Shown here in pieces: positions 1 through 61,189 of a DNA stretch of 61,189 nucleotides. Location of the stretch: contig JBDRVV010000017.1 in assembly GCA_039802005.1 (NCBI GenBank), positions 1-61,189 on the forward strand, read 5' to 3'. The stretch's first letter is position 1, and each line of letters begins with the position of its first letter. The notes under the pieces are model-generated. The model searched no databases and was not told the origin of the DNA. It saw nothing but the letters and a program-made list of their open reading frames with translations. Origin of the DNA: a candidate division WOR-3 bacterium (GTDB taxonomy: Bacteria > Hydrothermota > Tepidihabitantia > SM23-42 > JAOAFX01). The translations under genes and the position numbers were made by a program.

Positions 1-170
1 ATATCTGCAGACCAAGGTCTGCCATTACAATAAACCATCCAATTATGTAGTGGGCGAGCTTGCTCGCCTTTAGCAGAGTAAACTCTGCCACTACAGGAAC
101 TGATGTAAATTATTGCAGAGTAAACTCTGCCACTACAGAATCCGCTGCAGATCAAGTTATGCCACTACGA
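1..170. repeat. Cluster of short palindromic repeats (GTAGTGGCAGA family)
   Basis: Four or five short palindromes lie end to end. Arms GCAGACC/GGTCTGC are at 7-22, GGCGAGC/GCTCGCC at 53-68, GCAGAGT/ACTCTGC at 73-88 and again at 115-130, and a degenerate copy at about 143-170. Each has 7-bp perfect arms around a 2-base AA or TT centre, and most carry a flanking GTAGTG or CACTAC. The same family recurs at 5768-5790, 18067-18126 and 58640-58662, always outside genes. The function is unknown; they resemble REP-type elements. Confidence 0.85.
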
Positions 171-230
171 ATCTATTTAACCTAAAGAAAGCACTCAATA
201 AAAGTGGAGGCGGAATAGTTTTTATTTTTC

Positions 231-258
231 TTGACAAATTAATATAAATTTGTATAAT
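231..258 (+). promoter_or_regulatory. Promoter of the STAND/SARP-like regulator gene
   Basis: A consensus -35 TTGACA (231-236) and -10 TATAAT (253-258) are separated by 16 bases. The predicted start is near 265, followed almost at once by a weak ribosome site and the ATG at 272, so the leader is only a few bases long. Confidence 0.8.
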
Positions 259-271
259 AATACAGGAAAAA

Positions 272-3200
272 ATGATGTTGTCAAATAAAAGTAAAAATTT
301 TTCAGAACTTCCTTTTATTGGCAGAAACAACGAGTTAAAAATTTTACAGGAAAATCTGCAATCGGCTTTTAATTACCAGGGAAAATGTGTTGTTATTAGT
401 GGTGAGCCTGGTATTGGCAAAACCAGATTGGTGGTGGAATTTTTAAAAAACATTCAGTATAACCCGATTACTTTCAATATCGTATTACAACCCCGGACTT
501 CGGCAAATTTATTATTCACGGAAATTATAAATAATTACCTAAATAGAGCAGGACGGCAAATAAGGGAAATCGTCCAGGTTATTGGTCGTGAAATTTATAA
601 TAATTATTCGGAGGCGATACCTTCATTAAAAGTTTATTTTCCGTATGAACCTGTGCCTAAAAAAACTGAATTCTTAGAAATTTCTCACCATTTCATTGAA
701 TTCATAGAGAAACTTTCCCGATTCTCTTTCATTATTTTTATTTTAGAAGAAATTCAAAATGCAGAGAACGATGTATTTATTTTATTGAATCAACTCATAA
801 ACCGTTTGGATGGGTTGCCAATTTTAATGATCTTGACTTCAGACAATGCTAAAATTATAGATAAATTACAATCAAAAAATCTAATAAAAATTACGCTTGG
901 AAATATTGGTAAAGATGAGATATTACATTTAAATGAAATCATTTTTGCCAATCATTTAGACGATAAATTTTTTGACTGGTTGTTTACTTTAACATACGGG
1001 AATCCACTCTTTCTTAAAGAATATTTATTGATCCTCTTAGAAAAGGGTGTTATTTATTATAATGATTTAGAAGAAAGATGGTGCACCCTGCCAAATTACG
1101 ACAAAATACCAGTTTTTAAAGGGATACCCGACATTTTGAAAATAAGATTTGCAGGATTGAGTAAAAAACAGATTGAATTTCTTGAGACTGCTTCGGCTGT
1201 TGGCGAACGATTTAATCCGCCCATTTTAAAATTGAAGATTAATCTTTTAAATGACCTAACCCGCAGGGGTCTCATAAGAAAAGAGCAAAAAAATTATGTT
1301 TTCAGCCATCCTATTATCAGAGAGGTAATTTATGACAATATTCCTGAAAATAGAAAACTCAATTTACATAAAAAAATGGGCGAATTCTTTGCGAAAAAAA
1401 ATGATAAATTTAATGCACTATTACAATTTGAAAAGGCAAACATTTACAAAGAATGGATGGTAGATTATCTTTTGCATCTCGCAAAAGAAGCTGAGGATTT
1501 AAGGGATTTCGTTCGTGCGGGAAAATTCTTGGAGCAAAGTTTAAATATTGCAGAAAAGATAAAAAATTTTTCTAATAAAAAATCCCTGGAAATTCTTGCT
1601 CGGTACGCCCGGATTAAGCTTAAAATCGGTCTGTACGATGATGCGGTAGGATTAGCAGACCGATATTTAAAGATCTATAAGAATACAAAATTAACTGCAA
1701 ATAGCCAGTTTTTAGACCTCCATTCAACCTTAATTAATGCCCTGGTACGGGCAGGAAAATATAACGAAGCAATTAGGAAAGCAGATGAAATACTATCACA
1801 ATCAAAAAGGTTAAAATTGGAGGCTTATAATGATTTTGTTCTTGACATTATGACCAATAGGGCATTTGCGTTAAAGTATCTTGGTGAATTAGACAAAGCC
1901 ATTGATATAGGCATGACATTGAGAAATAAAATCAACGAGAAAACTCCTCTTATTGCTCAATACTACATCTATAATCTTCTGGGTTCAATATTTAACACCA
2001 CTGGTGATTATCCTAAGGCGATTGAATATCGGATACAGACTTTGCAAATTGCGAAAGAAATAGGTAGCCCTTCGCTTATCGCATCAGCCCAGGGAAATCT
2101 TGGAATTTCTTATATAAATAATTGTGAATTTGAAAAAGGCAAGGAATTTCTATTACAACATCGTGAATTCAGCATTAAGAGCGGTATGATGCGAGAACAG
2201 ATTATGGCTTGTCTCAACCTTGGTGCCTGCCAGCTATTCCAGGGTTATTTAAACCAGGCGGCTGAAGAATTCCAAAATGGCATTGCACTATGCAGAGAAA
2301 CAAATAATCAATCAGACCTAATCTGGTTATTAAAATTTTGTGGTATTGCAATGTTCTTTAAAGGAAATTATGAAAAGGCATTAGAGTTATTTAAGGAAGG
2401 TATTGAACTTGCTAAGAAAATGCATAATCATAGGCTCCAATTTACAATGATGGTATACGAAAGTTTAGTTCTGTCAGTTCTTAACAAGGTAGATGAAATA
2501 AAAACATTATTTGAAGATATTAAAAAGGTATTCGGTAAAAAATATAATGAACATCCACTCTATCATTTAATTGCAGGTATCACTTACTTAAATAACAAAC
2601 AAGAAATCGGATATGGATTAATAAAAAAATCATTAGACATTGCTGAATCGCACCAAGACTATTCGGAATTAATTTTTTTGCTCTACTTCTGCGCGAAATT
2701 GCTGAAAAATAATCCATATAGAATGACACATTTACAAAAAGCAAAATTGATAGCCAGGAGATGTAATATGGCAGGTTGGCTAAAAAAATTGGAGCCCGAT
2801 ATTGAAAAAGTAAAACCACCGGTTCTAAAAATCTTTACATTCTGCAGGATGGATATTCAAAAATTAGACTCAGCAAATCTTACTGTAAAACTTCTAAACT
2901 GGCAGAAATTGAGAGATTTCTTTTCTATTTTATTAATATCAAAAATTGAAGATAAAAAATTGACCCGTGATGAAATTGGGATACTTTTATGGCCCGAACT
3001 TTCTAAGAAGCAGGTTACAAATAACTTCCATGTTTGCCTTTCTGAATTAAAGAAAATAATAGGAAAGGATTACTTTTGCTATGAAAATGGCGTCTACACC
3101 CTTGATAATGTATGGATTGATGCAATTGAATTCTTTGATTTATTGAATGATGCTAAAGTCTTATATTCACAGGGCAAGATTCATATTGCCGAAGAAAAAT

Positions 3201-3559
3201 TAAAGAATGCATTAACACTTTATAAAGGCACTTTTCTTGAAGATTGTTATGGACAATGGGTTGAAGAACTGCGCGAAAAGATAAATCGACAATATCGCCA
3301 GGCGCTCTTTTTATTATCTGAAATATGTTTAAAAAAACTGAAATTTGAAGAGTTAATCGAAAATCTACAAAAAGTTTTAATTTTAGACCCTCTTGATGAG
3401 GAGGCTCATAGGTTTTTAATGAAGGCATATCTGCTCAGTAATGAAAAATCAAAGGCAATATTGCAATACAGGAAATGCGTAGAATTATTTAAAAAAGAGT
3501 ACAACTGCCAGCCATCAGAAGAAACGATAAAACTATATGAAGCGATAAAAGGGAAATAA
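272..3559 (+). CDS. STAND-type AAA ATPase / TPR regulator with C-terminal SARP-like (BTAD) region
   Basis: A 1,095-residue cytoplasmic regulator. Residues 13-330 form an AAA/STAND ATPase with FIGRN at 15-19 and Walker A GEPGIGKT at 44-51. The Walker B region reads ILEEIQNAE, where relatives usually have LEDLQWAD. A long TPR-type helical array (about 390-830) follows. The last 250 residues look like a winged-helix plus bacterial transcriptional activator domain (BTAD) as in SARP/AfsR regulators, with further TPR-like helices. AfsR has the SARP part first; here it is last. Such proteins are signal-dependent transcription factors; the ligand is unknown. It starts at 272 just after a strong promoter; ATG at 275 is an alternative. 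A related ATPase module occurs in the cyclase at 59713. Confidence 0.8.
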   Translation: MMLSNKSKNFSELPFIGRNNELKILQENLQSAFNYQGKCVVISGEPGIGKTRLVVEFLKNIQYNPITFNIVLQPRTSANLLFTEIINNYLNRAGRQIREIVQVIGREIYNNYSEAIPSLKVYFPYEPVPKKTEFLEISHHFIEFIEKLSRFSFIIFILEEIQNAENDVFILLNQLINRLDGLPILMILTSDNAKIIDKLQSKNLIKITLGNIGKDEILHLNEIIFANHLDDKFFDWLFTLTYGNPLFLKEYLLILLEKGVIYYNDLEERWCTLPNYDKIPVFKGIPDILKIRFAGLSKKQIEFLETASAVGERFNPPILKLKINLLNDLTRRGLIRKEQKNYVFSHPIIREVIYDNIPENRKLNLHKKMGEFFAKKNDKFNALLQFEKANIYKEWMVDYLLHLAKEAEDLRDFVRAGKFLEQSLNIAEKIKNFSNKKSLEILARYARIKLKIGLYDDAVGLADRYLKIYKNTKLTANSQFLDLHSTLINALVRAGKYNEAIRKADEILSQSKRLKLEAYNDFVLDIMTNRAFALKYLGELDKAIDIGMTLRNKINEKTPLIAQYYIYNLLGSIFNTTGDYPKAIEYRIQTLQIAKEIGSPSLIASAQGNLGISYINNCEFEKGKEFLLQHREFSIKSGMMREQIMACLNLGACQLFQGYLNQAAEEFQNGIALCRETNNQSDLIWLLKFCGIAMFFKGNYEKALELFKEGIELAKKMHNHRLQFTMMVYESLVLSVLNKVDEIKTLFEDIKKVFGKKYNEHPLYHLIAGITYLNNKQEIGYGLIKKSLDIAESHQDYSELIFLLYFCAKLLKNNPYRMTHLQKAKLIARRCNMAGWLKKLEPDIEKVKPPVLKIFTFCRMDIQKLDSANLTVKLLNWQKLRDFFSILLISKIEDKKLTRDEIGILLWPELSKKQVTNNFHVCLSELKKIIGKDYFCYENGVYTLDNVWIDAIEFFDLLNDAKVLYSQGKIHIAEEKLKNALTLYKGTFLEDCYGQWVEELREKINRQYRQALFLLSEICLKKLKFEELIENLQKVLILDPLDEEAHRFLMKAYLLSNEKSKAILQYRKCVELFKKEYNCQPSEETIKLYEAIKGK

Positions 3560-3597
3560 CTAATAGATTTCCTAATAGGTTATGGATATAATATAGT

Positions 3598-3786
3598 GTG
3601 AAGAAAAATGGTATTTGTATCTGTCCGAAGTGTGGGTTTTCAACGGTTGATAAGAATGAACGGTTCTGTCCGAGTTGCAAAACCAGGTTGATAGATTCCT
3701 GTCCCCATTGTGGTTCTTCTATCCGACATCCGATGGCGCAGTTCTGTCCGGTATGTGGAAAAAAATATATTGCAAAGAAAAAATGA
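3598..3786 (+). CDS. Double zinc-ribbon miniprotein
   Basis: A 62-residue basic protein with four CxxC pairs (CPKC, CPSC, CPHC, CPVC), which form two zinc ribbons. GTG start; a TATAAT at 3587-3592 lies 6 bases upstream, so the message could be leaderless, although no good -35 is visible. There is no catalytic motif; such ribbons usually bind nucleic acid or protein partners. It sits 38 bases after the regulator gene and upstream of the secreted protein at 3909. A real gene is likely from the cysteine pattern; the function is not known. Confidence 0.7.
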   Translation: MKKNGICICPKCGFSTVDKNERFCPSCKTRLIDSCPHCGSSIRHPMAQFCPVCGKKYIAKKK

Positions 3787-3860
3787 ACAAAGTTTTTAAG
3801 AAAGGAGGTGAGATTATAAGGAGGAATAAAATAATATATCTCCATTTGTTGATATTGTCT

Positions 3861-3877
3861 TTCAGCCAAAGGCTGAA
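3861..3877 (+). other. Small hairpin in the leader of the secreted propeller gene
   Basis: A perfect 7-bp stem TTCAGCC/GGCTGAA with a 3-base loop lies about 30 bases before the start codon at 3909 and just before its ribosome site. There is no T-run, so it is not a terminator. It may be a repeat remnant or an mRNA-stability hairpin. Confidence 0.45.
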
Positions 3878-3908
3878 AAGTGAATAAGTAAAAAAGAAAG
3901 GAGAAAAA

Positions 3909-5669
3909 ATGAAGAAATTAATACTTATAACTGGTTTAGCAATATTGTTCTCATTTGTATCCCTCTATGCTGAGAACAATATAAATGGTAATGCCATAAA
4001 ATCTACTCCAACACCATCAACAAAAATTGAGGGTACTATAGACGAAAACATACCGATTATCCCCCACGAAAAAGTCCAAGGCAGTTTAGAATACGAACTT
4101 CCTATGGGAGTTAAATATCTACCGCCGAACCCACCATTGGATAATTCAATCCTTCCCAATCCTGATGATCCTACATCAAATAATACCTATCCAGGATATA
4201 CCCCTGTCATTAATAAACCAAGAAATGAACATTCACAAATATTTGATGGTCCAAGATGGGGAAATGATATTCTCATAGACGATAAAGAAGTTGGTGAGGG
4301 ACAGGATTTTGATGAAGATGAAGTCGATCATGCAATTTATGTCGCATTTGATACATACCATTCTACTAACGACAGTTTAGTGGTATATAAATCGACGAAT
4401 GGTGGAGATACATGGAATTTATTTATCATTGGATTAAACACTGATGGATATATTGGCAATCCAAAGGTTCGGGTTGTACGGGATGCTGGTGGTCAATCCT
4501 GGGTGGTGTTTCTGGGAATATGGTATGAGCCAACTGGTGCGCGCCAACTTTGGTCAAGAAGGGTAAGAACCGATGGTACAGGAGCAACTTTTGAGCAGAT
4601 TGCTGCGGATAGTGTTTTGTTTGCAGACATTGATGGTGATATTGGTACCGGTGCGTGGTGCTATTGCACCTACAGTAAAATTGAACCCGATGGCCAATAT
4701 CAAATATGGACAGCAAGGAATGCTCTTGATGGAACAGGATGGCAAAATAATAGCGCTCAATTTGTTAATATGCCGATTAATCCCTATCCAGCAATCGCTG
4801 CGGGTGCGGGCGGTAATGTAGGTATTGCATTTATTGATAGTTTTTATACAACGACTCAGGAAGTAAGAATCAAAAGAAGTACAAACTATGGGCAATCCTG
4901 GCTTAACTCCGAACCGGTTAGCAATAATGCGGGTGCAGCCATCCTGCGCTATCCCGATATTGGATACACCCATGGTTCCACACAGACCGGTTGGATATTT
5001 GTAACATTTAAATGGCCAACTGAGGACAATATTGCTTACTATTATAGCACCAACAGCGGTGTTAACTGGACATATGGAACGGTAATTACACCAGCGACAG
5101 CAAATGAAAATATGAGCACTTTGCGCTGTTATAAATCAACCGGCACAGGTGCAATCACTGTTGCCTATAATTGTGACCCCGGAGATTCAACGATGTTTAC
5201 CTGGGCAATGTCAACAACCCCAACAAATTTTGATAATGGGGTTAAGATAAATGATTATGGAGCCACCGGACTTTGGCCACCAACCGCGGGTTGGGTTACT
5301 CGTGGTGGAATATATTCTGCAATAATATATAGTGCTATGTCCGCAGGTTATAGACCATATTTTGACTGGTTCGGTAATACCGGCATAGCCGAAGAGAATA
5401 AGCAGGTGAAATCATTATTACTCAGCCTCTCTCCCAATCCCTCAAATGGGCCTGCAAAACTTTCATATACCACAAAGAATCCGGGTATTGTGAAAATATC
5501 TCTTTATGATGCAAGTGGCAGATTAGTTGACATTATTACGAATGATTCTAAATCAGCAGGTACATATACGCTAAATTTAAACAATCAGGAGCTTCCCAAT
5601 GGTATCTACTTTGTGCGGGTTGAAACACCTGAAGGAACTGCGACCAAGACGATGACAATAGTTCGGTAA
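3909..5669 (+). CDS. Secreted beta-propeller (BNR-like) protein with T9SS type A sorting domain
   Basis: A 586-residue secreted protein. It begins with a Sec signal peptide (MKK, hydrophobic core, cleavage near residue 21). A Pro/Asn-rich linker follows, and then about 350 residues of repeated sialidase/BNR-like blades with the S-T-N-G-G-D-TW type motif. The last ~80 residues are a Por secretion type A sorting domain, recognisable from SPNPSNG, then YDASGRLV, NGIYFVRV and a final TMTIVR. Such proteins cross the outer membrane by the type IX system and are anchored or released. No enzymatic residues are identifiable. A ribosome site (AAAGGAG) precedes the ATG. A terminator follows at 5711. Confidence 0.85.
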   Translation: MKKLILITGLAILFSFVSLYAENNINGNAIKSTPTPSTKIEGTIDENIPIIPHEKVQGSLEYELPMGVKYLPPNPPLDNSILPNPDDPTSNNTYPGYTPVINKPRNEHSQIFDGPRWGNDILIDDKEVGEGQDFDEDEVDHAIYVAFDTYHSTNDSLVVYKSTNGGDTWNLFIIGLNTDGYIGNPKVRVVRDAGGQSWVVFLGIWYEPTGARQLWSRRVRTDGTGATFEQIAADSVLFADIDGDIGTGAWCYCTYSKIEPDGQYQIWTARNALDGTGWQNNSAQFVNMPINPYPAIAAGAGGNVGIAFIDSFYTTTQEVRIKRSTNYGQSWLNSEPVSNNAGAAILRYPDIGYTHGSTQTGWIFVTFKWPTEDNIAYYYSTNSGVNWTYGTVITPATANENMSTLRCYKSTGTGAITVAYNCDPGDSTMFTWAMSTTPTNFDNGVKINDYGATGLWPPTAGWVTRGGIYSAIIYSAMSAGYRPYFDWFGNTGIAEENKQVKSLLLSLSPNPSNGPAKLSYTTKNPGIVKISLYDASGRLVDIITNDSKSAGTYTLNLNNQELPNGIYFVRVETPEGTATKTMTIVR

Positions 5670-5683
5670 ATCCAGCAAATGGT

Positions 5684-5703
5684 AGGAGCGGCTTAAAGCC
5701 GCG
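5684..5703. repeat. Short palindrome (GCGGCTTAAAGCCGC)
   Basis: An inverted repeat with GCGGCTT/AAGCCGC arms lies just after the stop of the secreted protein gene and before the terminator. It belongs to the same class of short palindromes seen elsewhere in the window. Confidence 0.6.
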
Positions 5704-5710
5704 ACAATAG

Positions 5711-5740
5711 AAAGGGATGGCTAAAGCCATCCCTTTTTTA
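5711..5740 (+). terminator. Rho-independent terminator after the secreted propeller gene
   Basis: The stem AAAGGGATGGCT/AGCCATCCCTTT with a 2-base loop runs into a T-run. It lies 42 bases after the stop at 5669 and closes the + strand unit before the converging - strand genes. Confidence 0.85.
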
Positions 5741-5767
5741 TCAACATCCATAAGTAAATAAAAAATT

Positions 5768-5986
5768 GTAGTGGCAGAGTTTACTCTGCAAAAATGTCCC
5801 CGAAGGGCAAGGCTTTCTTCAAGAACCGATGGTTCTTTCAGAACCAGAGGTTAGCCTTGCAGCATTTGAATTGGTTAAATTGTTGAATGGTGAATGGTTA
5901 AAAATTAAACAAAGATTTAACTATTTAACCAATTACCAATTGTTTGTTATACAGAGACAACGGGTTTGCCCTACATTTAATATTAA
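5768..5986. repeat. Intergenic repeat-rich region between convergent units
   Basis: I see no gene here. The stretch holds a GTAGTGGCAGAG palindrome (5768-5790), a GGGCAAGGCTTT...GCCTTGC element (about 5805-5861) with an inner AGAACC/GGTTCT palindrome, a GGTTAAAT-rich block (about 5873-5935) like the one at 10763-10841, and a remnant reading GGGTTTGCCCTAC at 5964-5976. It separates the + unit ending at 5740 from moxR ending at 5987. Confidence 0.7.
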
Positions 5987-6985
5987 CTACAGAAAGCTTT
6001 TAAGTAGTTCATCAATAATCCAATCGGATTTTATTCCTTCTGCTTCAGCAGCAAAGTTTGTAATTATCCGGTGTCTTAAGACTGGATGGCATACATAACG
6101 CACATCTTCAAGGTTGGGTGAAAACCTGCCATTCATTGCTGCCTTTGCCTTTGCCCCAAGTATTAAGTATTGTGATGCCCTTGGTCCCGCCCCCCAGGCA
6201 ACAAATTTTTTTATAATTTCAGGCGTTTCTTTATTTTCAGGTCGTGTCCTTTCAACAAATGCAACTGTCTTCTCTATAATCTCATCACTGACCGGCATTC
6301 TGCGAATGATTTTTTGAAGATTAGTAAATTCTTCAGCACCAATAACTTTTTTGAGGTCTGCGGTATATGCTGATGTGGTTGTTTTAACAATCTCAATCTC
6401 TTCATTTTTTTCAGGATATCCAATATTTATCGTAAACATAAACCTATCAAGTTGTGCCTCGGGCAATGGATATGTTCCTTCCTGTTCAATAGGGTTTTGA
6501 GTAGCAAGAACGAAAAATGGGACTGGCAGAGGATAGGTCTCCCCTGCATAAGTTACCTTATATTCCTGCATTGCCTGCAATAATGCTGATTGAGTCTTGG
6601 GCGGTGCACGATTGATTTCATCAGCAAGAACTACATTGGCAAAAATGGGCCCTTTTATAAATCTAAAATTTCTTTTTCCCGTAGTTTTATCTTCCTCTAT
6701 CACTTCTGTGCCGGTTATATCTGATGGCATTAAATCCGGTGTGAATTGTATTCTATTAAATGATAAGTCTACAATCTGTGCTATTGTATTTACGAGCATC
6801 GTTTTGGCAAGACCGGGAACGCCAATAATCAGAGAATGGCCATTGCAAAATAATGAAATAAGCACCTGTTCTATAACTGATTTCTGCCCAATAATTACTT
6901 TGCCTATTTCATTATGTATTTTCTCAACATATTTATTAATTTCTCTGATAGATTCAACTTCTCTATGCTGTGTCATTTTAATCAC
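5987..6985 (-). CDS. moxR: MoxR-family AAA+ ATPase
   Basis: A 332-residue MoxR-type AAA+ ATPase, thought to act as a chaperone that inserts metals or remodels VWA-domain partners. Walker A GVPGLAKT is at 55-62, Walker B LADEINR near 120, sensor 1 is ATQNPIEQEGTYPLPEAQLDRF, and a C-terminal AAA lid follows. The first possible codon (GTG at 6985) overlaps the stop of the upstream gene as GTGA, and an in-frame ATG lies at 6976, so the start is uncertain by three codons. The usual partners (DUF58, VWA proteins) are not in the window. It is the last gene of the rpiB/metallo-hydrolase unit. Confidence 0.92.
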   Translation of the reverse strand: MIKMTQHREVESIREINKYVEKIHNEIGKVIIGQKSVIEQVLISLFCNGHSLIIGVPGLAKTMLVNTIAQIVDLSFNRIQFTPDLMPSDITGTEVIEEDKTTGKRNFRFIKGPIFANVVLADEINRAPPKTQSALLQAMQEYKVTYAGETYPLPVPFFVLATQNPIEQEGTYPLPEAQLDRFMFTINIGYPEKNEEIEIVKTTTSAYTADLKKVIGAEEFTNLQKIIRRMPVSDEIIEKTVAFVERTRPENKETPEIIKKFVAWGAGPRASQYLILGAKAKAAMNGRFSPNLEDVRYVCHPVLRHRIITNFAAEAEGIKSDWIIDELLKSFL

Positions 6986-7857
6986 TCATAATTATCTACA
7001 AATTGACATTTCCCTTCATAAAAATCTTTTCTCTTTGCCTCAAGCAAATCTTCTTTATACCCACGAAATTTCGCAGCCGATTGTATAACAGTGCTATTAT
7101 TTAAATTTTTAAAGTTATCTACAAAATTGTCCCAATGAATATCCCGCAGAAGGTGATGATCAATAATAAGGTTTTTTATCTTCCCATTGTTGATTATTTT
7201 CTTAACATAATTTACCGCACAATCCATATCCGTCTTTTTATAATGTGAACCAACAAGATATGTTGATGGACCATCAAGAATTAATGTTTCTGGTTCATGG
7301 CTTAAAATAAAGTCCACTGGTTCTTCAACTAATGGACCTTGAATATCAGAACTGAAGATAAATTTTGAATCTTCCTCAATTAATACCATAAGAACATAAC
7401 CCAGGCGATTATTCTGTCCGTGAAAGACTGGTTTAGAAAATGTAATTTTCGTACCACCGAAATTGAAGGACATTCCATCCGCAATGACTACCGAACGTGG
7501 TTTTCCTTCGATTTGAGTTAAAAAGAAAGCGGCGCGATTTTTCTGACTTTCATTTATAAACTGCCTCGGATCTTTTATAAAAACTTCTTTATTTAAAAAT
7601 ATTTCTGGTGCATTGGGATTATGGTGGTCATAATGATAATGTGTTATTATGACTAAATCAGATAGCGCTGTCCATTTTTTAATATCTTCCCAGAGCTTTT
7701 TGTGTCGATCAATTTCAACTTTATGGGGCGGCAATGAATAACGGTCTGGAGATAATGAAACGGCAGGATCAATAAATATTTTTATGTCCTTTGTTTCTAC
7801 ATATGTAGCCATACTTCTTGCACCAAGTGAATCAAAGGCAACAGGAAGAACTTTCAT
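6982..7857 (-). CDS. Metallo-beta-lactamase-fold hydrolase, UPF0282-like
   Basis: A 291-residue MBL-fold protein. The metal motif THYHYDHH (72-79) gives the HxHxDH signature, and later His/Asp residues (FHGQ, SSDIQGP, DHH near 240) complete a binuclear site. The overall sequence resembles the UPF0282 family, best known from archaea, whose substrate is not established. The stop overlaps the moxR start by 4 bases, implying translational coupling. rpiB lies 47 bases upstream. The MBL assignment is firm; the family name is from memory and less sure. Confidence 0.8.
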   Translation of the reverse strand: MKVLPVAFDSLGARSMATYVETKDIKIFIDPAVSLSPDRYSLPPHKVEIDRHKKLWEDIKKWTALSDLVIITHYHYDHHNPNAPEIFLNKEVFIKDPRQFINESQKNRAAFFLTQIEGKPRSVVIADGMSFNFGGTKITFSKPVFHGQNNRLGYVLMVLIEEDSKFIFSSDIQGPLVEEPVDFILSHEPETLILDGPSTYLVGSHYKKTDMDCAVNYVKKIINNGKIKNLIIDHHLLRDIHWDNFVDNFKNLNNSTVIQSAAKFRGYKEDLLEAKRKDFYEGKCQFVDNYE

Positions 7858-7904
7858 AATACAAAAAAGGATGCATTATTTATAATAAAATTATTAAAAG
7901 GCAT

Positions 7905-8363
7905 TTAATCTGTTTGTGCTTTGTTTTTCTCAAATCTTTTTATTATATCTAATCTTCGTTTGTGCCTTCCACCTTCAAATGATGTAGTGAAAAAAGTTTC
8001 AATAATAGGTCTCCACTGTCTTTTTAATTTTATTGTGCGTGCTGGTAACACAAGAACATTGGCATCATTATGTGCACGTGCATAATAAGCAAGCTCTTTA
8101 TCTGTGCATATAGCAGCCCTAATACCAGAAACCTTGTTGGCGGTTATCGCCATTCCCTGACCACTAAAACAGATAATAATTCCATATTTTATCTTTTTTC
8201 TCGCTACATCCTGAGCAACTCTCAAGGCAATTTTAGGATAATCAGCCGGCATTTCAGAATCCGTACCATAATCAAATACCTGATATTTATTTTCCAGGAG
8301 ATATTTTTTTATCATAGATTTTAACTTGTATCCTCTATGGTCTGCACCGATCCCTATTTTCAT
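7905..8363 (-). CDS. rpiB: Ribose-5-phosphate isomerase B
   Basis: A 152-residue RpiB/LacAB-type sugar phosphate isomerase that interconverts ribose-5-phosphate and ribulose-5-phosphate. D8-H9 in GADHRG, catalytic base Cys65 in IICFSGQG and H98-N99 in ARAHND match the known active site. The usual CGTGIG loop reads CFSGQG here, with the same length. The length is normal for the family. It follows ilvE after 30 bases and is probably cotranscribed with it and with the metallo-hydrolase downstream. Confidence 0.93.
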   Translation of the reverse strand: MKIGIGADHRGYKLKSMIKKYLLENKYQVFDYGTDSEMPADYPKIALRVAQDVARKKIKYGIIICFSGQGMAITANKVSGIRAAICTDKELAYYARAHNDANVLVLPARTIKLKRQWRPIIETFFTTSFEGGRHKRRLDIIKRFEKNKAQTD

Positions 8364-8393
8364 TTTGCTAACGAGTTAATATCAACCACTCTA

Positions 8394-9317
8394 TTAATAC
8401 ACCTTAGTAAGCCAGTTGTGTTTATCTTCTATTCTGCCTTCAATGATATCAAAGAAATACTTCTGAATCTTTTTTGTGATCGGACCTGCCTTTCCTTCAC
8501 CAATTGTTATTTTGTCAATACTACGAATAGGAGTGACTTCGGCTGCTGAACCGGTGAAGAACACTTCGTCTGCGAGATACAAAAATTCTCTATTCAACAT
8601 TTCCTGAATGAGTGGTATGCCTAAATCTTTGCATAACTGAATTACTGTGTCCCGGGTTATTCCAGGTAATATGCAGGCATGAAGCGGTGGTGTGTAAACA
8701 ACCCCATTTTTTACTGCGAATATGTTCTCACCAGAACCCTCACTAACATATCCGGTATTATCCAGAGCAATCCCTTCAACGAAGCCATAGACTATTGCTT
8801 CCATTTTTATAAGTTGGGAATTCATATAATTAGCACTGCACTTTGCCATTGCTGGAAAAGTATTGGGTGCCATCCGATTCCAGGAGGAAACCATTACATC
8901 AATTCCTTGTTCAAGGGCATCTGCACCAAGATACTTTCCCCACTGAAGTGTTGCAATCGCTACGCAAACCGGACAGGGAAATGGATTAACACCAAGTTCA
9001 TTATAGCCGCGGTAAGCGATTGGTCTAACATAAGCTGACTTTAAGCCATTCTTTTTTATTAATTCAACAATCGCATTGTTTATCTGTTCCTTAGAGTATG
9101 GTATTTCCATACGATATATCTTCGCCGAATTAAAAAGCCGCTCTGTATGTTCTTTCAAACGGAATATAACCGAACCTTTGGGTGTGTCATAACATCTCAA
9201 ACCTTCAAATACACCAGTCCCATAATGTATGACATGCGATAAAATATGAATTTTTGCATCATCCCATTTAACAAAATTTCCATCCATCCAAATATATTCT
9301 GATTTTGGCATTGCCAT
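8394..9317 (-). CDS. ilvE: Branched-chain amino acid aminotransferase
   Basis: A 307-residue fold-type IV PLP aminotransferase for the last step of Val, Leu and Ile synthesis. PLP lysine K159 lies in MAKCSANYMNS. The start motif YGTGVFEGLR, the EGSGENIF loop and the GITRDT phosphate-binding motif are all present. An AGGAGG ribosome site and a clear promoter (9355-9382) precede the ATG at 9317. First gene of the ilvE-rpiB-MBL-moxR unit. Confidence 0.95.
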   Translation of the reverse strand: MAMPKSEYIWMDGNFVKWDDAKIHILSHVIHYGTGVFEGLRCYDTPKGSVIFRLKEHTERLFNSAKIYRMEIPYSKEQINNAIVELIKKNGLKSAYVRPIAYRGYNELGVNPFPCPVCVAIATLQWGKYLGADALEQGIDVMVSSWNRMAPNTFPAMAKCSANYMNSQLIKMEAIVYGFVEGIALDNTGYVSEGSGENIFAVKNGVVYTPPLHACILPGITRDTVIQLCKDLGIPLIQEMLNREFLYLADEVFFTGSAAEVTPIRSIDKITIGEGKAGPITKKIQKYFFDIIEGRIEDKHNWLTKVY

Positions 9318-9354
9318 AGAATTACCTCCTATTTTAGATTATTATTTATTTTTA

Positions 9355-9382
9355 ACTATAATCAATTTAAATCAAAAGTCAA
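9355..9382 (-). promoter_or_regulatory. Promoter of ilvE
   Basis: On the - strand, -35 TTGACT (9377-9382) and -10 TATAGT (9355-9360) are separated by 16 bases. A leader of about 30 bases with a strong ribosome site leads to the ilvE ATG. Confidence 0.75.
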
Positions 9383-9385
9383 GAT

Positions 9386-10762
9386 TTATGCCAAAATTTT
9401 TTGGTATAAATTTTTATATGCCAGCGCCGAATTATTCCAGGAAAAATCGTACTTCATACAGTTTTCCGAAAGTTTTGAAAAAATTTCTTCACGGATATAA
9501 ACATAATAAGCAAACTTTAATGTTTCTATTAAACTTTGCGCGGAATATGTTTCAAAAATGAATCCATTTCCAGTTAGAGATTCAGGATTGAACTGAATTA
9601 CAGTATCAGCAAGTCCACCTGTTTTATAGACTATTGGAACGGTTCCATATCTTAAACTTATCATTTGTCCAAGACCACAGGGTTCATATTTAGAAGGCAT
9701 TAAAAAGAAATCGCTACCAGCATAAATACGATGGGCAAGGTGTTCATCAAATTTGATATTTATTGAGACCTGACCCGGATAGGCATCACCAAACTTTTTT
9801 AATTTTTCACAGTAGTATTCTTCACCAAAACCCAACAGAACAAAATTGTAATTCATCGTAATTATATCATCAAGTATTTTTATCAAGATATCAAAGCCCT
9901 TCTGTCCGGCAATTCTTGAAACCATTCCAATCAATGGTTTTTTTGAATCAAAGCATAATTCACATGTGAGCCCTAATTTATTTTTCTTCTTGCCAATATA
10001 ATCACTGAACTTTTCATAAATATATTTATCATTTTGGGGATCCCATATTTTATAATCAATGCCATTCAAAATTCCAAATAACTTCTGATTGTATTTTTGT
10101 AAAACCCCTTCAAGTCCAAAACCAAACTCAGGTGTTTGAATTTCTTTTGCGTAAGTTGGTGAAACTGTTGTTATAATATCTGAATAAATAAGCCCTGCCT
10201 TAAGGAAATTCAATCCACCATAAAACTCTATCCCTTCCAATGTGAAGTAATCCCATTCAATCCCTAAAACTGGAAATTTTTCTCTTGAAAATCTTCCCTG
10301 ATAACCAAGATTATGGATTGTAAAGACACTTTTGGAATCAATACCATATTTTTTGATATACAAGGGCACCAAGCCCGTTTGCCAATCATGGCAATGGACA
10401 ATATCAAATTTAACTTTCTTGATCAGAGCAATTACCGCACGAGCAAAGAGTGTAAAACGCTCGCAATTGTCAGGATAATCCCCTGATGGTGTTCCATAGA
10501 GGCCATCGCGATTAAAATATTCAGGATAATCTATGAAATAGGCAATCCCGTCTGTAAAAACTGGAATAGTTTTTTTATTTCCCTCAAATTCCACCTCAAG
10601 ATCAATAAATTTTTCACCTCCAATCCCTTTGTACTTTGGCAGAATAATATTGGTCTGAATTCCTAAATCTCTCAAATAAAGGGGGAGAGTTCCGCAAACA
10701 TCAGCAAGTCCGCCAGTCTTGGCATAAGGAACTGCCTCAGGAGTAACGAAGGCAATCTTCAT
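9386..10762 (-). CDS. glgA: Glycogen synthase (ADP-glucose type, GT5)
   Basis: A 458-residue GT5 glycosyltransferase that extends alpha-1,4-glucan from ADP-glucose. The N-terminal KTGGL motif (15-19) binds the nucleotide sugar. Also visible are the HDWQT and HNLGYQGRF signatures, the GIDYKIWDP loop and the C-terminal PSKYEPCGLGQM followed by TGGLADTV. Slightly shorter than the E. coli enzyme (477). Next to galT, which suggests a sugar-storage neighbourhood. No strong promoter is visible; the 79 bases upstream hold a GGTTAAATGGTTAA repeat. Confidence 0.95.
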   Translation of the reverse strand: MKIAFVTPEAVPYAKTGGLADVCGTLPLYLRDLGIQTNIILPKYKGIGGEKFIDLEVEFEGNKKTIPVFTDGIAYFIDYPEYFNRDGLYGTPSGDYPDNCERFTLFARAVIALIKKVKFDIVHCHDWQTGLVPLYIKKYGIDSKSVFTIHNLGYQGRFSREKFPVLGIEWDYFTLEGIEFYGGLNFLKAGLIYSDIITTVSPTYAKEIQTPEFGFGLEGVLQKYNQKLFGILNGIDYKIWDPQNDKYIYEKFSDYIGKKKNKLGLTCELCFDSKKPLIGMVSRIAGQKGFDILIKILDDIITMNYNFVLLGFGEEYYCEKLKKFGDAYPGQVSINIKFDEHLAHRIYAGSDFFLMPSKYEPCGLGQMISLRYGTVPIVYKTGGLADTVIQFNPESLTGNGFIFETYSAQSLIETLKFAYYVYIREEIFSKLSENCMKYDFSWNNSALAYKNLYQKILA

Positions 10763-10841
10763 AAATTGGTTAAATGGTTAAATAATAATTGTTTAAATAG
10801 TGATAGATTTTGCATTTTAACCAGTCAGCCAACTACACATA
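10763..10841. repeat. GGTTAAAT-type repeat between galT and glgA
   Basis: A 79-base spacer dominated by a repeat with GGTTAAATGGTTAAAT on one side and TTTTAACCAGTCAGCCAAC on the other. It is related to the block at about 5873-5935. There is no coding capacity. Confidence 0.55.
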
Positions 10842-11843
10842 TCACACAATATTTTTTAAGTACGTGGCTGATTCTTCAGGTGCAGTAGGATTGATATAAA
10901 ATCCTGTCCCCCATTCAAAGCCAGCAATCCGTGTAAGTACAGGTATTATCTCAATATGGTAATGATAAAATTCAATGCCTTTTAGCGTTATTGGGGTAGT
11001 ATGGATAATAAAATTATAGGGTGGCGTATTCAATGCCTTTTTTAATCTAACAAGACAATCTTTCAGTATCAACGCAAAATCGTGCAAAGATGCATCGTCG
11101 GTATCCTCAAAGTTAGAAATATGGTGTCGGGGTATTATCCAGATCTCAAATGGGAAACGTGGAGCAAAGGGACAAATCGCAATAAAATTATTATTCTCAG
11201 AAACCATCCTCTTGCTCACCTTTGTTTCCTGGGCAATTATATCGCAAAATATACAACGGTCACGATATTCAAAATAGCGCTTGGCACCATCCATTTCCTC
11301 AATCACTCTTTTGGGAATGATTGGAGTGGCTATTAATTGTGAATGACTATGTTCAAGTGATGCTCCAGCAATAGCCCCAAAGTTCTTAAATATCATTACA
11401 TATCGCAAACGGGGATCTTTCTTAAGGTCAAGTATTCTCTTTCGATATGTATCAACAAGATTATAGACTGCATCATTGCTGAGATCAGCAAGGTCGTATT
11501 GATGTTCGTTTGTTTCAATGATAACCTCATGTGCGCCAATGCCGTTCATCTTATCATATATTCCCTCTCCCCTGCGATTAAGTTCACCTTCAATTCTTAA
11601 GGCGGGAAATTTGTTTGGTATAACCCTCAAACTCCAGCCCGGAGAATTAGGTTGGGTTCCATTATTTCTTATCGCGAATATTTCAGGCGGTGTTGCACTT
11701 TCATTTCCCGGACAAAATGGACACTCACTTGGAGTGATTTTTTTCTGTTCTGGCTCAAATTTGAAATCCTTCGGTCTTTTTGCCCTTTCAGTAGAAATGA
11801 TGACCCAGCGGCCCAATACCGGGTCTTTTCTTAATTCAGGCAT
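10842..11843 (-). CDS. galT: Galactose-1-phosphate uridylyltransferase
   Basis: A 333-residue GalT/HIT-superfamily enzyme that exchanges UMP between UDP-glucose and galactose-1-phosphate (Leloir pathway). The catalytic HSHSQ triad is at 165-169, with H167 as the nucleophile. Zinc ligands include C41 and C44 in CPFC. The RWVIISTERAKRP N-terminus is typical. Its ATG overlaps the stop of the parvulin gene by one base (TAATG), so the two are cotranscribed. Some HIT relatives act on other sugars or as ADP-glucose phosphorylases, so the exact substrate is likely but not certain. Confidence 0.9.
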   Translation of the reverse strand: MPELRKDPVLGRWVIISTERAKRPKDFKFEPEQKKITPSECPFCPGNESATPPEIFAIRNNGTQPNSPGWSLRVIPNKFPALRIEGELNRRGEGIYDKMNGIGAHEVIIETNEHQYDLADLSNDAVYNLVDTYRKRILDLKKDPRLRYVMIFKNFGAIAGASLEHSHSQLIATPIIPKRVIEEMDGAKRYFEYRDRCIFCDIIAQETKVSKRMVSENNNFIAICPFAPRFPFEIWIIPRHHISNFEDTDDASLHDFALILKDCLVRLKKALNTPPYNFIIHTTPITLKGIEFYHYHIEIIPVLTRIAGFEWGTGFYINPTAPEESATYLKNIV

Positions 11844-13864
11844 TATTTTTTAGGTTCGGTATCGGGATTTTCAGGCGGGTTCATTTCCTCTTCGGTTTTT
11901 GCTGGTTCAGGAAGCATTATTTTTATATCTGCTTCATTCTTTATGTTAGCAAGAAAGTCATCAGCAATCTTACGCTGTTTTTCTCGCAACAAATTCATTT
12001 CTAAAGAAGCACGAACCTCATCAATAGTTCTGTATTTTGTGGGTGTATATTCTGTTTTTGTTAATATCGTCCAGCTTGAATCACCCACAAGAAACACTTT
12101 GCTTAATTCACCAATCTTTAATTTCCAAGCGACATCTTCAAATTCCTTGGGCCTCGTTCCTCTTTTTAATGGACCGGTGTCGCCGCCGCGTGTTTTGTTA
12201 TAGGCAGTAGAATAAGTCTTGGCAAGGGAATCAAACATTGTAAAATCTGTTATTTTTGCCTTTTTGTTTAAAAAAGGAATAATGGATTTTTTCTCTCCAT
12301 AATGTTCAGCCAGTTCTGCCCTTATTTTTTCTGCTTCCTGTTTGTTATTGACCACAATTTCTTTGCATCTAATTGTTTCAAGTATTTTCATATCCTCTTT
12401 ATGTGCGTTATAATATTCCTGAACTTCGTTAGAATCAACCTTTGCAGTTTGAATAACAATTTTGGTGTAAAGTGCCTGTTCAAGTGCCCTTTTGATCCCT
12501 TCATTTAACTTTGTAACAAAACCATCGTTGAAATAATATTTATTCCGTTCCGCAAGTTCCAATTTTAAATCTTCTTCTATTAAACTTTCAAGAACTTTTT
12601 CAAATTCTTCTGGTTTTGACACATCAAGCCTTGCAAACATTGGTTGAGAGGCGTTTTTAATTTCTACATCCCGGAATTTGACAGGCCTTCCATTGATTAG
12701 TGCAACAATCCTCGTATCCGATTTCAAAGCACTGTCAGTAATAATACTGTCTTTAAAAATCTCAATCTTTGCCTTTGCCTTCAAATCCTTAAGGAATTTT
12801 TCTTCTATCTTCTGTATTTTTTCCGCACGCACTGCGGCTTCAACCTGTGATTTCACTTCGTCATAACTACGCCAACGTTCTGGTTTTCTTTCGTAGACAA
12901 GATATATCCCATACTTATTTTCAAATTTTACTATATCTGAAATGGTATTTAACTTAACACTGAATAAAATATCTTCTACTTCTTTTGGTTTTGTTCCGGG
13001 AATGACAATCCCCATTTCACCACCACCGCCTTTTGTAGGTGCAGTTGAATAAATCTTCGCCAGGGTATCAAAACTTGCCTGATCTTTTAATAAAGAATCA
13101 CGGATGAAAACAGCAAGACTTTCAGATTCTACAACTATCTCTTTACCCCTTACCTCCCTTGATAATTTGTAGAAATGTTTATTCTTTTTATAGTATTCCC
13201 GCATTTCTTTCTCAGTTGGGATTGCTTTATCAAGAACATTTACGGCCCTTACTTCGTCTAATAAAAGTGTCGTCCGTGTTTGTTTTATTAAATCCTTATA
13301 TTCCTGCATCGCCTTTACATTATGCTTCAATGCCTGGACATACAAGAGTCGTTCAAGGATCATTTGATCAAGTAATCCCCTTTCATCCTTCCTTGCAAAA
13401 GGAGATTGTTTTGCCATCATTTCATCCAATTCTAATCGAGTAATCCTGTAACCATCAACAAGGGCAACTGTATCCTGATAATTCTTTTTAAAACATCGTT
13501 CAACACCGGACAGAGCAAACGAATCAAGCGGTGGTTTACGATATTTTGTTGCAACTATTTCATAAATCTTTGCAGCATTTAGATAATCCTCCAGTGCCTC
13601 AAGCACCAGCCCCAGACGATAATAGACCCATCCATCCTTCTGGGGATATTTATCAATAATTTCTTGATATAATTGTTTTGCCTTTACTGGCTCATCAAGT
13701 TTATCAAAATATATATCCCCAAGCTCTAAATACCATTTAAACCCAGGGGTTTTATTTATCATTTGCTTACAATATTCCACCGCAGATTCATAATCTTCCT
13801 TCATGACCATATTGATATATTCCTGCGGCATAATAGCCAATAGAATTGCAATTAATGCTGTCAT
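11843..13864 (-). CDS. Periplasmic peptidyl-prolyl isomerase with TPR and two parvulin domains (SurA/PpiD-like)
   Basis: A 673-residue export chaperone. A short hydrophobic N-terminus (MTALIAILLAIM) may be a signal peptide or anchor. TPR helices occupy about 15-120 and a SurA_N-like helical region about 140-230. The first parvulin domain (about 235-330) contains GGGGEMG, and the second (about 490-620) contains TRGGDTGPL. The tail is Pro/Glu-rich. Parvulins assist folding of outer-membrane and secreted proteins, which fits the large secreted proteins nearby. It has its own promoter and ribosome site (AAAGGAGG), and its stop overlaps galT. Confidence 0.88.
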   Translation of the reverse strand: MTALIAILLAIMPQEYINMVMKEDYESAVEYCKQMINKTPGFKWYLELGDIYFDKLDEPVKAKQLYQEIIDKYPQKDGWVYYRLGLVLEALEDYLNAAKIYEIVATKYRKPPLDSFALSGVERCFKKNYQDTVALVDGYRITRLELDEMMAKQSPFARKDERGLLDQMILERLLYVQALKHNVKAMQEYKDLIKQTRTTLLLDEVRAVNVLDKAIPTEKEMREYYKKNKHFYKLSREVRGKEIVVESESLAVFIRDSLLKDQASFDTLAKIYSTAPTKGGGGEMGIVIPGTKPKEVEDILFSVKLNTISDIVKFENKYGIYLVYERKPERWRSYDEVKSQVEAAVRAEKIQKIEEKFLKDLKAKAKIEIFKDSIITDSALKSDTRIVALINGRPVKFRDVEIKNASQPMFARLDVSKPEEFEKVLESLIEEDLKLELAERNKYYFNDGFVTKLNEGIKRALEQALYTKIVIQTAKVDSNEVQEYYNAHKEDMKILETIRCKEIVVNNKQEAEKIRAELAEHYGEKKSIIPFLNKKAKITDFTMFDSLAKTYSTAYNKTRGGDTGPLKRGTRPKEFEDVAWKLKIGELSKVFLVGDSSWTILTKTEYTPTKYRTIDEVRASLEMNLLREKQRKIADDFLANIKNEADIKIMLPEPAKTEEEMNPPENPDTEPKK

Positions 13865-13885
13865 TTAACCTCCTTTCAAGAAAAG

Positions 13886-13914
13886 AGTATATTCAAATTT
13901 TAATGATAAGTCAA
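13886..13914 (-). promoter_or_regulatory. Promoter of the parvulin-galT unit
   Basis: -35 TTGACT (13909-13914) and -10 TATACT (13886-13891) on the - strand, 17-base spacer, followed by an AAAGGAGG ribosome site before the ATG at 13864. It lies in the spacer after the PLP-fold pseudoenzyme gene. Confidence 0.75.
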
Positions 13915-13922
13915 GATTGAAA

Positions 13923-15023
13923 TTATGCAGGATAAACAATACCCATATCCTTAAAATGGGCTTCAATCCGGTCAAGGGTATAGTCAAGGTCAGCCCGGGA
14001 ATGTTCAATTGAAAGTACCATCTTAACCCTTTCTTTATTCGTATTTGTAATTATTCCATCGGTAAATAATCTTTTTGAAAATGACTCTGCCTCCTGATTG
14101 TTATTAAAAATCAAAACAACCACAGGGGTCTCACTCATTGTCTTAAGACCGATCTGTTTTAAACGATTTATAAAGAATCTGCTGTGTGTCCACAACTTTG
14201 AGAATGTCTGTCTATTTTTGGTTTCGTCCATTAATAATCCAATACCCGCAAGATTGACCGCAAGCATAAATCTGGGAACTGGCATATAGATACCATTTAT
14301 GTTTTCAATTATTTTATTGATTAAATATTTCTTTGCTCCAATGTAAGCGCCGTATCCGCCGATATAACGATTGAAACTACCGATTTCTATGTTTATATCT
14401 TCATAAAGGTTGAACAAATCTACAAATCCTCTGCCATCTCTACCAAGTAAACCAAAAGAATTCAGTTCATTGGCGATAACCACAGCCTGATTTTCTTTAG
14501 CAATCTTAATTATTTCATTGATATTCCCTGAACATCCTAACCATTCATAAAGTCCATCAATTACAATAACTTTTTCTGAATGAGTTGCTATAAGTTTTGA
14601 AAGTTGTTCAATATCTCGGTGATTATAGAATTCAATGTTTCTGTGCTGTAATACCATAAATATAGCGGGTGATGTTTCATAATCAATAAAAAATGTTGTT
14701 TTTGAATTAAAAATTGAAAATAAGGCATATATCGCTGAAATTTCGTCGGAAAATATAATTACTGAATCCAGTTTTTTAAATTCAGCGATTGAATTTTTCA
14801 ATTCATTCATATAATCATCAGGATTTCTAAGGTCAACAACATTATGATTATCAATATTCAATCTTGCCGCTTCCTTTAAGTATTCATTATTTCGTCGATT
14901 GAAACAATCAATAAGAGTAAAATTTAAATATTTTTTATTATTATGGATAAATACTGGCTCAGATGGTAAAAATACTGAATCTTTTTCCTGTTCAATGAAA
15001 AGATTTACCTGATATGGCTTCAT
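13923..15023 (-). CDS. Probable catalytically dead AONS/KBL-type (fold type I) PLP-enzyme homologue
   Basis: A 366-residue protein that aligns by eye with the alpha-oxoamine synthase family (BioF, KBL, serine palmitoyltransferase): VIDGLYEWLGCSGNI, then the GLLGRDGRG loop, then GSFNRYIGGYGAYIG. Every residue that handles PLP is changed. The Schiff-base lysine of TLGKxxG is R219, the Asp that binds the pyridine nitrogen is N185, the DDAH histidine is N188 and the ring-stacking His is S118. I infer a pseudoenzyme with a structural or ligand-binding role. The start overlaps the secA stop by 4 bases (ATGA), so the two are translated together. A function connected with secretion or membrane lipid sensing is speculation. 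Confidence 0.8.
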   Translation of the reverse strand: MKPYQVNLFIEQEKDSVFLPSEPVFIHNNKKYLNFTLIDCFNRRNNEYLKEAARLNIDNHNVVDLRNPDDYMNELKNSIAEFKKLDSVIIFSDEISAIYALFSIFNSKTTFFIDYETSPAIFMVLQHRNIEFYNHRDIEQLSKLIATHSEKVIVIDGLYEWLGCSGNINEIIKIAKENQAVVIANELNSFGLLGRDGRGFVDLFNLYEDINIEIGSFNRYIGGYGAYIGAKKYLINKIIENINGIYMPVPRFMLAVNLAGIGLLMDETKNRQTFSKLWTHSRFFINRLKQIGLKTMSETPVVVLIFNNNQEAESFSKRLFTDGIITNTNKERVKMVLSIEHSRADLDYTLDRIEAHFKDMGIVYPA

Positions 15024-17980
15024 ACAGCATTCCTACCACAACATTTCTTATATTTTTTTCCACTACCACATGGACACGGGTCGTTCCTGCCCACTTTCGC
15101 CGTCTTCAAAACCGGAGCACTTTTTGCCCCCGGTGTCTGTGCATTGACTTTACCATCAGCCGAAGGTTTATATTCCTGAGTTACTACCGGTTTTCTCTGT
15201 ATTGGTCTTGGACTTGCCCTGAAGACAATTCCTGATACATCCCTTGCAATTTCTGACAATAATTCATCAAACATTTTAAAGGATTCATGTTTATATTCAA
15301 CAAGTGGATCCTTCTGTGCATAACTGCGTAAACTAATACCTTCGCGTAGTGCATCAAGTGCGTATAAATGTTCACGCCACCTATTATCAATCGTCAAAAG
15401 CAAAATTGATTTTAGCATCTCATTATAGGTTTCAGGATCATAATTCTGTTTGCGAAGATTATAGGCTTCTTTTGCCTTTTCAAGTAATTTATCAAATAAT
15501 TCAGCCTGTTTTATGTGAGACTGTTCTTCTTTATTTATATAAAAATTTGTGGCAAATAAATTGTTGAATTCACCGATTAGACCATCCCAATCCCATTCTT
15601 CTGCGGGTTTCTTCTCATCCGTATATTTAACAACAATGCCTTCAATCGTATCTTCAAAGTTTTTAAATATAAGTTCTTCATAATTTTCACCTTTTAATAT
15701 TTCATCCCGCATTTTATAAATAACTTCCCTTTGACGGTTCATAACATCGTCATATTCAAGCAAATGTTTTCTTATCTCAAAATTATTTTCTTCAACCCTC
15801 TTCTGTGCATTTGCGATTGCCCGGGTAACAAGGGGATGGGTTAATGGTTTTTGTTCTTCGCCACCAAAACGGTCCATAATATCGGCAACACGGTCAGAAC
15901 CGAATATCCGCATTAAGTCATCTTCCAGAGATAAAAAGAATCTTGAAGAGCCTGGGTCTCCCTGACGACCGCTTCTACCCCTTAACTGATTATCAATTCT
16001 CCGTGATTCATGTCTTTCCGTTCCTATGATATATAGTCCACAGGGTAGTTCTTTAAAACACTCTTTTTTTATTTCATGGGAACATTCAGCACAATTCTGG
16101 TCCGGACACTTTATACAGCATTTAGCACATTTAACTACCCCGGGCCCGAGTTTTATATCAGTTCCCCTACCTGCCATATTGGTAGCAATCGTTACTGCAC
16201 CGGGCTGTCCAGCCTGGGAAACTATTACTGCCTCGCGCTGGTGGTGTTTTGCATTGAGAACATTATGAGGAATACCTTTTCTCTGTAACAGACGAGAAAG
16301 AATCTCTGATACTTCAACCGATGTTGTTCCAACAAGGATAGGTCTTTTCTCTTTGTGCCATTTTACGATTTCTTCTATTATTGCATTATATTTTTCTCGT
16401 TTTGAACGATAGACAATATCTTCATAATCAACCCTGCGCACCGGCTCTTTGGTAGGAATCTCTACGACATCAAGTTTATAGATCGTCCAGAATTCATTCG
16501 CCTCGGTCGCTGCGGTCCCGGTCATCCCAGCGAGCTTTTCATACATTCTAAAGTAGTTCTGGATTGTAATTGTAGCAAAGGTTTGAGTCTCTTCCTGAAC
16601 CCTCACCCCCTCTTTTGCCTCAAGTGCCTGATGCAGTCCATCAGAAAATCTCCTTCCCGGCATCAATCTACCCGTAAACTCATCAACGATTATCACTTTC
16701 CCATCCTGGACCACATATTCAACATCCTTCTCAAAAAGTGAATAAGCCTTTAATAATGCCCTCAAATTTGCCAAAATCTCACTCTTTTTTGCGTATTCTT
16801 CAAACGCCTTTTCTTTGGCAACGAGTTTTTCTTTTGGAGAAAGTTTTTCATCCTTGTCTATTTTGCCAATCTTTTCACTAAGGTCCGGCAAAACAAACAT
16901 TTCAGGATTATTGGGCGATATGTATATTCTTCCTTTTTCTGTTAAATCAACTATATGCGCTTTCTCATCTATCACAAAATACAATTCTTCATCAATCTTA
17001 CCAAAACTTTTTTCTCTAAGAAAATTGAGCTCGGTATCCTCAATCAATCTCTTTATGCCGGTCTCCTGTTCTAATTTCAATAATTGTTTATTCTTTGGAG
17101 CACCCCTCCTTGCCTGAAGTAGTTTTATCCCCGCCTCTTTCTCCTTCCCTTCATCAAGAAGTTTTTTTGCCTCTTCTACTATTCTGTTCACAAGGACAGT
17201 CTGGGCAGAATGCAGTCTTCTAACAATGGGATTCAGTTCATCAAAACTCTTTGTCTCTCGTTCCACCGGTCCGGAAATAATCAGGGGTGTCCTTGCCTCA
17301 TCTATCAAAATGCTATCAACCTCATCTACTATTGCATAATAATGTCCCCTCTGGACCTTATCTTCCCATCTCCATACCATATTATCGCGGAGATAATCAA
17401 AACCGAATTCGTTATTAGTTCCATAGGTAATATCACAATTATATGCCTGTTTTCTTGGTTCATTCTCCATACCTTGCTGGAGGACACCAACCGTTAGACC
17501 CAGAGACTCATAAACAGGTCCCATCCATTCTCTGTCTCTTCGGGCAAGGTAATCATTGACTGTCACGAGATGGGCACCTTTTCCAACCAATGCATTAAGG
17601 TATAATGGTAGCGTGGCGACAAGGGTTTTACCTTCTCCAGTCTTCATTTCGGCAATCTTGCCTTCGTGAAGAACTATACCACCTATCAGCTGAACATCAA
17701 AGGGAATCATATTCCATTCGGTTTCAATCTCAACGACGGGCCATTTTTTGCCTACAAGCCTTCTGCAGGCTTCTTTCACAAGGGCGAATGCTTCAGGAAG
17801 GATGTCATCAAGGGATTCGCCATCCGCAATCCGTTTTTTGAAATCCTCGGTTGTTTTTATTAAATCAACACCCTGGAGTTTAGGGTAAATTGTATTAATT
17901 TCCTCAACAATAGGCCAGAGCCTTTTTAACTCCCGTTCTGTTTTTGTGCCAAAAACCTTGCTTAATAGTTTTGTAAGCAT
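15020..17980 (-). CDS. secA: Preprotein translocase ATPase SecA
   Basis: A 986-residue SecA, the motor that drives proteins through SecYEG. Walker A MKTGEGKT is at 112-119; DEVDS, the GMTGTA region and QLRGRSGRQGDPG are intact. The C-terminal zinc tail ends in DPCPCGSGKKYKKCC. There are two additions: about 70 residues in the first nucleotide-binding domain (near 250-330), and a cysteine-rich insert at about 616-650 (CxxCC, CxxxxCxxC and two more Cys) just before GLYIIGTERHE. Its promoter has a 16-base spacer and the leader is very short, with no clear ribosome site. Confidence 0.97.
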   Translation of the reverse strand: MLTKLLSKVFGTKTERELKRLWPIVEEINTIYPKLQGVDLIKTTEDFKKRIADGESLDDILPEAFALVKEACRRLVGKKWPVVEIETEWNMIPFDVQLIGGIVLHEGKIAEMKTGEGKTLVATLPLYLNALVGKGAHLVTVNDYLARRDREWMGPVYESLGLTVGVLQQGMENEPRKQAYNCDITYGTNNEFGFDYLRDNMVWRWEDKVQRGHYYAIVDEVDSILIDEARTPLIISGPVERETKSFDELNPIVRRLHSAQTVLVNRIVEEAKKLLDEGKEKEAGIKLLQARRGAPKNKQLLKLEQETGIKRLIEDTELNFLREKSFGKIDEELYFVIDEKAHIVDLTEKGRIYISPNNPEMFVLPDLSEKIGKIDKDEKLSPKEKLVAKEKAFEEYAKKSEILANLRALLKAYSLFEKDVEYVVQDGKVIIVDEFTGRLMPGRRFSDGLHQALEAKEGVRVQEETQTFATITIQNYFRMYEKLAGMTGTAATEANEFWTIYKLDVVEIPTKEPVRRVDYEDIVYRSKREKYNAIIEEIVKWHKEKRPILVGTTSVEVSEILSRLLQRKGIPHNVLNAKHHQREAVIVSQAGQPGAVTIATNMAGRGTDIKLGPGVVKCAKCCIKCPDQNCAECSHEIKKECFKELPCGLYIIGTERHESRRIDNQLRGRSGRQGDPGSSRFFLSLEDDLMRIFGSDRVADIMDRFGGEEQKPLTHPLVTRAIANAQKRVEENNFEIRKHLLEYDDVMNRQREVIYKMRDEILKGENYEELIFKNFEDTIEGIVVKYTDEKKPAEEWDWDGLIGEFNNLFATNFYINKEEQSHIKQAELFDKLLEKAKEAYNLRKQNYDPETYNEMLKSILLLTIDNRWREHLYALDALREGISLRSYAQKDPLVEYKHESFKMFDELLSEIARDVSGIVFRASPRPIQRKPVVTQEYKPSADGKVNAQTPGAKSAPVLKTAKVGRNDPCPCGSGKKYKKCCGRNAV

Positions 17981-17993
17981 ATAAACTTATCTA

Positions 17994-18021
17994 ATTATAT
18001 TGATTAAATCCCTCGTGTCAA
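17994..18021 (-). promoter_or_regulatory. Promoter of secA
   Basis: Perfect -35 TTGACA (18016-18021) and -10 TATAAT (17994-17999) on the - strand with a 16-base spacer. Only 13 bases separate the -10 from the secA ATG, so the leader is about 6 bases. Confidence 0.8.
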
Positions 18022-18066
18022 CAGGATACATATAGTTTCGTAAAGTCCATGGGAATTTTGTAAAAT

Positions 18067-18126
18067 TGTAGTGGCAGACCTTGGTCTGCAGAAAGTATCG
18101 TAGTGGCAGACCTTGGTCTGCAGATA
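18067..18126. repeat. Two tandem GTAGTGGCAGACC palindromes
   Basis: Two near-identical copies of GTAGTGGCAGACC-TT-GGTCTGCAGA lie about 30 bases apart between sucD and the secA promoter. They match the element at 1-30 in reverse orientation. No gene is present in the 204-base spacer. Confidence 0.8.
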
Positions 18127-18185
18127 TCTAAAACGCAAATAAACTCAGCCACTACATTTTTTGCAAATCAGATTAATTAAAGAAA

Positions 18186-19061
18186 TTATTTAATATTGAG
18201 CGCTTGTTTAACAAGAAACGGAATTTCACTCAGGGTTTCTGCAATCAAAGCCCCATTATTTTTCAATGCCTCAATCTTACTCTGGGCGGTTCCCATATTA
18301 CCTTCAATTATTGCACCAGCATGACCTAATCTCTTGCCCTGAGGCGCAGATTTCCCGGTGATATAGGCAATGACGGGCTTCTTCATCTGTTTGATATATG
18401 GTGCGGCAAGCTCTTCATATACCCCGCCGATCTCACCTGCCATAACCACTGCATCAGTATCTGGGTCCTGTTCAAAGAGCCTTAAAATATCTTCAAAATT
18501 AGAACCCAAAATCGGGTCTCCACCGAGTCCCACCGAGGTTGACTCACCAAGTCCGGCCAGATTCAAAGAATTCGCAATATAATATGTCACTGCACCACTA
18601 CGGGCAACCGTGCCAATCCTGCCGGGCTGGAATGCAATCTTTGGAAGCATACCAACCAGACATTTTCCTGGTGAGATTACTCCCGGTGTATTTCCCCCTA
18701 TTACCACAACCCCTTTTTCCTTTGCCTTTTCCCGGACATAGAGCATATCATGAATTGGTATTCTTTCGGTAATTACAATCACGGTCTTTATGCCCGCATC
18801 AATCGCCTCAAGGATTGCCTCTTTAGCAAACCTTGCCGGGACCCAGATACTTGAAACCGTTGCATCAGGATGTTCTTTTAAACATTGTGCAACAGTATCA
18901 TATACCGGGACACATTCAACTTTTTGTCCCCCTTTACCCGGCGTTACTCCGCCCACAATCTTTGTTCCATATTCAAGCATTAATTTGGTATGGAGTGCTG
19001 CATTGGCACCAGTGATGCCCTGGACGATGGTTTTGGTATTACTGTCAATTAAGATAGCCAT
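18186..19061 (-). CDS. sucD: Succinyl-CoA ligase (ADP/GDP-forming), alpha subunit
   Basis: A 291-residue alpha subunit that binds CoA and carries the phosphohistidine. The N-terminal CoA-binding motif QGITGANAALHT is present, GGVTPGKGG follows, and the active-site His is H247 in GHAGAIIEG. It converts succinyl-CoA, phosphate and nucleotide diphosphate to succinate, CoA and NTP. sucC lies upstream, separated by a 184-base repeat block rather than the usual tight junction. With KorAB in the same window, it would form the 2-oxoglutarate to succinate part of the TCA cycle. Confidence 0.96.
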   Translation of the reverse strand: MAILIDSNTKTIVQGITGANAALHTKLMLEYGTKIVGGVTPGKGGQKVECVPVYDTVAQCLKEHPDATVSSIWVPARFAKEAILEAIDAGIKTVIVITERIPIHDMLYVREKAKEKGVVVIGGNTPGVISPGKCLVGMLPKIAFQPGRIGTVARSGAVTYYIANSLNLAGLGESTSVGLGGDPILGSNFEDILRLFEQDPDTDAVVMAGEIGGVYEELAAPYIKQMKKPVIAYITGKSAPQGKRLGHAGAIIEGNMGTAQSKIEALKNNGALIAETLSEIPFLVKQALNIK

Positions 19062-19074
19062 AATGTCTATTGAA

Positions 19075-19215
19075 ATTCTAATACCGAAATTCTAAATACT
19101 AAACAATCTTTAAATCCTAAATTCCAATTATTCAAACTAATTAATTGTTTGAAAATCTGGAATTTGAATACTGGAATTTGTTTCGGATTTCGGATTTCGA
19201 ATTTCGAATTTTGCG
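19075..19215. repeat. AAATTC/TTCGGATTTCG dispersed repeat between sucC and sucD
   Basis: A low-complexity element made of GAAATTCTAAATAC and TTTCGGATTTCGGATTTCGAATTTCG motifs facing each other, with an ATTAATTAATT-type centre. The same family occurs at 39587-39700, inside the giant gene at about 22995-23012 and 25605-25650, and in part at about 44893-44930. It separates sucC and sucD, which are normally adjacent. A 60-codon open frame across it is an artefact of the repeat. Confidence 0.75.
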
Positions 19216-19245
19216 AACTTACTGTGTATAATTTATTTTCTGCTT

Positions 19246-20436
19246 TCATTCTATTTCCTTTGCCGCCTTTATTGCTTCCTGTATAACCTGTTCAATCGGT
19301 GTATCATACGCATAGACCTTTATGTTTTTAAACAGGTCTGGATATTCCTTTTTTGCTTCTTCAAATATCCTTCTTCCTTCTTCCTCCATATTACCTGCCA
19401 TTCTCATTACCATTGGCTTTTGCGGTTTATTTTCAATAACATATTGCACAACTGCCTTTGCCCAGTCATCGCAACGGGAAATTCCGCCAAATCGAGCTCC
19501 AAAGATAACTTTGACCTTCGGATTGTTGATTAACAATCCAAGCATTGCCTTTAATTTCTCTTGAGTAGGTGCACCGCCCGAGTCCATAAAATTTGCTGGT
19601 CTACCTCCATAATGGGTGATCAAATCAAGTGCAGCAATACCAAATCCTGCACCACCCGGAAATACACCAATATCACCATCCGGGTCAACATCGGCATAAG
19701 GAATTCCTGCCGCCTTTGCGAGTTTTTCCCTTTCGGTCAATTCGCCTATCTCATTTCTTGCAACAATTCCCATCTCTTTTAATTCCGGATGTCTGAACAT
19801 TGCATCTTCATCTAAATCTACCTTAGAATCAAGGGCAATAACCTTTTTATCTTTCGTGATAACAAGGGGATTAATCTCAACAAGTTTACAATCATAATCA
19901 ATAAAGAGATTATACACATTAAAAATTACATTTGCCATACCAGTTAACAAATCGCCACTGAATCCCAATTCTCCAGCAATTTTCTTTGCCTGATAATCAA
20001 ATATCTTCTCTCCGGGATTAAAATAATATTTTTTTATCGCCTGTGGTTCTGTTTTTGCAATTTCTTCTATCTCCATTCCTCCTTGCAGACATAACATCAA
20101 AAGTGGTTTATGGGCAATGCGGTCAATCAAAGCCGAAATATATAATTCCTGTTCAATGTCAAGTTTTCTTTCAACAAGAACCTTTTCTATGACAAAGGGT
20201 CCGTGTTTTTTACCCAACATTCCATTGATCTTTTCTTCCGCCTCTGCCCTGTTTTGAGCAAACTGGATTACACCTGCCTTTCCCCTGCCACCCAAAAAAA
20301 CCTGTGCCTTAATCACAACCGGATAGACAACCTTATCAAGTTCAAAGAATGAATTCTTATCAACGACTATACCATCAGGGACAGGGATCTTTTTCCTCTT
20401 AAATAGCATCTTACCTTCATACTCATATAGTCGCAT
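19246..20436 (-). CDS. sucC: Succinyl-CoA ligase (ADP/GDP-forming), beta subunit
   Basis: A 396-residue ATP-grasp subunit that binds the nucleotide and partners SucD. The N-terminus MRLYEYEGKMLF, the GGRGKAG phosphate-binding loop, the VEINPL motif and the C-terminal FMDSGGAPT and GGISRCDDWA segments are typical. The ATG at 20436 is only 6 bases from a TATAAT box, and no ribosome site is possible, so the message should be leaderless. Confidence 0.96.
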   Translation of the reverse strand: MRLYEYEGKMLFKRKKIPVPDGIVVDKNSFFELDKVVYPVVIKAQVFLGGRGKAGVIQFAQNRAEAEEKINGMLGKKHGPFVIEKVLVERKLDIEQELYISALIDRIAHKPLLMLCLQGGMEIEEIAKTEPQAIKKYYFNPGEKIFDYQAKKIAGELGFSGDLLTGMANVIFNVYNLFIDYDCKLVEINPLVITKDKKVIALDSKVDLDEDAMFRHPELKEMGIVARNEIGELTEREKLAKAAGIPYADVDPDGDIGVFPGGAGFGIAALDLITHYGGRPANFMDSGGAPTQEKLKAMLGLLINNPKVKVIFGARFGGISRCDDWAKAVVQYVIENKPQKPMVMRMAGNMEEEGRRIFEEAKKEYPDLFKNIKVYAYDTPIEQVIQEAIKAAKEIE

Positions 20437-20442
20437 ATGGGT

Positions 20443-20471
20443 ATTATATGCACACTGAAAAAAATTTCAAG
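20443..20471 (-). promoter_or_regulatory. Promoter of sucC (leaderless start)
   Basis: -35 TTGAAA (20466-20471) and -10 TATAAT (20443-20448) on the - strand with a 17-base spacer. Six bases after the -10 comes the ATG, so transcription should begin at or next to the start codon. Confidence 0.75.
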
Positions 20472-20556
20472 TGAAAAGTGTGAATAGCCGAAGGTATTTT
20501 TAAAGGGATAGAATCCCTTTGATGTATGTTCCACATTGAATCGATGAGCCTAAATT

Positions 20557-23500
20557 TTATCGCACCAGTATGAACTTCTTCTTTAATTCAATTCCGGGGC
20601 AATCAAATTTCACAAAATAGACACCACTTGCAATATTACTAACTATAAAATTATGCCTGCCCTTTTCCTTCATTCCCCGTTCTTTTGAGACCAATCTGCC
20701 ACAGGCATCATAAACAGAGATTTCTATTTTCTGTGAAATTAAAAGGTTATAGGTAATTGAAAGGCAGTTCGTTGGGCTTGAACCGAAATTGACAATAATA
20801 TGTTTTAGCATCTCATCTCCCTGAGGTCCACCTGTAATTCCCCTATCTGTTGGTTCATAGATTACTACACCCAAGTTCGGGTCATCGTAGTAGTCATAGA
20901 TGTAATATTCAATAGATTCAGGCTCTGGGGGATACCAATAATTATGCCGGGCATCAATTGAATCCGGTGTATTGTTATAGATGTGATATAAGAAACTGTG
21001 CTCAAAGACATTCTCTTTCCCAATATACAGTGAACCATCCCTATTCTCTTTGTCATTCTGAACCATGCCCTGAACTTGATTCACGGGTTGTTTCAGCATC
21101 TCATCTTTATTAAACGTTTCACGGTTCACGGCACACGTTCCATAATTCTTCCCTTCTTCACCCTTTAAGTATATCCCAATTCCGTTCTCTTTTATTAAAT
21201 TCTCCTTCACATTACCACTCATATCAACGATCACCAGACCAGTGTCATTACTGGTAATTTTGTTGTCCTTTATTGTTCCTCCACCACCAATTACCATGAT
21301 GCCTGTTTTATTTTTGGTGACTACAAAATTCTTTAGCGTGAAGTTCTGGGCAGAAATCTTGATTCCTGTCTTATTATTGCTCAAACTACAATCCTTCGCC
21401 TCAAATTTATTTCCGAGAAATTCTATACCACAATCTGAGCAGAAGTCTATCCTTGAATCCTTTATCTCAAAATTATTGCAATCAGAAATCTCAATCCCAT
21501 TCGTTGCATACTCAACCACCCAATCCTTTATCTCCAACTTTATGCCTTTTGCCTTTTTGTCATGCTGAATCGGATTCCGCATCTCTCCACCCTTATTGAC
21601 ATCACAAGTGATCTTACCCCTGTCATTTTTATCCTGATACCCCGGTTTCCTGATACCCTTTCCACTGATACCCTGATTTTCTGATATCCTTTCTCTCCGC
21701 CCATCTGCGTCATATTCAGCGCCCATCCGCACCTTTGCGAAACGAATTCCATACCAATCCCCGGGCTTCGGCTCATAGGCATCGGAAGTAAACAAAATTC
21801 GTGTATCATCCTGACGACCATCTGGATTGAGGCTTTCAGTCTTATTTTTCGGAGTAGGGACTTCAATCCCGTGATATAAGATGTTATCTGCTTGGTAAAT
21901 CAAACCGCTACAACTTTCCGTTCCACGGTTCACGGTAAACGTTTCGCGATTCTTCCCTTTTCTCCCTGTCTCCTTGTCTCCCAATCTCCCCATCTCTATC
22001 TTTCCATATACTATCAATTCAGCCTTTGTTGTATCCACGCCACCCTGCGCCCCATCCATACCAGCAGTAAAATAGACCTCAGTCCCGGGCTCAATCGTTA
22101 AGGTCACACCCTCGGGCACAATCACATCGCCGCCAACATTGACAATCCCGCTCCAGACCGTGCCCGGTTCAATCTCACCCCAGGTTGAAAAGTATTTGAA
22201 GTCAACCATTCCACAATTGGGATTTTCATCATCATCATAGATATGGGCATCGATTGAATCCGCATTGGTATAGTTCCAGTAATTTCCCTGTGCCATTATC
22301 ATAAATGGTGAATGATTACATAAAAAGTAAGGACCAATAAGTTCACCATCATAAATCCTGTTTTTGCCATCATCAATTGTTGTTTGATTCTCAAGATTGC
22401 CAAGATTCAACAATTGGCTTTTTGATACATTATGCCAGACCTGATAGCGTTGATTGTTGGTGATATTGTTTCCGGTGATGATTGCTTCAAAGTTTGCAGA
22501 AATATCACCACAAGCATAGAGACCAACGACATTGTGATTGAACGAGTTATTAGCAACGATTGTTACAGTGGGCGATGATACCTCTTCATAGTATTTTGCA
22601 AAAGTCAATCCCACTTTATTGTTTGAAAACTGATTATTGATTATGGTTATCTTCGTCCCCGGTTTATATGCATACCAGCCCTGATAGATTCCAGCAAGTT
22701 CAATCACTGGCCAGGGATACCAGCCATTATTAGTGAAATTATTCCTATCAATCAGAATATCAAATGAATCGCCAAAGAAATCAAAGCCATGGAATTCATT
22801 TGAATCAAAGAGATTATCCGTAACCTCACCGGTTATCCACCCTGAGGTATAAATCCCCCGGAAGTTATCAATAATCTGATTGCCATTGATATGAATATGT
22901 GAATTGGAGAGAATTATTCCAGTGCAAGTGAAAAGGAGTGAATCCTCTCCGCCTTTAGCACGCCTTGGAGTGTGTGAATTTGTTTGGAGTTTGGATTTTG
23001 GATTTCGGCATCTAAATTCCTCCAATTTATCTTCAAATATCTTATTCCTGTGGATATAATTACTATCAATCACGACTTTAGAGTTTTGACAGTGAATTCC
23101 CGTGTAGAAATTTTCTTTAACTGATGAATGCCTGATTGTTACATCGCTATTATTTTCAATCACCACGCCAATACCGTTGCTGTCAATCAAGGACCTTATA
23201 ATTTCACCCGAGGCACGGTCAAAACTAATCCCATAATTGCTTCGGGCTATGTGGCAGAGACCCAAATCACCGATACTATTTCGAGTAAATCTGATTCCAT
23301 ACCAGGGCAGAGAATCGGTATAAGATGTGAACCTTATCGAATCTCCAATAATATCACCGCGGGCATTCAGGCTACCCTTTATTATCAACTCGCACATATC
23401 CGGGTCATTTCCTGATCCCCGGTCATCAGGATACTGGAGATAGACATCCGTCCCCGGTAGTAATGTGAGCGTAACTTTCTCTCTTACCGTCACATCACCG

Positions 23501-26500
23501 GTGATAAAGACATTTCCGGACCAAATAGTATTTTCAGTAATCTCCCCACTCTGCCAGTTGGGGATATGGGCAGTGATATCCGTATGAACGATATTGTATG
23601 TGTCACCTTGCCCCGATGTCCATACCAGATAAATCGGCACCGCACTCCTCTGTTGTTCCCCTTTTTCACCCTTATTCACCCATTTTCTCCCTTGTTCATC
23701 CTTCATTGCACCCTGCACATAATATTCACTACTTGCCGGTGTCGGTATTACTGGGTGAGGCGCTGACCAATTAAATCCATCAAAAAATGTCCAGTAAATT
23801 CTATAGTCATTGCTTACTTTTTCACTATAGAAAACCTGTGAGCCACATAGAATAATCGGCGCCATTGAACTATCCGGCGAATTGGAAAGATTTTTCAATT
23901 CCGACCAACCAAATTGCCCTTCAATTTTCCCTTTGCCAAAGGATAAAACAGTGGGATTTTTCTGGATTTCACCCTTCCTGGTTTCATTTCCTATACGAGC
24001 GTAGCGATCCGGCATCTCCTGCAAGCGAAGCGATCCTGCAAGTCCCGCAAGGGACGATACTGCATCTCCTGCATCTTCATTTTGCCCTGAATTGCCTTTA
24101 ATTGGCTTGTATGTAAAATAAATGTCGTTGAAAAGTTCAAATACCACACTCAACCGATTCTTATATTTCTCAATGCACGGCCGTTTTGCATCTATCTCAC
24201 CAACAAACCCCGCAGTCAAATCCTCTTTTGGTGCAAATTCAGTTCCATCCCAATATGTATACTGAATATGGCCATATTTATCCGACCAGACGATATGAGG
24301 ATAATTATTATCATCCAAAACAATCGATGGCGATGCCATCTCCTCTTCTGGCGGCCAGGGCGGCGGTGAGACGAGCACCGCAGAGTCAATTACCATCTCT
24401 GTAATACTCAATGGGTCAATAAGCAGGAATTTTAAGAGATATAACTTCCAGTACAATATCTGTCCAACCGTCTTTTCTTCTTCAATCACCACAAAACCAG
24501 TATCCTCTGAACAAACAAATGAAGGGGCGAGAATACGGGAATTGGGGCTATATGGTCTCTCCCAGATTATCAAAGGTTCCTCCCAGATTTCACCAATCCC
24601 TTTGCGATACCACAATTTATGACGGGCATAGACAGGCACTGAGCCCGAAATCCAGACTTCGTGGATTGTATTTCGTTGATAAGATACTGCTGGATAAGCC
24701 CCCTCCCCAATAATTCTTTCTCTGTTACCTCTGCCTCTGTCATTCTGAACTTGTTTCAGAATCTCATCTGCCCTTCCTCTCCTCTTTAGTCCTCTTGAAC
24801 CTTCTATCGCCTTAAATTGCCCCAAATTGCCTTCAATTGCCTCATCCATTGCATAAACGATATAATCCCCGCACCGATAAAAGGTATGAAGGCGACCCGC
24901 ATCATCAAGCACCAATCTTTTGGCATTATTACTCGCCGTCGCCAATCTGGTATCTGAAGTCCTATATGGCAGTCCAATCTCAGCCTTGGCATATTTTATC
25001 CCATACCTCGGTTGGTTTCCATAGACACAGACAGTGTGTAGTCTTACGCCGTCAAAGAATGCCTTGGGTGCAAAACAATTCTCTAAAGTGGAAGTAATTG
25101 TGGTCTTATACCACTTATTGTATTGCCATAGGCCATAAACTAAATCAAACTTTGAATCGGGCTGAATTGCGGGCTCTTCAATCCAGACTATTAAATAAGG
25201 CGAAAATACAATCGGATTTTTTGATATACGATTTGGTGAATTAGAAATATTTTCTATTGCGCCGAACTCTGAGTAGAACCATTTCTTTCTATGATAAATC
25301 TCGCCAGAATTCTCCCAGACCACATCAATTATCTCTCCATCAACCGAAATTTTTGGACTATTGCCGTTTCCGAGAACTATCGGTTCTGTCCAATTCAGCA
25401 TCCCAAACCCCTTTCGTTCTTTGAAGGAGGGGCCATCCTTCCAATCCCTTCGTCCTTGATGGGAGAAGGTTAGGGTGTCATTCTGAACAATGTCATGCTG
25501 AACTTGTTTCAGCATCTCGTCTTGTTTCAGAATCTCATCCACCAAAATCCCCTCGCCCTTAATGGGAGAGGATAAAGGTGAGGGTGAATTTGGAATTTGA
25601 CTATTGAAATTTGTTTCGGATTTAGAATTTCGGATTTCGGATTTACCTCCCCTTGATTTCCCTTTATAGCCCTTAATCCCCCCTGATAACCCCTGTATGT
25701 AATAAACACTATTCCCTTTCTCATAAACAATCTGCGGAATGCTATCCCAAACCATCGCCAGATGGGGATTCTTCAAGAACTCACTAACATCATAAATTAT
25801 TTCTTCAACTTCAAAATTCCCATTTGGTGGCGCACCAATATGATAAACCCCGAACATCAAATGACTCACCGGGTCCATTCCCGCATATTCCCTTTCTTCA
25901 AATGCCAGATAACCATAATCACCTTTTACTACAAAAGAAGGAGACTGCAGAGCCCGGGTAGTCTGGGTATAAATACAGACCGGGACTCCCCAGCCAGTTA
26001 ATTCTTTATACCAATAACCATTTCCCTTTTTGTAGACCAGATGCACCCGGTGCAATTCATCAACCGCAATCGCCGGATACTCACCAAAATCAATCATTTG
26101 TTTTGCTTGCCAGGTATTGCCCTGGTCAACAGAGTACGAATAAAATATGCTATCCTCGGAAGTAAATACAAAATGTAAAACGCCATTATCATAAACAAGT
26201 TTTTCACCATTCCCGGCCGTCGCCGTTGAATCACTTGATGTAAAATAGCAGATAGAAAATGGATTATTGCTCATATCCGTACCTGTATTATTCGCAATGT
26301 CTTTTGAGACAACTTTTATCAAGCAATTATCCGATGGATGCCCAGGCACAGTCCAGTCATACTGATAAGAAGCGATCGGCTCAAAGATTGTATCTATTCC
26401 CGTTACATTATGCCACTCCGCACCACTGTTGGTTGAATAGTAGATGGTCTGTAGTCCAACCTTTGTTGTATCTATTGCATTCCAGATTATTGGATAGACA

Positions 26501-29500
26501 CTGCCAATCTCTAACTTCTCACCACCATTCGGTTGAATGACCTGAACAATCGGTGGTTCGGTATCCTCACCAATGAATAGCCTCTTTATCGTTCCGCCAT
26601 GGTCGCCAACCCATTCTGAGCGGGCAAAATGCTCAAGACGGAGTTCCTTTATAACCTCCGGTATCGCATTGTATTCAGCAATATAGTCACTGCGTATGTT
26701 TCTATAGCACCACTCCCAGGTATTATAATGCGGGGTCGGGTCGCCCATATCTACCCAGCCGGTATTCTGCCACCAGTTTGAGGCATTCTTTGCATAATAC
26801 AACCACCTGTCCTGCCCTTGATTATCATGAATCAACAAGCCCAATATCAAACTGTGGTCTTTATCATACTGCTCCCAGTAGACTATCGTGTGTTCTTCTA
26901 CTGGAAGATCTGTGATATCATTTCGGAGTGTTGGGTGATAATCTGTCCAAAATGCACCTTCGCCCTGATTTCCGTTGTTATCAATATAAAGCCTGACCGA
27001 ATCACCATCAGCAATGCACTTCAAAATGGCATTTGGGTCATTGCCTAAAATTTCCGCATACCAATGATTATTATAAGGAAACTTGCGCCAAACTTTAATA
27101 TCGTCAATATAGGCACGAAACTCACCGGTCTCTGCATTTTGTCCATCATCGTAGACAACTAAAATATTATCCAAAATCTCACCCGCTGCAGGTGTAAGAT
27201 TGAATATATACTCCACCCATTGGTCCTGGTCCGAAACAGTATGGACTGCTGGGTGAATCCAAGTCCCGTTCTGGTCAATTATCCAGCCGTATTGATTATG
27301 CCAGAAATTCTTAAGATTCAAACCGCCCCAGGTTATCCCATCCAGAGAAATATGACCATAATTGCCAGGTGATTTGGCAACATTTATTTTAAAAGAGATA
27401 AAAGTCGGATCATCAGTAATCAATAGATTTTCATCAAAGACCTTAAAGATCGCATAACTGTTAGCATCTGTACTTATGTCCTCCCCTTTTATAAGATATG
27501 CCCATTCATTACCATTGGGCGGAACTGGTAATTTATAAAGTCCAGCCGAGTCTGATGTGATGCATTGCTTATTTTTTTCTAAAATGCAATTTTCTAAAGG
27601 TTGCGTATGGGTAGGCTCAAAACCTGAATATGAGAAAGCGCTTCTATCTTCAGTAAATCTTAAATCCTTTATTGAGCAACCATGGTCGCCGCTCCAATCT
27701 TTTCTTGAATAATGGCCGAGTCTCACTGCCTTTAAAATCTTTGGCGAAGTGCCATATTCATTATAAAAATCATTATAGACATTTCTTGAAAAACCTTCCC
27801 ATTTGTTATAATTGTATCTCTGGGTTGGGTCACCCATATCAACAACCCCAATTTCCGACCAGTGATTTGGGGCATTCGGCGCATAAGTTAGCCAGCGGTC
27901 ATCCCCCTGCTCATCCTGAATCAATAGCGAATATAAAGATGCATGGGCTAAATCATATTGCTGCCAGTAGATAAGCAATTTTTCTCCAACCGTGATATCA
28001 GGAATATCTTTTCGCAGCCAAGGCACACTGCTCCAAAATGTATCAGGATATGCACCCTGATTATCCAGCATTAATCTCACACCATCATCGGATTGTGGTT
28101 CAAACCGAACACTGGCATTGGTATCATTGGGTGCAACCTCAAAATACCAAGTATTTTCCAGTGGGAATTGGGAGAATATCTGTATGTCATCAATATAAGC
28201 AACGAAGTTACCGGTCTCTTGTGGGTCCCGGTCATCATAAATGAGTTCAAGATAGTCAATTGTCTCACCCGCCGCAGGATTGAGGGTAAAGATATATTGA
28301 ACCCACTGTCCTTTTGGTGCGCTATGCCAGGCTGGATGGATAATCTGCGAGGTCTGGTCTATTATCCGATTGTATTTTGTCCAGGCCCTCAAAATCTTGC
28401 CTGATTTCGTATGGCAATCAACACAGATATGACCGGAGTCCGTAGGCGCTTCTTTTACATATATCCAAAAGGAAAGATAGTTATTACTGGTGATTGGAAA
28501 GTCATAGTCCAGTATCTTAAAAATGACATAATTATTGCCTGATGTCCCATAGTCATTGCCATAAATTTTATACATCTTATCACCAGAGTGTGGATTTACA
28601 CCGCCCTCTGGACCACTCCGCAGAGCACCATAATTATTTACACCATCAACACCAATAAGAGTGTTTTCCAGACATGGTGCATCGCCATCTTCAAAACCGC
28701 AATAATTGAAAGTAGTAATTGAAAAAGTAAAATCACTCTCATCCCTTGTTTTATTTCCCGCATAATCCGAAACCACGACCAGTATTTTACAATCACTTGA
28801 ATTAACATAAGGCACAAGCCAGTCATAACTTCTTGTATCACCAGAAAGATTAACCACAATTGGCTCCCAAGTATTACCACCGTCCGTTGTAAGCAAAATA
28901 GAATCAATTTTTGCAATCACAACATTGTCCTCAGCAGTCCAGGTAATAGTATGAACTTCACCAGCATAGAAACTCTCGCCTCCGTTTGGAAAGACCATAG
29001 TAGTCTTTGGTAGTATTTCTACTTTCCTGAATGTAAGATAAAATTGGGTATTGGTTGAATTGCCTTCAGTCCAGATAACATAAAGAGCATCTTTTTGTGG
29101 AGAAATATCAGCATGAGGGTAAATTGACCAGCGGCCGGCAGTTTGAGATAAATTTACTGGTGGCGATGCCTGTCCATCATACACCTCGGCGTAATAAATG
29201 TTTTTGTTTTTCTCCCAGACGACATAATTATTATTAGCAACAATCCCCCAGTCACCATTATCTATAATCACAGGGGCCGATAAAATGTAGTTTGCACCAT
29301 CCCACACGAGATTATGATAATCAATTTTATACCCACCTGATGAATTTGTCAAAACTAAACTAAGAGTATCAGTGCTACCAGAAAGATATGGGTGAAGACC
29401 ATACGCAAGCCATTGCTCATCTGACCACGAACCCCCTGAAAAATTTCTATATCTAAAGTAAATGTCCGCATAATCTTCATATGTGCTGTAAACGAGGGCA

Positions 29501-31755
29501 AGTCTACCTGATAAATCATAGGCAACACAAGGATTGTAGCGCCAGTTTGCGATGGGACGTTGGCTATAAGCACTGGTTTGAAGCGAGAAACTTGAAACCC
29601 AGATATTGTGATTCGGCCCTTCCTCAATCGCAACAAACCCACTATCCTGGGCAATAATAAATGAAATTGGCCGCATCGGTGCTGGTTGGAGATGTTGGTC
29701 AGGACCTTCATCTTTAGGATAAGGACCATATTCTACTAAAAAGATTTTCTTGTGTTGCCATGAGGTTGTATAATAGGAATGATAAAACTCCAAGACCCAA
29801 TACCACGGTTTGGGCATACCATAATACCAGGTATTATACCATTTACCCCAGACAATGTGTGATTTGCCCTGTTGGTCTAAAGCAATCGCTGGATAATTTT
29901 TATCGCAACCAGCAACACTCTGGATAACCGAAAATGTATTGCCCTCATCGGTAGATAATGCATCCTTTACATCGTGCTGATAATTATCGTAGTAAACAAT
30001 ATGGATATTCTGTGGATTTTGAGGGTCAACTGCAATCTTATTGCCTGTATTATATGCAGTCATCAATGAATCATCGGTTGCTAAGGCACCAGCAACCTTC
30101 CCTTTTTCATTTGAAAAAGATGAGATGTGGTTTTGGTCGTCAACAGCAACAACGCGATAGGTATATAGAGTGTAAAGTGCTACAATATTATCAGAGAAAG
30201 TATCAGTAGGCGCATTTACCCAACCATAGCCCTCTTGCCAGCCCCCATTGTTTACTTTTCTATCAATTCTAAATTGATTAGAATGGGCCGATTTATCTTG
30301 CCATTTAATAACCAACCGATGTGGAGTTTCAAATCTATCCGCTACGGAGAGTAAACTTGGTGCATTAAGCCAGGGGATAGAGACTGATATAGTGGCAGAA
30401 GGAGACAATAAATTCCCTTGTTTTGCGCACACCTCATATTCATAGATTGTGCCTCTATTGACTGTATTATCCACCCAGTAGGTTTGCTCTGGTGAGGAAG
30501 TGCCAATTTGGGACCAGGAACCTCCTGCAATCCTTCTTCTAATTACATAACAATCAATCACCTTGGGCACCGAATAATCCCAGCGGATTTTTACTTCGTC
30601 TTCTTTGGCATAATCACAGCGGAGATTGGTAACCGGGTCAGGGGTATAACCAACTTCGTTGAAGAATTTGGCAATGAGCTCAGCCGTAGATTTACAAGCA
30701 AGGGGCATCATTGCTTTTGCGACCATTGTTTTTTGGTCATTATGGCCACCCCACATCCAGGATGCCCAGGTGGGCAAGCCATCGCAGAAATAAAGATAAC
30801 CCCTGGCAGTATTCCCAAGATCAACAACTTTATCACTCACATCAAAATTGGGATTTAATGCAGCTGAATTGGGATAAAATTGAGTTTCCGAAAGCGCTAC
30901 AACATCGCACGTATCCTCATACCAGCCATGACCAATTTGCGCCATTAATCCATAAAGCCCGGCAGGCGCGCGATGATTGGGTTGAACACCATCCTGAATA
31001 AAATGACATGCTCGTCCTAACCAGCGCAAAGCCTGTGTTCTATTACCAGAATTCCATTCTTGTTTTGCCCAATTGTAATACTCTTCGCATATATTATGCG
31101 CATGACCAATTGTCCAAAAAGTCTGCGGCGATGTGCTACGCCCGTGGGCTAATGGGCAGAATCCGAGGTAAATGGTATTTTTGTTACCAAAAGTTGCAAA
31201 ATTATCTGGCCACATCGCACTAACTGCAAGATTCTGGGCATATTTGTGGTCTGGATAATTTGTCTTATCAGTTACAGTGAAAACCGATGAACCAATCAAT
31301 CCCCATACCCCAGAACTCAGTGCTTCGCCAGAAGTTATTCCGCCACCCCAAAACCAAATAATTGCGCCGATTGTAAAGAGTGTGCCTGTGATATCCTTAA
31401 GTCCATTTTCATTTGCCCAACATCTAATTGTATCACCAAGAACAAAACTACCTGGCAACCGGTCTATCAAATATCCAACCGTAGTCTGCTGCACTTTCAT
31501 TGTCGGATGGACCTCTGTGCCCCAGAGACACATATTGGATGGAGCACTGTCTGGATACTGAAAAGTAGTGGAATAAGGGAAATTAACGCGTTCGTTGAAA
31601 ATGTTATAGTGAACATATTTAGCATAGCCAGAATAATTTGCATTATTTAAGAGGTATGTTGTTTTTATTGTAATTCGGCCATGAGTATTGCCCCAATACC
31701 CATTTACACAACACCAAGGCAATAACATAATGAATACAATCAATAATTTTTTCAT
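20557..31755 (-). CDS. Giant secreted multidomain protein: phospholipase C-like head, FN3/propeller/beta-helix body, T9SS sorting domain
   Basis: About 3,732 residues from the ATG at 31755, which has an AAGGGG ribosome site and opens a clear signal peptide (MKKLLIVFIMLLPW); the same frame is open for another 27 codons upstream. Domain order: zinc-dependent phospholipase C/S1-P1-like head (about 20-370, with WGNTHG and CHFIQDGVQPNH near 245); two FN3 domains (370-560); a propeller-like region (560-920); a GGE...WTAEDN Ig-like domain; two jelly-roll modules (about 1020-1730); a second Ig-like domain; more propeller repeats; two right-handed beta-helix regions opening with TIWSGNV and TVWSGIV (about 2740 and 3200); and a type A sorting domain ending in FILVR. 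At least eight dispersed repeats are inserted in frame. Last gene of a four-gene operon. Substrate unknown. Confidence 0.85.
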   Translation of the reverse strand: MKKLLIVFIMLLPWCCVNGYWGNTHGRITIKTTYLLNNANYSGYAKYVHYNIFNERVNFPYSTTFQYPDSAPSNMCLWGTEVHPTMKVQQTTVGYLIDRLPGSFVLGDTIRCWANENGLKDITGTLFTIGAIIWFWGGGITSGEALSSGVWGLIGSSVFTVTDKTNYPDHKYAQNLAVSAMWPDNFATFGNKNTIYLGFCPLAHGRSTSPQTFWTIGHAHNICEEYYNWAKQEWNSGNRTQALRWLGRACHFIQDGVQPNHRAPAGLYGLMAQIGHGWYEDTCDVVALSETQFYPNSAALNPNFDVSDKVVDLGNTARGYLYFCDGLPTWASWMWGGHNDQKTMVAKAMMPLACKSTAELIAKFFNEVGYTPDPVTNLRCDYAKEDEVKIRWDYSVPKVIDCYVIRRRIAGGSWSQIGTSSPEQTYWVDNTVNRGTIYEYEVCAKQGNLLSPSATISVSIPWLNAPSLLSVADRFETPHRLVIKWQDKSAHSNQFRIDRKVNNGGWQEGYGWVNAPTDTFSDNIVALYTLYTYRVVAVDDQNHISSFSNEKGKVAGALATDDSLMTAYNTGNKIAVDPQNPQNIHIVYYDNYQHDVKDALSTDEGNTFSVIQSVAGCDKNYPAIALDQQGKSHIVWGKWYNTWYYGMPKPWYWVLEFYHSYYTTSWQHKKIFLVEYGPYPKDEGPDQHLQPAPMRPISFIIAQDSGFVAIEEGPNHNIWVSSFSLQTSAYSQRPIANWRYNPCVAYDLSGRLALVYSTYEDYADIYFRYRNFSGGSWSDEQWLAYGLHPYLSGSTDTLSLVLTNSSGGYKIDYHNLVWDGANYILSAPVIIDNGDWGIVANNNYVVWEKNKNIYYAEVYDGQASPPVNLSQTAGRWSIYPHADISPQKDALYVIWTEGNSTNTQFYLTFRKVEILPKTTMVFPNGGESFYAGEVHTITWTAEDNVVIAKIDSILLTTDGGNTWEPIVVNLSGDTRSYDWLVPYVNSSDCKILVVVSDYAGNKTRDESDFTFSITTFNYCGFEDGDAPCLENTLIGVDGVNNYGALRSGPEGGVNPHSGDKMYKIYGNDYGTSGNNYVIFKILDYDFPITSNNYLSFWIYVKEAPTDSGHICVDCHTKSGKILRAWTKYNRIIDQTSQIIHPAWHSAPKGQWVQYIFTLNPAAGETIDYLELIYDDRDPQETGNFVAYIDDIQIFSQFPLENTWYFEVAPNDTNASVRFEPQSDDGVRLMLDNQGAYPDTFWSSVPWLRKDIPDITVGEKLLIYWQQYDLAHASLYSLLIQDEQGDDRWLTYAPNAPNHWSEIGVVDMGDPTQRYNYNKWEGFSRNVYNDFYNEYGTSPKILKAVRLGHYSRKDWSGDHGCSIKDLRFTEDRSAFSYSGFEPTHTQPLENCILEKNKQCITSDSAGLYKLPVPPNGNEWAYLIKGEDISTDANSYAIFKVFDENLLITDDPTFISFKINVAKSPGNYGHISLDGITWGGLNLKNFWHNQYGWIIDQNGTWIHPAVHTVSDQDQWVEYIFNLTPAAGEILDNILVVYDDGQNAETGEFRAYIDDIKVWRKFPYNNHWYAEILGNDPNAILKCIADGDSVRLYIDNNGNQGEGAFWTDYHPTLRNDITDLPVEEHTIVYWEQYDKDHSLILGLLIHDNQGQDRWLYYAKNASNWWQNTGWVDMGDPTPHYNTWEWCYRNIRSDYIAEYNAIPEVIKELRLEHFARSEWVGDHGGTIKRLFIGEDTEPPIVQVIQPNGGEKLEIGSVYPIIWNAIDTTKVGLQTIYYSTNSGAEWHNVTGIDTIFEPIASYQYDWTVPGHPSDNCLIKVVSKDIANNTGTDMSNNPFSICYFTSSDSTATAGNGEKLVYDNGVLHFVFTSEDSIFYSYSVDQGNTWQAKQMIDFGEYPAIAVDELHRVHLVYKKGNGYWYKELTGWGVPVCIYTQTTRALQSPSFVVKGDYGYLAFEEREYAGMDPVSHLMFGVYHIGAPPNGNFEVEEIIYDVSEFLKNPHLAMVWDSIPQIVYEKGNSVYYIQGLSGGIKGYKGKSRGGKSEIRNSKSETNFNSQIPNSPSPLSSPIKGEGILVDEILKQDEMLKQVQHDIVQNDTLTFSHQGRRDWKDGPSFKERKGFGMLNWTEPIVLGNGNSPKISVDGEIIDVVWENSGEIYHRKKWFYSEFGAIENISNSPNRISKNPIVFSPYLIVWIEEPAIQPDSKFDLVYGLWQYNKWYKTTITSTLENCFAPKAFFDGVRLHTVCVYGNQPRYGIKYAKAEIGLPYRTSDTRLATASNNAKRLVLDDAGRLHTFYRCGDYIVYAMDEAIEGNLGQFKAIEGSRGLKRRGRADEILKQVQNDRGRGNRERIIGEGAYPAVSYQRNTIHEVWISGSVPVYARHKLWYRKGIGEIWEEPLIIWERPYSPNSRILAPSFVCSEDTGFVVIEEEKTVGQILYWKLYLLKFLLIDPLSITEMVIDSAVLVSPPPWPPEEEMASPSIVLDDNNYPHIVWSDKYGHIQYTYWDGTEFAPKEDLTAGFVGEIDAKRPCIEKYKNRLSVVFELFNDIYFTYKPIKGNSGQNEDAGDAVSSLAGLAGSLRLQEMPDRYARIGNETRKGEIQKNPTVLSFGKGKIEGQFGWSELKNLSNSPDSSMAPIILCGSQVFYSEKVSNDYRIYWTFFDGFNWSAPHPVIPTPASSEYYVQGAMKDEQGRKWVNKGEKGEQQRSAVPIYLVWTSGQGDTYNIVHTDITAHIPNWQSGEITENTIWSGNVFITGDVTVREKVTLTLLPGTDVYLQYPDDRGSGNDPDMCELIIKGSLNARGDIIGDSIRFTSYTDSLPWYGIRFTRNSIGDLGLCHIARSNYGISFDRASGEIIRSLIDSNGIGVVIENNSDVTIRHSSVKENFYTGIHCQNSKVVIDSNYIHRNKIFEDKLEEFRCRNPKSKLQTNSHTPRRAKGGEDSLLFTCTGIILSNSHIHINGNQIIDNFRGIYTSGWITGEVTDNLFDSNEFHGFDFFGDSFDILIDRNNFTNNGWYPWPVIELAGIYQGWYAYKPGTKITIINNQFSNNKVGLTFAKYYEEVSSPTVTIVANNSFNHNVVGLYACGDISANFEAIITGNNITNNQRYQVWHNVSKSQLLNLGNLENQTTIDDGKNRIYDGELIGPYFLCNHSPFMIMAQGNYWNYTNADSIDAHIYDDDENPNCGMVDFKYFSTWGEIEPGTVWSGIVNVGGDVIVPEGVTLTIEPGTEVYFTAGMDGAQGGVDTTKAELIVYGKIEMGRLGDKETGRKGKNRETFTVNRGTESCSGLIYQADNILYHGIEVPTPKNKTESLNPDGRQDDTRILFTSDAYEPKPGDWYGIRFAKVRMGAEYDADGRRERISENQGISGKGIRKPGYQDKNDRGKITCDVNKGGEMRNPIQHDKKAKGIKLEIKDWVVEYATNGIEISDCNNFEIKDSRIDFCSDCGIEFLGNKFEAKDCSLSNNKTGIKISAQNFTLKNFVVTKNKTGIMVIGGGGTIKDNKITSNDTGLVIVDMSGNVKENLIKENGIGIYLKGEEGKNYGTCAVNRETFNKDEMLKQPVNQVQGMVQNDKENRDGSLYIGKENVFEHSFLYHIYNNTPDSIDARHNYWYPPEPESIEYYIYDYYDDPNLGVVIYEPTDRGITGGPQGDEMLKHIIVNFGSSPTNCLSITYNLLISQKIEISVYDACGRLVSKERGMKEKGRHNFIVSNIASGVYFVKFDCPGIELKKKFILVR
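21034..22008. repeat. In-frame dispersed repeats in the 3' part of the giant gene
   Basis: Three blocks inside the coding sequence look like intergenic repeats, not protein domains. At about 21051-21140 is a TTCTGAAC...CAGCATCTC element plus a GTTTCACGGTTCACGG element. At about 21567-21720 is a CATGCTGAATC element plus CCTGATACCC...TTTTCTGATATCC motifs, also found intergenically near 46970-47000. At about 21900-22005 is a second GTTCACGGTAAACG element plus TCTCCCTGTCTCCTTGTCTC, also found at 38060-38105. The reading frame stays open through all of them. Confidence 0.75.
22956..25690. repeat. In-frame dispersed repeats in the middle of the giant gene
   Basis: Further repeat-derived insertions within the coding frame lie at about 22956-23022 (TTTGGATTTTGGATTTCGG family), 23640-23712 (CCCTTTTTCACCCTTATTCACCC), 23988-24100 (repeated GCGAAGCGATCCTGCA and GCATCTCCTGCA units), 24715-24840 (TTCTGAACTTGTTTCAGAATCTCATC) and 25395-25690. 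The last is a compound of three families: CATGCTGAACTTGTTTCAGC, a CCCTCACCTTTATCCTCTCCC type, and TTTCGGATTTCGG. They encode Lys/Glu/Asn-rich linkers between propeller-like segments. Confidence 0.75.
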
Positions 31756-31771
31756 AATTCCCCTTTTCAAT

Positions 31772-32791
31772 TTAATCCAACTCAAATTTACTAAGTCCTG
31801 AAAGTGTAAGAAACCATTTGTTATTGTGCCGGTCAATGAAAATTCCTTTTACATATTCATCTAATAACCCTGAATTTCCCGCATTACTATATCCTCCTTG
31901 ATTATAACTATGATATTCTGTAATATTCCCTTGTGAATATTTTACAATGCCTAAATTTGGATCAAGCCAAAGATCATTATTTGTATCAAAAGCGAACTTA
32001 CCTGGACTACAAGCTAAGTAGTCAATTTGCTCTTTTTTCCAAATTCCGTTAATAAACTTATAAAAAATTAAGTAATAAGGTTCTGGTTTAGATAGACCAG
32101 TCCATATTACGCCAGTTCTATCACAAATCACACCCGAAAAATAGGTAACTGAATCACCGGTCGAAGGTGAATTGGGTATCCAAAATTTCACCGTCCTATC
32201 GAATTGAGCGAAACCTTTTGGTGTGAGACATATAACATTGTTATCTCCATCTATTTCCACTGTAATCATGTAATTATCGGGCAAACCATTATTTACGGTG
32301 AATGTATCCCACTTTACACCGTCGTATTGCATTATACCCCTTATAGTTCCAATCCAGATTTTACTACTTTTATCAATTCTAATTACCGTTACCGAATCAC
32401 TAACTAATCCAGATTGTTTGTTATAAACTTTCCACACAGTTCCATCATAAATTGCAAATCCTTTGTCTTTGAAGCCAACATAAACTTTGCCATTGTCTGC
32501 GCCATAGACATCACTTACAATAACCGGTTCACTTATACCAATTACGCTCGCCGGTATTCTTTGCCAGTTTTTCCCATCAAAGCGAAATAACCCTTCGGTT
32601 CCGTTGACTTCACCACCCATCCAGATATTCCCCTGCAAATCATCAGTCATACAGTTTGGGAAAACATCAGGATAATTCACCCAGCCAATCATCTCCTCGG
32701 GAGAAGGAGGTTGAATAACCTCCTGAAGCATATCCGGCAAGCCCCAACAACTTATAAAAAATAATGTCCATATATAAAAGAACCACTTCAT
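31772..32791 (-). CDS. Secreted two-component-regulator-propeller-like protein
   Basis: A 339-residue protein with an N-terminal export signal (MKWFFYIWTLFFISCWG). The Cys after FIS could be a lipidation site, but the lipobox is weak. The rest is built of repeated blades with NIWMGG, KVYVGFKD, KIWIGTIRG and DLWLDPN motifs, like the periplasmic Reg_prop propellers of hybrid two-component sensors. There is no kinase or membrane domain, so it is a stand-alone propeller. It overlaps the upstream gene by 4 bases (ATGA) and lies 16 bases ahead of the giant gene. A binding or scaffold role for the secreted giant is possible. Confidence 0.7.
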   Translation of the reverse strand: MKWFFYIWTLFFISCWGLPDMLQEVIQPPSPEEMIGWVNYPDVFPNCMTDDLQGNIWMGGEVNGTEGLFRFDGKNWQRIPASVIGISEPVIVSDVYGADNGKVYVGFKDKGFAIYDGTVWKVYNKQSGLVSDSVTVIRIDKSSKIWIGTIRGIMQYDGVKWDTFTVNNGLPDNYMITVEIDGDNNVICLTPKGFAQFDRTVKFWIPNSPSTGDSVTYFSGVICDRTGVIWTGLSKPEPYYLIFYKFINGIWKKEQIDYLACSPGKFAFDTNNDLWLDPNLGIVKYSQGNITEYHSYNQGGYSNAGNSGLLDEYVKGIFIDRHNNKWFLTLSGLSKFELD

Positions 32792-33615
32792 TCTCTACCC
32801 CCTTTTATCATCAAACTGAAGCCCAAATAAATCTTATGCCACCCCCATGGTAAATTACGAAAACTCCTCACCTTACCGTGTTCAACCATTTCAGTCTGCA
32901 TCTTATACTCAGTGAACGCTTGTCTTGGTGCAAAACAGATACCCCCTCTAAAATAACCGGGTTTCTGTTTTACAATATTTACTCTAAGACCCATACCAAT
33001 TCCATATGCAAAAAGGTTCTCTTTTTTCCATATTTTCTCCCCCAATTGATAAAATTCCCCTTGTGAATAAATCCCCTCACCCATCAGGCATAAATCCCCA
33101 CTCAATCGTATTTGTAATCCAAATCCCAACATTGGCACAATCTTTAATTTCATTTTATCAAGATAGAAATCTAAAGGCCCCAAACTCTTACCAAAATTAT
33201 TCCAGCCATAATTGGCAAAGGCGTGCAAGGTAATTATCTGCCCTAAATGTTTACTCAAAACTAAACACCCCCGCAGACCAGCAAGATAACGACCCGAGAT
33301 AGAGCCCCAGCCTTTCGCTTCAATTTCAGTACCAACACCAATAGGATTGCCGTGATAATCATCCCATAAGCCAAACTTGAAACCAAAAGCACCATAATAA
33401 TTCCAATAATCGCCTTTTGCAGTATACCATAACGCCCCGGATAAAAGTTCAACATTTTTATTAAGTCCGTAGCGCAGATGAAAAGGGAAATTCCAAGTCA
33501 ACGCCTTTTGCTCAAGCACATAAGCACTCGGCACAACAAAAATCGGTTCACTCCGCCAAACTTGATTATTAGGGGTAAAAGTTAAAAAAATAAAATTAAA
33601 GATTATTATATTCAT
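32788..33615 (-). CDS. Probable outer-membrane beta-barrel protein
   Basis: A 275-residue protein of unknown family. It starts with a hydrophobic stretch (MNIIIFNFIFLTF), followed by alternating aromatic/polar segments of the kind that form transmembrane beta strands (LRYGLNKNVELLSGALWY, GAFGFKFGLW, GVGTEIEAKGWG and more), ending in LGFSLMIKGGRE. The pattern suggests an outer-membrane barrel similar to conversion or transport porins. It overlaps both neighbours by 4 bases, so it belongs to the same translationally coupled envelope operon. The barrel call is inference from composition. Confidence 0.6.
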   Translation of the reverse strand: MNIIIFNFIFLTFTPNNQVWRSEPIFVVPSAYVLEQKALTWNFPFHLRYGLNKNVELLSGALWYTAKGDYWNYYGAFGFKFGLWDDYHGNPIGVGTEIEAKGWGSISGRYLAGLRGCLVLSKHLGQIITLHAFANYGWNNFGKSLGPLDFYLDKMKLKIVPMLGFGLQIRLSGDLCLMGEGIYSQGEFYQLGEKIWKKENLFAYGIGMGLRVNIVKQKPGYFRGGICFAPRQAFTEYKMQTEMVEHGKVRSFRNLPWGWHKIYLGFSLMIKGGRE

Positions 33616-34226
33616 TGCAACTGATAACTGACTAATCTTGTCGTTCTAATCTCAATACGTTCAGGTATTGCTAAAGAGTCCTTAACCATCCCTACGCCAT
33701 CGGCAAACCAGATATATTGAATTATCGTGTAATTGCCCAGCAATGTATCTTCTTTCTCAAATTGGGTTTTCACCTTCCAGCAATTTGCAAATGTGCCTGC
33801 GGGCACAGTTACATTTTCTTTACCTATACATTTAAATTCTACTTCAATCGGCTCAGAATGGGTTATTGTTTCAATCGGTGTTTGCCAGGATTGGCCTACG
33901 GCAATCGGAGCTCTCAACATCGTCGTTGCTAAGCCACCGAGGGTATCTTTCATAATAAAACCACTGGGCACCTGTGCCATAAAGTTATTCGTAAAATCCT
34001 GCCAGGTATATGCCGAATCCCAAATATCCTGGGGCAAAGAATCAGGCCAGGGATAACTTGTGAAACCATAAAAAGTTGTATCGCCCTTTTGAAATTCTTT
34101 AACAATCGTTATTGAAAATCCATTGTCATACTCCCAACGATTACCCACGGCTAATGGAAAATAAAAATCATCCGCCATTAGTAGTCTTAAACTATTGACC
34201 ATCAAAACAATCAAAAATTTCTGCAT
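33612..34226 (-). CDS. Secreted protein, TapB-like/DUF3108-like
   Basis: A 204-residue exported protein. A short signal peptide (cleavage near residue 18, before ADDFYFP) is followed by PLAVGNRWEYD, a central VPAGTFANCWKV and then IWFADGVGMVKDS. This series of motifs is common in small secreted proteins of the TapB or DUF3108 type with no proven activity. Ribosome site GGGAGG. First gene of the operon leading to the giant protein, with a strong promoter about 207 bases upstream. Family assignment is tentative. Confidence 0.6.
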   Translation of the reverse strand: MQKFLIVLMVNSLRLLMADDFYFPLAVGNRWEYDNGFSITIVKEFQKGDTTFYGFTSYPWPDSLPQDIWDSAYTWQDFTNNFMAQVPSGFIMKDTLGGLATTMLRAPIAVGQSWQTPIETITHSEPIEVEFKCIGKENVTVPAGTFANCWKVKTQFEKEDTLLGNYTIIQYIWFADGVGMVKDSLAIPERIEIRTTRLVSYQLQ

Positions 34227-34439
34227 TTCCTACCTCCCTTTAATTCATTGTCCAATCTTTACTTCATTAGAGAATACCCGCCACTTCAGGAAGGTGTCTC
34301 TAACAGGTTTTACTTTTCAATCTGGTATTTGCTCTTTTAGAAAAACCGAATTTCCCGCTTCTCTTTTTTAAAAACCGCATTTCTAACACTTAAGACTCAA
34401 GTATCGGTTTCTCAAATTCCAATAACCAAATCTAACTGT
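34227..34439 (-). promoter_or_regulatory. Long 5' leader of the envelope operon
   Basis: About 207 untranslated bases between the predicted start point and the ATG at 34226. They contain an imperfect palindrome (ACTTGAG/CTTAAGT type) and two similar CGGTTTTT segments. No riboswitch that I recognise is present and no alternative reading frame stands out. Leaders elsewhere in this window are mostly a few bases long, so this one is unusual. Confidence 0.4.
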
Positions 34440-34467
34440 ATTATACATCAGATTTGCCAATTGTCAA
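34440..34467 (-). promoter_or_regulatory. Promoter of the envelope/giant-protein operon
   Basis: Perfect -35 TTGACA (34462-34467) and -10 TATAAT (34440-34445) on the - strand, 16-base spacer. The TGA that ends the upstream truncated gene is part of the -35 box, so the promoter lies right at the point where that gene is cut. Confidence 0.8.
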
Positions 34468-37400
34468 GCCCCGAATTTTTCACCCCCATCACCCTGTGGG
34501 TCAATGATTAGCCTTACCGAATCGCCCTGGGCAACAAAGTTCATATTGAAGTTCGGGTCACCATAAGTTGGGTCAGTTGGAAACTTTTCACAATGCCAGG
34601 TATTGGGAATTGGAAAACTATCAAGAACTTCTATATCATCAATATACCCTTCAAAATAACCAGTCTCTGTATTCTGATGGTCATCATAAATCAAAACCAG
34701 ATAGTCAATTGTTTCTTTTACTGCCGGATTAAAAGAAAAGACATACTGATACCACTCGCCTTTTGGTGCTTTATGCACTGCCGGATGAATCTTCTGTCCG
34801 GTTTGGTCTAACACATAACCAAATCTATTCCAATTTCGCAAAATCTCGCCGTCCTTTGTATAGGCATCTAAGCAGATATGACCAGAATCGGTTGGTGCAT
34901 CTTCAATATAAAGCCAGAATGAGAAATAGGTAGAATCGTGCACGACAAAATCATACGGAAAGACCTTGAAGATCACATAACTATTTTGAGCTGATGCGGT
35001 GTCTGTCCCATAAATTTTATACATAAAATTACCCGTATGAGGCAGGCAACCATTCATGCCACCACTTACCCTTATCGCCCCGGTATTAATTACACCCTGA
35101 CTACCCACAATCACATTCTCAAGACACCCAGGGTCGGTATATTCAAACCCTGAATAGGTAAAATACCTTGTCCCAAAGACCCCATCCGATTCATCCCTTG
35201 ACCGATTGCCACTGGCATCTGATGCAACAACTTTGATTTTATATTGCTCGCACCATTCAGGCACAGTCCACTCGTAAGAAACTGTGGTTGCGGGCAAATT
35301 CACCGCAATCACATTCCAAGTCTGTCCAGCATTCGTTGAATATAAAACACTATCAATCCTTCCTATCTTTACATTATCCGCTGCATACCAGCAAATATTT
35401 ATCTTCTGTTCCACAAGCAAACTCTCACCACCATTAGGATAAGAGACAATCACCTGCGGCGGAATTGTATCAATCAAAAGATTCAGATTATCAAACCAGG
35501 CTTCACCCACAAATGCAGGATTGCCAAACATCATCACCCGAATTGTATCCTCATAGGGACGAGTGGTAAGACTATCACAGACATAGGTCCAATCAGTGTT
35601 TCCTGAGACATTCCCAAAGTCCCGATGGTGGTTTGTATCTGGATGCTGATGCCAGACACCAAATGCTAAATTCGCATAACCGGCACTTGCTTCTGTTTTT
35701 ATATAACCCTGAAGCCAGTATAATTTATTCGGCTCAACCGGAATCTTTTGTTGATAAAAACCAAAATAACTTGCTGAAGCACTTCTTTTAATATGCGCCG
35801 AAAACTGCCCATTCTGAACCTCTTGCCAGTCCGCCTCAAATAAATCACCTGTGCCATAAGGCGTCCACAAATAAGGTTTATCCTCCGAAACCTCCTCAAA
35901 ATTGGGATTGAATACCAATTCTTTCGTGGTCGTAAATGGTCCAACCTCTTTTGCACAGGACATCCCTGCACCATCATAAGCCTCTATCTTTATCTTCAAT
36001 CCCGAAACGAGTGTATCTGGCACAGTCCAGTTTAATTCATAAGTAGTACCTGATAAATCCCCACCAATCTGGTTATAGGTTGTCCCATTATCAAGGCTAT
36101 AATAAACCCTGTGTTTTACTACACCAACATTATCCGAAGATACCCATTTTATTAAAAGCGGCAGACCTACACGCAGACGCTGACCCAAAATTTCTTCAGT
36201 AGTGGGATAGACAATCTCTAATTGGGGTATGACCCTTATCTTTGCAGTATCAATCGTATAAGGCGCCGCATCACCCTCGGTCCAGATTAAGCAAATATTC
36301 TCGCCATCAAAACAACCCTGTGGAAACTTTGACTTTGCCGGGGTATTTTTCACACAGATTGGGTCTGACCAACCACTCGCCAATCTTTCTGAATAGTAAA
36401 TATCCCAGTTATTATTTACACATCGGTGATAAAGAATGACCCCCTCACTTATGATCTGCCCGGCACCACAGGGCATACTCTCATCACCAATTATATGCTC
36501 GGGCTCGGGTTGCCAACCCCCACTATCTTTTACCCGGAGGGTAAGGCAATAATCTGGTGCATCATCAAACATTGCCTCAGTAACAAGAAGGTAGGTTTTA
36601 TTATTTATTCGCTTTAATGATAAATGGGAAATCCAATTTCCTATCTCCAACCCAGGTGCTTCTTCAACATCTGACCAATTTCCATTGATACGCTCACGAT
36701 AATGGATTTTAGTATAATCCGAACGCCACGCAACATACAAATTCCCAGATTCATCCTTATCCATCGCCGGATAACCGTATGCAAAGGAAGTGTCGAAGAG
36801 TATTGGGGTAGTGGCGTCATATTTTCCAGTCTCAAAATTACAACGCAACTGTGTGTAATAAATGTGGCTACCCAAAATAAATATTACATGCACTGTATCC
36901 ATCACTATCTGCGCCGTAAATGGATGAAAAGGCGGTGCTTCATTTTGATAAAACTCTCCTCTAAAAATACATACTGAATCAAGCCAATCGCTACTATCCG
37001 GGTTAAAATAGGCAAAGTGGATTGTGCTATACCACAGTGGATTAGGTGGATATCGCTTCCGATTTCTATATGAAAAAACCATCACAGGTAAACCATTTTC
37101 ACGAATATCTAATTGACAAAATCCCGCATCCGTTTCATACATCTCCTGTCCCCAATAACAGGCAGTAATAGGCCCTTCCCAGTTTAACCCATCGGTTGAC
37201 CTTGAGGCGACTAATAGGCTCTCTAATCCATAAGCCATGTGATAGCGATGATTATCTGGGTCATACAAGACCTTTGGCTGATATGCAGTTGCAGAATCGC
37301 GGGATGTCTTTAAGTGAGGCGCAACCGTTGCCCCATAAACTCCAGTATAGGCTGAATAGCCGGCTGGTGGTGTGCTCGTATATGCCCTGCACCGATAGAG

Positions 37401-38052
37401 ATAGGTACTCTCAGGTTTGACATTGTAATCAATCCAGGTTACCCAGTTGCCGGAACTCGGTTGAGCAGGTAATGTTGTTTCAATATGCCAGGGCTCGCCA
37501 GTTGGTGGACACCTGCGCCAGACCTCAAAATTTGTCTCATAATTTGACTTATCCTGAAATTGCACAACAATCCTATCCGAGGCCGGTGAATGGACACGGA
37601 GTTCGTGATAAGGTGCATTGAGCAAGGGTGTAGTAACTGAAATTGGGGCACAAAAGTCAGAATAATACTTTTGTCCCTGAAATATACCATAACTTCGGAC
37701 TTTGTAATAATAGGTCGTATTTCGCTCAACAGTCTCATCATAAAAACTCTTTGACCCTGGTCCCCAATAACCTTGAGCAATCATCTGCCAACTTTCACCG
37801 GATTTCATTCTCCATACCTCAAAATTTAAAAGTGTTCCACACCGCCAGTCTAACCCGACTTTTGATTCATCAACTGCAAAGGCATAAAGGTCATAAGGGG
37901 CATTGAGCTGGATGGTGAAGTAATCACTGATGTCGTCAACTTTTATAAAGTTATCCAACCATGCCCGCACAAAGAACCGGCAATAGGGCGAGTTCACCTG
38001 TGGCATTGCAAATTGAATCGTCTTGGTTTCGCCATCGCCGTAATACTGATAT
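34464..38052 (-). pseudogene. Truncated relative of the giant secreted protein (both ends lost)
   Basis: The open frame runs 1,180 residues from an internal ATG at 38006 and is open a little further, to an in-frame stop at 38052-38054. It has two FN3 domains, a propeller-like region, an Ig-like domain, a carbohydrate-binding-like jelly roll, a second Ig-like GGE domain and one jelly-roll module very like those at about 1020-1370 of the giant (shared CLENV/T, MYKIYG, APTDSGHIC, ETIDYL.LIYDD). It has no signal peptide and stops in the middle of the module, at GDSVRLIIDPQGDGGE, where the giant continues. There is no beta-helix or sorting domain. A possible lost N-terminal piece is readable in another frame at about 38107-38178. 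Probably a decayed gene; if expressed it would stay in the cytoplasm. Confidence 0.75.
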
Positions 38053-38054
38053 CA

Positions 38055-38293
38055 TCCAGTTTCTTGTCTCCATTTCTCCCTTTCTCCGTATCTCCTTGTC
38101 TATTTTTTCACGCCCCATTATGACTCACATCATCATCAATAATCCAATTCTTGATGAATTCAAGGGTATAGGTGTAACCTCTTTATAAAAGCGGGAGGTA
38201 AGATAAAAGTAGTGTATAAAGTGCTTGAAAAAAATTAAAAAATTGATATAAAAAAAGAATATGAATGAAAAACAATAAGAAAGCGCCAGTCCA
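38055..38293. repeat. Repeat insertion and remnant DNA upstream of the truncated secreted gene
   Basis: At about 38060-38105 is a TCTCCATTTCTCCC/TCTCCGTATCTCCTTGTC element of the family inserted in frame in the giant gene at about 21960-22000. It lies exactly where the frame of the truncated gene stops. Beyond it, a 24-codon stretch on the - strand (about 38107-38178) reads like secreted-protein sequence but in a different frame. I see no intact gene here. Confidence 0.6.
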
Positions 38294-38452
38294 ATGGAAG
38301 CGATGGTAAAAGAGACCATCAATGAGAAAGTGGCGGAAGTTCCTGGAAATCCCCAAAAGCTAAGGGATTTCGCGGGCGTAAACCTAAAAAAATTTCTCCA
38401 GGCACAAGTCAATGAGTTGATGCTTGAACACCGGAGATTGTCCTTAAAATAG
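38294..38452 (+). pseudogene. Possible N-terminal fragment of an IS256/mutator-type transposase
   Basis: A 52-codon frame reads MEAMVKETINEK, then NPQKLRDFAG, then LKKFLQAQVNELML. This resembles the extreme N-terminus of IS256-family transposases (helices ending in an EF.xAEVNELM-type segment). It stops after 52 codons, and no DDE region or terminal inverted repeats are visible, so it is at most a fragment. It sits in the junction between the broken secreted gene and the redox island. No ribosome site of note. Identification is weak. Confidence 0.35.
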
Positions 38453-38504
38453 TTTGAAATTATTACAATATTGAAGTCATTACTAATTAGGCTTAACCTT
38501 TCGC

Positions 38505-38532
38505 TTGACTTTGTGTCAAAAGTATGTATTAT
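38505..38532 (+). promoter_or_regulatory. Promoter of the ferritin-like gene pair
   Basis: -35 TTGACT (38505-38510) and -10 TATTAT (38527-38532), 16-base spacer, followed by AAAGGAG and the ATG at 38550. It opens the + strand redox island. Confidence 0.7.
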
Positions 38533-38549
38533 AAGATAAAGGAGTGAAA

Positions 38550-39062
38550 ATGGAAAAGGCAGTGGAAATCCTTAAAACTGGTATTAAAATAGAAAAAAAT
38601 GGTATTGTAAGTTATCTTGATTTTGCGTTCAAGACAAAAGACCCGACCGGCAAAAATATGTTTATCAGGCTTGCAAAGGATGAATATCTACATATGGATG
38701 TCCTTGAGAAAGAACTTGATAGTATTATGTGCAACCGAACCTGGGTATGCGAAAATATCCCGGAATCAACAATTGAAAAGATTGCGCCGATGATAAGAAA
38801 TATTGATAGAACCAAGGGCGAAGAGGGTATGGATGAGCTTTCCGCATTGAAGACAGCACTGGATTTAGAAAAAAGGTCTATAGAATTTTATAATGAAAAT
38901 AAAAAACATCTCAATGACCCGGAAGCGGTTAAAATTTTTGACCGAATAATTGAAATGGAAGAATCCCACTATGATTTAATCCAGGCTGAGATTGACCATA
39001 TTGAACAAACCGGTTTCTGGTTTGGTATAAGAGAATTCACAATGGAAGGAGAGAGAAATTAG
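38550..39062 (+). CDS. Ferritin-like diiron protein (rubrerythrin-type, no rubredoxin domain)
   Basis: About 170 residues forming a four-helix ferritin-like bundle. Carboxylate/His motifs suit a diiron site: EKNG in helix 1, DEYLH (ExxH-like) in helix 2, DLEKRSIEFY in helix 3 and EMEESHYD in helix 4. It lacks the Cys4 rubredoxin tail of classical rubrerythrin. Such COG1633-type proteins are linked to peroxide reduction or iron handling in anaerobes. The ATG at 38550 fits the AAGGAG site better than the in-frame GTG at 38544. It is followed after 8 bases by a paralogue. Confidence 0.85.
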   Translation: MEKAVEILKTGIKIEKNGIVSYLDFAFKTKDPTGKNMFIRLAKDEYLHMDVLEKELDSIMCNRTWVCENIPESTIEKIAPMIRNIDRTKGEEGMDELSALKTALDLEKRSIEFYNENKKHLNDPEAVKIFDRIIEMEESHYDLIQAEIDHIEQTGFWFGIREFTMEGERN

Positions 39063-39070
39063 GAGGTTAT

Positions 39071-39580
39071 ATGGAAGTAAAAAAGGCGCTTGAAGGATTA
39101 AAGATTGCAATGCAAACAGAGTTGAATGGTATTGAATTTTATAAAGTTGCGGCGGAAAAGACCGAAGACCCCAAGGGCAAAGAAGTTTTTAAAACACTCG
39201 CTCAAGATGAAATTAAGCATTTTAACGAATTAAAACGTCAATACGAACATATTTTGAAAGATAATGATTGGTTATCCAAGATCGAACTCGGAACACCATC
39301 AAGTTTTATAGGTGAAAGTCCAATATTCACCGAGGAGATTAAAACACGCATAAAAGAAAGACATTTTGAGATGTCTGCATTGAGCATCGGGGCACTCTTA
39401 GAATCAAATTCAATAGAGTTCTACCGAAAAATGAAAGAAGAATCTGATGACCCAACTGCAAAAGAACTTTTTGGTCAACTCCAAAAATGGGAAGAGAAAC
39501 ATCTTGAGGCAATTACAAAACAGATGAATATATTAAAAGAAGAATTCTGGGCAGACGCCCAGTTCACGCCATTATACTAA
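39071..39580 (+). CDS. Ferritin-like diiron protein (rubrerythrin-type), paralogue
   Basis: A 169-residue paralogue of the preceding protein. Diiron-type motifs are ELNGIEFY, QDEIKHFNE, ESNSIEFY and WEEKHLEA. It ends in a Trp-containing tail (EEFWADAQF), as the first copy ends with GFWFGIREF. There is no rubredoxin domain. Ribosome site AGGAGG. Cotranscribed with 38550. A third relative is at 52613. Two different copies side by side could form a hetero-oligomer, but this is inference. Confidence 0.85.
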   Translation: MEVKKALEGLKIAMQTELNGIEFYKVAAEKTEDPKGKEVFKTLAQDEIKHFNELKRQYEHILKDNDWLSKIELGTPSSFIGESPIFTEEIKTRIKERHFEMSALSIGALLESNSIEFYRKMKEESDDPTAKELFGQLQKWEEKHLEAITKQMNILKEEFWADAQFTPLY

Positions 39581-39586
39581 TGGTAA

Positions 39587-39700
39587 ATTCTAAATTCGAA
39601 ATACGAAATCCGAAGCAAATTCCAAACTACAATTATTCAATATTTCAAACTTTTCTTATTAGTTTAGAATTTAGATATTCGCATTTCGGATTTGACCGAA
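39587..39700. repeat. AAATTCGAAATACGAAATCC dispersed repeat
   Basis: An intergenic element with GAAATACGAAATCCGAAGC on the left and GAATTTAGATATTCGCATTTCGG on the right, related to the block between sucC and sucD (19075-19215). It lies between the ferritin-like pair and the iscU-like gene. No gene here. Confidence 0.75.
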
Positions 39701-39716
39701 CGAAAGTGAGGTGAAA

Positions 39717-40112
39717 ATGCCATTCTATTCTGAAAAAGTAATGGACCATTTCCAGCATCCAAGGAATGTTGGCGAAATTCCGGATGCGGATGGAATTGGT
39801 GAAGTAGGCAATCCGGTCTGTGGTGATATGATGACATTTTACATAAAGGTAAAGGATAACCGACTTGTTGACATTAAGTTTAAAACCTTTGGCTGCGGTG
39901 CAGCAATTGCAGTATCTTCAATGGTAAGTGAAATGGCAAAAGGAAAGACGATAGAAGAGGCGCTAAAGATTACCAACGAACTCGTTGCCCAGGAACTTGG
40001 TGGTCTGCCACCCAATAAAATGCACTGTTCTAATCTTGGGGCTGATGCGCTCCATAAGGCAATTGAAGATTATTTAAAAAAGAAGGAGCAGAAAAATGCC
40101 GGAAAAGTGTAA
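39717..40112 (+). CDS. iscU: Iron-sulfur cluster scaffold, IscU/NifU N-terminal type
   Basis: A 131-residue stand-alone scaffold on which Fe-S clusters are assembled from Cys persulfide and iron. The three conserved cysteines are C35 (NPVCGD, with D37), C60 (FGCGAA) and C104 (MHCSNLGAD). The start YSEKVMDHFQHPRNVGE is typical. No IscS desulfurase lies next to it in this window. ATG 39717 is preferred over GTG 39711. Its end overlaps the zinc-ribbon gene at 40096. Confidence 0.93.
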   Translation: MPFYSEKVMDHFQHPRNVGEIPDADGIGEVGNPVCGDMMTFYIKVKDNRLVDIKFKTFGCGAAIAVSSMVSEMAKGKTIEEALKITNELVAQELGGLPPNKMHCSNLGADALHKAIEDYLKKKEQKNAGKV

Positions 40113-40278
40113 ATGTCCATTCTGTGATAGTGAATTGTTGATGAAATGCTTTGAACCAATTTTCTGTACAAACTGCAATGTAGAATTGATAATCTGTCCT
40201 GAGTGTAGAAAACTTTTCAATATTAAATTTGAAAAATGCCCGCATTGCGGAAAAAAGAATGAAAGGAGGAAGGAATGA
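40096..40278 (+). CDS. Zinc-ribbon miniprotein
   Basis: A 60-residue protein with four CxxC pairs (CPFC, CTNC, CPEC, CPHC) and a charged tail, predicted to bind two zinc ions or an Fe-S centre. It starts inside the end of iscU behind an AAGGAG site and its TGA overlaps the next ATG (ATGA), so it is translated as part of the iscU-PDO operon. The role is unknown; the position suggests help in cluster or disulfide chemistry. Confidence 0.75.
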   Translation: MPEKCKCPFCDSELLMKCFEPIFCTNCNVELIICPECRKLFNIKFEKCPHCGKKNERRKE

Positions 40279-40934
40279 GTTTGCTTGATGATAATGTAAA
40301 GAATGAAATAAAAAAAGTCTTTGAAGGACTCAAAGAGCCGGTTAAACTTGTTGTCTTCACCCAGGAATCGCCTATCGTTATGCCCACAATTGAGTGCGAA
40401 AATTGCAAAGACAACAGAATTCTGATGGAGGAACTCGCGGGTTTGAGTGATAAACTCAAGATTGAGGTGTATGACTTTTTGAAGGATAAAGATAAGGTTG
40501 AAAAATACAAAATTGATAAAATTCCTGCCAATGTCATTGAAGGTGATATTGATTATGGAATAAGATTCTTTGGGATGCCTGCCGGCTATGAATTTTCCAC
40601 ATTGATCGAAACAATCAAATTTGTTTCTTCGCGAGATACAGGGTTGAATGCTGAGGTAAAAGAGAAATTGAAAACTTTGACCAAGCCCATCCATATCCGT
40701 GTATTTGTAACCCTGACTTGCCCATATTGTCCCCAGGCTGCGGTAACTGCATTTAAATTTGCTATGGAAAATCAACTCATTACTGCGGAGACGATAAATG
40801 CCCAGGAATTTCCACATCTGAGTCAGCGTTATAATGTCTTTGCCGTGCCAAAAACAGTGGTCAATGAAAATATCCAATTTGAAGGGGCGTTGCCTGAGAC
40901 TCTTTTCGCCGAAAAGGTCTTAAGTTCACAATAA
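40275..40934 (+). CDS. Protein disulfide oxidoreductase (PDO, two thioredoxin folds)
   Basis: A 219-residue glutaredoxin-like/PDO protein of the type first seen in thermophilic archaea. It has two tandem thioredoxin folds, each with its own CxxC: C41-C44 (CENC) and C149-C152 (CPYC). The cis-proline loops appear as KIPAN and AVPKT. PDOs make, break or shuffle protein disulfides and can pass electrons to peroxiredoxins. Coupled to the zinc-ribbon gene by ATGA. The two peroxiredoxins and the FTR fusion downstream are likely partners (inference). Confidence 0.88.
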   Translation: MSLLDDNVKNEIKKVFEGLKEPVKLVVFTQESPIVMPTIECENCKDNRILMEELAGLSDKLKIEVYDFLKDKDKVEKYKIDKIPANVIEGDIDYGIRFFGMPAGYEFSTLIETIKFVSSRDTGLNAEVKEKLKTLTKPIHIRVFVTLTCPYCPQAAVTAFKFAMENQLITAETINAQEFPHLSQRYNVFAVPKTVVNENIQFEGALPETLFAEKVLSSQ

Positions 40935-40987
40935 GATATATTTACTATCATGCTAAAGAGACTAAAATATTTTTAATAGGATAATGA

Positions 40988-41031
40988 ATTACCCCTCACC
41001 CCTACCCTCTCCCACAGGGGGAGAGGTATTG
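40988..41031. repeat. CCCCTCACCC...GGGGGAGAGG hairpin repeat
   Basis: An intergenic element reading CCCCTCACCCCTACCCTCTCCC then ACAGGGGGAGAGG, able to form a CCTCTCCC/GGGGAGAGG hairpin. Related forms lie at about 25547-25585 (in frame in the giant gene) and 45570-45630. There is no T-run, so it is not a standard terminator. Confidence 0.65.
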
Positions 41032-41057
41032 TGTAATATATCTACAAGGAGGAAATT

Positions 41058-41225
41058 ATGAAAAAAATAAAAAAAGCAACGATAAAGAAAGGTGCGAAAT
41101 ATGTATGTAAGGTTTGCGGTCTGTCAGTCACAGTAGACAATGTCTGTGGCTGTACCGAGGCGCATCCCCTTATCTGCTGTGGAACCGAAATGGTCCCTAA
41201 AAAGAAAAAAACTACAAAAAAGTAG
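41058..41225 (+). CDS. Desulforedoxin-like small cysteine protein
   Basis: A 55-residue basic protein. C17-x2-C20 (YVCKVCG) and the adjacent pair C40-C41 (LICCGTEM) give the desulforedoxin CxxC...CC iron site. Two extra cysteines (C30, C32) lie between them. Desulforedoxin-type domains pass single electrons, for example to superoxide reductase. Strong AAGGAGG ribosome site. The gene is too short for many gene finders. A simpler paralogue is at 47543. It sits 12 bases before the ferritin-like gene at 41238, so cotranscription is likely. Confidence 0.75.
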   Translation: MKKIKKATIKKGAKYVCKVCGLSVTVDNVCGCTEAHPLICCGTEMVPKKKKTTKK

Positions 41226-41237
41226 AAAGGAGAAAAT

Positions 41238-41657
41238 ATGGCTTCAAAAGAACTTCTTGATTTAATGAATCGGGCGATTGCCCGTGAACTTCAGGTTGCC
41301 ATTCAATATATGTGGCAACATGTCCAATGGGTAGGTATCAAGGGATTTGCCGTTAAAGACGAATTGAAAAAAATTTCAATTACCGAGATGAAACATGCTG
41401 AAGCGATTGCGGAAAGATTGAATTATCTCGGTGGCAAGCCCACAACAAAACCAGAACCGATAAATGTTGGAAATACTCTTAAAGAGATGATCGAACAAGA
41501 TAAAAAGGACGAGGAAGGAGCAATTAAACTCTATAAAGAGATAATTGAAAAAGCACGAAAAGAAGGTGATGAGGTAACACGCAAACTGTTTGAGGGTATC
41601 TTGACCGACGAAGAAGAACACCACGATACATTTTCCACGCTGCTTGAAGAAATATAG
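41238..41657 (+). CDS. Bacterioferritin/Dps-like ferritin domain protein
   Basis: A 139-residue four-helix protein closer to the bacterioferritin/ferritin branch than to the rubrerythrin-type ones nearby. Ligand motifs are RELQVAIQYMWQH, ITEMKHAE (ExxH), DEEGAIKLY and LTDEEEHHD. A Met suitable for haem binding is not obvious. It probably stores or oxidises iron. Ribosome site AAAGGAG. It follows the desulforedoxin-like gene, a plausible electron donor for iron release. Confidence 0.85.
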   Translation: MASKELLDLMNRAIARELQVAIQYMWQHVQWVGIKGFAVKDELKKISITEMKHAEAIAERLNYLGGKPTTKPEPINVGNTLKEMIEQDKKDEEGAIKLYKEIIEKARKEGDEVTRKLFEGILTDEEEHHDTFSTLLEEI

Positions 41658-41669
41658 GTCCAATTATAT

Positions 41670-41725
41670 TTCCATCCCCTTTATCCCCCTTTTGTAAAGG
41701 GGGATGGAAGGGGATTTGCATTTAG
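41670..41725. repeat. CCATCCCC...GGGGATGG inverted repeat
   Basis: Inverted repeat: CCATCCCCTTTATCCCCCTTTT, loop, AAAGGGGGATGGAAGGGGAT. It lies between the ferritin-like gene and tusA and covers one of the two possible tusA start codons. Confidence 0.7.
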
Positions 41726-41730
41726 AAAAA

Positions 41731-41964
41731 ATGGCACCCAACCCGACTGCAGTTGTTGATTGTGTGGGGCTATTCTGTCCTCAGCCAATCTTTCAGACCA
41801 GACAGGCACTTGATAAACTAAAATCAGGCGAAATTCTTGAACTTCTCGCTGATGACCCTGCTGCAGAAGAAGACATAAAGGCATTCTGCAAGCGAACCGG
41901 CAATGAACTCTTAAGTGTTGAGAAAAACGGTGGTATTTTGAAATTTCTAATTCGCAAGACATAA
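41731..41964 (+). CDS. tusA: TusA/SirA-family sulfur carrier
   Basis: A 77-residue TusA-type protein that carries sulfur as a cysteine persulfide. The signature GLFCPQPIFQTRQAL holds the active Cys near residue 15; the strand order and a second Cys (KAFCKRTG) fit the family. A longer start at 41704 lies in an inverted repeat, so the ATG at 41731, which gives the normal family length, is preferred, though no clear ribosome site precedes it. Placed near iscU and redox genes, it may feed sulfur relay or persulfide chemistry. Confidence 0.85.
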   Translation: MAPNPTAVVDCVGLFCPQPIFQTRQALDKLKSGEILELLADDPAAEEDIKAFCKRTGNELLSVEKNGGILKFLIRKT

Positions 41965-41967
41965 AAA

Positions 41968-42076
41968 CGTAGGGCAAGGCTTTAGCCTTGCAAAAGAATC
42001 TGCTACCCGTAGGGCAAGGCTTTAACCTTGCAAAAGAATCCGCTACCCGTAGGGCAAGGCTTTAGCCTTGCATACT
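41968..42076. repeat. Three tandem 40-bp repeats with GCAAGGCTTTAGCCTTGC palindromes
   Basis: Three copies of CGTAGGGCAAGGCTTTAGCC... begin at 41968, 42008 and 42048, exactly 40 bases apart. Each holds a GCAAGGCT/AGCCTTGC palindrome (the middle copy reads TTTAACC), and the spacers AAAAGAATCTGCTACC and AAAAGAATCCGCTACC are nearly identical. The third copy runs into the 5' side of copA. Another copy of the element is at 47701-47724 and a diverged one is near 5805. Confidence 0.9.
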
Positions 42077-42100
42077 TGCATAAAGGAAAGAAGAATTAGA

Positions 42101-44335
42101 ATGCCAGAAAAGAAAATCATAAAAGTTGGTGGAATGCACTGTGCAATGTGTGTGAGCACAGTGGAAAATTCATTAAAGAATCTTGATGGCACAATTGATG
42201 TAGTAGTGAATCTGGCAACTGAGAAGGCAGCAGTTACTTACGACCCGGCAATTGTTGACATAAATAAAATAAAAAAGGCGATAGAAGAATCTGGTTATCA
42301 GTTTCTGGGACTTGCTGAAGAGATAGACCTAAGGAAAGAAGAAGAATTAAGGCAGAAAGACCTCAATGCGAAAAAGCGTAAGTTTATAATCGGTTTTATC
42401 ATCGGCATTCCTTTGATGGTTTTGATGTATATTCCAATGCATCATATCCAATTCCCCATACACTATTTGCTGTTTGCAATCTCAACCCCTACCTTTATTT
42501 ATATCAGCGCGCCCATCTTCAAAGCGGGATTCCAGGCACTAAAAAATAAATCTCTAAATATGGATGTGATGTATTCAATGGGTATTGGTGTTTCATATAT
42601 TGCAAGTGTAATGGGAACTTTTAACATAATCTTAAACAAACACTTTATGTTTTATGAAACCGCGGTCCTGCTTGCAACATTTTTAACTCTTGGGCGGTAT
42701 CTTGAGGCAAAGGCAAAAGGTAGAACCTCTGAGGCGATTAAGAAGTTGATTGGATTAAAGCCAAAGTCAGCGATCGTGGTAAGAGATAATGTTGAAACTG
42801 AAATACCAGTTGATGAAGTCCAGGTCGGTGATATAATAATCTCAAGACCTGGAGAACGGATAGCAACGGATGGAGAAGTTATTGAGGGAATGAGTTTAGT
42901 TGATGAATCTATGATCACGGGCGAGCCGATACCCGTATTGAAGAGAAAAGGTGATACATTGATTGGTGGAACGATAAACAAGAATGGCGTGATAAAATTC
43001 CGTGCTACAAAAGTTGGAAAAGAAACTTTATTATCGCAGATTATCAAACTCGTTGAGGAAGCCCAGGGCTCAAAGCCGCCGGTACAGAAAATTGCGGATA
43101 AGGTGGTGAGTTATTTTATTCCAGTTGTTTTGGGTATTGCTATCGTCTCTTTTACCCTCTGGTATTTTGGCTTCGGTTCATCATTGCATTTTGCACTGAG
43201 CATCTTAATTTCTATTCTGGTCGTTGCCTGCCCCTGTGCGTTAGGTCTTGCTACGCCGACTGCAATGACTGTAGGAATTGGCAGGGGCGCAGAATTGGGG
43301 ATTTTGATCAAAAATGGCGAAGCACTTGAAATTGCGGAAAAAATTACAACCATGGTTTTTGATAAAACTGGAACGCTGACAATGGGAAAGCCGGAAGTAA
43401 CAGAGATAATTGAAAGTAGCGAGGAGCGAGTAGAGAGTAGAGAGAGAAAAGCGTTAAGAATTGCCGGGTCACTTGAAAAAAATTCTCTTCATCCCCTTGC
43501 TGAGGCGATTGTGCATAAGGCAAAAGAGATGAAAATAGAATTGGTTGAGCCGCAAAATACAGAAACAGTAGAAGGTAAAGGAATAAAAGGATTTATTGAA
43601 GGAAAACCCGCAATTGTTGGGAGTAAAAATTTTCTACAAGAGAATGGGATAACAATTTCTGAAGATATAAAAAATGAGATAAAGAAACTTGAAAATAAAG
43701 GCAAAACCCTGGTCTTTGTTGGTTTTAATAAAAAACTCATCGGCGCAATTGCCATTTCTGATATAATTAAATCCGAGGCAAAACAGGCAATAGCATATTT
43801 AAAGAAGATGCACCTCAAACCGGTAATGCTCACCGGTGATAATAAACAGACCGCAGAAGCAGTTGCAAATGAACTCGGGATTGAGAGATTCATAGCCGAA
43901 ATATTACCCCAGAATAAATCAGATGAAATAAAAAAATTACAAAATGAGGGTGAAATAGTGGCATTCGTTGGTGATGGAATAAACGATGCACCAGCACTTG
44001 CCCAGGCAGATTTAGGAATTGCTGTAGGTAGTGGCACAGACATAGCAATAGAAAGCGGTGATGTCGTATTGGTCAAAAATAAAATGACCGATGTTGTAGC
44101 AACCATTCAACTTGCAAGAAAGGTGATGGCAAGAATAAAACAGAATCTATTCTGGGCATTTTTCTATAATATAATATTGATTCCTGTTGCTGCCGGCATT
44201 CTATATCCATTTTTCAAGATTACCTTCAAACCCGAGTTCGCCGGCTTAGCAATGGCAATGAGTTCAGTGACGGTGGTGAGTCTGTCGTTGATTTTGAAGA
44301 GATACACACCAAAAATAAAGGACTATGATGGGTAG
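42101..44335 (+). CDS. copA: Copper-exporting P-type ATPase
   Basis: A 744-residue P1B-type ATPase in the inner membrane that pumps Cu(I) out. One N-terminal heavy-metal domain has C14-x2-C17 (GMHCAMC). The membrane CPC motif (VVACPCALGLATPTA, near 378), the phosphorylated DKTGT near 420, a TGDN hinge and the GDGINDAPAL motif are all intact. The ATG at 42101 follows AAGGAAAG; the frame is open upstream to 42068 but that part is repeat sequence. The YHS miniprotein at 44543 is a likely metallochaperone or metal-sensing companion. Confidence 0.95.
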   Translation: MPEKKIIKVGGMHCAMCVSTVENSLKNLDGTIDVVVNLATEKAAVTYDPAIVDINKIKKAIEESGYQFLGLAEEIDLRKEEELRQKDLNAKKRKFIIGFIIGIPLMVLMYIPMHHIQFPIHYLLFAISTPTFIYISAPIFKAGFQALKNKSLNMDVMYSMGIGVSYIASVMGTFNIILNKHFMFYETAVLLATFLTLGRYLEAKAKGRTSEAIKKLIGLKPKSAIVVRDNVETEIPVDEVQVGDIIISRPGERIATDGEVIEGMSLVDESMITGEPIPVLKRKGDTLIGGTINKNGVIKFRATKVGKETLLSQIIKLVEEAQGSKPPVQKIADKVVSYFIPVVLGIAIVSFTLWYFGFGSSLHFALSILISILVVACPCALGLATPTAMTVGIGRGAELGILIKNGEALEIAEKITTMVFDKTGTLTMGKPEVTEIIESSEERVESRERKALRIAGSLEKNSLHPLAEAIVHKAKEMKIELVEPQNTETVEGKGIKGFIEGKPAIVGSKNFLQENGITISEDIKNEIKKLENKGKTLVFVGFNKKLIGAIAISDIIKSEAKQAIAYLKKMHLKPVMLTGDNKQTAEAVANELGIERFIAEILPQNKSDEIKKLQNEGEIVAFVGDGINDAPALAQADLGIAVGSGTDIAIESGDVVLVKNKMTDVVATIQLARKVMARIKQNLFWAFFYNIILIPVAAGILYPFFKITFKPEFAGLAMAMSSVTVVSLSLILKRYTPKIKDYDG

Positions 44336-44349
44336 TGGGTTGGGGTTAA

Positions 44350-44428
44350 GATGCTGGATATTTTAAAATACCTAAAAGTCCAAAAACTTGTCCTGATGGA
44401 AATCAGGATGCCTAAATACCTAAATTTT
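44350..44428 (+). repeat. Direct repeat, left copy, flanking the YHS gene
   Basis: A 79-base sequence (GATGCTGGATATTTTAAAAT...CCTAAATTTT) that recurs almost unchanged at 44726-44804 in the same orientation. It contains a TCCTGAT/ATCAGGA palindrome. The two copies bracket the YHS gene and its leader. Confidence 0.88.
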
Positions 44429-44511
44429 AGGGGCATTTGTTGGTTGTCCTTAGAATTTATGATTCGTTTTGAGTTGGACGTTTTGAAAAATTTATCCGTG
44501 TGAATTTACGG

Positions 44512-44528
44512 GCTTTGCGAAGCAAAGC
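44512..44528 (+). other. Hairpin next to the ribosome site of the YHS gene
   Basis: A perfect 7-bp stem GCTTTGC/GCAAAGC with a GAA loop ends just before AAAGGAGGT. The sequence before it (TATCCGTGTGAATTTACGG) resembles that before the rubrerythrin gene (48640-48668), which also ends in a small hairpin just upstream of the ribosome site. Either a shared repeat or a shared leader element. Confidence 0.5.
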
Positions 44529-44542
44529 GAAAGGAGGTAATT

Positions 44543-44704
44543 ATGGCAACAGATCCGGTCTGCAAGATGCTGGTCTCAGAGAAGACCGCAAAATGGACAA
44601 CTGAATATAAGGGCAAGAAGTATTACTTCTGTGCCCCGGGATGCAAAAAGGCATTTGAGGAAAATCCAGAGAAATATTTGAAAGAAATAGAAGAGGATAA
44701 GTAA
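44543..44704 (+). CDS. YHS-domain miniprotein
   Basis: A 53-residue YHS/TRASH-like protein. C7 in DPVCKM and C30 with C34 in FCAPGC make the metal-binding site typical of copper or heavy-metal handling proteins. Strong AAGGAGGT ribosome site. It follows copA by about 200 bases, so the two probably serve the same metal. It is bracketed by a pair of 79-base direct repeats. The gene is short but the motif is clear. Confidence 0.85.
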   Translation: MATDPVCKMLVSEKTAKWTTEYKGKKYYFCAPGCKKAFEENPEKYLKEIEEDK

Positions 44705-44725
44705 TAGTAAATGGACTTGGGCTGG

Positions 44726-44804
44726 GATGCTGGATATTTCTAAAATACCTAAAAGTCCAAAACCTGTCCTGATGAAAATCAGGATGCCTAAATCCCTAAA
44801 TTTT
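44726..44804 (+). repeat. Direct repeat, right copy, flanking the YHS gene
   Basis: Second copy of the element at 44350-44428, same orientation, with a few base changes. Together they form a repeat-gene-repeat arrangement around the YHS gene. Confidence 0.88.
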
Positions 44805-45000
44805 TTGAAGTCAATGGTTAGGCGTTGTACGTTGTTGCTGCCTGTATCGTCAAAAGGTAATTGGTAATTGTTTTGAGTATGGGATTTTCTTGGGATTTGG
44901 TGCTTGGGATTTGGAATTTAAACTAATGGTTTTTGGTTAATGGGCATAGATGGTGGTATGGTTATCGGATATATAGTAACTCGTGATTAGTGGGATATTT
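44805..45000. other. Non-coding stretch with degenerate repeats
   Basis: I see no gene or promoter. It contains TTGGGATTTGGTGCTTGGGATTTGGAATTT, a distant form of the TTTCGGATTTCGG family, and a GTTGTACGTTGTTG stretch. It lies between the right YHS-flanking repeat and a MITE-like element. Confidence 0.5.
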
Positions 45001-45143
45001 GCGGTTACTGAAAAAGTCCTTTATCTATGCTTCCGGTTTATTAATTCAGAATGTCATTCCGAACTCGTTTCGGAATCTCAAGAGATGCTGAAATAAATTC
45101 AGCATGACAGGTTGTTGCTCTAATTGACTTTTTCAGCTACCGC
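45001..45143. mobile_element. MITE-like element with terminal inverted repeats
   Basis: A 143-base non-coding element. The left end GCGGTTACTGAAAAAGTC (45001-45018) matches the reverse complement of the right end (45126-45143), GCGGTAGCTGAAAAAGTC, at 16 of 18 positions. Inside is a GATGCTGAAATAAATTCAGCATGACA palindrome plus GTCATTCCGAACTCGTTTCGGAATCTC. ATTT borders both sides (with one extra C on the right), a possible short target duplication. No transposase inside, so it would need one in trans. Confidence 0.75.
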
Positions 45144-45186
45144 CATTTAATCTTTGGGTAACTTAACCAATTTAGAGGAGGTTAGA

Positions 45187-45471
45187 TTGACCGAACATAT
45201 AAAATATGTTGCAGGCAAAAACAAAGGCAAGATTTTTCTCTATGCCTTAAGCACCTGTATCTGGTGCAGAAAGACAAAAAATTTGTTGAATGAACTGGGT
45301 GTGGAATACTCTTACATTGATGTTGATTTGCTTGAAGGTGAAGAGAAAGAGAAAGTCAAAAAAGAGATTGAAAAATGGAATCCCGCCTTATCCTTTCCGA
45401 CAATTGTAATAGATGATAAAAGATGTATCATAGGGTTTAAAGAGAAAGAAATAAAGGAGCTATTGCAGTAA
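45187..45471 (+). CDS. Glutaredoxin-like protein
   Basis: About 94 residues with a thioredoxin/glutaredoxin fold and a CIWC active site following FLYALST; the cis-Pro loop is FPTIV. It probably reduces disulfides or receives electrons from a reductase. The start is set by a perfect AGGAGG six bases ahead of a TTG at 45187; the frame is open upstream to 45154, with no ribosome site for that start. No promoter is obvious; a MITE-like element ends 44 bases upstream and may supply or insulate transcription. Confidence 0.8.
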   Translation: MTEHIKYVAGKNKGKIFLYALSTCIWCRKTKNLLNELGVEYSYIDVDLLEGEEKEKVKKEIEKWNPALSFPTIVIDDKRCIIGFKEKEIKELLQ

Positions 45472-45732
45472 AGATAGCTGACTCCTCTCCACTTTTGAAG
45501 CTTAAATTCCCAATATTGGATAGAATAGCAGATTTTCAATATTCTACATTAAACTAAAAATTGAATAAGCCCTAATCCTCGCCCCTCCCCTCTCACTTAA
45601 AAATGGAGAGGATAAAGGTGAGGGTCCCTTGAAATTTAAAACCTTTTATTGCACGATAAATCCTCCAGTTACACTTCGTGACAAAATCCATCAAGAATGA
45701 GAAAGACGGAGAGGCGCAGTAAAGATAGCAGT
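45472..45732. repeat. Repeat-bearing spacer before the VapBC pair
   Basis: No gene seen. At about 45570-45630 is a CCTCGCCCCTCCCCTCTCACTT...GGAGAGGATAAAGGTGAGGG inverted repeat of the family found in the giant gene (25547-25585) and at 40988. The phrase AGTAAAGATAGC occurs at 45468-45479 and again at 45718-45730, a short direct repeat bordering the region. Confidence 0.55.
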
Positions 45733-45760
45733 TGACAAATTATAAATTTGGCATACAATA
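45733..45760 (+). promoter_or_regulatory. Promoter of the VapBC operon
   Basis: -35 TTGACA (45733-45738) and -10 TACAAT (45755-45760), 16-base spacer. The ATATTG...CGAT sequence just after may be an operator, as VapB proteins usually repress their own promoter. A leader of about 20 bases leads to AAGGAGG and the vapB ATG. Confidence 0.75.
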
Positions 45761-45786
45761 TATTGTTCGATGAGAAGGAGGTTTAC

Positions 45787-45993
45787 ATGGAGACAGTTTT
45801 GTCGCCTAAATATCAAATTTTGATACCTAAGAAATTGCGGGAGCCGTTGGGATTAAAAAAAGGACAAAAATTACAGATTATAACTAAGGATGGACTAATA
45901 ATTCTCATTCCCGAGATAAATATCAAGGAGATGCGTGGATTTCTAAAGGGTGTAAAAAAAGATGGGTTGCGCGAGGATAGGGAAAGACTATGA
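45787..45993 (+). CDS. vapB: AbrB/VapB-type antitoxin
   Basis: A 68-residue swapped-hairpin AbrB/SpoVT DNA-binding protein: METVLSPKYQILIPKKLREPLGLKKGQKLQI is the family signature (split here from one continuous N-terminus). The C-terminal tail (MRGFLKGVKKDGLRED) would bind the toxin. ATG 45787 has an ideal AAGGAGG site. Its stop overlaps the toxin ATG (ATGA), the usual antitoxin-toxin coupling. It should neutralise VapC and repress the operon. Confidence 0.9.
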   Translation: METVLSPKYQILIPKKLREPLGLKKGQKLQIITKDGLIILIPEINIKEMRGFLKGVKKDGLREDRERL

Positions 45994-46355
45994 TTATTGT
46001 TGATTCCTTTGGCTGGATTGAATATCTCATTGATGGACCAAAGGCACAAGATTATGAAAAGTATTTACTAAAACCGAGCAAGATTATTACTCCAACAATC
46101 ATTCTGTACGAGGTTTATAAAAAGGTTCGTCAGGAAAGAAAAGAAAGCGATGCACTTATCATATATGCGCTGATGATAAAGACAAAGATTGTTGATTTAA
46201 CTGCTGAAATTGCCCGTACTGCTGCAGAACTGAGTTTAAAGTATTCACTTCCTATGGCTGATGCAGTCATTTATGCCACAGCGAAAAACGAAAATTGTAA
46301 ATTAGTTACCTCTGATCCACATTTTAAAAATTTACCTGGGGTGACATTCATCTAA
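45990..46355 (+). CDS. vapC: PIN-domain ribonuclease toxin (VapC)
   Basis: A 121-residue PIN-domain toxin that cleaves RNA when not bound by VapB. The acidic metal-binding residues D5, E41, D91 and D109 are all present (IIVDSFGWIEYL, LYEVYKK, MADAVIYATA, VTSDPHF), so it should be active. Translation is coupled to vapB. The pair sits inside the redox island, 18 bases before the FTR fusion gene, and may read through into it. Confidence 0.93.
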   Translation: MIIVDSFGWIEYLIDGPKAQDYEKYLLKPSKIITPTIILYEVYKKVRQERKESDALIIYALMIKTKIVDLTAEIARTAAELSLKYSLPMADAVIYATAKNENCKLVTSDPHFKNLPGVTFI

Positions 46356-46373
46356 ATATATTCAGGAGGTTCT

Positions 46374-46886
46374 ATGGCTGATAGTAAAGAAAATATTGCA
46401 GAAGTAGAGATTGAACAATTATATAAACGATTAAACAAAGAGGCAGAGGAGGGTGGTTATCACCTCAATCCTGATATAGATTTTACAAAACAACTCGTAA
46501 AATCATTAATCATCAACCAAAGGCGTTATGGCTATCAAGCCTGTCCCTGTAGATTGGCATCAGGCAGAAAAGAAGATGATTTAGATATTATCTGCCCCTG
46601 TGACTATCGGGATGCAGATATACTTGAATATGGTGCCTGTTATTGTGGATTATATGTTTCAGAAAAGGTTCTTAAGGGTGAAATGCAGTTACAATCAATA
46701 CCGGAAAGGAGACCACCAGAAGAAAAGAGAAAAAAGGCTAAACCACTCCCGCAAAAAATCGCCGAGCCTCTCCCCTATCCAGTCTGGCGTTGTAGGGTCT
46801 GTGGCTATTTATGCGCCCGTGAATCACCACCCGAGGTCTGCCCGATATGCAAGGCAAAGAGAGATAGGTTTGAGAGATTTATGTAA
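46374..46886 (+). CDS. Ferredoxin:thioredoxin reductase catalytic subunit fused to rubredoxin
   Basis: A 170-residue two-part protein. Residues 1-110 are the FTR catalytic domain with its 4Fe-4S cluster and redox disulfide: C57-P-C59, C74-P-C76 and C89-Y-C91. Residues 138-170 are a short rubredoxin domain, C140-x2-C143 and C156-x2-C159. FTR takes electrons one at a time from ferredoxin to reduce a thioredoxin-like disulfide; the rubredoxin could accept or deliver those electrons. No separate FTR variable subunit is seen, as in many anaerobes. Likely partners are the PDO, the glutaredoxin and ferredoxin reduced by KorAB. Confidence 0.9.
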
Positions 46887-46964
46887 TTTGGTCGTTTTTT
46901 TATTTCGGACCTGGCAATTCCAAAAATATATGTAAAATGGAAATATGTATTACATTACGATGTG

Positions 46965-47006
46965 TTCCCGATAACCTGATTTTCTGATAGTCTGATACCT
47001 TTAACC
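46965..47006. repeat. CCTGATTTTCTGATAGTCTGATACC repeat
   Basis: A short intergenic element of CTGAT-rich units. The same motif, on the same strand, is found in frame inside the giant gene at about 21640-21690. The rest of the spacer 46887-47015 shows no gene. Confidence 0.6.
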
Positions 47007-47015
47007 TTTGCCCCC

Positions 47016-47051
47016 TTGACATTGTCTAAAGTTTGATTATAATAATTATAT
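47016..47051 (+). promoter_or_regulatory. Promoter with overlapping PerR-type operator for the fur/perR-like gene
   Basis: -35 TTGACA (47016-47021), 16-base spacer, -10 TATAAT (47038-47043). Over the -10 lies TTATAATAATTATAT (47037-47051), matching the PerR box TTATAATNATTATAA at all but the last base. The operator also covers the ATG at 47050, so regulator binding would block both polymerase and start. It points to autoregulation. Confidence 0.8.
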
Positions 47052-47520
47052 GATTGAAATGATTTCAAACTTAAAACAAATTAAAGAAACATTAAAGAAG
47101 GTTGGTTTAAGACCTACTTTCCAGCGAATCAGGATATTGGAAACTCTTTATAAATTTAGGTATAAACATCCGAGTGTAGAAATGATATATAACGAACTAA
47201 AAGATGAACTACCAGTAATTTCAATGACTACAGTTTACAACACAATGAATGCGATGCATAACAAAAAAATGCTCAATGCTTTGACAATTACGGGAATGGA
47301 CATACATTATGATCCTAACCTGACATCCCATCACCATTTCTATTGTAACAGTTGCCACAAAATTTACGACATTGATATAAATTGTCCCCTTGGGAATGAA
47401 AATAAGAAAAGCATTGGTGGACACAAAATTGAGGAGGTGCATGGGTATTTTAAGGGAATATGTAAAGAATGTCTAAAAAAGGCTCAAAAAGGCGATAAAA
47501 AGATAAAAATAAATGGGTAA
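47050..47520 (+). CDS. perR: Fur-family regulator, PerR-like
   Basis: A 156-residue Fur-fold metalloregulator. A winged helix ([27 protein letters not shown]) is followed by a dimer domain with HHHFYC and two structural zinc CxxC pairs (CNSC and CKEC). PerR senses peroxide through iron-catalysed oxidation of histidines. The PerR-type box over its promoter and the surrounding peroxide-defence genes favour PerR over Fur, but the sequence alone does not decide. The ATG lies 6 bases after the -10, so a leaderless message is likely; ATG 47059 is an alternative. Confidence 0.85.
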
Positions 47521-47542
47521 ATTTTTAAAAAAGGAGGTAAAA

Positions 47543-47668
47543 ATGCCTAATGTCACCAAAGTAGGTCAGGTTTTTAAATGCGAAATATGTGGTAATGTAG
47601 TTGAGGTGAAAGAAGTTGGCGGCGGTGAATTAGTATGCTGTGGCGAACCGATGACCCTCGTCAAGTAG
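47543..47668 (+). CDS. dsr: Desulforedoxin
   Basis: A 41-residue protein almost identical in layout to Desulfovibrio desulforedoxin: C13-x2-C16 (FKCEICG) and adjacent C32-C33 (VCCGEPM) bind one iron. It equals the N-terminal domain of desulfoferrodoxin as a separate gene, and a superoxide reductase without that domain lies just downstream (48219), so it probably gives electrons to it. Excellent AAGGAGGT site, 22 bases after the PerR-like gene, so cotranscribed. Confidence 0.88.
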
Positions 47669-47700
47669 AGCAGGGCTCCAGTCTTGCAGACCCACGCCTT

Positions 47701-47724
47701 GTAGGGCAAGGCTTTAGCCTTACA
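47701..47724. repeat. GTAGGGCAAGGCTTTAGCCTTAC palindrome
   Basis: A single copy of the element found three times at 41968-42076, here between the desulforedoxin and arsC genes. Confidence 0.75.
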
Positions 47725-47790
47725 ATAAAAATAAACAAACTCAAAGATTTGCTCTACATTGCTACAGGAATTACGAAAAGGGATTAGATA

Positions 47791-48222
47791 ATGAGGAAAC
47801 CCAAAGTCCTGTTCTTATGCTATCATAACTCTGCCCGAAGCCAGATGGCAGAGGGTCTTTTGAAAAACCTTGCAGGGGATAAATTTGATGTTTATAGTGC
47901 CGGGATTGAACCGACCAAGGTCCACCCACTCGCAATAAAGGTAATGCAAGAAATTGGTATAGATATTTCAAATCAGAAATCAAAATCCGCAGTTGATTTT
48001 TTGAGCGAGCATTTCGGGTATATCATAACGGTTTGTGATGATGCAAAAGAAAAATGTCCGGTATTCCCGGGTATTGCGATGCGTCTCCACTGGCCATTTG
48101 AAGACCCGGCATTGGCCTCGGGTAGTGAAGAAAAGAAATTATTGGTCTTTCGCAAGGTGAGAGACCAGATAAGAGAAAAAATAATAAATTGGTTAAATGA
48201 GTTGAAAAAGGAGGAATTATGA
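47791..48222 (+). CDS. arsC: Arsenate reductase (thioredoxin-coupled, LMW phosphatase fold)
   Basis: A 143-residue ArsC of the low-molecular-weight phosphatase type that reduces arsenate to arsenite. The P-loop C10-x5-R16 (CYHNSAR) binds the oxyanion, and C82 and C89 (VCDDAKEKCP) are the relay cysteines that pass the disulfide to thioredoxin. All three are present. No arsenite efflux pump or ArsR is in the window. Its stop overlaps the superoxide reductase ATG (ATGA). Reduction would come from a thioredoxin-like protein such as the PDO or glutaredoxin here. Confidence 0.93.
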   Translation: MRKPKVLFLCYHNSARSQMAEGLLKNLAGDKFDVYSAGIEPTKVHPLAIKVMQEIGIDISNQKSKSAVDFLSEHFGYIITVCDDAKEKCPVFPGIAMRLHWPFEDPALASGSEEKKLLVFRKVRDQIREKIINWLNELKKEEL

Positions 48223-48614
48223 CAGACCTTAACACCTTATTCCAGTCTGCTGACTGGAAAAAAGAGAAGCATGTGCCGGTAATTGAGGCACCACAAAAAG
48301 TAAAAAAAGGCGAAAATTTTAAGGTTACCGTGAGTGTCGGTAAAGAAATCGCTCATCCCAATACAACCGAACATCATATTGCCTGGATTGATGTCTATTT
48401 TCATCCAGAAGGTGAAAAATTTCCATATCAGATTGGCAAATTTGAATTTATGGCGCACGGCGCATCAACAAATGGTCCGAATACAAGCACGGTATATACC
48501 CATCCGGAAGCCACCTTGACTTTTAAGACTGAAAAATCAGGCACAATTATTGCGTTCTCCTATTGCAATATCCACGGCTTATGGCAGAATTCACAGGAAA
48601 TAAAAGTTGAGTAG
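48219..48614 (+). CDS. sor: Superoxide reductase (neelaredoxin type)
   Basis: A 131-residue class II superoxide reductase that converts superoxide to peroxide without making oxygen. The Fe(His4Cys) centre is intact: H18 in EKHVP, H46 in AHPNTTEHH, H52 or H53, C116 and H119 in SYCNIHG. E16 and K17, the mobile catalytic residues, are present. There is no desulforedoxin domain; two such domains are encoded separately nearby (41058, 47543). Coupled to arsC by a 4-base overlap. The peroxide made would be removed by rubrerythrin downstream. Confidence 0.96.
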   Translation: MTDLNTLFQSADWKKEKHVPVIEAPQKVKKGENFKVTVSVGKEIAHPNTTEHHIAWIDVYFHPEGEKFPYQIGKFEFMAHGASTNGPNTSTVYTHPEATLTFKTEKSGTIIAFSYCNIHGLWQNSQEIKVE

Positions 48615-48616
48615 CG

Positions 48617-48668
48617 TCCGTCTGAATCCGCGTCTTTATCCGTATGAATCCGTGAATTTGCAACGCAA
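48617..48668. repeat. TCCGTATGAATCCGTGAATTTGC repeat with hairpin
   Basis: A short repeat-like stretch (GTCCGTCTGAATCCGCGTC, TATCCGTATGAATCCGTG) ends in an ATTTGC/GCAAAT hairpin just before the rubrerythrin ribosome site. It resembles the sequence before the YHS gene (44493-44528). Confidence 0.55.
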
Positions 48669-48683
48669 ATAAGGGAGGTTAAA

Positions 48684-49187
48684 ATGAAAAAAATGACTGA
48701 GAAAGCATTATTGGAAGCGTTCGCTGGAGAATCAATGGCACATATGAAATATCTGATCTTCAGCGAAATTGCAGAAAAAGAAGGAATGCCCAATATTGCA
48801 AGGCTCTTCAAGGCAATTGCCTATGCCGAACAGGTACATGCCACAAACCATGCAAGAAACTTAGGAATAATAAAAAAGACACCGGATAATCTCCAGACCG
48901 GTATTGATGGCGAGACATACGAGGTTGAAGAGATGTATCCGGTATTCAATAATACTGCTAAATTTCAGAATGAAAAAGGTGCTGAACAATCAACCCATTA
49001 TGCCCTTGAAGCAGAGAAAATTCATATGAAGATGTATACAGATGCGAAAGCAAGTGCGGAAAAAGGCAAAGATATAGATATTAAAGAAATATACATCTGC
49101 CCTATCTGTGGTTTTACCCATATTGGAAAACCACCTGAATACTGCCCGGTCTGTGGTGCACCAAATAGTAAATTTAAAAAATTCTAA
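48684..49187 (+). CDS. rbr: Rubrerythrin
   Basis: A 167-residue classical rubrerythrin, a peroxide reductase. The ferritin-like diiron domain (about 1-130) shows FAGESMAHMKY, YAEQVHATNH and LEAEKIHMKMY with the ExxH metal ligands. The C-terminal rubredoxin has CPIC and CPVC in the IYICPICGFTH and PEYCPVCGAP segments. Strong GGGAGG ribosome site. It follows superoxide reductase, the usual order for detoxifying superoxide and then peroxide. Confidence 0.96.
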   Translation: MKKMTEKALLEAFAGESMAHMKYLIFSEIAEKEGMPNIARLFKAIAYAEQVHATNHARNLGIIKKTPDNLQTGIDGETYEVEEMYPVFNNTAKFQNEKGAEQSTHYALEAEKIHMKMYTDAKASAEKGKDIDIKEIYICPICGFTHIGKPPEYCPVCGAPNSKFKKF

Positions 49188-49193
49188 GGTATA

Positions 49194-50879
49194 ATGTCTA
49201 AAACTAATCTCTCAATCGTCATCTCGGGCGAGGCAGGACAAGGGATAAATGCGGTCAGTGAAATCCTGGTAAAAATTGCCCAATCATCAGGACTTTATGC
49301 CTTCGCCTGGAGTGAATTGATGTCACGAATCCGGGGTGGAATAAACTCAACTCAAATAAGAATAAGTAACCAGCGGGTACGGGCACCGATAGATAGAATT
49401 GATATTTTAATTCCTTTGAAAGAAAAGGCATTCCATCACCACAAGGAACACATCACTAACGAAACATTCATCTTAAATGAATTTCCAATCAGTAATTATA
49501 AGTCATATACCATTCCCTATTCGCAGGTGGCAAAGGAACTTGGAAATTCTGTCTTTGCCAATATTATTGCAGTTGGTGTGCTTGCTGGGTTAATAAATAT
49601 TCCATTTGAAAATCTAACAAATCTTATTAAAAAACACTTTCTTGCCAAGGGCAAGACAATAATAACCAAAAACACTCAAGCGGCAAAATACGGTTTTGAA
49701 CAGGCTGAGGAGATTAAAAAACTGAAAATAGCAAATTTTACGACCAAGTTTAGTGAAAGCGTTCGCAAAGAAAAAATTATTGATGGTTCCACTGCCATTT
49801 CCCTCGGTGCGATTGCTGGAGGAGTAAAATTTCTTGCTGCATATCCGATGACACCTTCAAGTGGTGTCTGGACCTACCTTGCACGGGTTGGTAAAGATTT
49901 AGATATAATAACCGAACAGGCAGAAGACGAAATTTCGGCTATGAATATGGGGCTCGGTGCTTCTTATGCCGGTGCCCGTGCTCTGGTTACCACTTCAGGT
50001 GGTGGATTTGATTTAATGACCGAAGGGTTAAGTTTAGCAGGAATCCAGGAGACCCCAATTGTAATTCACCTTGCCCAGCGTCCCGGTCCGGCAACAGGAC
50101 TACCCACACGCACTGAACAAGCAGACCTTGAACTTGCCCTTTATGCAGGACACGGAGAATTTCCACGCATTATTTTTGCCCCAGGGAATTACGAGCAGGG
50201 ATTCTATCTAACGAAAAAAGCATTTGACCTTGCTGATAAATTCCAGGTTCCGGTTTTTGTGCTAACTGACCAGTTTTATATTGATTCCTTTTATAGTGTA
50301 GTTCCATTCACATTTGAAGGTCGTGAAACTGAAAGTTATATTATAGAAACTATAGAAAATTATCAGCGTTACCAAATTACGGAATCAGGGATCTCACCGC
50401 GGGGAATACCTGGCTATGGTAAAGGCATTGTCAATGCAGATTGTCATCACCATGATGAAGATGGACATATCTCTGAAGACCTGAAATTGCGCACCCGGAT
50501 GGTGGATAAATTGATGAATAAATATAAGTCTATAAAAGCGGAGCTAATTGAACCTGAATTTTATGGCTCCCCAAATTATAAAATACTCGTATTATGCTGG
50601 GGCTCAAACTATGAGATTGTGAAAGAAGCAATTAAAGTAATAAACTCGGATGATGTTGCGATGCTCCATTTCAGTCAGGTTCACCCTATCCATCCTGTTA
50701 CCCAGCAATATCTGAAAAAAGCTAATAAATTAATTATGGTTGAAAACAATGCAACCGGGCAGATGGCAAAATTATTAAAACAAGACTTTGGAATTGAAAT
50801 AAAGAACCTAATCTTAAAATACAACGGATTACCGTTTACCGTAGAAGAAATTGCTAATGCCATAGGAGGTTTGATGTGA
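49194..50879 (+). CDS. korA: 2-oxoacid:ferredoxin oxidoreductase, fused gamma-alpha subunit (KorA type)
   Basis: A 561-residue subunit. Residues 1-190 are the gamma domain (SGEAGQGINAVSEIL) and 195-561 the alpha domain (AYPMTPSSG, GASYAGARALVTTSGGG, EGLSLAGIQETP), the layout of 2-oxoglutarate:ferredoxin oxidoreductases. The enzyme decarboxylates a 2-oxoacid to its CoA ester and reduces ferredoxin. 2-Oxoglutarate is the likely substrate, since sucCD is in the window, but 2-oxoisovalerate or pyruvate cannot be excluded. It starts 7 bases after rbr. A VOC protein gene overlaps its end and separates it from korB. Confidence 0.93.
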   Translation: MSKTNLSIVISGEAGQGINAVSEILVKIAQSSGLYAFAWSELMSRIRGGINSTQIRISNQRVRAPIDRIDILIPLKEKAFHHHKEHITNETFILNEFPISNYKSYTIPYSQVAKELGNSVFANIIAVGVLAGLINIPFENLTNLIKKHFLAKGKTIITKNTQAAKYGFEQAEEIKKLKIANFTTKFSESVRKEKIIDGSTAISLGAIAGGVKFLAAYPMTPSSGVWTYLARVGKDLDIITEQAEDEISAMNMGLGASYAGARALVTTSGGGFDLMTEGLSLAGIQETPIVIHLAQRPGPATGLPTRTEQADLELALYAGHGEFPRIIFAPGNYEQGFYLTKKAFDLADKFQVPVFVLTDQFYIDSFYSVVPFTFEGRETESYIIETIENYQRYQITESGISPRGIPGYGKGIVNADCHHHDEDGHISEDLKLRTRMVDKLMNKYKSIKAELIEPEFYGSPNYKILVLCWGSNYEIVKEAIKVINSDDVAMLHFSQVHPIHPVTQQYLKKANKLIMVENNATGQMAKLLKQDFGIEIKNLILKYNGLPFTVEEIANAIGGLM

Positions 50880-51289
50880 ACACAAATAATTATTCCTGCG
50901 ACCATATTGGAATTTTGTCCAATAATGCCGAACGGTTAATCAAATTTTATAAAACAAATTTGGGTTTCCGATTAATTTCGGCTGAGAATCTTTCCTCTAA
51001 TATTGTTAAGAAACTTTTTAAAGTCAATACTACTTGTTGTTTTTATCGACTGAAATTTGAGGACTTACTATTGGAAATTTTTCAACCCCATAAGAAAATC
51101 AAAAAACTGTACTCTAATAAATGTAATGGCATTCATCATTTTGGGTTAAGGGTGCAAAACCGGGAACTTTTCATTAAACATCTTCGTGGTAAAAAAGTTA
51201 AAATTATTACTATCAAACGAAATGAGCGAAAAATTTATTTTATTAAAGACCCTGATGGAAATATTATAGAAATACGGGAGGCAAGGTAG
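50876..51289 (+). CDS. VOC-superfamily protein (glyoxalase / methylmalonyl-CoA epimerase-like)
   Basis: A 137-residue VOC-fold protein with the two beta-alpha-beta-beta-beta halves and all four expected metal ligands: H10 (CDHIGI), E67 (LLLEIF), H87 or H88 (GIHHFGL) and E132 (GNIIEI). The layout is closest to methylmalonyl-CoA epimerase and lactoylglutathione lyase, but the substrate cannot be read from sequence. The GTG start overlaps the korA stop (GTGA) and its stop touches the korB ATG, so it is translated between the two subunits. A link to the CoA product of KorAB is a reasonable inference. Confidence 0.82.
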   Translation: MNTNNYSCDHIGILSNNAERLIKFYKTNLGFRLISAENLSSNIVKKLFKVNTTCCFYRLKFEDLLLEIFQPHKKIKKLYSNKCNGIHHFGLRVQNRELFIKHLRGKKVKIITIKRNERKIYFIKDPDGNIIEIREAR

Positions 51290-52156
51290 ATGACGCACGA
51301 TAGATTTTCTCTAAAAAATATTGATATTGCATGGTGTCCAGGATGTGGAAATTTTGGAATATTACAGGCATTAAAGGATGCATTAAGCGAATTGAATATA
51401 GAGCCAACAAGATTGGTCCTTGTTTCCGGCATCGGTCAGGCAGCAAAACTTCCCCACTATTTAAAAGCAAATTTCTTCAATGGATTGCACGGAAGATACC
51501 TATCCGCAGCTACAGCAATAAAAGCAGCTAATCCCGAGTTGACCGTAATTGCTGTGAGCGGTGATGGTTGTACTTATGCAGAAGGTGGTAATCATTTTAT
51601 ACATACAATAAGAAGAAATCCCAATATTACTAATATCGTGCATAACAATATGGTTTATGGTTTAACTAAAGGACAGGCTTCGCCAACAAGCCAACCTGGT
51701 TTCAAAACGCCGGTGCAAATGGATGGTGTTTTTGAAACACCATTTAATCCAATCAGCATTGCAGTCGCCCTTGATGCCTCATTTGTGGCAAGAACTTTTA
51801 TCGGCGATATAGATCAAACAAAAGAAATTATAAAACAGGCAATCATCCACAAGGGATATGCACTCGTGGATATCCTCCAGCCCTGTGTCTCATTTAACAA
51901 AATTAATACCTATGCCTGGTTCAAAGAACATACTTATTATCTTGATGATTCTTACAATCCATTGGACCGCTATGAGGCATTTAAAAAAGCCTGCGAAGAA
52001 GACCCGATGCCCCTGGGCATAATTTATAAAAATCCCAATCGGAAGGCGTTTGAAGATAATCTCAATGTTTACAGGGAGGATAAAATCCCAATAATATGGC
52101 GTGATACAAAGAAAAGGCTAAACTACATAAACAATTTTTTTAAGGAGGAAGTGTGA
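51290..52156 (+). CDS. korB: 2-oxoacid:ferredoxin oxidoreductase, beta subunit
   Basis: A 288-residue thiamine diphosphate-binding subunit. The CPGCG motif near residue 16 and the TPP motif [10 protein letters not shown]...[11 protein letters not shown] (about 97-125) are complete. It pairs with KorA encoded two genes upstream. No ferredoxin-like delta subunit is present, as in the two-subunit Kor enzymes. Its end overlaps the peroxiredoxin GTG start (GTGA). Confidence 0.95.
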
Positions 52157-52611
52157 TTAAAATCGGTGACGCAATTCCTGATTTTGTTTTGAAAGACCAG
52201 CATAATCAGGATGTAAAATTGTCTGATTATAAAGGTAAAAAGGTTCTTTTGTCTTTCCACCCCCTTGCCTGGACAGGTGTTTGTACTAAGCAGATGAAGG
52301 CATTGGAAAAATATAAAGCAAAATTTGATGAATTAAATACAACTGCCTTTGGTATTAGTGTTGACCCGGTGCCTTCAAAGCATGCCTGGGCGAAAGATAT
52401 GGGAGTAAGAGAAACAAGATTACTTTCAGATTTTTGGCCCCATGGTGAGTATGCAAAGAAACTCGGAATATTCAGAGACAAAGAAGGATTCTCAGAACGG
52501 GCGAACATCATAATTGATAACAATCAGAATGTTATCTGGGTGAAAGTCTACGATATCCCCCAGCTTCCTGATATTGAGGAAATAATAAAATTTTTAGGTG
52601 AAAGGAGGTAA
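52153..52611 (+). CDS. Peroxiredoxin (AhpE/BCP-like)
   Basis: A 152-residue thioredoxin-fold peroxidase. The peroxidatic Cys is C44 in [12 protein letters not shown] with T41, and the matching Arg is near residue 117 (SERANII). The family usually has P where this has G just before VCT. No resolving cysteine is obvious, so it may be a 1-Cys type that needs an outside thiol such as the PDO. GTG start overlapping korB. Part of the continuous run rbr-korA-VOC-korB-prx. Confidence 0.9.
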
Positions 52612-52612
52612 A

Positions 52613-53128
52613 ATGAAGAAGCGAAAAACAAATAAAAAAACTGTAAAAAGAAAAGTTACAAGCATCAACAGGTTATTAGCACAGGCACTGGTTGCCGAAA
52701 AAAAGGCGCAGGATTTCTATACGGATGCGGCAGGAAAGGCACAGAGTGAGGCCGGGAAAAAATTATTCATGGAACTTGCTGGATTTGAAGCACGACATTA
52801 CGAATATGTAAAGAGTATAATTGAGGCACGCAAAGGTAAGATTGGCTTAGACATTACGCAGTTTACAAAAGCATCAAAAGAAGTCAAACCCGAGGTCTCA
52901 GGTGAATTTGAACCAAACAAAGATGAGATAATTGATGTTCTTAATATCGGCATAAAAGCTGAGAAGATGGCGATGGAAAGATACCTCAAGATTGCAAAGA
53001 GTATAAAGGACAGCGAAGGTAAAAAATTATTTGAACAGCTTGCTGAAGATGAAAAACGACATCAGGCAATCCTTGAGGCTGAGGTCTATAATCTCGCAAA
53101 TAAAGGCACGATTGTGTGGGGAGAATAA
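52613..53128 (+). CDS. Ferritin-like diiron protein (rubrerythrin-type, no rubredoxin domain)
   Basis: About 171 residues; third member of the family seen at 38550 and 39071. A very basic N-terminal tail (MKKRKTNKKTVKRKV) is unique to this copy and might contact DNA or membrane. Diiron-type motifs are VAEKKAQDFY, FEARHYEY, KAEKMAMERY and EDEKRHQAIL. The end has a Trp (TIVWGE), as in the others. ATG 52613 follows AAAGGAGGT; GTG 52598 is a less likely start. It follows the peroxiredoxin directly. Confidence 0.85.
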   Translation: MKKRKTNKKTVKRKVTSINRLLAQALVAEKKAQDFYTDAAGKAQSEAGKKLFMELAGFEARHYEYVKSIIEARKGKIGLDITQFTKASKEVKPEVSGEFEPNKDEIIDVLNIGIKAEKMAMERYLKIAKSIKDSEGKKLFEQLAEDEKRHQAILEAEVYNLANKGTIVWGE

Positions 53129-53176
53129 TAATTTCCGATTTATTTTATACGACAACATGGGCAAAGAAGGTGTTTG

Positions 53177-53356
53177 ATGATAAGTAATTTTATAAAGCCA
53201 CTTGGCATAATTACATATCTGTGTTTACTATTCGCAATCCTTACTGGTTTAAAAGTGATAAAGGTTTCCTTAAAGATACATCGACTTTTTGCTTTTGTGG
53301 CTATCATTTTTGCCACTATCCACGCCTTGCTTGTCATTTATCTTACATATTTTTGA
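53177..53356 (+). CDS. Small two-helix membrane protein
   Basis: A 59-residue inner-membrane protein with two hydrophobic helices (about 8-28 and 38-57) joined by a basic turn. Histidines at the turn (KIHRLF) and inside the second helix (ATIHALL) are placed as they are in small haem-binding membrane proteins of the cytochrome b561/ferric reductase type; this is a suggestion only. ATG 53177 fits an AAGG site; TTG 53174 is an alternative. It lies 10 bases before an exported protein gene and may act with it. Confidence 0.6.
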   Translation: MISNFIKPLGIITYLCLLFAILTGLKVIKVSLKIHRLFAFVAIIFATIHALLVIYLTYF

Positions 53357-53366
53357 GGAGGTCGCA

Positions 53367-53732
53367 ATGAAAAATTTAATTTTGATTACCATTCTAATTA
53401 TCGCAATTGCAAGAATCAGTTATGCCCATCCGCCGAGCGATATCGTTGCTGAATTTGATACAACTAATAAGATTTTGCAGGTTACAGTTCAACATCCAGT
53501 TCGCGATGCACAAAAACATTATATAAACAAAATTGAAATTGAACTTAACAATAGCAAGATAATAGAACAAAAAAGTAAACAGCAGACTGATAATACAATG
53601 CAAAAGTACCTATACATATTACCTGAAGCAAAACTTGATGATAGTATTTCTATTGAGGCATATTGCAATATTTCTGGTAAGAAAAAAATGGTGATACAGA
53701 TAAACGAAATAATAAGAAAGGTTGAAAATTAA
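53367..53732 (+). CDS. Small periplasmic protein with superoxide-reductase-like HP...H pattern
   Basis: A 121-residue exported protein: signal peptide MKNLILITILIIAIARISYA with cleavage before HPPSD. The mature part reads as a beta sandwich. The segment QHPVRDAQKHYINKIEIELN recalls the superoxide reductase stretch with HPN...EHHIAWIDVYF, and a later YCN resembles SYCN, though the EKH motif is missing. It may be a periplasmic relative with an altered metal site. The start is fixed by AGGAGG at 53354. It sits between the small membrane protein and the second peroxiredoxin. Confidence 0.6.
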   Translation: MKNLILITILIIAIARISYAHPPSDIVAEFDTTNKILQVTVQHPVRDAQKHYINKIEIELNNSKIIEQKSKQQTDNTMQKYLYILPEAKLDDSISIEAYCNISGKKKMVIQINEIIRKVEN

Positions 53733-53744
53733 ATAGGAATAAAA

Positions 53745-54416
53745 ATGGATAAATTAACAGAAAAGAGAATGCCACTTCTGGGGGATGATTTCCCAGAGAT
53801 AAAAGTCCAGACCACCCATGGTGTTCTGGAACTGCCAAAGGCGTTCGCGGGTAAATGGTTTGTTTTATTCAGCCATCCTGCTGACTTCACACCTGTCTGT
53901 ACAACTGAATTTGTCGCATTCCAGAAAAGATATGATAAATTCAAGGCACTGAATTGCGAACTTATCGGTCTAAGTGTTGACCAGGTCTTTTCACACATTA
54001 AATGGGAAGAATGGATCAAAGAAAAACTTGGGGTTGAAATACAATTCCCAATCATTGCCGATACTGGTTCAGTAGCCGAAACACTTGGACTTGTCCATCC
54101 GGGCAAAGGAACAAATACGGTTCGGGCAGTCTTCGTGGTAGATGATAAAGGTAAGATAAGAATTATTCTCTATTATCCCCAGGAACTCGGCAGGAATATG
54201 GATGAAATCCTAAGGGTTGTAGAAGCAATGCAGATATCTGATAAATACGGTGTAGCAATGCCGGCGAACTGGCCCAATAATGAAATAGTAAAAGACCATG
54301 TAATTGTTCCACCGGCAAAGGATGTTAAGACGGCTAAAGAACGAATTGAAAAAGCCAAAGCTGGTGAGTTTGAATGTTTTGACTGGTGGCTATGCCACAA
54401 GAAATTGAGTAGATAA
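53745..54416 (+). CDS. Peroxiredoxin, Prx6/archaeal type
   Basis: A 223-residue peroxidase of the Prx6-like group common in archaea and anaerobes. The peroxidatic Cys is C52 in [12 protein letters not shown]. The C-terminal extension carries C211 and C217 (ECFDWWLC), which resolve the sulfenic acid in the archaeal enzymes. The Arg of the active site is in NTVRAVFVV. Usual partners are PDO or thioredoxin. Close to 13 bases after the small periplasmic protein gene. Confidence 0.95.
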
Positions 54417-54449
54417 TCAAAAAAGGAGAACCTTAAACTCATCTAAAAT

Positions 54450-55268
54450 ATGATGGAATATTTAACCAATAAACTTCATCCGGTTGTTTTTGCCCTTCTT
54501 GCTGGCCTCTTTACCTGGGTTCTTACGGCTCTTGGTTCATCATTGGTCTTTTTGAAAAAGGAATTCAATCAGAAGTTATTTGACGCAATGTTGGGATTTG
54601 CCGGCGGTATTATGATTGCCGCAAGTTTCTGGTCCCTGCTTGCACCGGCAATTGAAATAGCCAGAAGATATAATTCTTTTCTCTCCTGGTTTGCTCCATC
54701 CATAGGGTTTCTTCTTGGCGCACTTGTTTTGCGAATCATAGATATGATTCTCCCCCATCTCCATCTTGGTTTTCCAACAACTGAATCTGAAGGGATTAAA
54801 ACTTCGTGGCACCGAAGCGTATTATTAGTTCTGGCAATCACACTTCATAATGTTCCAGAAGGGTTAGCGGTTGGAGTGGCTATAGGCTCTGCCGCCAGCG
54901 GATTTTCTGATGCGACACTTGCCGGAGCAATGGCAATAATGTTTGGCATAGGTATTCAGAATATACCCGAAGGTTTTGCCGTCTCCATATCGCTCTACCG
55001 CGAGAAAATATCAAGATTCAAAAGTTTCTGGTTTGGCCAACTATCGGGTGTGGTAGAACCAATTGCTGCTGTTGTCGGTTGCTCTGCGGTGCTATGGGCA
55101 CATTATTTATTGCCTTATGCGCTTAGTTTTGCTGCTGGTGCGATGATTTTTGTAGTTGTAGAAGAAGTGATACCTGAATCACAAAGAAACAGGAATGTAG
55201 AATATGCTACAGGTGGAACAATCATTGGATTTTTGCTTATGATGATTCTCGATGTTGCCTTTGCTTAA
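54450..55268 (+). CDS. ZIP-family metal transporter
   Basis: A 272-residue inner-membrane protein with eight predicted helices. The metal-binding helices carry HNVPEGLAVG (helix 4) and QNIPEGFAVS (helix 5), the signature of ZIP transporters (GufA/ZupT type) that bring in zinc, iron or manganese. The His-rich loop is short. The AAAAGGAG upstream is about 20 bases from the ATG, farther than ideal. In this setting it may supply iron or manganese to the diiron and ferritin-like proteins (inference). Confidence 0.92.
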   Translation: MMEYLTNKLHPVVFALLAGLFTWVLTALGSSLVFLKKEFNQKLFDAMLGFAGGIMIAASFWSLLAPAIEIARRYNSFLSWFAPSIGFLLGALVLRIIDMILPHLHLGFPTTESEGIKTSWHRSVLLVLAITLHNVPEGLAVGVAIGSAASGFSDATLAGAMAIMFGIGIQNIPEGFAVSISLYREKISRFKSFWFGQLSGVVEPIAAVVGCSAVLWAHYLLPYALSFAAGAMIFVVVEEVIPESQRNRNVEYATGGTIIGFLLMMILDVAFA

Positions 55269-55280
55269 AAAGGAGAAAAA

Positions 55281-55838
55281 ATGAATGTTAAACAAACAAT
55301 TGAAAGAAGACGTGCTTACCGGTCATTAGAGCCGACAGAAATAACAAATGATTTAATTGAAGACCTTGCTAACTGTGCCCGATTATTCTGTTCCTGCTTC
55401 AATAACCAGCCCTGGCGTTATGTTTTTGTTTATGACAAAACCATCCTGACTGCATTACATTCAGCACTATCCCCAGGTAATGAATGGGCACAATCCGCAA
55501 GTATGATTATTGCTGTCTTCAGTAAACCTGAATTTGATTGCATAATGAAAGATAGCAGGAGATATTATCTATTTGATACGGGAATGGCAACTGCGGCAAT
55601 GATATTGCGGGCGACGGAACTGGGGCTTGTCGCCCATCCTATTGCAGGCTACAATCAACAAAAGGTGAAAGAAATCTTGAAAATCCCGGAAGATATGGAA
55701 GTTATAACCCTTATAATTGTTGGCAAACATTCTGATAAAATAAATCCAGTTCTTTCCGAAAAACAAATTGGAGCAGAAAAAATTAGACCTGAAAGACTGC
55801 CCTTGGAGAAATTTATATGGCACAACCAATACCAATAG
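55281..55838 (+). CDS. Nitroreductase-family flavoprotein
   Basis: A 185-residue FMN-dependent oxidoreductase of the nitroreductase fold. The ERRRAYRSLEP start binds the FMN phosphate and the NNQPWRYVFV and LGLVAHPIAGYN segments line the flavin. The substrate cannot be told; relatives reduce nitro compounds, quinones or flavins. AAAGGAG ribosome site, 12 bases after the ZIP gene. The diguanylate cyclase gene starts inside its last codons. Confidence 0.9.
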   Translation: MNVKQTIERRRAYRSLEPTEITNDLIEDLANCARLFCSCFNNQPWRYVFVYDKTILTALHSALSPGNEWAQSASMIIAVFSKPEFDCIMKDSRRYYLFDTGMATAAMILRATELGLVAHPIAGYNQQKVKEILKIPEDMEVITLIIVGKHSDKINPVLSEKQIGAEKIRPERLPLEKFIWHNQYQ

Positions 55839-56758
55839 ATTTTGATTGCCATAATTTTTGCAAAGTTCTGTTAGCAAATATAAATCAGGGAGTTTATTTT
55901 GTTGATTCTTCTAATAAAATAATCTATTGGAATGATACAGCAGAAAAGATCACTGGATACAAAGCAGAGCAAGTTTTAGGTAAGCGTTGTTCTGACAATA
56001 TTTTGATTCACATTACTGAAGAAGGCAAAATCTGCTGTGGGGATCCCAAATATTGTCCTGTAGTAAAAGCATCAAACACCAAGAAACCTTATGAAGATAC
56101 TCTATATATTAAACATAGGGATGGATACCGCGTGCTTGTAAGAGTGAAAACAATTCCAGTTTTTGACGACAATCAAAATATAATTGGTGCGGCAGAAATA
56201 TTTAGTGACGATTCTGAAATAGATGATTTGAATCAAAAGATTCAAGAACTGGAAAAACTTGCACTTCTGGACGGCTTGACTAAGATTGCAAACAGAAGAT
56301 ATTTAGAAATACAACTTCACTCAAGATTGAATGAATTTAAGAGGTTTGGCTGGCACTTTGGTATCCTTTTCATCGATATTGACCATTTCAAGTTGGTTAA
56401 TGATAATTATGGGCACGAAGCAGGAGACAAAGTCTTGAAAATGATCGCAAATGTGCTTGCCAAAAATTCTCGTTCTTTTGACCTCGCCGGAAGGTGGGGT
56501 GGTGAGGAATTTATTGTGATTGTCCCGAATGTCAACGATACCCAGTTATATACAATTGCCCATAAATTTAAGAATTTAATTTCACTCTCTAATATCAAAA
56601 TAAATTCGGATACCATAAATGTAACGGTATCCATTGGCGCAACTCTGGTCAAAGAAAAAGATACATTGAAATCAATAATAAAAAGGGCAGACAAATTGAT
56701 GTATCAAAGTAAGCAGAACGGAAGGAACAAAGTAACAACTGATTTTGAAATATCATAA
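55817..56758 (+). CDS. Diguanylate cyclase with cysteine-rich PAS sensor
   Basis: A 313-residue cytoplasmic signalling enzyme that makes cyclic di-GMP. A PAS domain (about 12-125) carries clustered cysteines: GKRCSDNIL, ICCGDPKYCP. A short coiled coil leads to a GGDEF domain whose active site is GGEEF (near 231), preceded five residues earlier by RSFD, an inhibitory I-site RxxD. It should be active and feedback-controlled. The cysteines and the position after the redox island suggest redox or metal sensing. It overlaps the nitroreductase gene by 22 bases. Confidence 0.92.
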   Translation: MAQPIPIDFDCHNFCKVLLANINQGVYFVDSSNKIIYWNDTAEKITGYKAEQVLGKRCSDNILIHITEEGKICCGDPKYCPVVKASNTKKPYEDTLYIKHRDGYRVLVRVKTIPVFDDNQNIIGAAEIFSDDSEIDDLNQKIQELEKLALLDGLTKIANRRYLEIQLHSRLNEFKRFGWHFGILFIDIDHFKLVNDNYGHEAGDKVLKMIANVLAKNSRSFDLAGRWGGEEFIVIVPNVNDTQLYTIAHKFKNLISLSNIKINSDTINVTVSIGATLVKEKDTLKSIIKRADKLMYQSKQNGRNKVTTDFEIS

Positions 56759-56788
56759 GAAACTTTTATTATGCTATTTCCGGCAATG

Positions 56789-56816
56789 TTGACAAAATTT
56801 AATTTTTATATATAAT
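56789..56816 (+). promoter_or_regulatory. Promoter of the GIY-YIG-like gene (leaderless)
   Basis: Perfect -35 TTGACA (56789-56794) and -10 TATAAT (56811-56816), 16-base spacer. The ATG at 56822 comes 5 bases after the -10, leaving no room for a ribosome site, so the mRNA should be leaderless. Confidence 0.85.
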
Positions 56817-56821
56817 CTCCT

Positions 56822-57130
56822 ATGCCCATTGAGAGTGGTTGGAGAAAGTTAATTCCCGAACAATTAAAAAATGCTCCTGATTATCCAGGAGTTTTTGAAT
56901 TATCTGACATCCTTCAAGACATTGTTTACATTGGATATACACAGAGCCTTGCCCAGACAATGCAAATAATATTTGAGAAGCGAGACCCGGATTTTAATAT
57001 TGCGGCATTTTTCAGATTTCAGACCACAAACGAACCTGAATCTGAATACAAGAAATTGATTGATGAATATCAACAGAAATTCAATAGATTACCCCCGATA
57101 AATCAAAAGAAGTCTGCGGTAAATGGGTAA
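56822..57130 (+). CDS. GIY-YIG-like small protein
   Basis: A 102-residue protein. PGVFELSD then [15 protein letters not shown] follows the layout of the GIY-YIG nuclease fold (a GVYxL strand, then YIG, then a helix). The catalytic Arg and Glu of true nucleases are not evident: the helix lacks the usual Arg. It may be a non-nuclease member. Read from a leaderless promoter, and it overlaps the next gene by 8 bases. Confidence 0.6.
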
Positions 57131-57766
57131 AGAGAATTATTTTACCCGGAACAATATTTTGAAAAAGTCAAAAAATTTGATGCGAGAACTAAAGTTGCTT
57201 TTTCATTTCCCTAAAATAGAATTTAACCCGCAGACCTCTGCCCTGCTCGTTATTGATATGCAGAGGTATTTTTTAGATAAAAATTCTCATGCATTTTTAC
57301 CATCATCACAAGCAATAATACCAAATATCAAAAGACTCATAGAATTTTTCCGTAAAAAAAAAGACCGGTAATATTCACCCAGCATATTAATACCCCCAAA
57401 AACGCAGGGATGCTAAAAAAATGGTGGGACGATATAATTACAACTAAAGGACAATATTACGAATTAAACGATGAGATTTACTTTAGCGGAGCCCCAGTTA
57501 TAATAAAGACTCAATATGACGCATTCTACAAAACTGATTTAAAAAAACTCTTAAAAAAATATAAAACAAAACAGGTTGTTATTACCGGTGTTATGACCAA
57601 TCTGTGTTGTGAAACAACTGCGAGGAGTGCATTTGTTCAGGGTTTTGAAGTATTTTTTGTCATTGACGGAACTGCAACCCAGAATGAAATGATGCATCGG
57701 GCAACACTTATCAATCTTTCTTATGGATTTGCAATCCCTATCCTTACCAAAGATTTGATTAAATGA
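57123..57766 (+). pseudogene. Isochorismatase-family cysteine hydrolase, frame broken at an A9 run
   Basis: Two frames together encode one isochorismatase/nicotinamidase-type protein of about 214 residues. The first (from 57123) has LVIDMQRYFLD with the catalytic Asp and ends at 57371. The second is read from about 57362 and reads RPVIFTQHINTPKNAG, later GVMTNLCCETTARSAF with the nucleophile Cys. The switch is at nine A residues (57354-57362); one extra A would restore the frame. It could be a sequencing error, transcriptional slippage giving a functional product, or a true mutation. The reconstructed protein has all main motifs. Confidence 0.8.
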
Positions 57767-58617
57767 AAAAAATTAAAGTCGCAATCATCGGTGCTGGTCC
57801 TGCAGGTATTGCCTGTGCGATACAGTTGAAAAGATATAAAATTGATTTTTTCTTATTTGAAAGGGATAAACCCGGTGGATTACTGAAAAATGCCAATCTT
57901 GTTGAAAATTATCCAGGGTTTCCGGAAGGAATAGGTGGAGAAAGACTTGTCTCGCTTTTTCGCAAACATTTGAAAGTGAACAAAATAAACCCAATGATTG
58001 AAAATGTAGAATGGGTTGATTATAAAAAAAAATTTATTATCAAAACCAATAGAAAAATATATCATTCAGAAATTCTTGTAATCGCCTCTGGAACAAAACC
58101 CAAGCGACTGGGTATCAAAATTCCTGACAGTATAAAATCAAGAATATTTTATGATATTATCAATCTTAAGAAGATAAAAAATGCTAATTTAGGCATTATC
58201 GGTGCCGGTGATGCGGCTTTTGATTATGCCCTCAGCCTTTGCCAGCGAAATAAAGTTTACCTTTTGAATCGTACCAGAATCCACAAATGTCTGCCGCTAT
58301 TATTTCAAAAGGTAATGAAAAATAAAAATATTAAATATGTTAAGGAATTTGAACTTGTTACAATCCAATTAAAAAACAAAAAACTCGTTTTACATTCCAA
58401 AAATAAAGAATTAATTTCTGTTGATTATCTTGTGGTTGCAATCGGCCGAGAACCTAATCTTGATTTTTTAGACAAAAAGTTAAAGCTCAAAACCCTTGAA
58501 AAAAATAAAAAATTGTATATGATTGGAGATGTGAAGAATGGGTTATTTAGACAGACTGCAATTGCCATTGGCGAAGGGATCAAAACTGCAATGGAAATAT
58601 CAATGGGAGATAGTTAA
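57763..58617 (+). CDS. Thioredoxin-reductase-like FAD/NAD(P)H flavoprotein lacking the CxxC
   Basis: A 284-residue pyridine-nucleotide-disulfide-type oxidoreductase. FAD motif IGAGPAGIA is near 9-17, a GGLL...NYPGFP segment is as in thioredoxin reductase, NAD(P) motif IGAGDAAFD is near 146, and a final IGDVKNG...TAIAIGEG binds FAD. The CATC redox pair that should lie before the second motif is absent; that place reads RIFYDIINLKK. It therefore cannot reduce thioredoxin in the usual way and may act as a ferredoxin/flavodoxin-NAD(P) reductase or on another carrier. Overlaps the hydrolase gene by 4 bases. Confidence 0.85.
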   Translation: MKKIKVAIIGAGPAGIACAIQLKRYKIDFFLFERDKPGGLLKNANLVENYPGFPEGIGGERLVSLFRKHLKVNKINPMIENVEWVDYKKKFIIKTNRKIYHSEILVIASGTKPKRLGIKIPDSIKSRIFYDIINLKKIKNANLGIIGAGDAAFDYALSLCQRNKVYLLNRTRIHKCLPLLFQKVMKNKNIKYVKEFELVTIQLKNKKLVLHSKNKELISVDYLVVAIGREPNLDFLDKKLKLKTLEKNKKLYMIGDVKNGLFRQTAIAIGEGIKTAMEISMGDS

Positions 58618-58639
58618 GATGATATTTCTCCCCTAAAAT

Positions 58640-58662
58640 GTAGTGGCAGAGTTTACTCTGCA
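58640..58662. repeat. GTAGTGGCAGAGTTTACTCTGC palindrome
   Basis: One copy of the GTAGTGGCAGAG family (arms GCAGAGT/ACTCTGC) in the 92-base spacer before the radical SAM gene. Identical in its core to 5768-5790. Confidence 0.8.
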
Positions 58663-58709
58663 TCATTTTAAAAATAGAATGGTAAAAACTAAGGAGCGTT
58701 AATAAATAT

Positions 58710-59651
58710 ATGAAAATAATCGGCAAGGCAGGAAGAGAAGATATCGCCATCGTGTATATTGCTGAAATGCGAAATGGTCTTTTAACTGAATTTGTTGAAT
58801 CAGTCCAACCTCCTATTCCCCGTGAAGAAAAATGGGTCTTGATTGTTTCAACGCTCTATGGATGTCCAGTAAAATGCAAAATCTGCGATGCAGGTGGAAC
58901 TTATAAAGGCAAATTGTCAGCCCATGAAATTATTGAACAAATTGATTTTATGGTAAAAAATAGATTTTCCAATCGTAAAATCCCAGTCCCAAAATTCAAA
59001 ATTCAATTTGCCCGGATTGGGGAGCCGGCATTTAATAACGCTGTCCTTGAGGTCCTCGAAAAATTGCCTAAACTTTATGATGCACCAGGGCTTATGGTAT
59101 GCATATCTACCATTGCACCCGCTGGCAAAGACAAATTCTTTGCTGAAATGTTAAAAATAAAGCAAAAATATTACCATGGTCGGTTCCAACTTCAGTTTTC
59201 AATTCATACAACAGACGAAGATTTACGAAATTGGTTCATACCAATAAACAAATGGAATTTCAACAGTATATCAGATTTTGGTGAAGTTTTTTATCAAGAT
59301 GGGGACAGAAAAATTGCATTGAATTTTGCCCCTGCTGAAAATATGCCTATTGATGAAAATATATTATTAAAATATTTTAATCCAAATAAATTTGTAATAA
59401 AAATTACACCAGTAAATCCTACCCTTAGTGCTTTTAGAAATAAATTAATTTCATACATTAAAACAGAAAACGAAAAATATGAAATAATAGAGCGATTAAA
59501 ATCGGCTGGTTATGAAGTTATTTTGAGCATTGGTGAACTTGAGGAAAATAAGATTGGTTCAAATTGTGGACAGTATATAAATCACTATTTAAATAATAAA
59601 ATAAAATCTGAAGAAAGTTATACTTACCCCATTTTATCAATAAAAAATTAG
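58710..59651 (+). CDS. RlmN/Cfr-like radical SAM protein lacking the resolving cysteine
   Basis: A 313-residue radical SAM protein. The cluster motif is C52-x3-C56-x2-C59 (GCPVKCKIC). Other landmarks follow RlmN/Cfr order: RIGEPAFN (GEP), ISTIAP, FSIHTTDEDLRNWFIPIN, ITPVNP, and C286 in NCGQY, equal to the methyl-carrying Cys of ACGQL. The second mechanistic Cys, seven residues before the first cluster Cys in RlmN, is I45 here. So it may use a modified mechanism or a different substrate. The AAGGAG site is about 13 bases upstream, a long spacing. Confidence 0.82.
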   Translation: MKIIGKAGREDIAIVYIAEMRNGLLTEFVESVQPPIPREEKWVLIVSTLYGCPVKCKICDAGGTYKGKLSAHEIIEQIDFMVKNRFSNRKIPVPKFKIQFARIGEPAFNNAVLEVLEKLPKLYDAPGLMVCISTIAPAGKDKFFAEMLKIKQKYYHGRFQLQFSIHTTDEDLRNWFIPINKWNFNSISDFGEVFYQDGDRKIALNFAPAENMPIDENILLKYFNPNKFVIKITPVNPTLSAFRNKLISYIKTENEKYEIIERLKSAGYEVILSIGELEENKIGSNCGQYINHYLNNKIKSEESYTYPILSIKN

Positions 59652-59677
59652 ACAAGCAATTAGCATCTTGTGCAACC

Positions 59678-59705
59678 TTGAAAATAAATAAAATTTAGAT
59701 ATAAT
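59678..59705 (+). promoter_or_regulatory. Promoter of the class III cyclase gene
   Basis: -35 TTGAAA (59678-59683) and -10 TATAAT (59700-59705), 16-base spacer. The ATG at 59713 follows 8 bases after the -10, with no ribosome site, suggesting a leaderless or nearly leaderless message. Confidence 0.75.
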
Positions 59706-59712
59706 AACACAA

Positions 59713-61189
59713 ATGAAAGATAGCGAAGTAAATGAGATTTTCAACAAAATAAAAGAATTGACAGAGGGATATAAAGGTGATGAAACAATTTTAAATAGAC
59801 TTGATTGGTTAAAATTTCTTATCTCTGCATATCAAAAATATTTGCCTGCGCGTGTTATTGAAAAAATAAAGATTAATCCTGCTGCAGAAAAAATCGAAGG
59901 TGAAAGAAGATATATTACAGTGCTGTTTGCCGATTTATCAGGTTTTACTGCTCTATCAGAAACAATGGATGCAGAAGAAATTGCCAATATTATAAACGAT
60001 TTTTTCACACGAATGGTGAAAATCGTTCATAAATATGGTGGCAGTGTAGATAAATTTCTGGGCGATGCCCTGATGGTCTTATTCGGGGCTCCTGTAGCGC
60101 ATCACGATGACCCGGAAAGAGCGGTACGCGCTGCCCTTGAAATGCAGCACGAGATGGAAAGATTCAATGCTGAAAAAAAATTTGCTTCTCCCCTATCAAT
60201 GAGTATTGGAATTAACACCGGACCAGCAGTTGCCTTAAATGTTGGTTCTGACGAACGGATGGAATATACTGTCATCGGTGATACAGTTAACCTTGCAGCA
60301 AGGTTGGAAAGTATTTCAGGTCCCAAAGAGATTATAATTAGCAATTTTACATACGAAAAGATTGCTGATATTGTTGATGCCGAAAAAAGACCTCCGGTGA
60401 AAGTCAAAGGAAAGAAAAAGCCCGTTGTAAATTATCTTGTCAAAGGCATCCAGGAACATCATCGTTTACCAGAAGTAACAAAAATAAAGTTTATTGCCAG
60501 GGTATCGGAGATAAGTGTAATAAAAGAATCTTTAAGCCATGCAAAAAATAATATCTTGGGAATAATTGCGATAAGTGGTGAGTCTGGCTGTGGAAAAACA
60601 AGATTGGGCATAGAAGGTGAACTGATTGCGAGGAAAAATGGATTTTCAACATTTGCTGTCAGGTGCGTTCCGTATGAAACGAATACTCCATATAATGTCT
60701 TTATAGAATTTTTCAATAACTACTTTCAGCTCAAAAAAGATGTTCCAGAAGAAGAGAAGAAACTCATAATTAGTATAAAATTGCAAAGTCTTGAACTATC
60801 GCTCGATTACATTATTCCATATATTGGAACTATGTACGGTATGGAATTTCCTGATGCGCAAAATTTGACACCCGATGAATTGAAACGCAGAATATTTAAC
60901 GGAATAAAAGAAATAATAAAGAATGAAGCAAAGAAAAATCCAATTTTTATCAGAATTGAAGATTTACAGTGGGCTGACCCTACCAGTATTGAAATTCTTG
61001 ACTATCTACTGAAGGAATTAAAACATTCACCCATACTTTTTTTGTTTGAATATCGTTCGGATTGGGCATTTCCTTGGCTAAGTTTTGAGAATTGTACAAA
61101 CATTTTCTTAAAGAACTTTACACAAGAAGAGACCGATGAATTAATACAATCAATTATGGATGAAGAAAAAATTGCCCAGGAAATAAAAA
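59713..61189 (+). CDS. Class III nucleotide cyclase fused to AAA ATPase (partial, cut by window end)
   Basis: At least 492 residues are visible with no stop. Residues 62-250 form a class III adenylate/guanylate cyclase domain with the metal Asp residues D74 (FADLSGFT) and D118 (FLGDALMVLFG), and the VIGDTVNLAARLE motif. An AAA/STAND ATPase follows: Walker A GESGCGKT at 289-296 and a Walker B-like IRIEDLQWADP. Relatives continue into a long TPR array. It would make cAMP (or cGMP) in response to a signal sensed by the C-terminal part. Its ATPase module is related to that of the regulator at 272, which has an altered Walker B. Confidence 0.88.
   Translation, partial: MKDSEVNEIFNKIKELTEGYKGDETILNRLDWLKFLISAYQKYLPARVIEKIKINPAAEKIEGERRYITVLFADLSGFTALSETMDAEEIANIINDFFTRMVKIVHKYGGSVDKFLGDALMVLFGAPVAHHDDPERAVRAALEMQHEMERFNAEKKFASPLSMSIGINTGPAVALNVGSDERMEYTVIGDTVNLAARLESISGPKEIIISNFTYEKIADIVDAEKRPPVKVKGKKKPVVNYLVKGIQEHHRLPEVTKIKFIARVSEISVIKESLSHAKNNILGIIAISGESGCGKTRLGIEGELIARKNGFSTFAVRCVPYETNTPYNVFIEFFNNYFQLKKDVPEEEKKLIISIKLQSLELSLDYIIPYIGTMYGMEFPDAQNLTPDELKRRIFNGIKEIIKNEAKKNPIFIRIEDLQWADPTSIEILDYLLKELKHSPILFLFEYRSDWAFPWLSFENCTNIFLKNFTQEETDELIQSIMDEEKIAQEIK

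Follow-up and report, generated by a model that had tools for sequence, protein, structure and literature searches.

Accounts of repeats within genes have usually dealt with one or two events at a time, dispersed among many open reading frames (ORFs). For REPs of the GTAG and CGTC types, Di Nocera et al. (2013) reported copies in the ORFs of several species, sometimes two per ORF, with intragenic clusters encoding up to 43–82 aa, and proposed that these are neutral insertions into loops. The CGTC superfamily, to which RPE-4 and RPE-6 of R. conorii belong, is characterized by a CGTC tag, often TGTC, at one end, an AT-initiated stem of 8–9 bp and a loop of 4–5 nt (PMC3733652), and its members have been reported without a dedicated transposase. 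The enterobacterial elements RU-1, RU-2 and RU-3 are likewise described as MITE-like repeats of 103–168 bp inside ORFs (PMC2759123). Here we report that, in a candidate division WOR-3 bacterium, intergenic repeats of this kind have very probably been added, repeatedly and in frame, to the gene for a giant secreted protein, and kept where they form a hydrophilic loop or linker.

The window analyzed is the whole 61,189-nt stretch of contig C17, from a genome of 2.54 Mb in 62 contigs. It contains an 11.2-kb gene on the minus strand (20557–31755) whose ATG at 31755 opens a signal-peptide-like N-terminus (MKKLLIVFIMLLPWCC), followed by repeated domains, a beta-helix and a C-terminal type IX sorting tail; the frame can be extended mechanically to a TTG at 31836, and residue numbers below are counted from that TTG. 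The protein matches Pfam Beta_helix (2e-22) and Por_Secre_tail (4e-7), its C-terminus scores 30.4 bits against NCBIfam TIGR04183 (cut-off 23), as expected of a type A sorting domain, and its N-terminus shows a weak Zn-dependent PLC-like match. It is probably a type IX secretion cargo. The neighboring gene at 34464–38006 (minus strand, 1180 aa) is paralogous to the middle part of the giant protein (51% over ~330 aa), and a check of the insert-family matches placed none inside it.

A first-pass annotation of the window had assigned at least eight blocks of the coding sequence to repeat families also found between genes. All eight are present at about the places it gave, in the C-terminal half of the gene (25.40–25.69, 24.72–24.84, 23.91–24.10, 23.63–23.71, 22.91–23.03, 21.80–22.00, 21.55–21.72 and 21.05–21.17 kb; here A to H). 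Searched against their own genome, they match 60 places outside the blocks at E ≤ 1 (best E 4.5e-14), whereas a control of the same size, drawn from the rest of the gene, gives 5 (best E 0.02); a chance likeness between blocks and intergenic DNA is excluded. When mapped against ORFs of at least 150 aa, the outside copies prove to be mostly intergenic or at ORF edges, with the sorting tails discussed below as the clear exception. Among the six intergenic partners named in the annotation, local BLAST recovers those at 19075 (E 4e-9), 45570 (4e-6), 45001–45143 (1e-5 and 3e-4), 46965 (0.002) and 39587 (0.003), and the match at 38060 is weak and only suggestive (0.14).

The annotation's further statement that several unrelated families share this one gene is borne out, with at least five families represented. 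The first is a 28-bp hairpin of the CGTC REP type (TGTCATNCTGAANNNNNTTCAGNATCTC), with 28 copies in the genome and none in the reversed control; its reference copies form an inverted intergenic pair at 45052–45109, which folds into two stable hairpins (z −4.5). The second is the heptamer (AATCCGA)n, with 106 overlapping matches in the genome, none in the control, and intergenic reference copies at 19073–19211. The third is CCCTCACCTTTATCCTCTCCC, whose other copies are all intergenic or at the ends or edges of ORFs; the fourth is a composite of GGGAGACAAGGAGACAGGG with CGTTTCACGGTTCACGG; and the fifth is a GTAG palindrome found at 19 genome places versus 1 in the reversed control. Minor families with few copies each, found in C, E and G, make up a sixth group. 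Additional intergenic GTAG-tagged palindromes lie at 18065–18124, 41968–42087 and 47700–47739 (GTAGTGGCAGACCTTGGTCTGC; GTAGGGCAAGGCTTTAGCCTTGC), some of them as tandem 40-bp units. A stretch without long ORFs also holds two intergenic 93-nt copies, 78% identical to each other, at 44336–44428 and 44712–44804.

The blocks, all given on the minus strand, differ in makeup. Insert A (25396–25686) joins a heptamer repeat, the CCCTCACC family, a half REP and a complete CGTC REP, and makes the protein longer than its orthologue by a net 94 aa (an insert of about 95 aa). Its heptamer portion (25589–25644, minus strand) has intergenic copies at 19073–19211 and on contigs C22, C28, C32, C33 and C52, and its CCCTCACCTTTATCCTCTCCC portion (25551–25588, minus strand) recurs elsewhere at 10 places with E < 1e-3, one of them 45586–45625. 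The complete REP (25491–25518, plus strand) retains its 8-bp stem and is read by the gene as DEMLKQVQHD. Insert B (24721–24840, net +39 aa) carries a second CGTC REP with an intact stem (24738–24765, plus strand), read as DEILKQVQND. Insert C (23914–24102, net +56 aa) has family copies at C35:3106 and C23:3697. Block D (23629–23712) is small and has a single 82% match, at C14:17243–17287, the extreme end of a sorting-tail ORF. Insert E (22909–23034) lies in the beta-helix region. Insert F (21799–21996) combines the GGGAGACAAGGAGACAGGG and CGTTTCACGGTTCACGG families with a degenerate GTAG-type REP-like sequence (GTAGCGGTTTGATTTACCAAGC; 21890–21911, minus strand) that forms no stable hairpin, and 76 bp of it (21915–21990) are 83% identical to intergenic DNA at C20:1850–1924. 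Insert G (21547–21720, net +62 aa) contains the GGTATCAGG family and a CGTC REP mutated on one side of its stem (21558–21585, plus strand; read as EMRNPIQHD). In insert H (21046–21171, net +39 aa), the CGTTTCACGG family is accompanied by an expanded variant of the CGTC REP (DEMLKQPVNQVQGMVQND). Near the sorting tail, GATGAGATGCTAAAACA at 20797–20829 looks like the relic of a half REP (GDEMLKH); the orthologue has YSDAQLEK there.

That orthologue comes from Ca. Stahlbacteria CSMAG_1267 (genome G015), a member of another family of the order and the closest named genome with the gene, which sets the phylum as WOR-3/Stahlbacteria. It is a 3713-aa open frame that aligns with the giant protein on both sides of every block, at ~40–62% identity over thousands of residues. 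Inserts A, B, C, G and H are absent from it, different inserts occupy sites E and F, and D barely differs; in the more distant genome G027, too, A, B and C are missing. The proposal that the blocks are insertions therefore stands for seven clear insertions or insert sites, and is doubtful for D at 23.65 kb (net 7 aa). Homologues from distant lineages sharing the block residues, which would have marked the blocks as ordinary protein sequence, were looked for and not found: the orthologue from the other family is without five of the blocks and, at two further sites, contains inserts that differ. In-frame placement within an ORF together with absence from orthologues, the hallmark used for Rickettsia palindromic elements, is thus what we observe here. 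At site E, the insert of the orthologue includes its own GTAG REP together with a variant CGTC REP. Both superfamilies have thus invaded this gene in each of two lineages, at differing positions, and inserts were acquired independently in each. The orthologue (L057 4433–15571) begins with a module that is CehA/McbA metallohydrolase-like, at a score below cut-off, and the window protein has the PLC-like start instead, so the two proteins differ in their N-terminal domains. Two genomes of the same genus contain at most weak partial matches to the giant gene, which was found in no close relative; insertion points can therefore be placed only approximately, short of the exact base, and target duplications cannot be read.

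Over the 1308 nt of inserts, the used frame contains no stop codon and the other five contain 16, 45, 15, 18 and 18 (112 in total), so the frame has been kept by selection. It is open through all eight blocks, as the first-pass annotation had it. The same annotation called the encoded peptides Lys/Glu/Asn-rich; this holds for Lys (2.3x the rest of the protein) and Glu (1.6x), but Asn is not enriched (6.7% versus 7.3%). Arg (2.6x), Gln (2.0x) and Gly (1.6x) are also overrepresented, Trp and Tyr are very scarce, and mean hydropathy is −1.15, compared with −0.34 for the rest of the protein. Of the six frames of the CGTC REP itself, three contain no stop (CHAELVSAS, VMLNLFQHL and EMLKQVQHD), and every intragenic copy we found, in A, B, G and H and in two proteins of other genomes described below, uses the EMLKQVQHD frame, the sole hydrophilic one. 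If the six copies were independent and unbiased, such agreement would have a probability of about (1/3)^5, a figure we take as suggestive only. By folding, the REP hairpins are intact in A and B and decayed in G and H, pointing to insertions of different age.

Structural models are consistent with the inserts forming loops, although they do not prove it. An AlphaFold model of residues 2740–3759, for which two sequences were used, varies in quality, with a mean pLDDT of 45; in it, inserts E (model residues 196–237) and H (817–858) appear as low-confidence stretches adjoining confident beta-helix strands, and F and G fall within a wholly low-confidence area. A model of residues 1860–2760 (pLDDT 30) is uninformative, and we base no claim on it.

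We asked how far the giant gene stands apart as a recipient. Genome-wide, 3 of the 28 CGTC REPs lie deep inside an ORF, and all three are in this gene (0.12 expected under a uniform distribution, Poisson P 3e-4); one more, at C26:13086, overlaps no more than the beginning of an ORF. Other proteins nevertheless carry in-frame copies, and the giant gene as the only acceptor is rejected. In genome G065, MiaB contains a CGTC REP in frame that 15 homologues lack, including that of a congener at 77% identity (a sixteenth row, G085, has no alignment in that stretch and is left out of the count), and in G013 a flavodoxin-domain protein contains another; the MiaB (L165/L191) and flavodoxin-like (L163) copies read (D/Y)E(I/M)LKQVQ(N/H)D. 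In the genome studied here, about 17 proteins carry an IRNPKSE-like peptide (FQIPNKSEIRNPKSEISLKIYDVSGR) within or just before a type IX sorting tail. The AATCCGA heptamer encodes IRNPKSE in all three forward frames, and heptamer-bearing sorting tails occur at C3:61500–77500 (L098) and on C14 (L096), C22 (L147), C7 (L141), C2 (L104, L149) and C58 (L148). Of the 43 heptamer clusters, 18 are found no more than 300 bp from a sorting tail, compared with ~4.5% of the genome that is this close; the enrichment is approximate because it draws on the heptamer places listed and on an incomplete list of tails. Neighboring paralogues on C3 share the copies in their tails, so the tail copies are probably not independent.

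The first-pass annotation saw the giant gene as a landing site for several families. The families do share the gene, but it is not their sole acceptor, and targeted insertion need not be invoked: the simplest reading is tolerance, in which a long, modular extracellular protein offers loops, and inserts already present offer neutral targets. Inserts A, F and H, being mosaics, point to the latter. We propose that short intergenic repeats, namely CGTC REPs, GTAG REPs akin to those beside a RAYT-like gene and several non-palindromic families, would have been added repeatedly to the gene of this probably type IX-secreted protein. An insertion would survive if the frame stayed open and the resulting peptide was hydrophilic, probably unstructured and situated in a loop or linker; once established, it could act as a neutral landing place on which later repeats pile up, giving rise to mosaics. 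The near-neutrality of the inserts and the disorder of the loops are expectations of this model.

An adaptive origin, in which selection for loop growth or diversity in an exposed surface protein (against phage, grazers or proteases, or for length variation) drives the accumulation, seems unlikely to us. That inserts cluster in a single giant secreted protein and at sorting tails would fit it, as would the growth of inserts at the same two sites in two lineages. However, single REPs also reside in MiaB and the flavodoxin-like protein, where neutrality is the simpler explanation, and inserts decay in place.

It is improbable that the gene family or the sorting tails are instead the source from which intergenic copies derive. 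The proportion of heptamer clusters found at sorting tails speaks for such a direction and makes tail-to-tail copying likely for that family. However, the CGTC REP, which is distributed patchily through the phylum (21 of 80 genomes, up to 143 copies in G013, no control matches), abounds in genomes in which no full-length match to the gene was found (G025, 84 copies; G065, 55 copies); moreover, the blocks are absent from outgroups. The idea that the blocks are ordinary low-complexity protein sequence with a coincidental likeness to intergenic DNA has their K/R/E/Q/G-richness in its favor, but it is refuted by the search of blocks against control and opposed by the DNA hairpins with intact stems within the coding sequence and the absence of blocks from the orthologue, leaving it very improbable. 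Equally remote is a decaying pseudogene that gathers repeats, which the two same-genus genomes without an orthologue-like match might suggest: more than 3700 codons are open, insert stops avoid the used frame, and similarity to an intact orthologue extends over thousands of residues.

The genome encodes two IS200-like Y1_Tnp genes as candidate movers of the repeats. One of these, the RAYT-like gene at C49:4606–5022, contains the HUH-type motif DHLHTIF (HLH), scores marginally against Y1_Tnp (23.3 bits; cut-off 23) and has GTAG REPs on both sides, four copies in all. This REPtron layout suggests that GTAG elements could be mobilized by the C49 gene, and RAYT-mediated transposition is plausible for this type. 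The GTAG copy in insert F, with two mismatches and an unstable hairpin, departs from an intact REP, and we take it to be a degenerate relic. No convincing CGTC REP lies beside either Y1_Tnp gene, and the view that a RAYT moves the CGTC REP is unsupported. Most inserts exceed any single element in length, which makes copying by microhomology or template switching as possible as transposition; with no close relatives that carry the gene, the two routes look alike.

The first-pass annotation likened the inserts to Rickettsia palindromic elements, and the anatomy of the 28-bp hairpin supports this comparison by placing it in the superfamily of RPE-4 and RPE-6. Its tag is TGTC in most copies and CGTC in C18:2354. 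The stem is 8 bp and AT-initiated (ATNCTGAA/TTCAGNAT) with a 5-nt loop, within the 8–9 bp and 4–5 nt typical of the superfamily, and shows paired changes such as CCCTGAA/TTCAGGG and GCCGAA/TTCGGC. The unpaired tail is mostly CTC, CTA or CTT, and CCT or CCA in a few copies; the published tail mostly fits CCA. Dimers in opposite orientation, another superfamily trait, occur at 45052/45082 and on C2, C8, C42 and C48, and G013 has regular pairs.

The literature we searched contains no description of in-gene REPs in WOR-3/Stahlbacteria, and no paper covering both Stahlbacteria and repeats was found. REPs within genes are already known. What this case adds is the phylum, a connection to sorting tails, and a secreted protein in which eight blocks mix both REP superfamilies with non-palindromic repeats and whose orthologue has inserts of its own at two of these sites. 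At least five families, differing in age, have gone into a single gene, for which the orthologue provides a before-and-after control; genomic clutter has become protein here on an unusual scale. It is a natural setting in which to test how non-coding DNA turns into protein sequence and which proteins tolerate this. More tentatively, repeat acquisition may be a general route to exposed loops of secreted proteins in WOR-3/Stahlbacteria; on this reading, which we rate as somewhat less likely than not, REPs and heptamers would repeatedly become linkers of type IX cargo and of the sorting tail itself, aided by the lack of stops in more than one frame of these repeats.

Set beside the described systems, this locus shares features with each. 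It resembles Rickettsia RPE-1, RPE-4 and RPE-6 in carrying short palindromic repeats in frame within genes (PMC10969869), kinship to RPE-4 and RPE-6 being judged on superfamily anatomy. The Rickettsia elements are spread over many metabolic genes, whereas all three strictly intragenic CGTC REPs of this genome fall in one secreted giant gene, where they lie inside mosaics with unrelated repeats. The RU-1, RU-2 and RU-3 elements (PMC2759123) are longer than those found here. As in REPtrons, where RAYTs are IS200-like, the GTAG REPs flank a candidate Y1_Tnp gene with an HUH-type motif and, as in published cases, CGTC REPs keep no evident company with the two Y1_Tnp genes. The GTAG and CGTC REPs of Di Nocera et al. 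(2013) likewise occur within ORFs, and the phyla named there for CGTC repeats do not include WOR-3; unlike in those cases, both superfamilies and several non-palindromic families meet here in a single ORF, in eight blocks and with an insert of ~95 aa.
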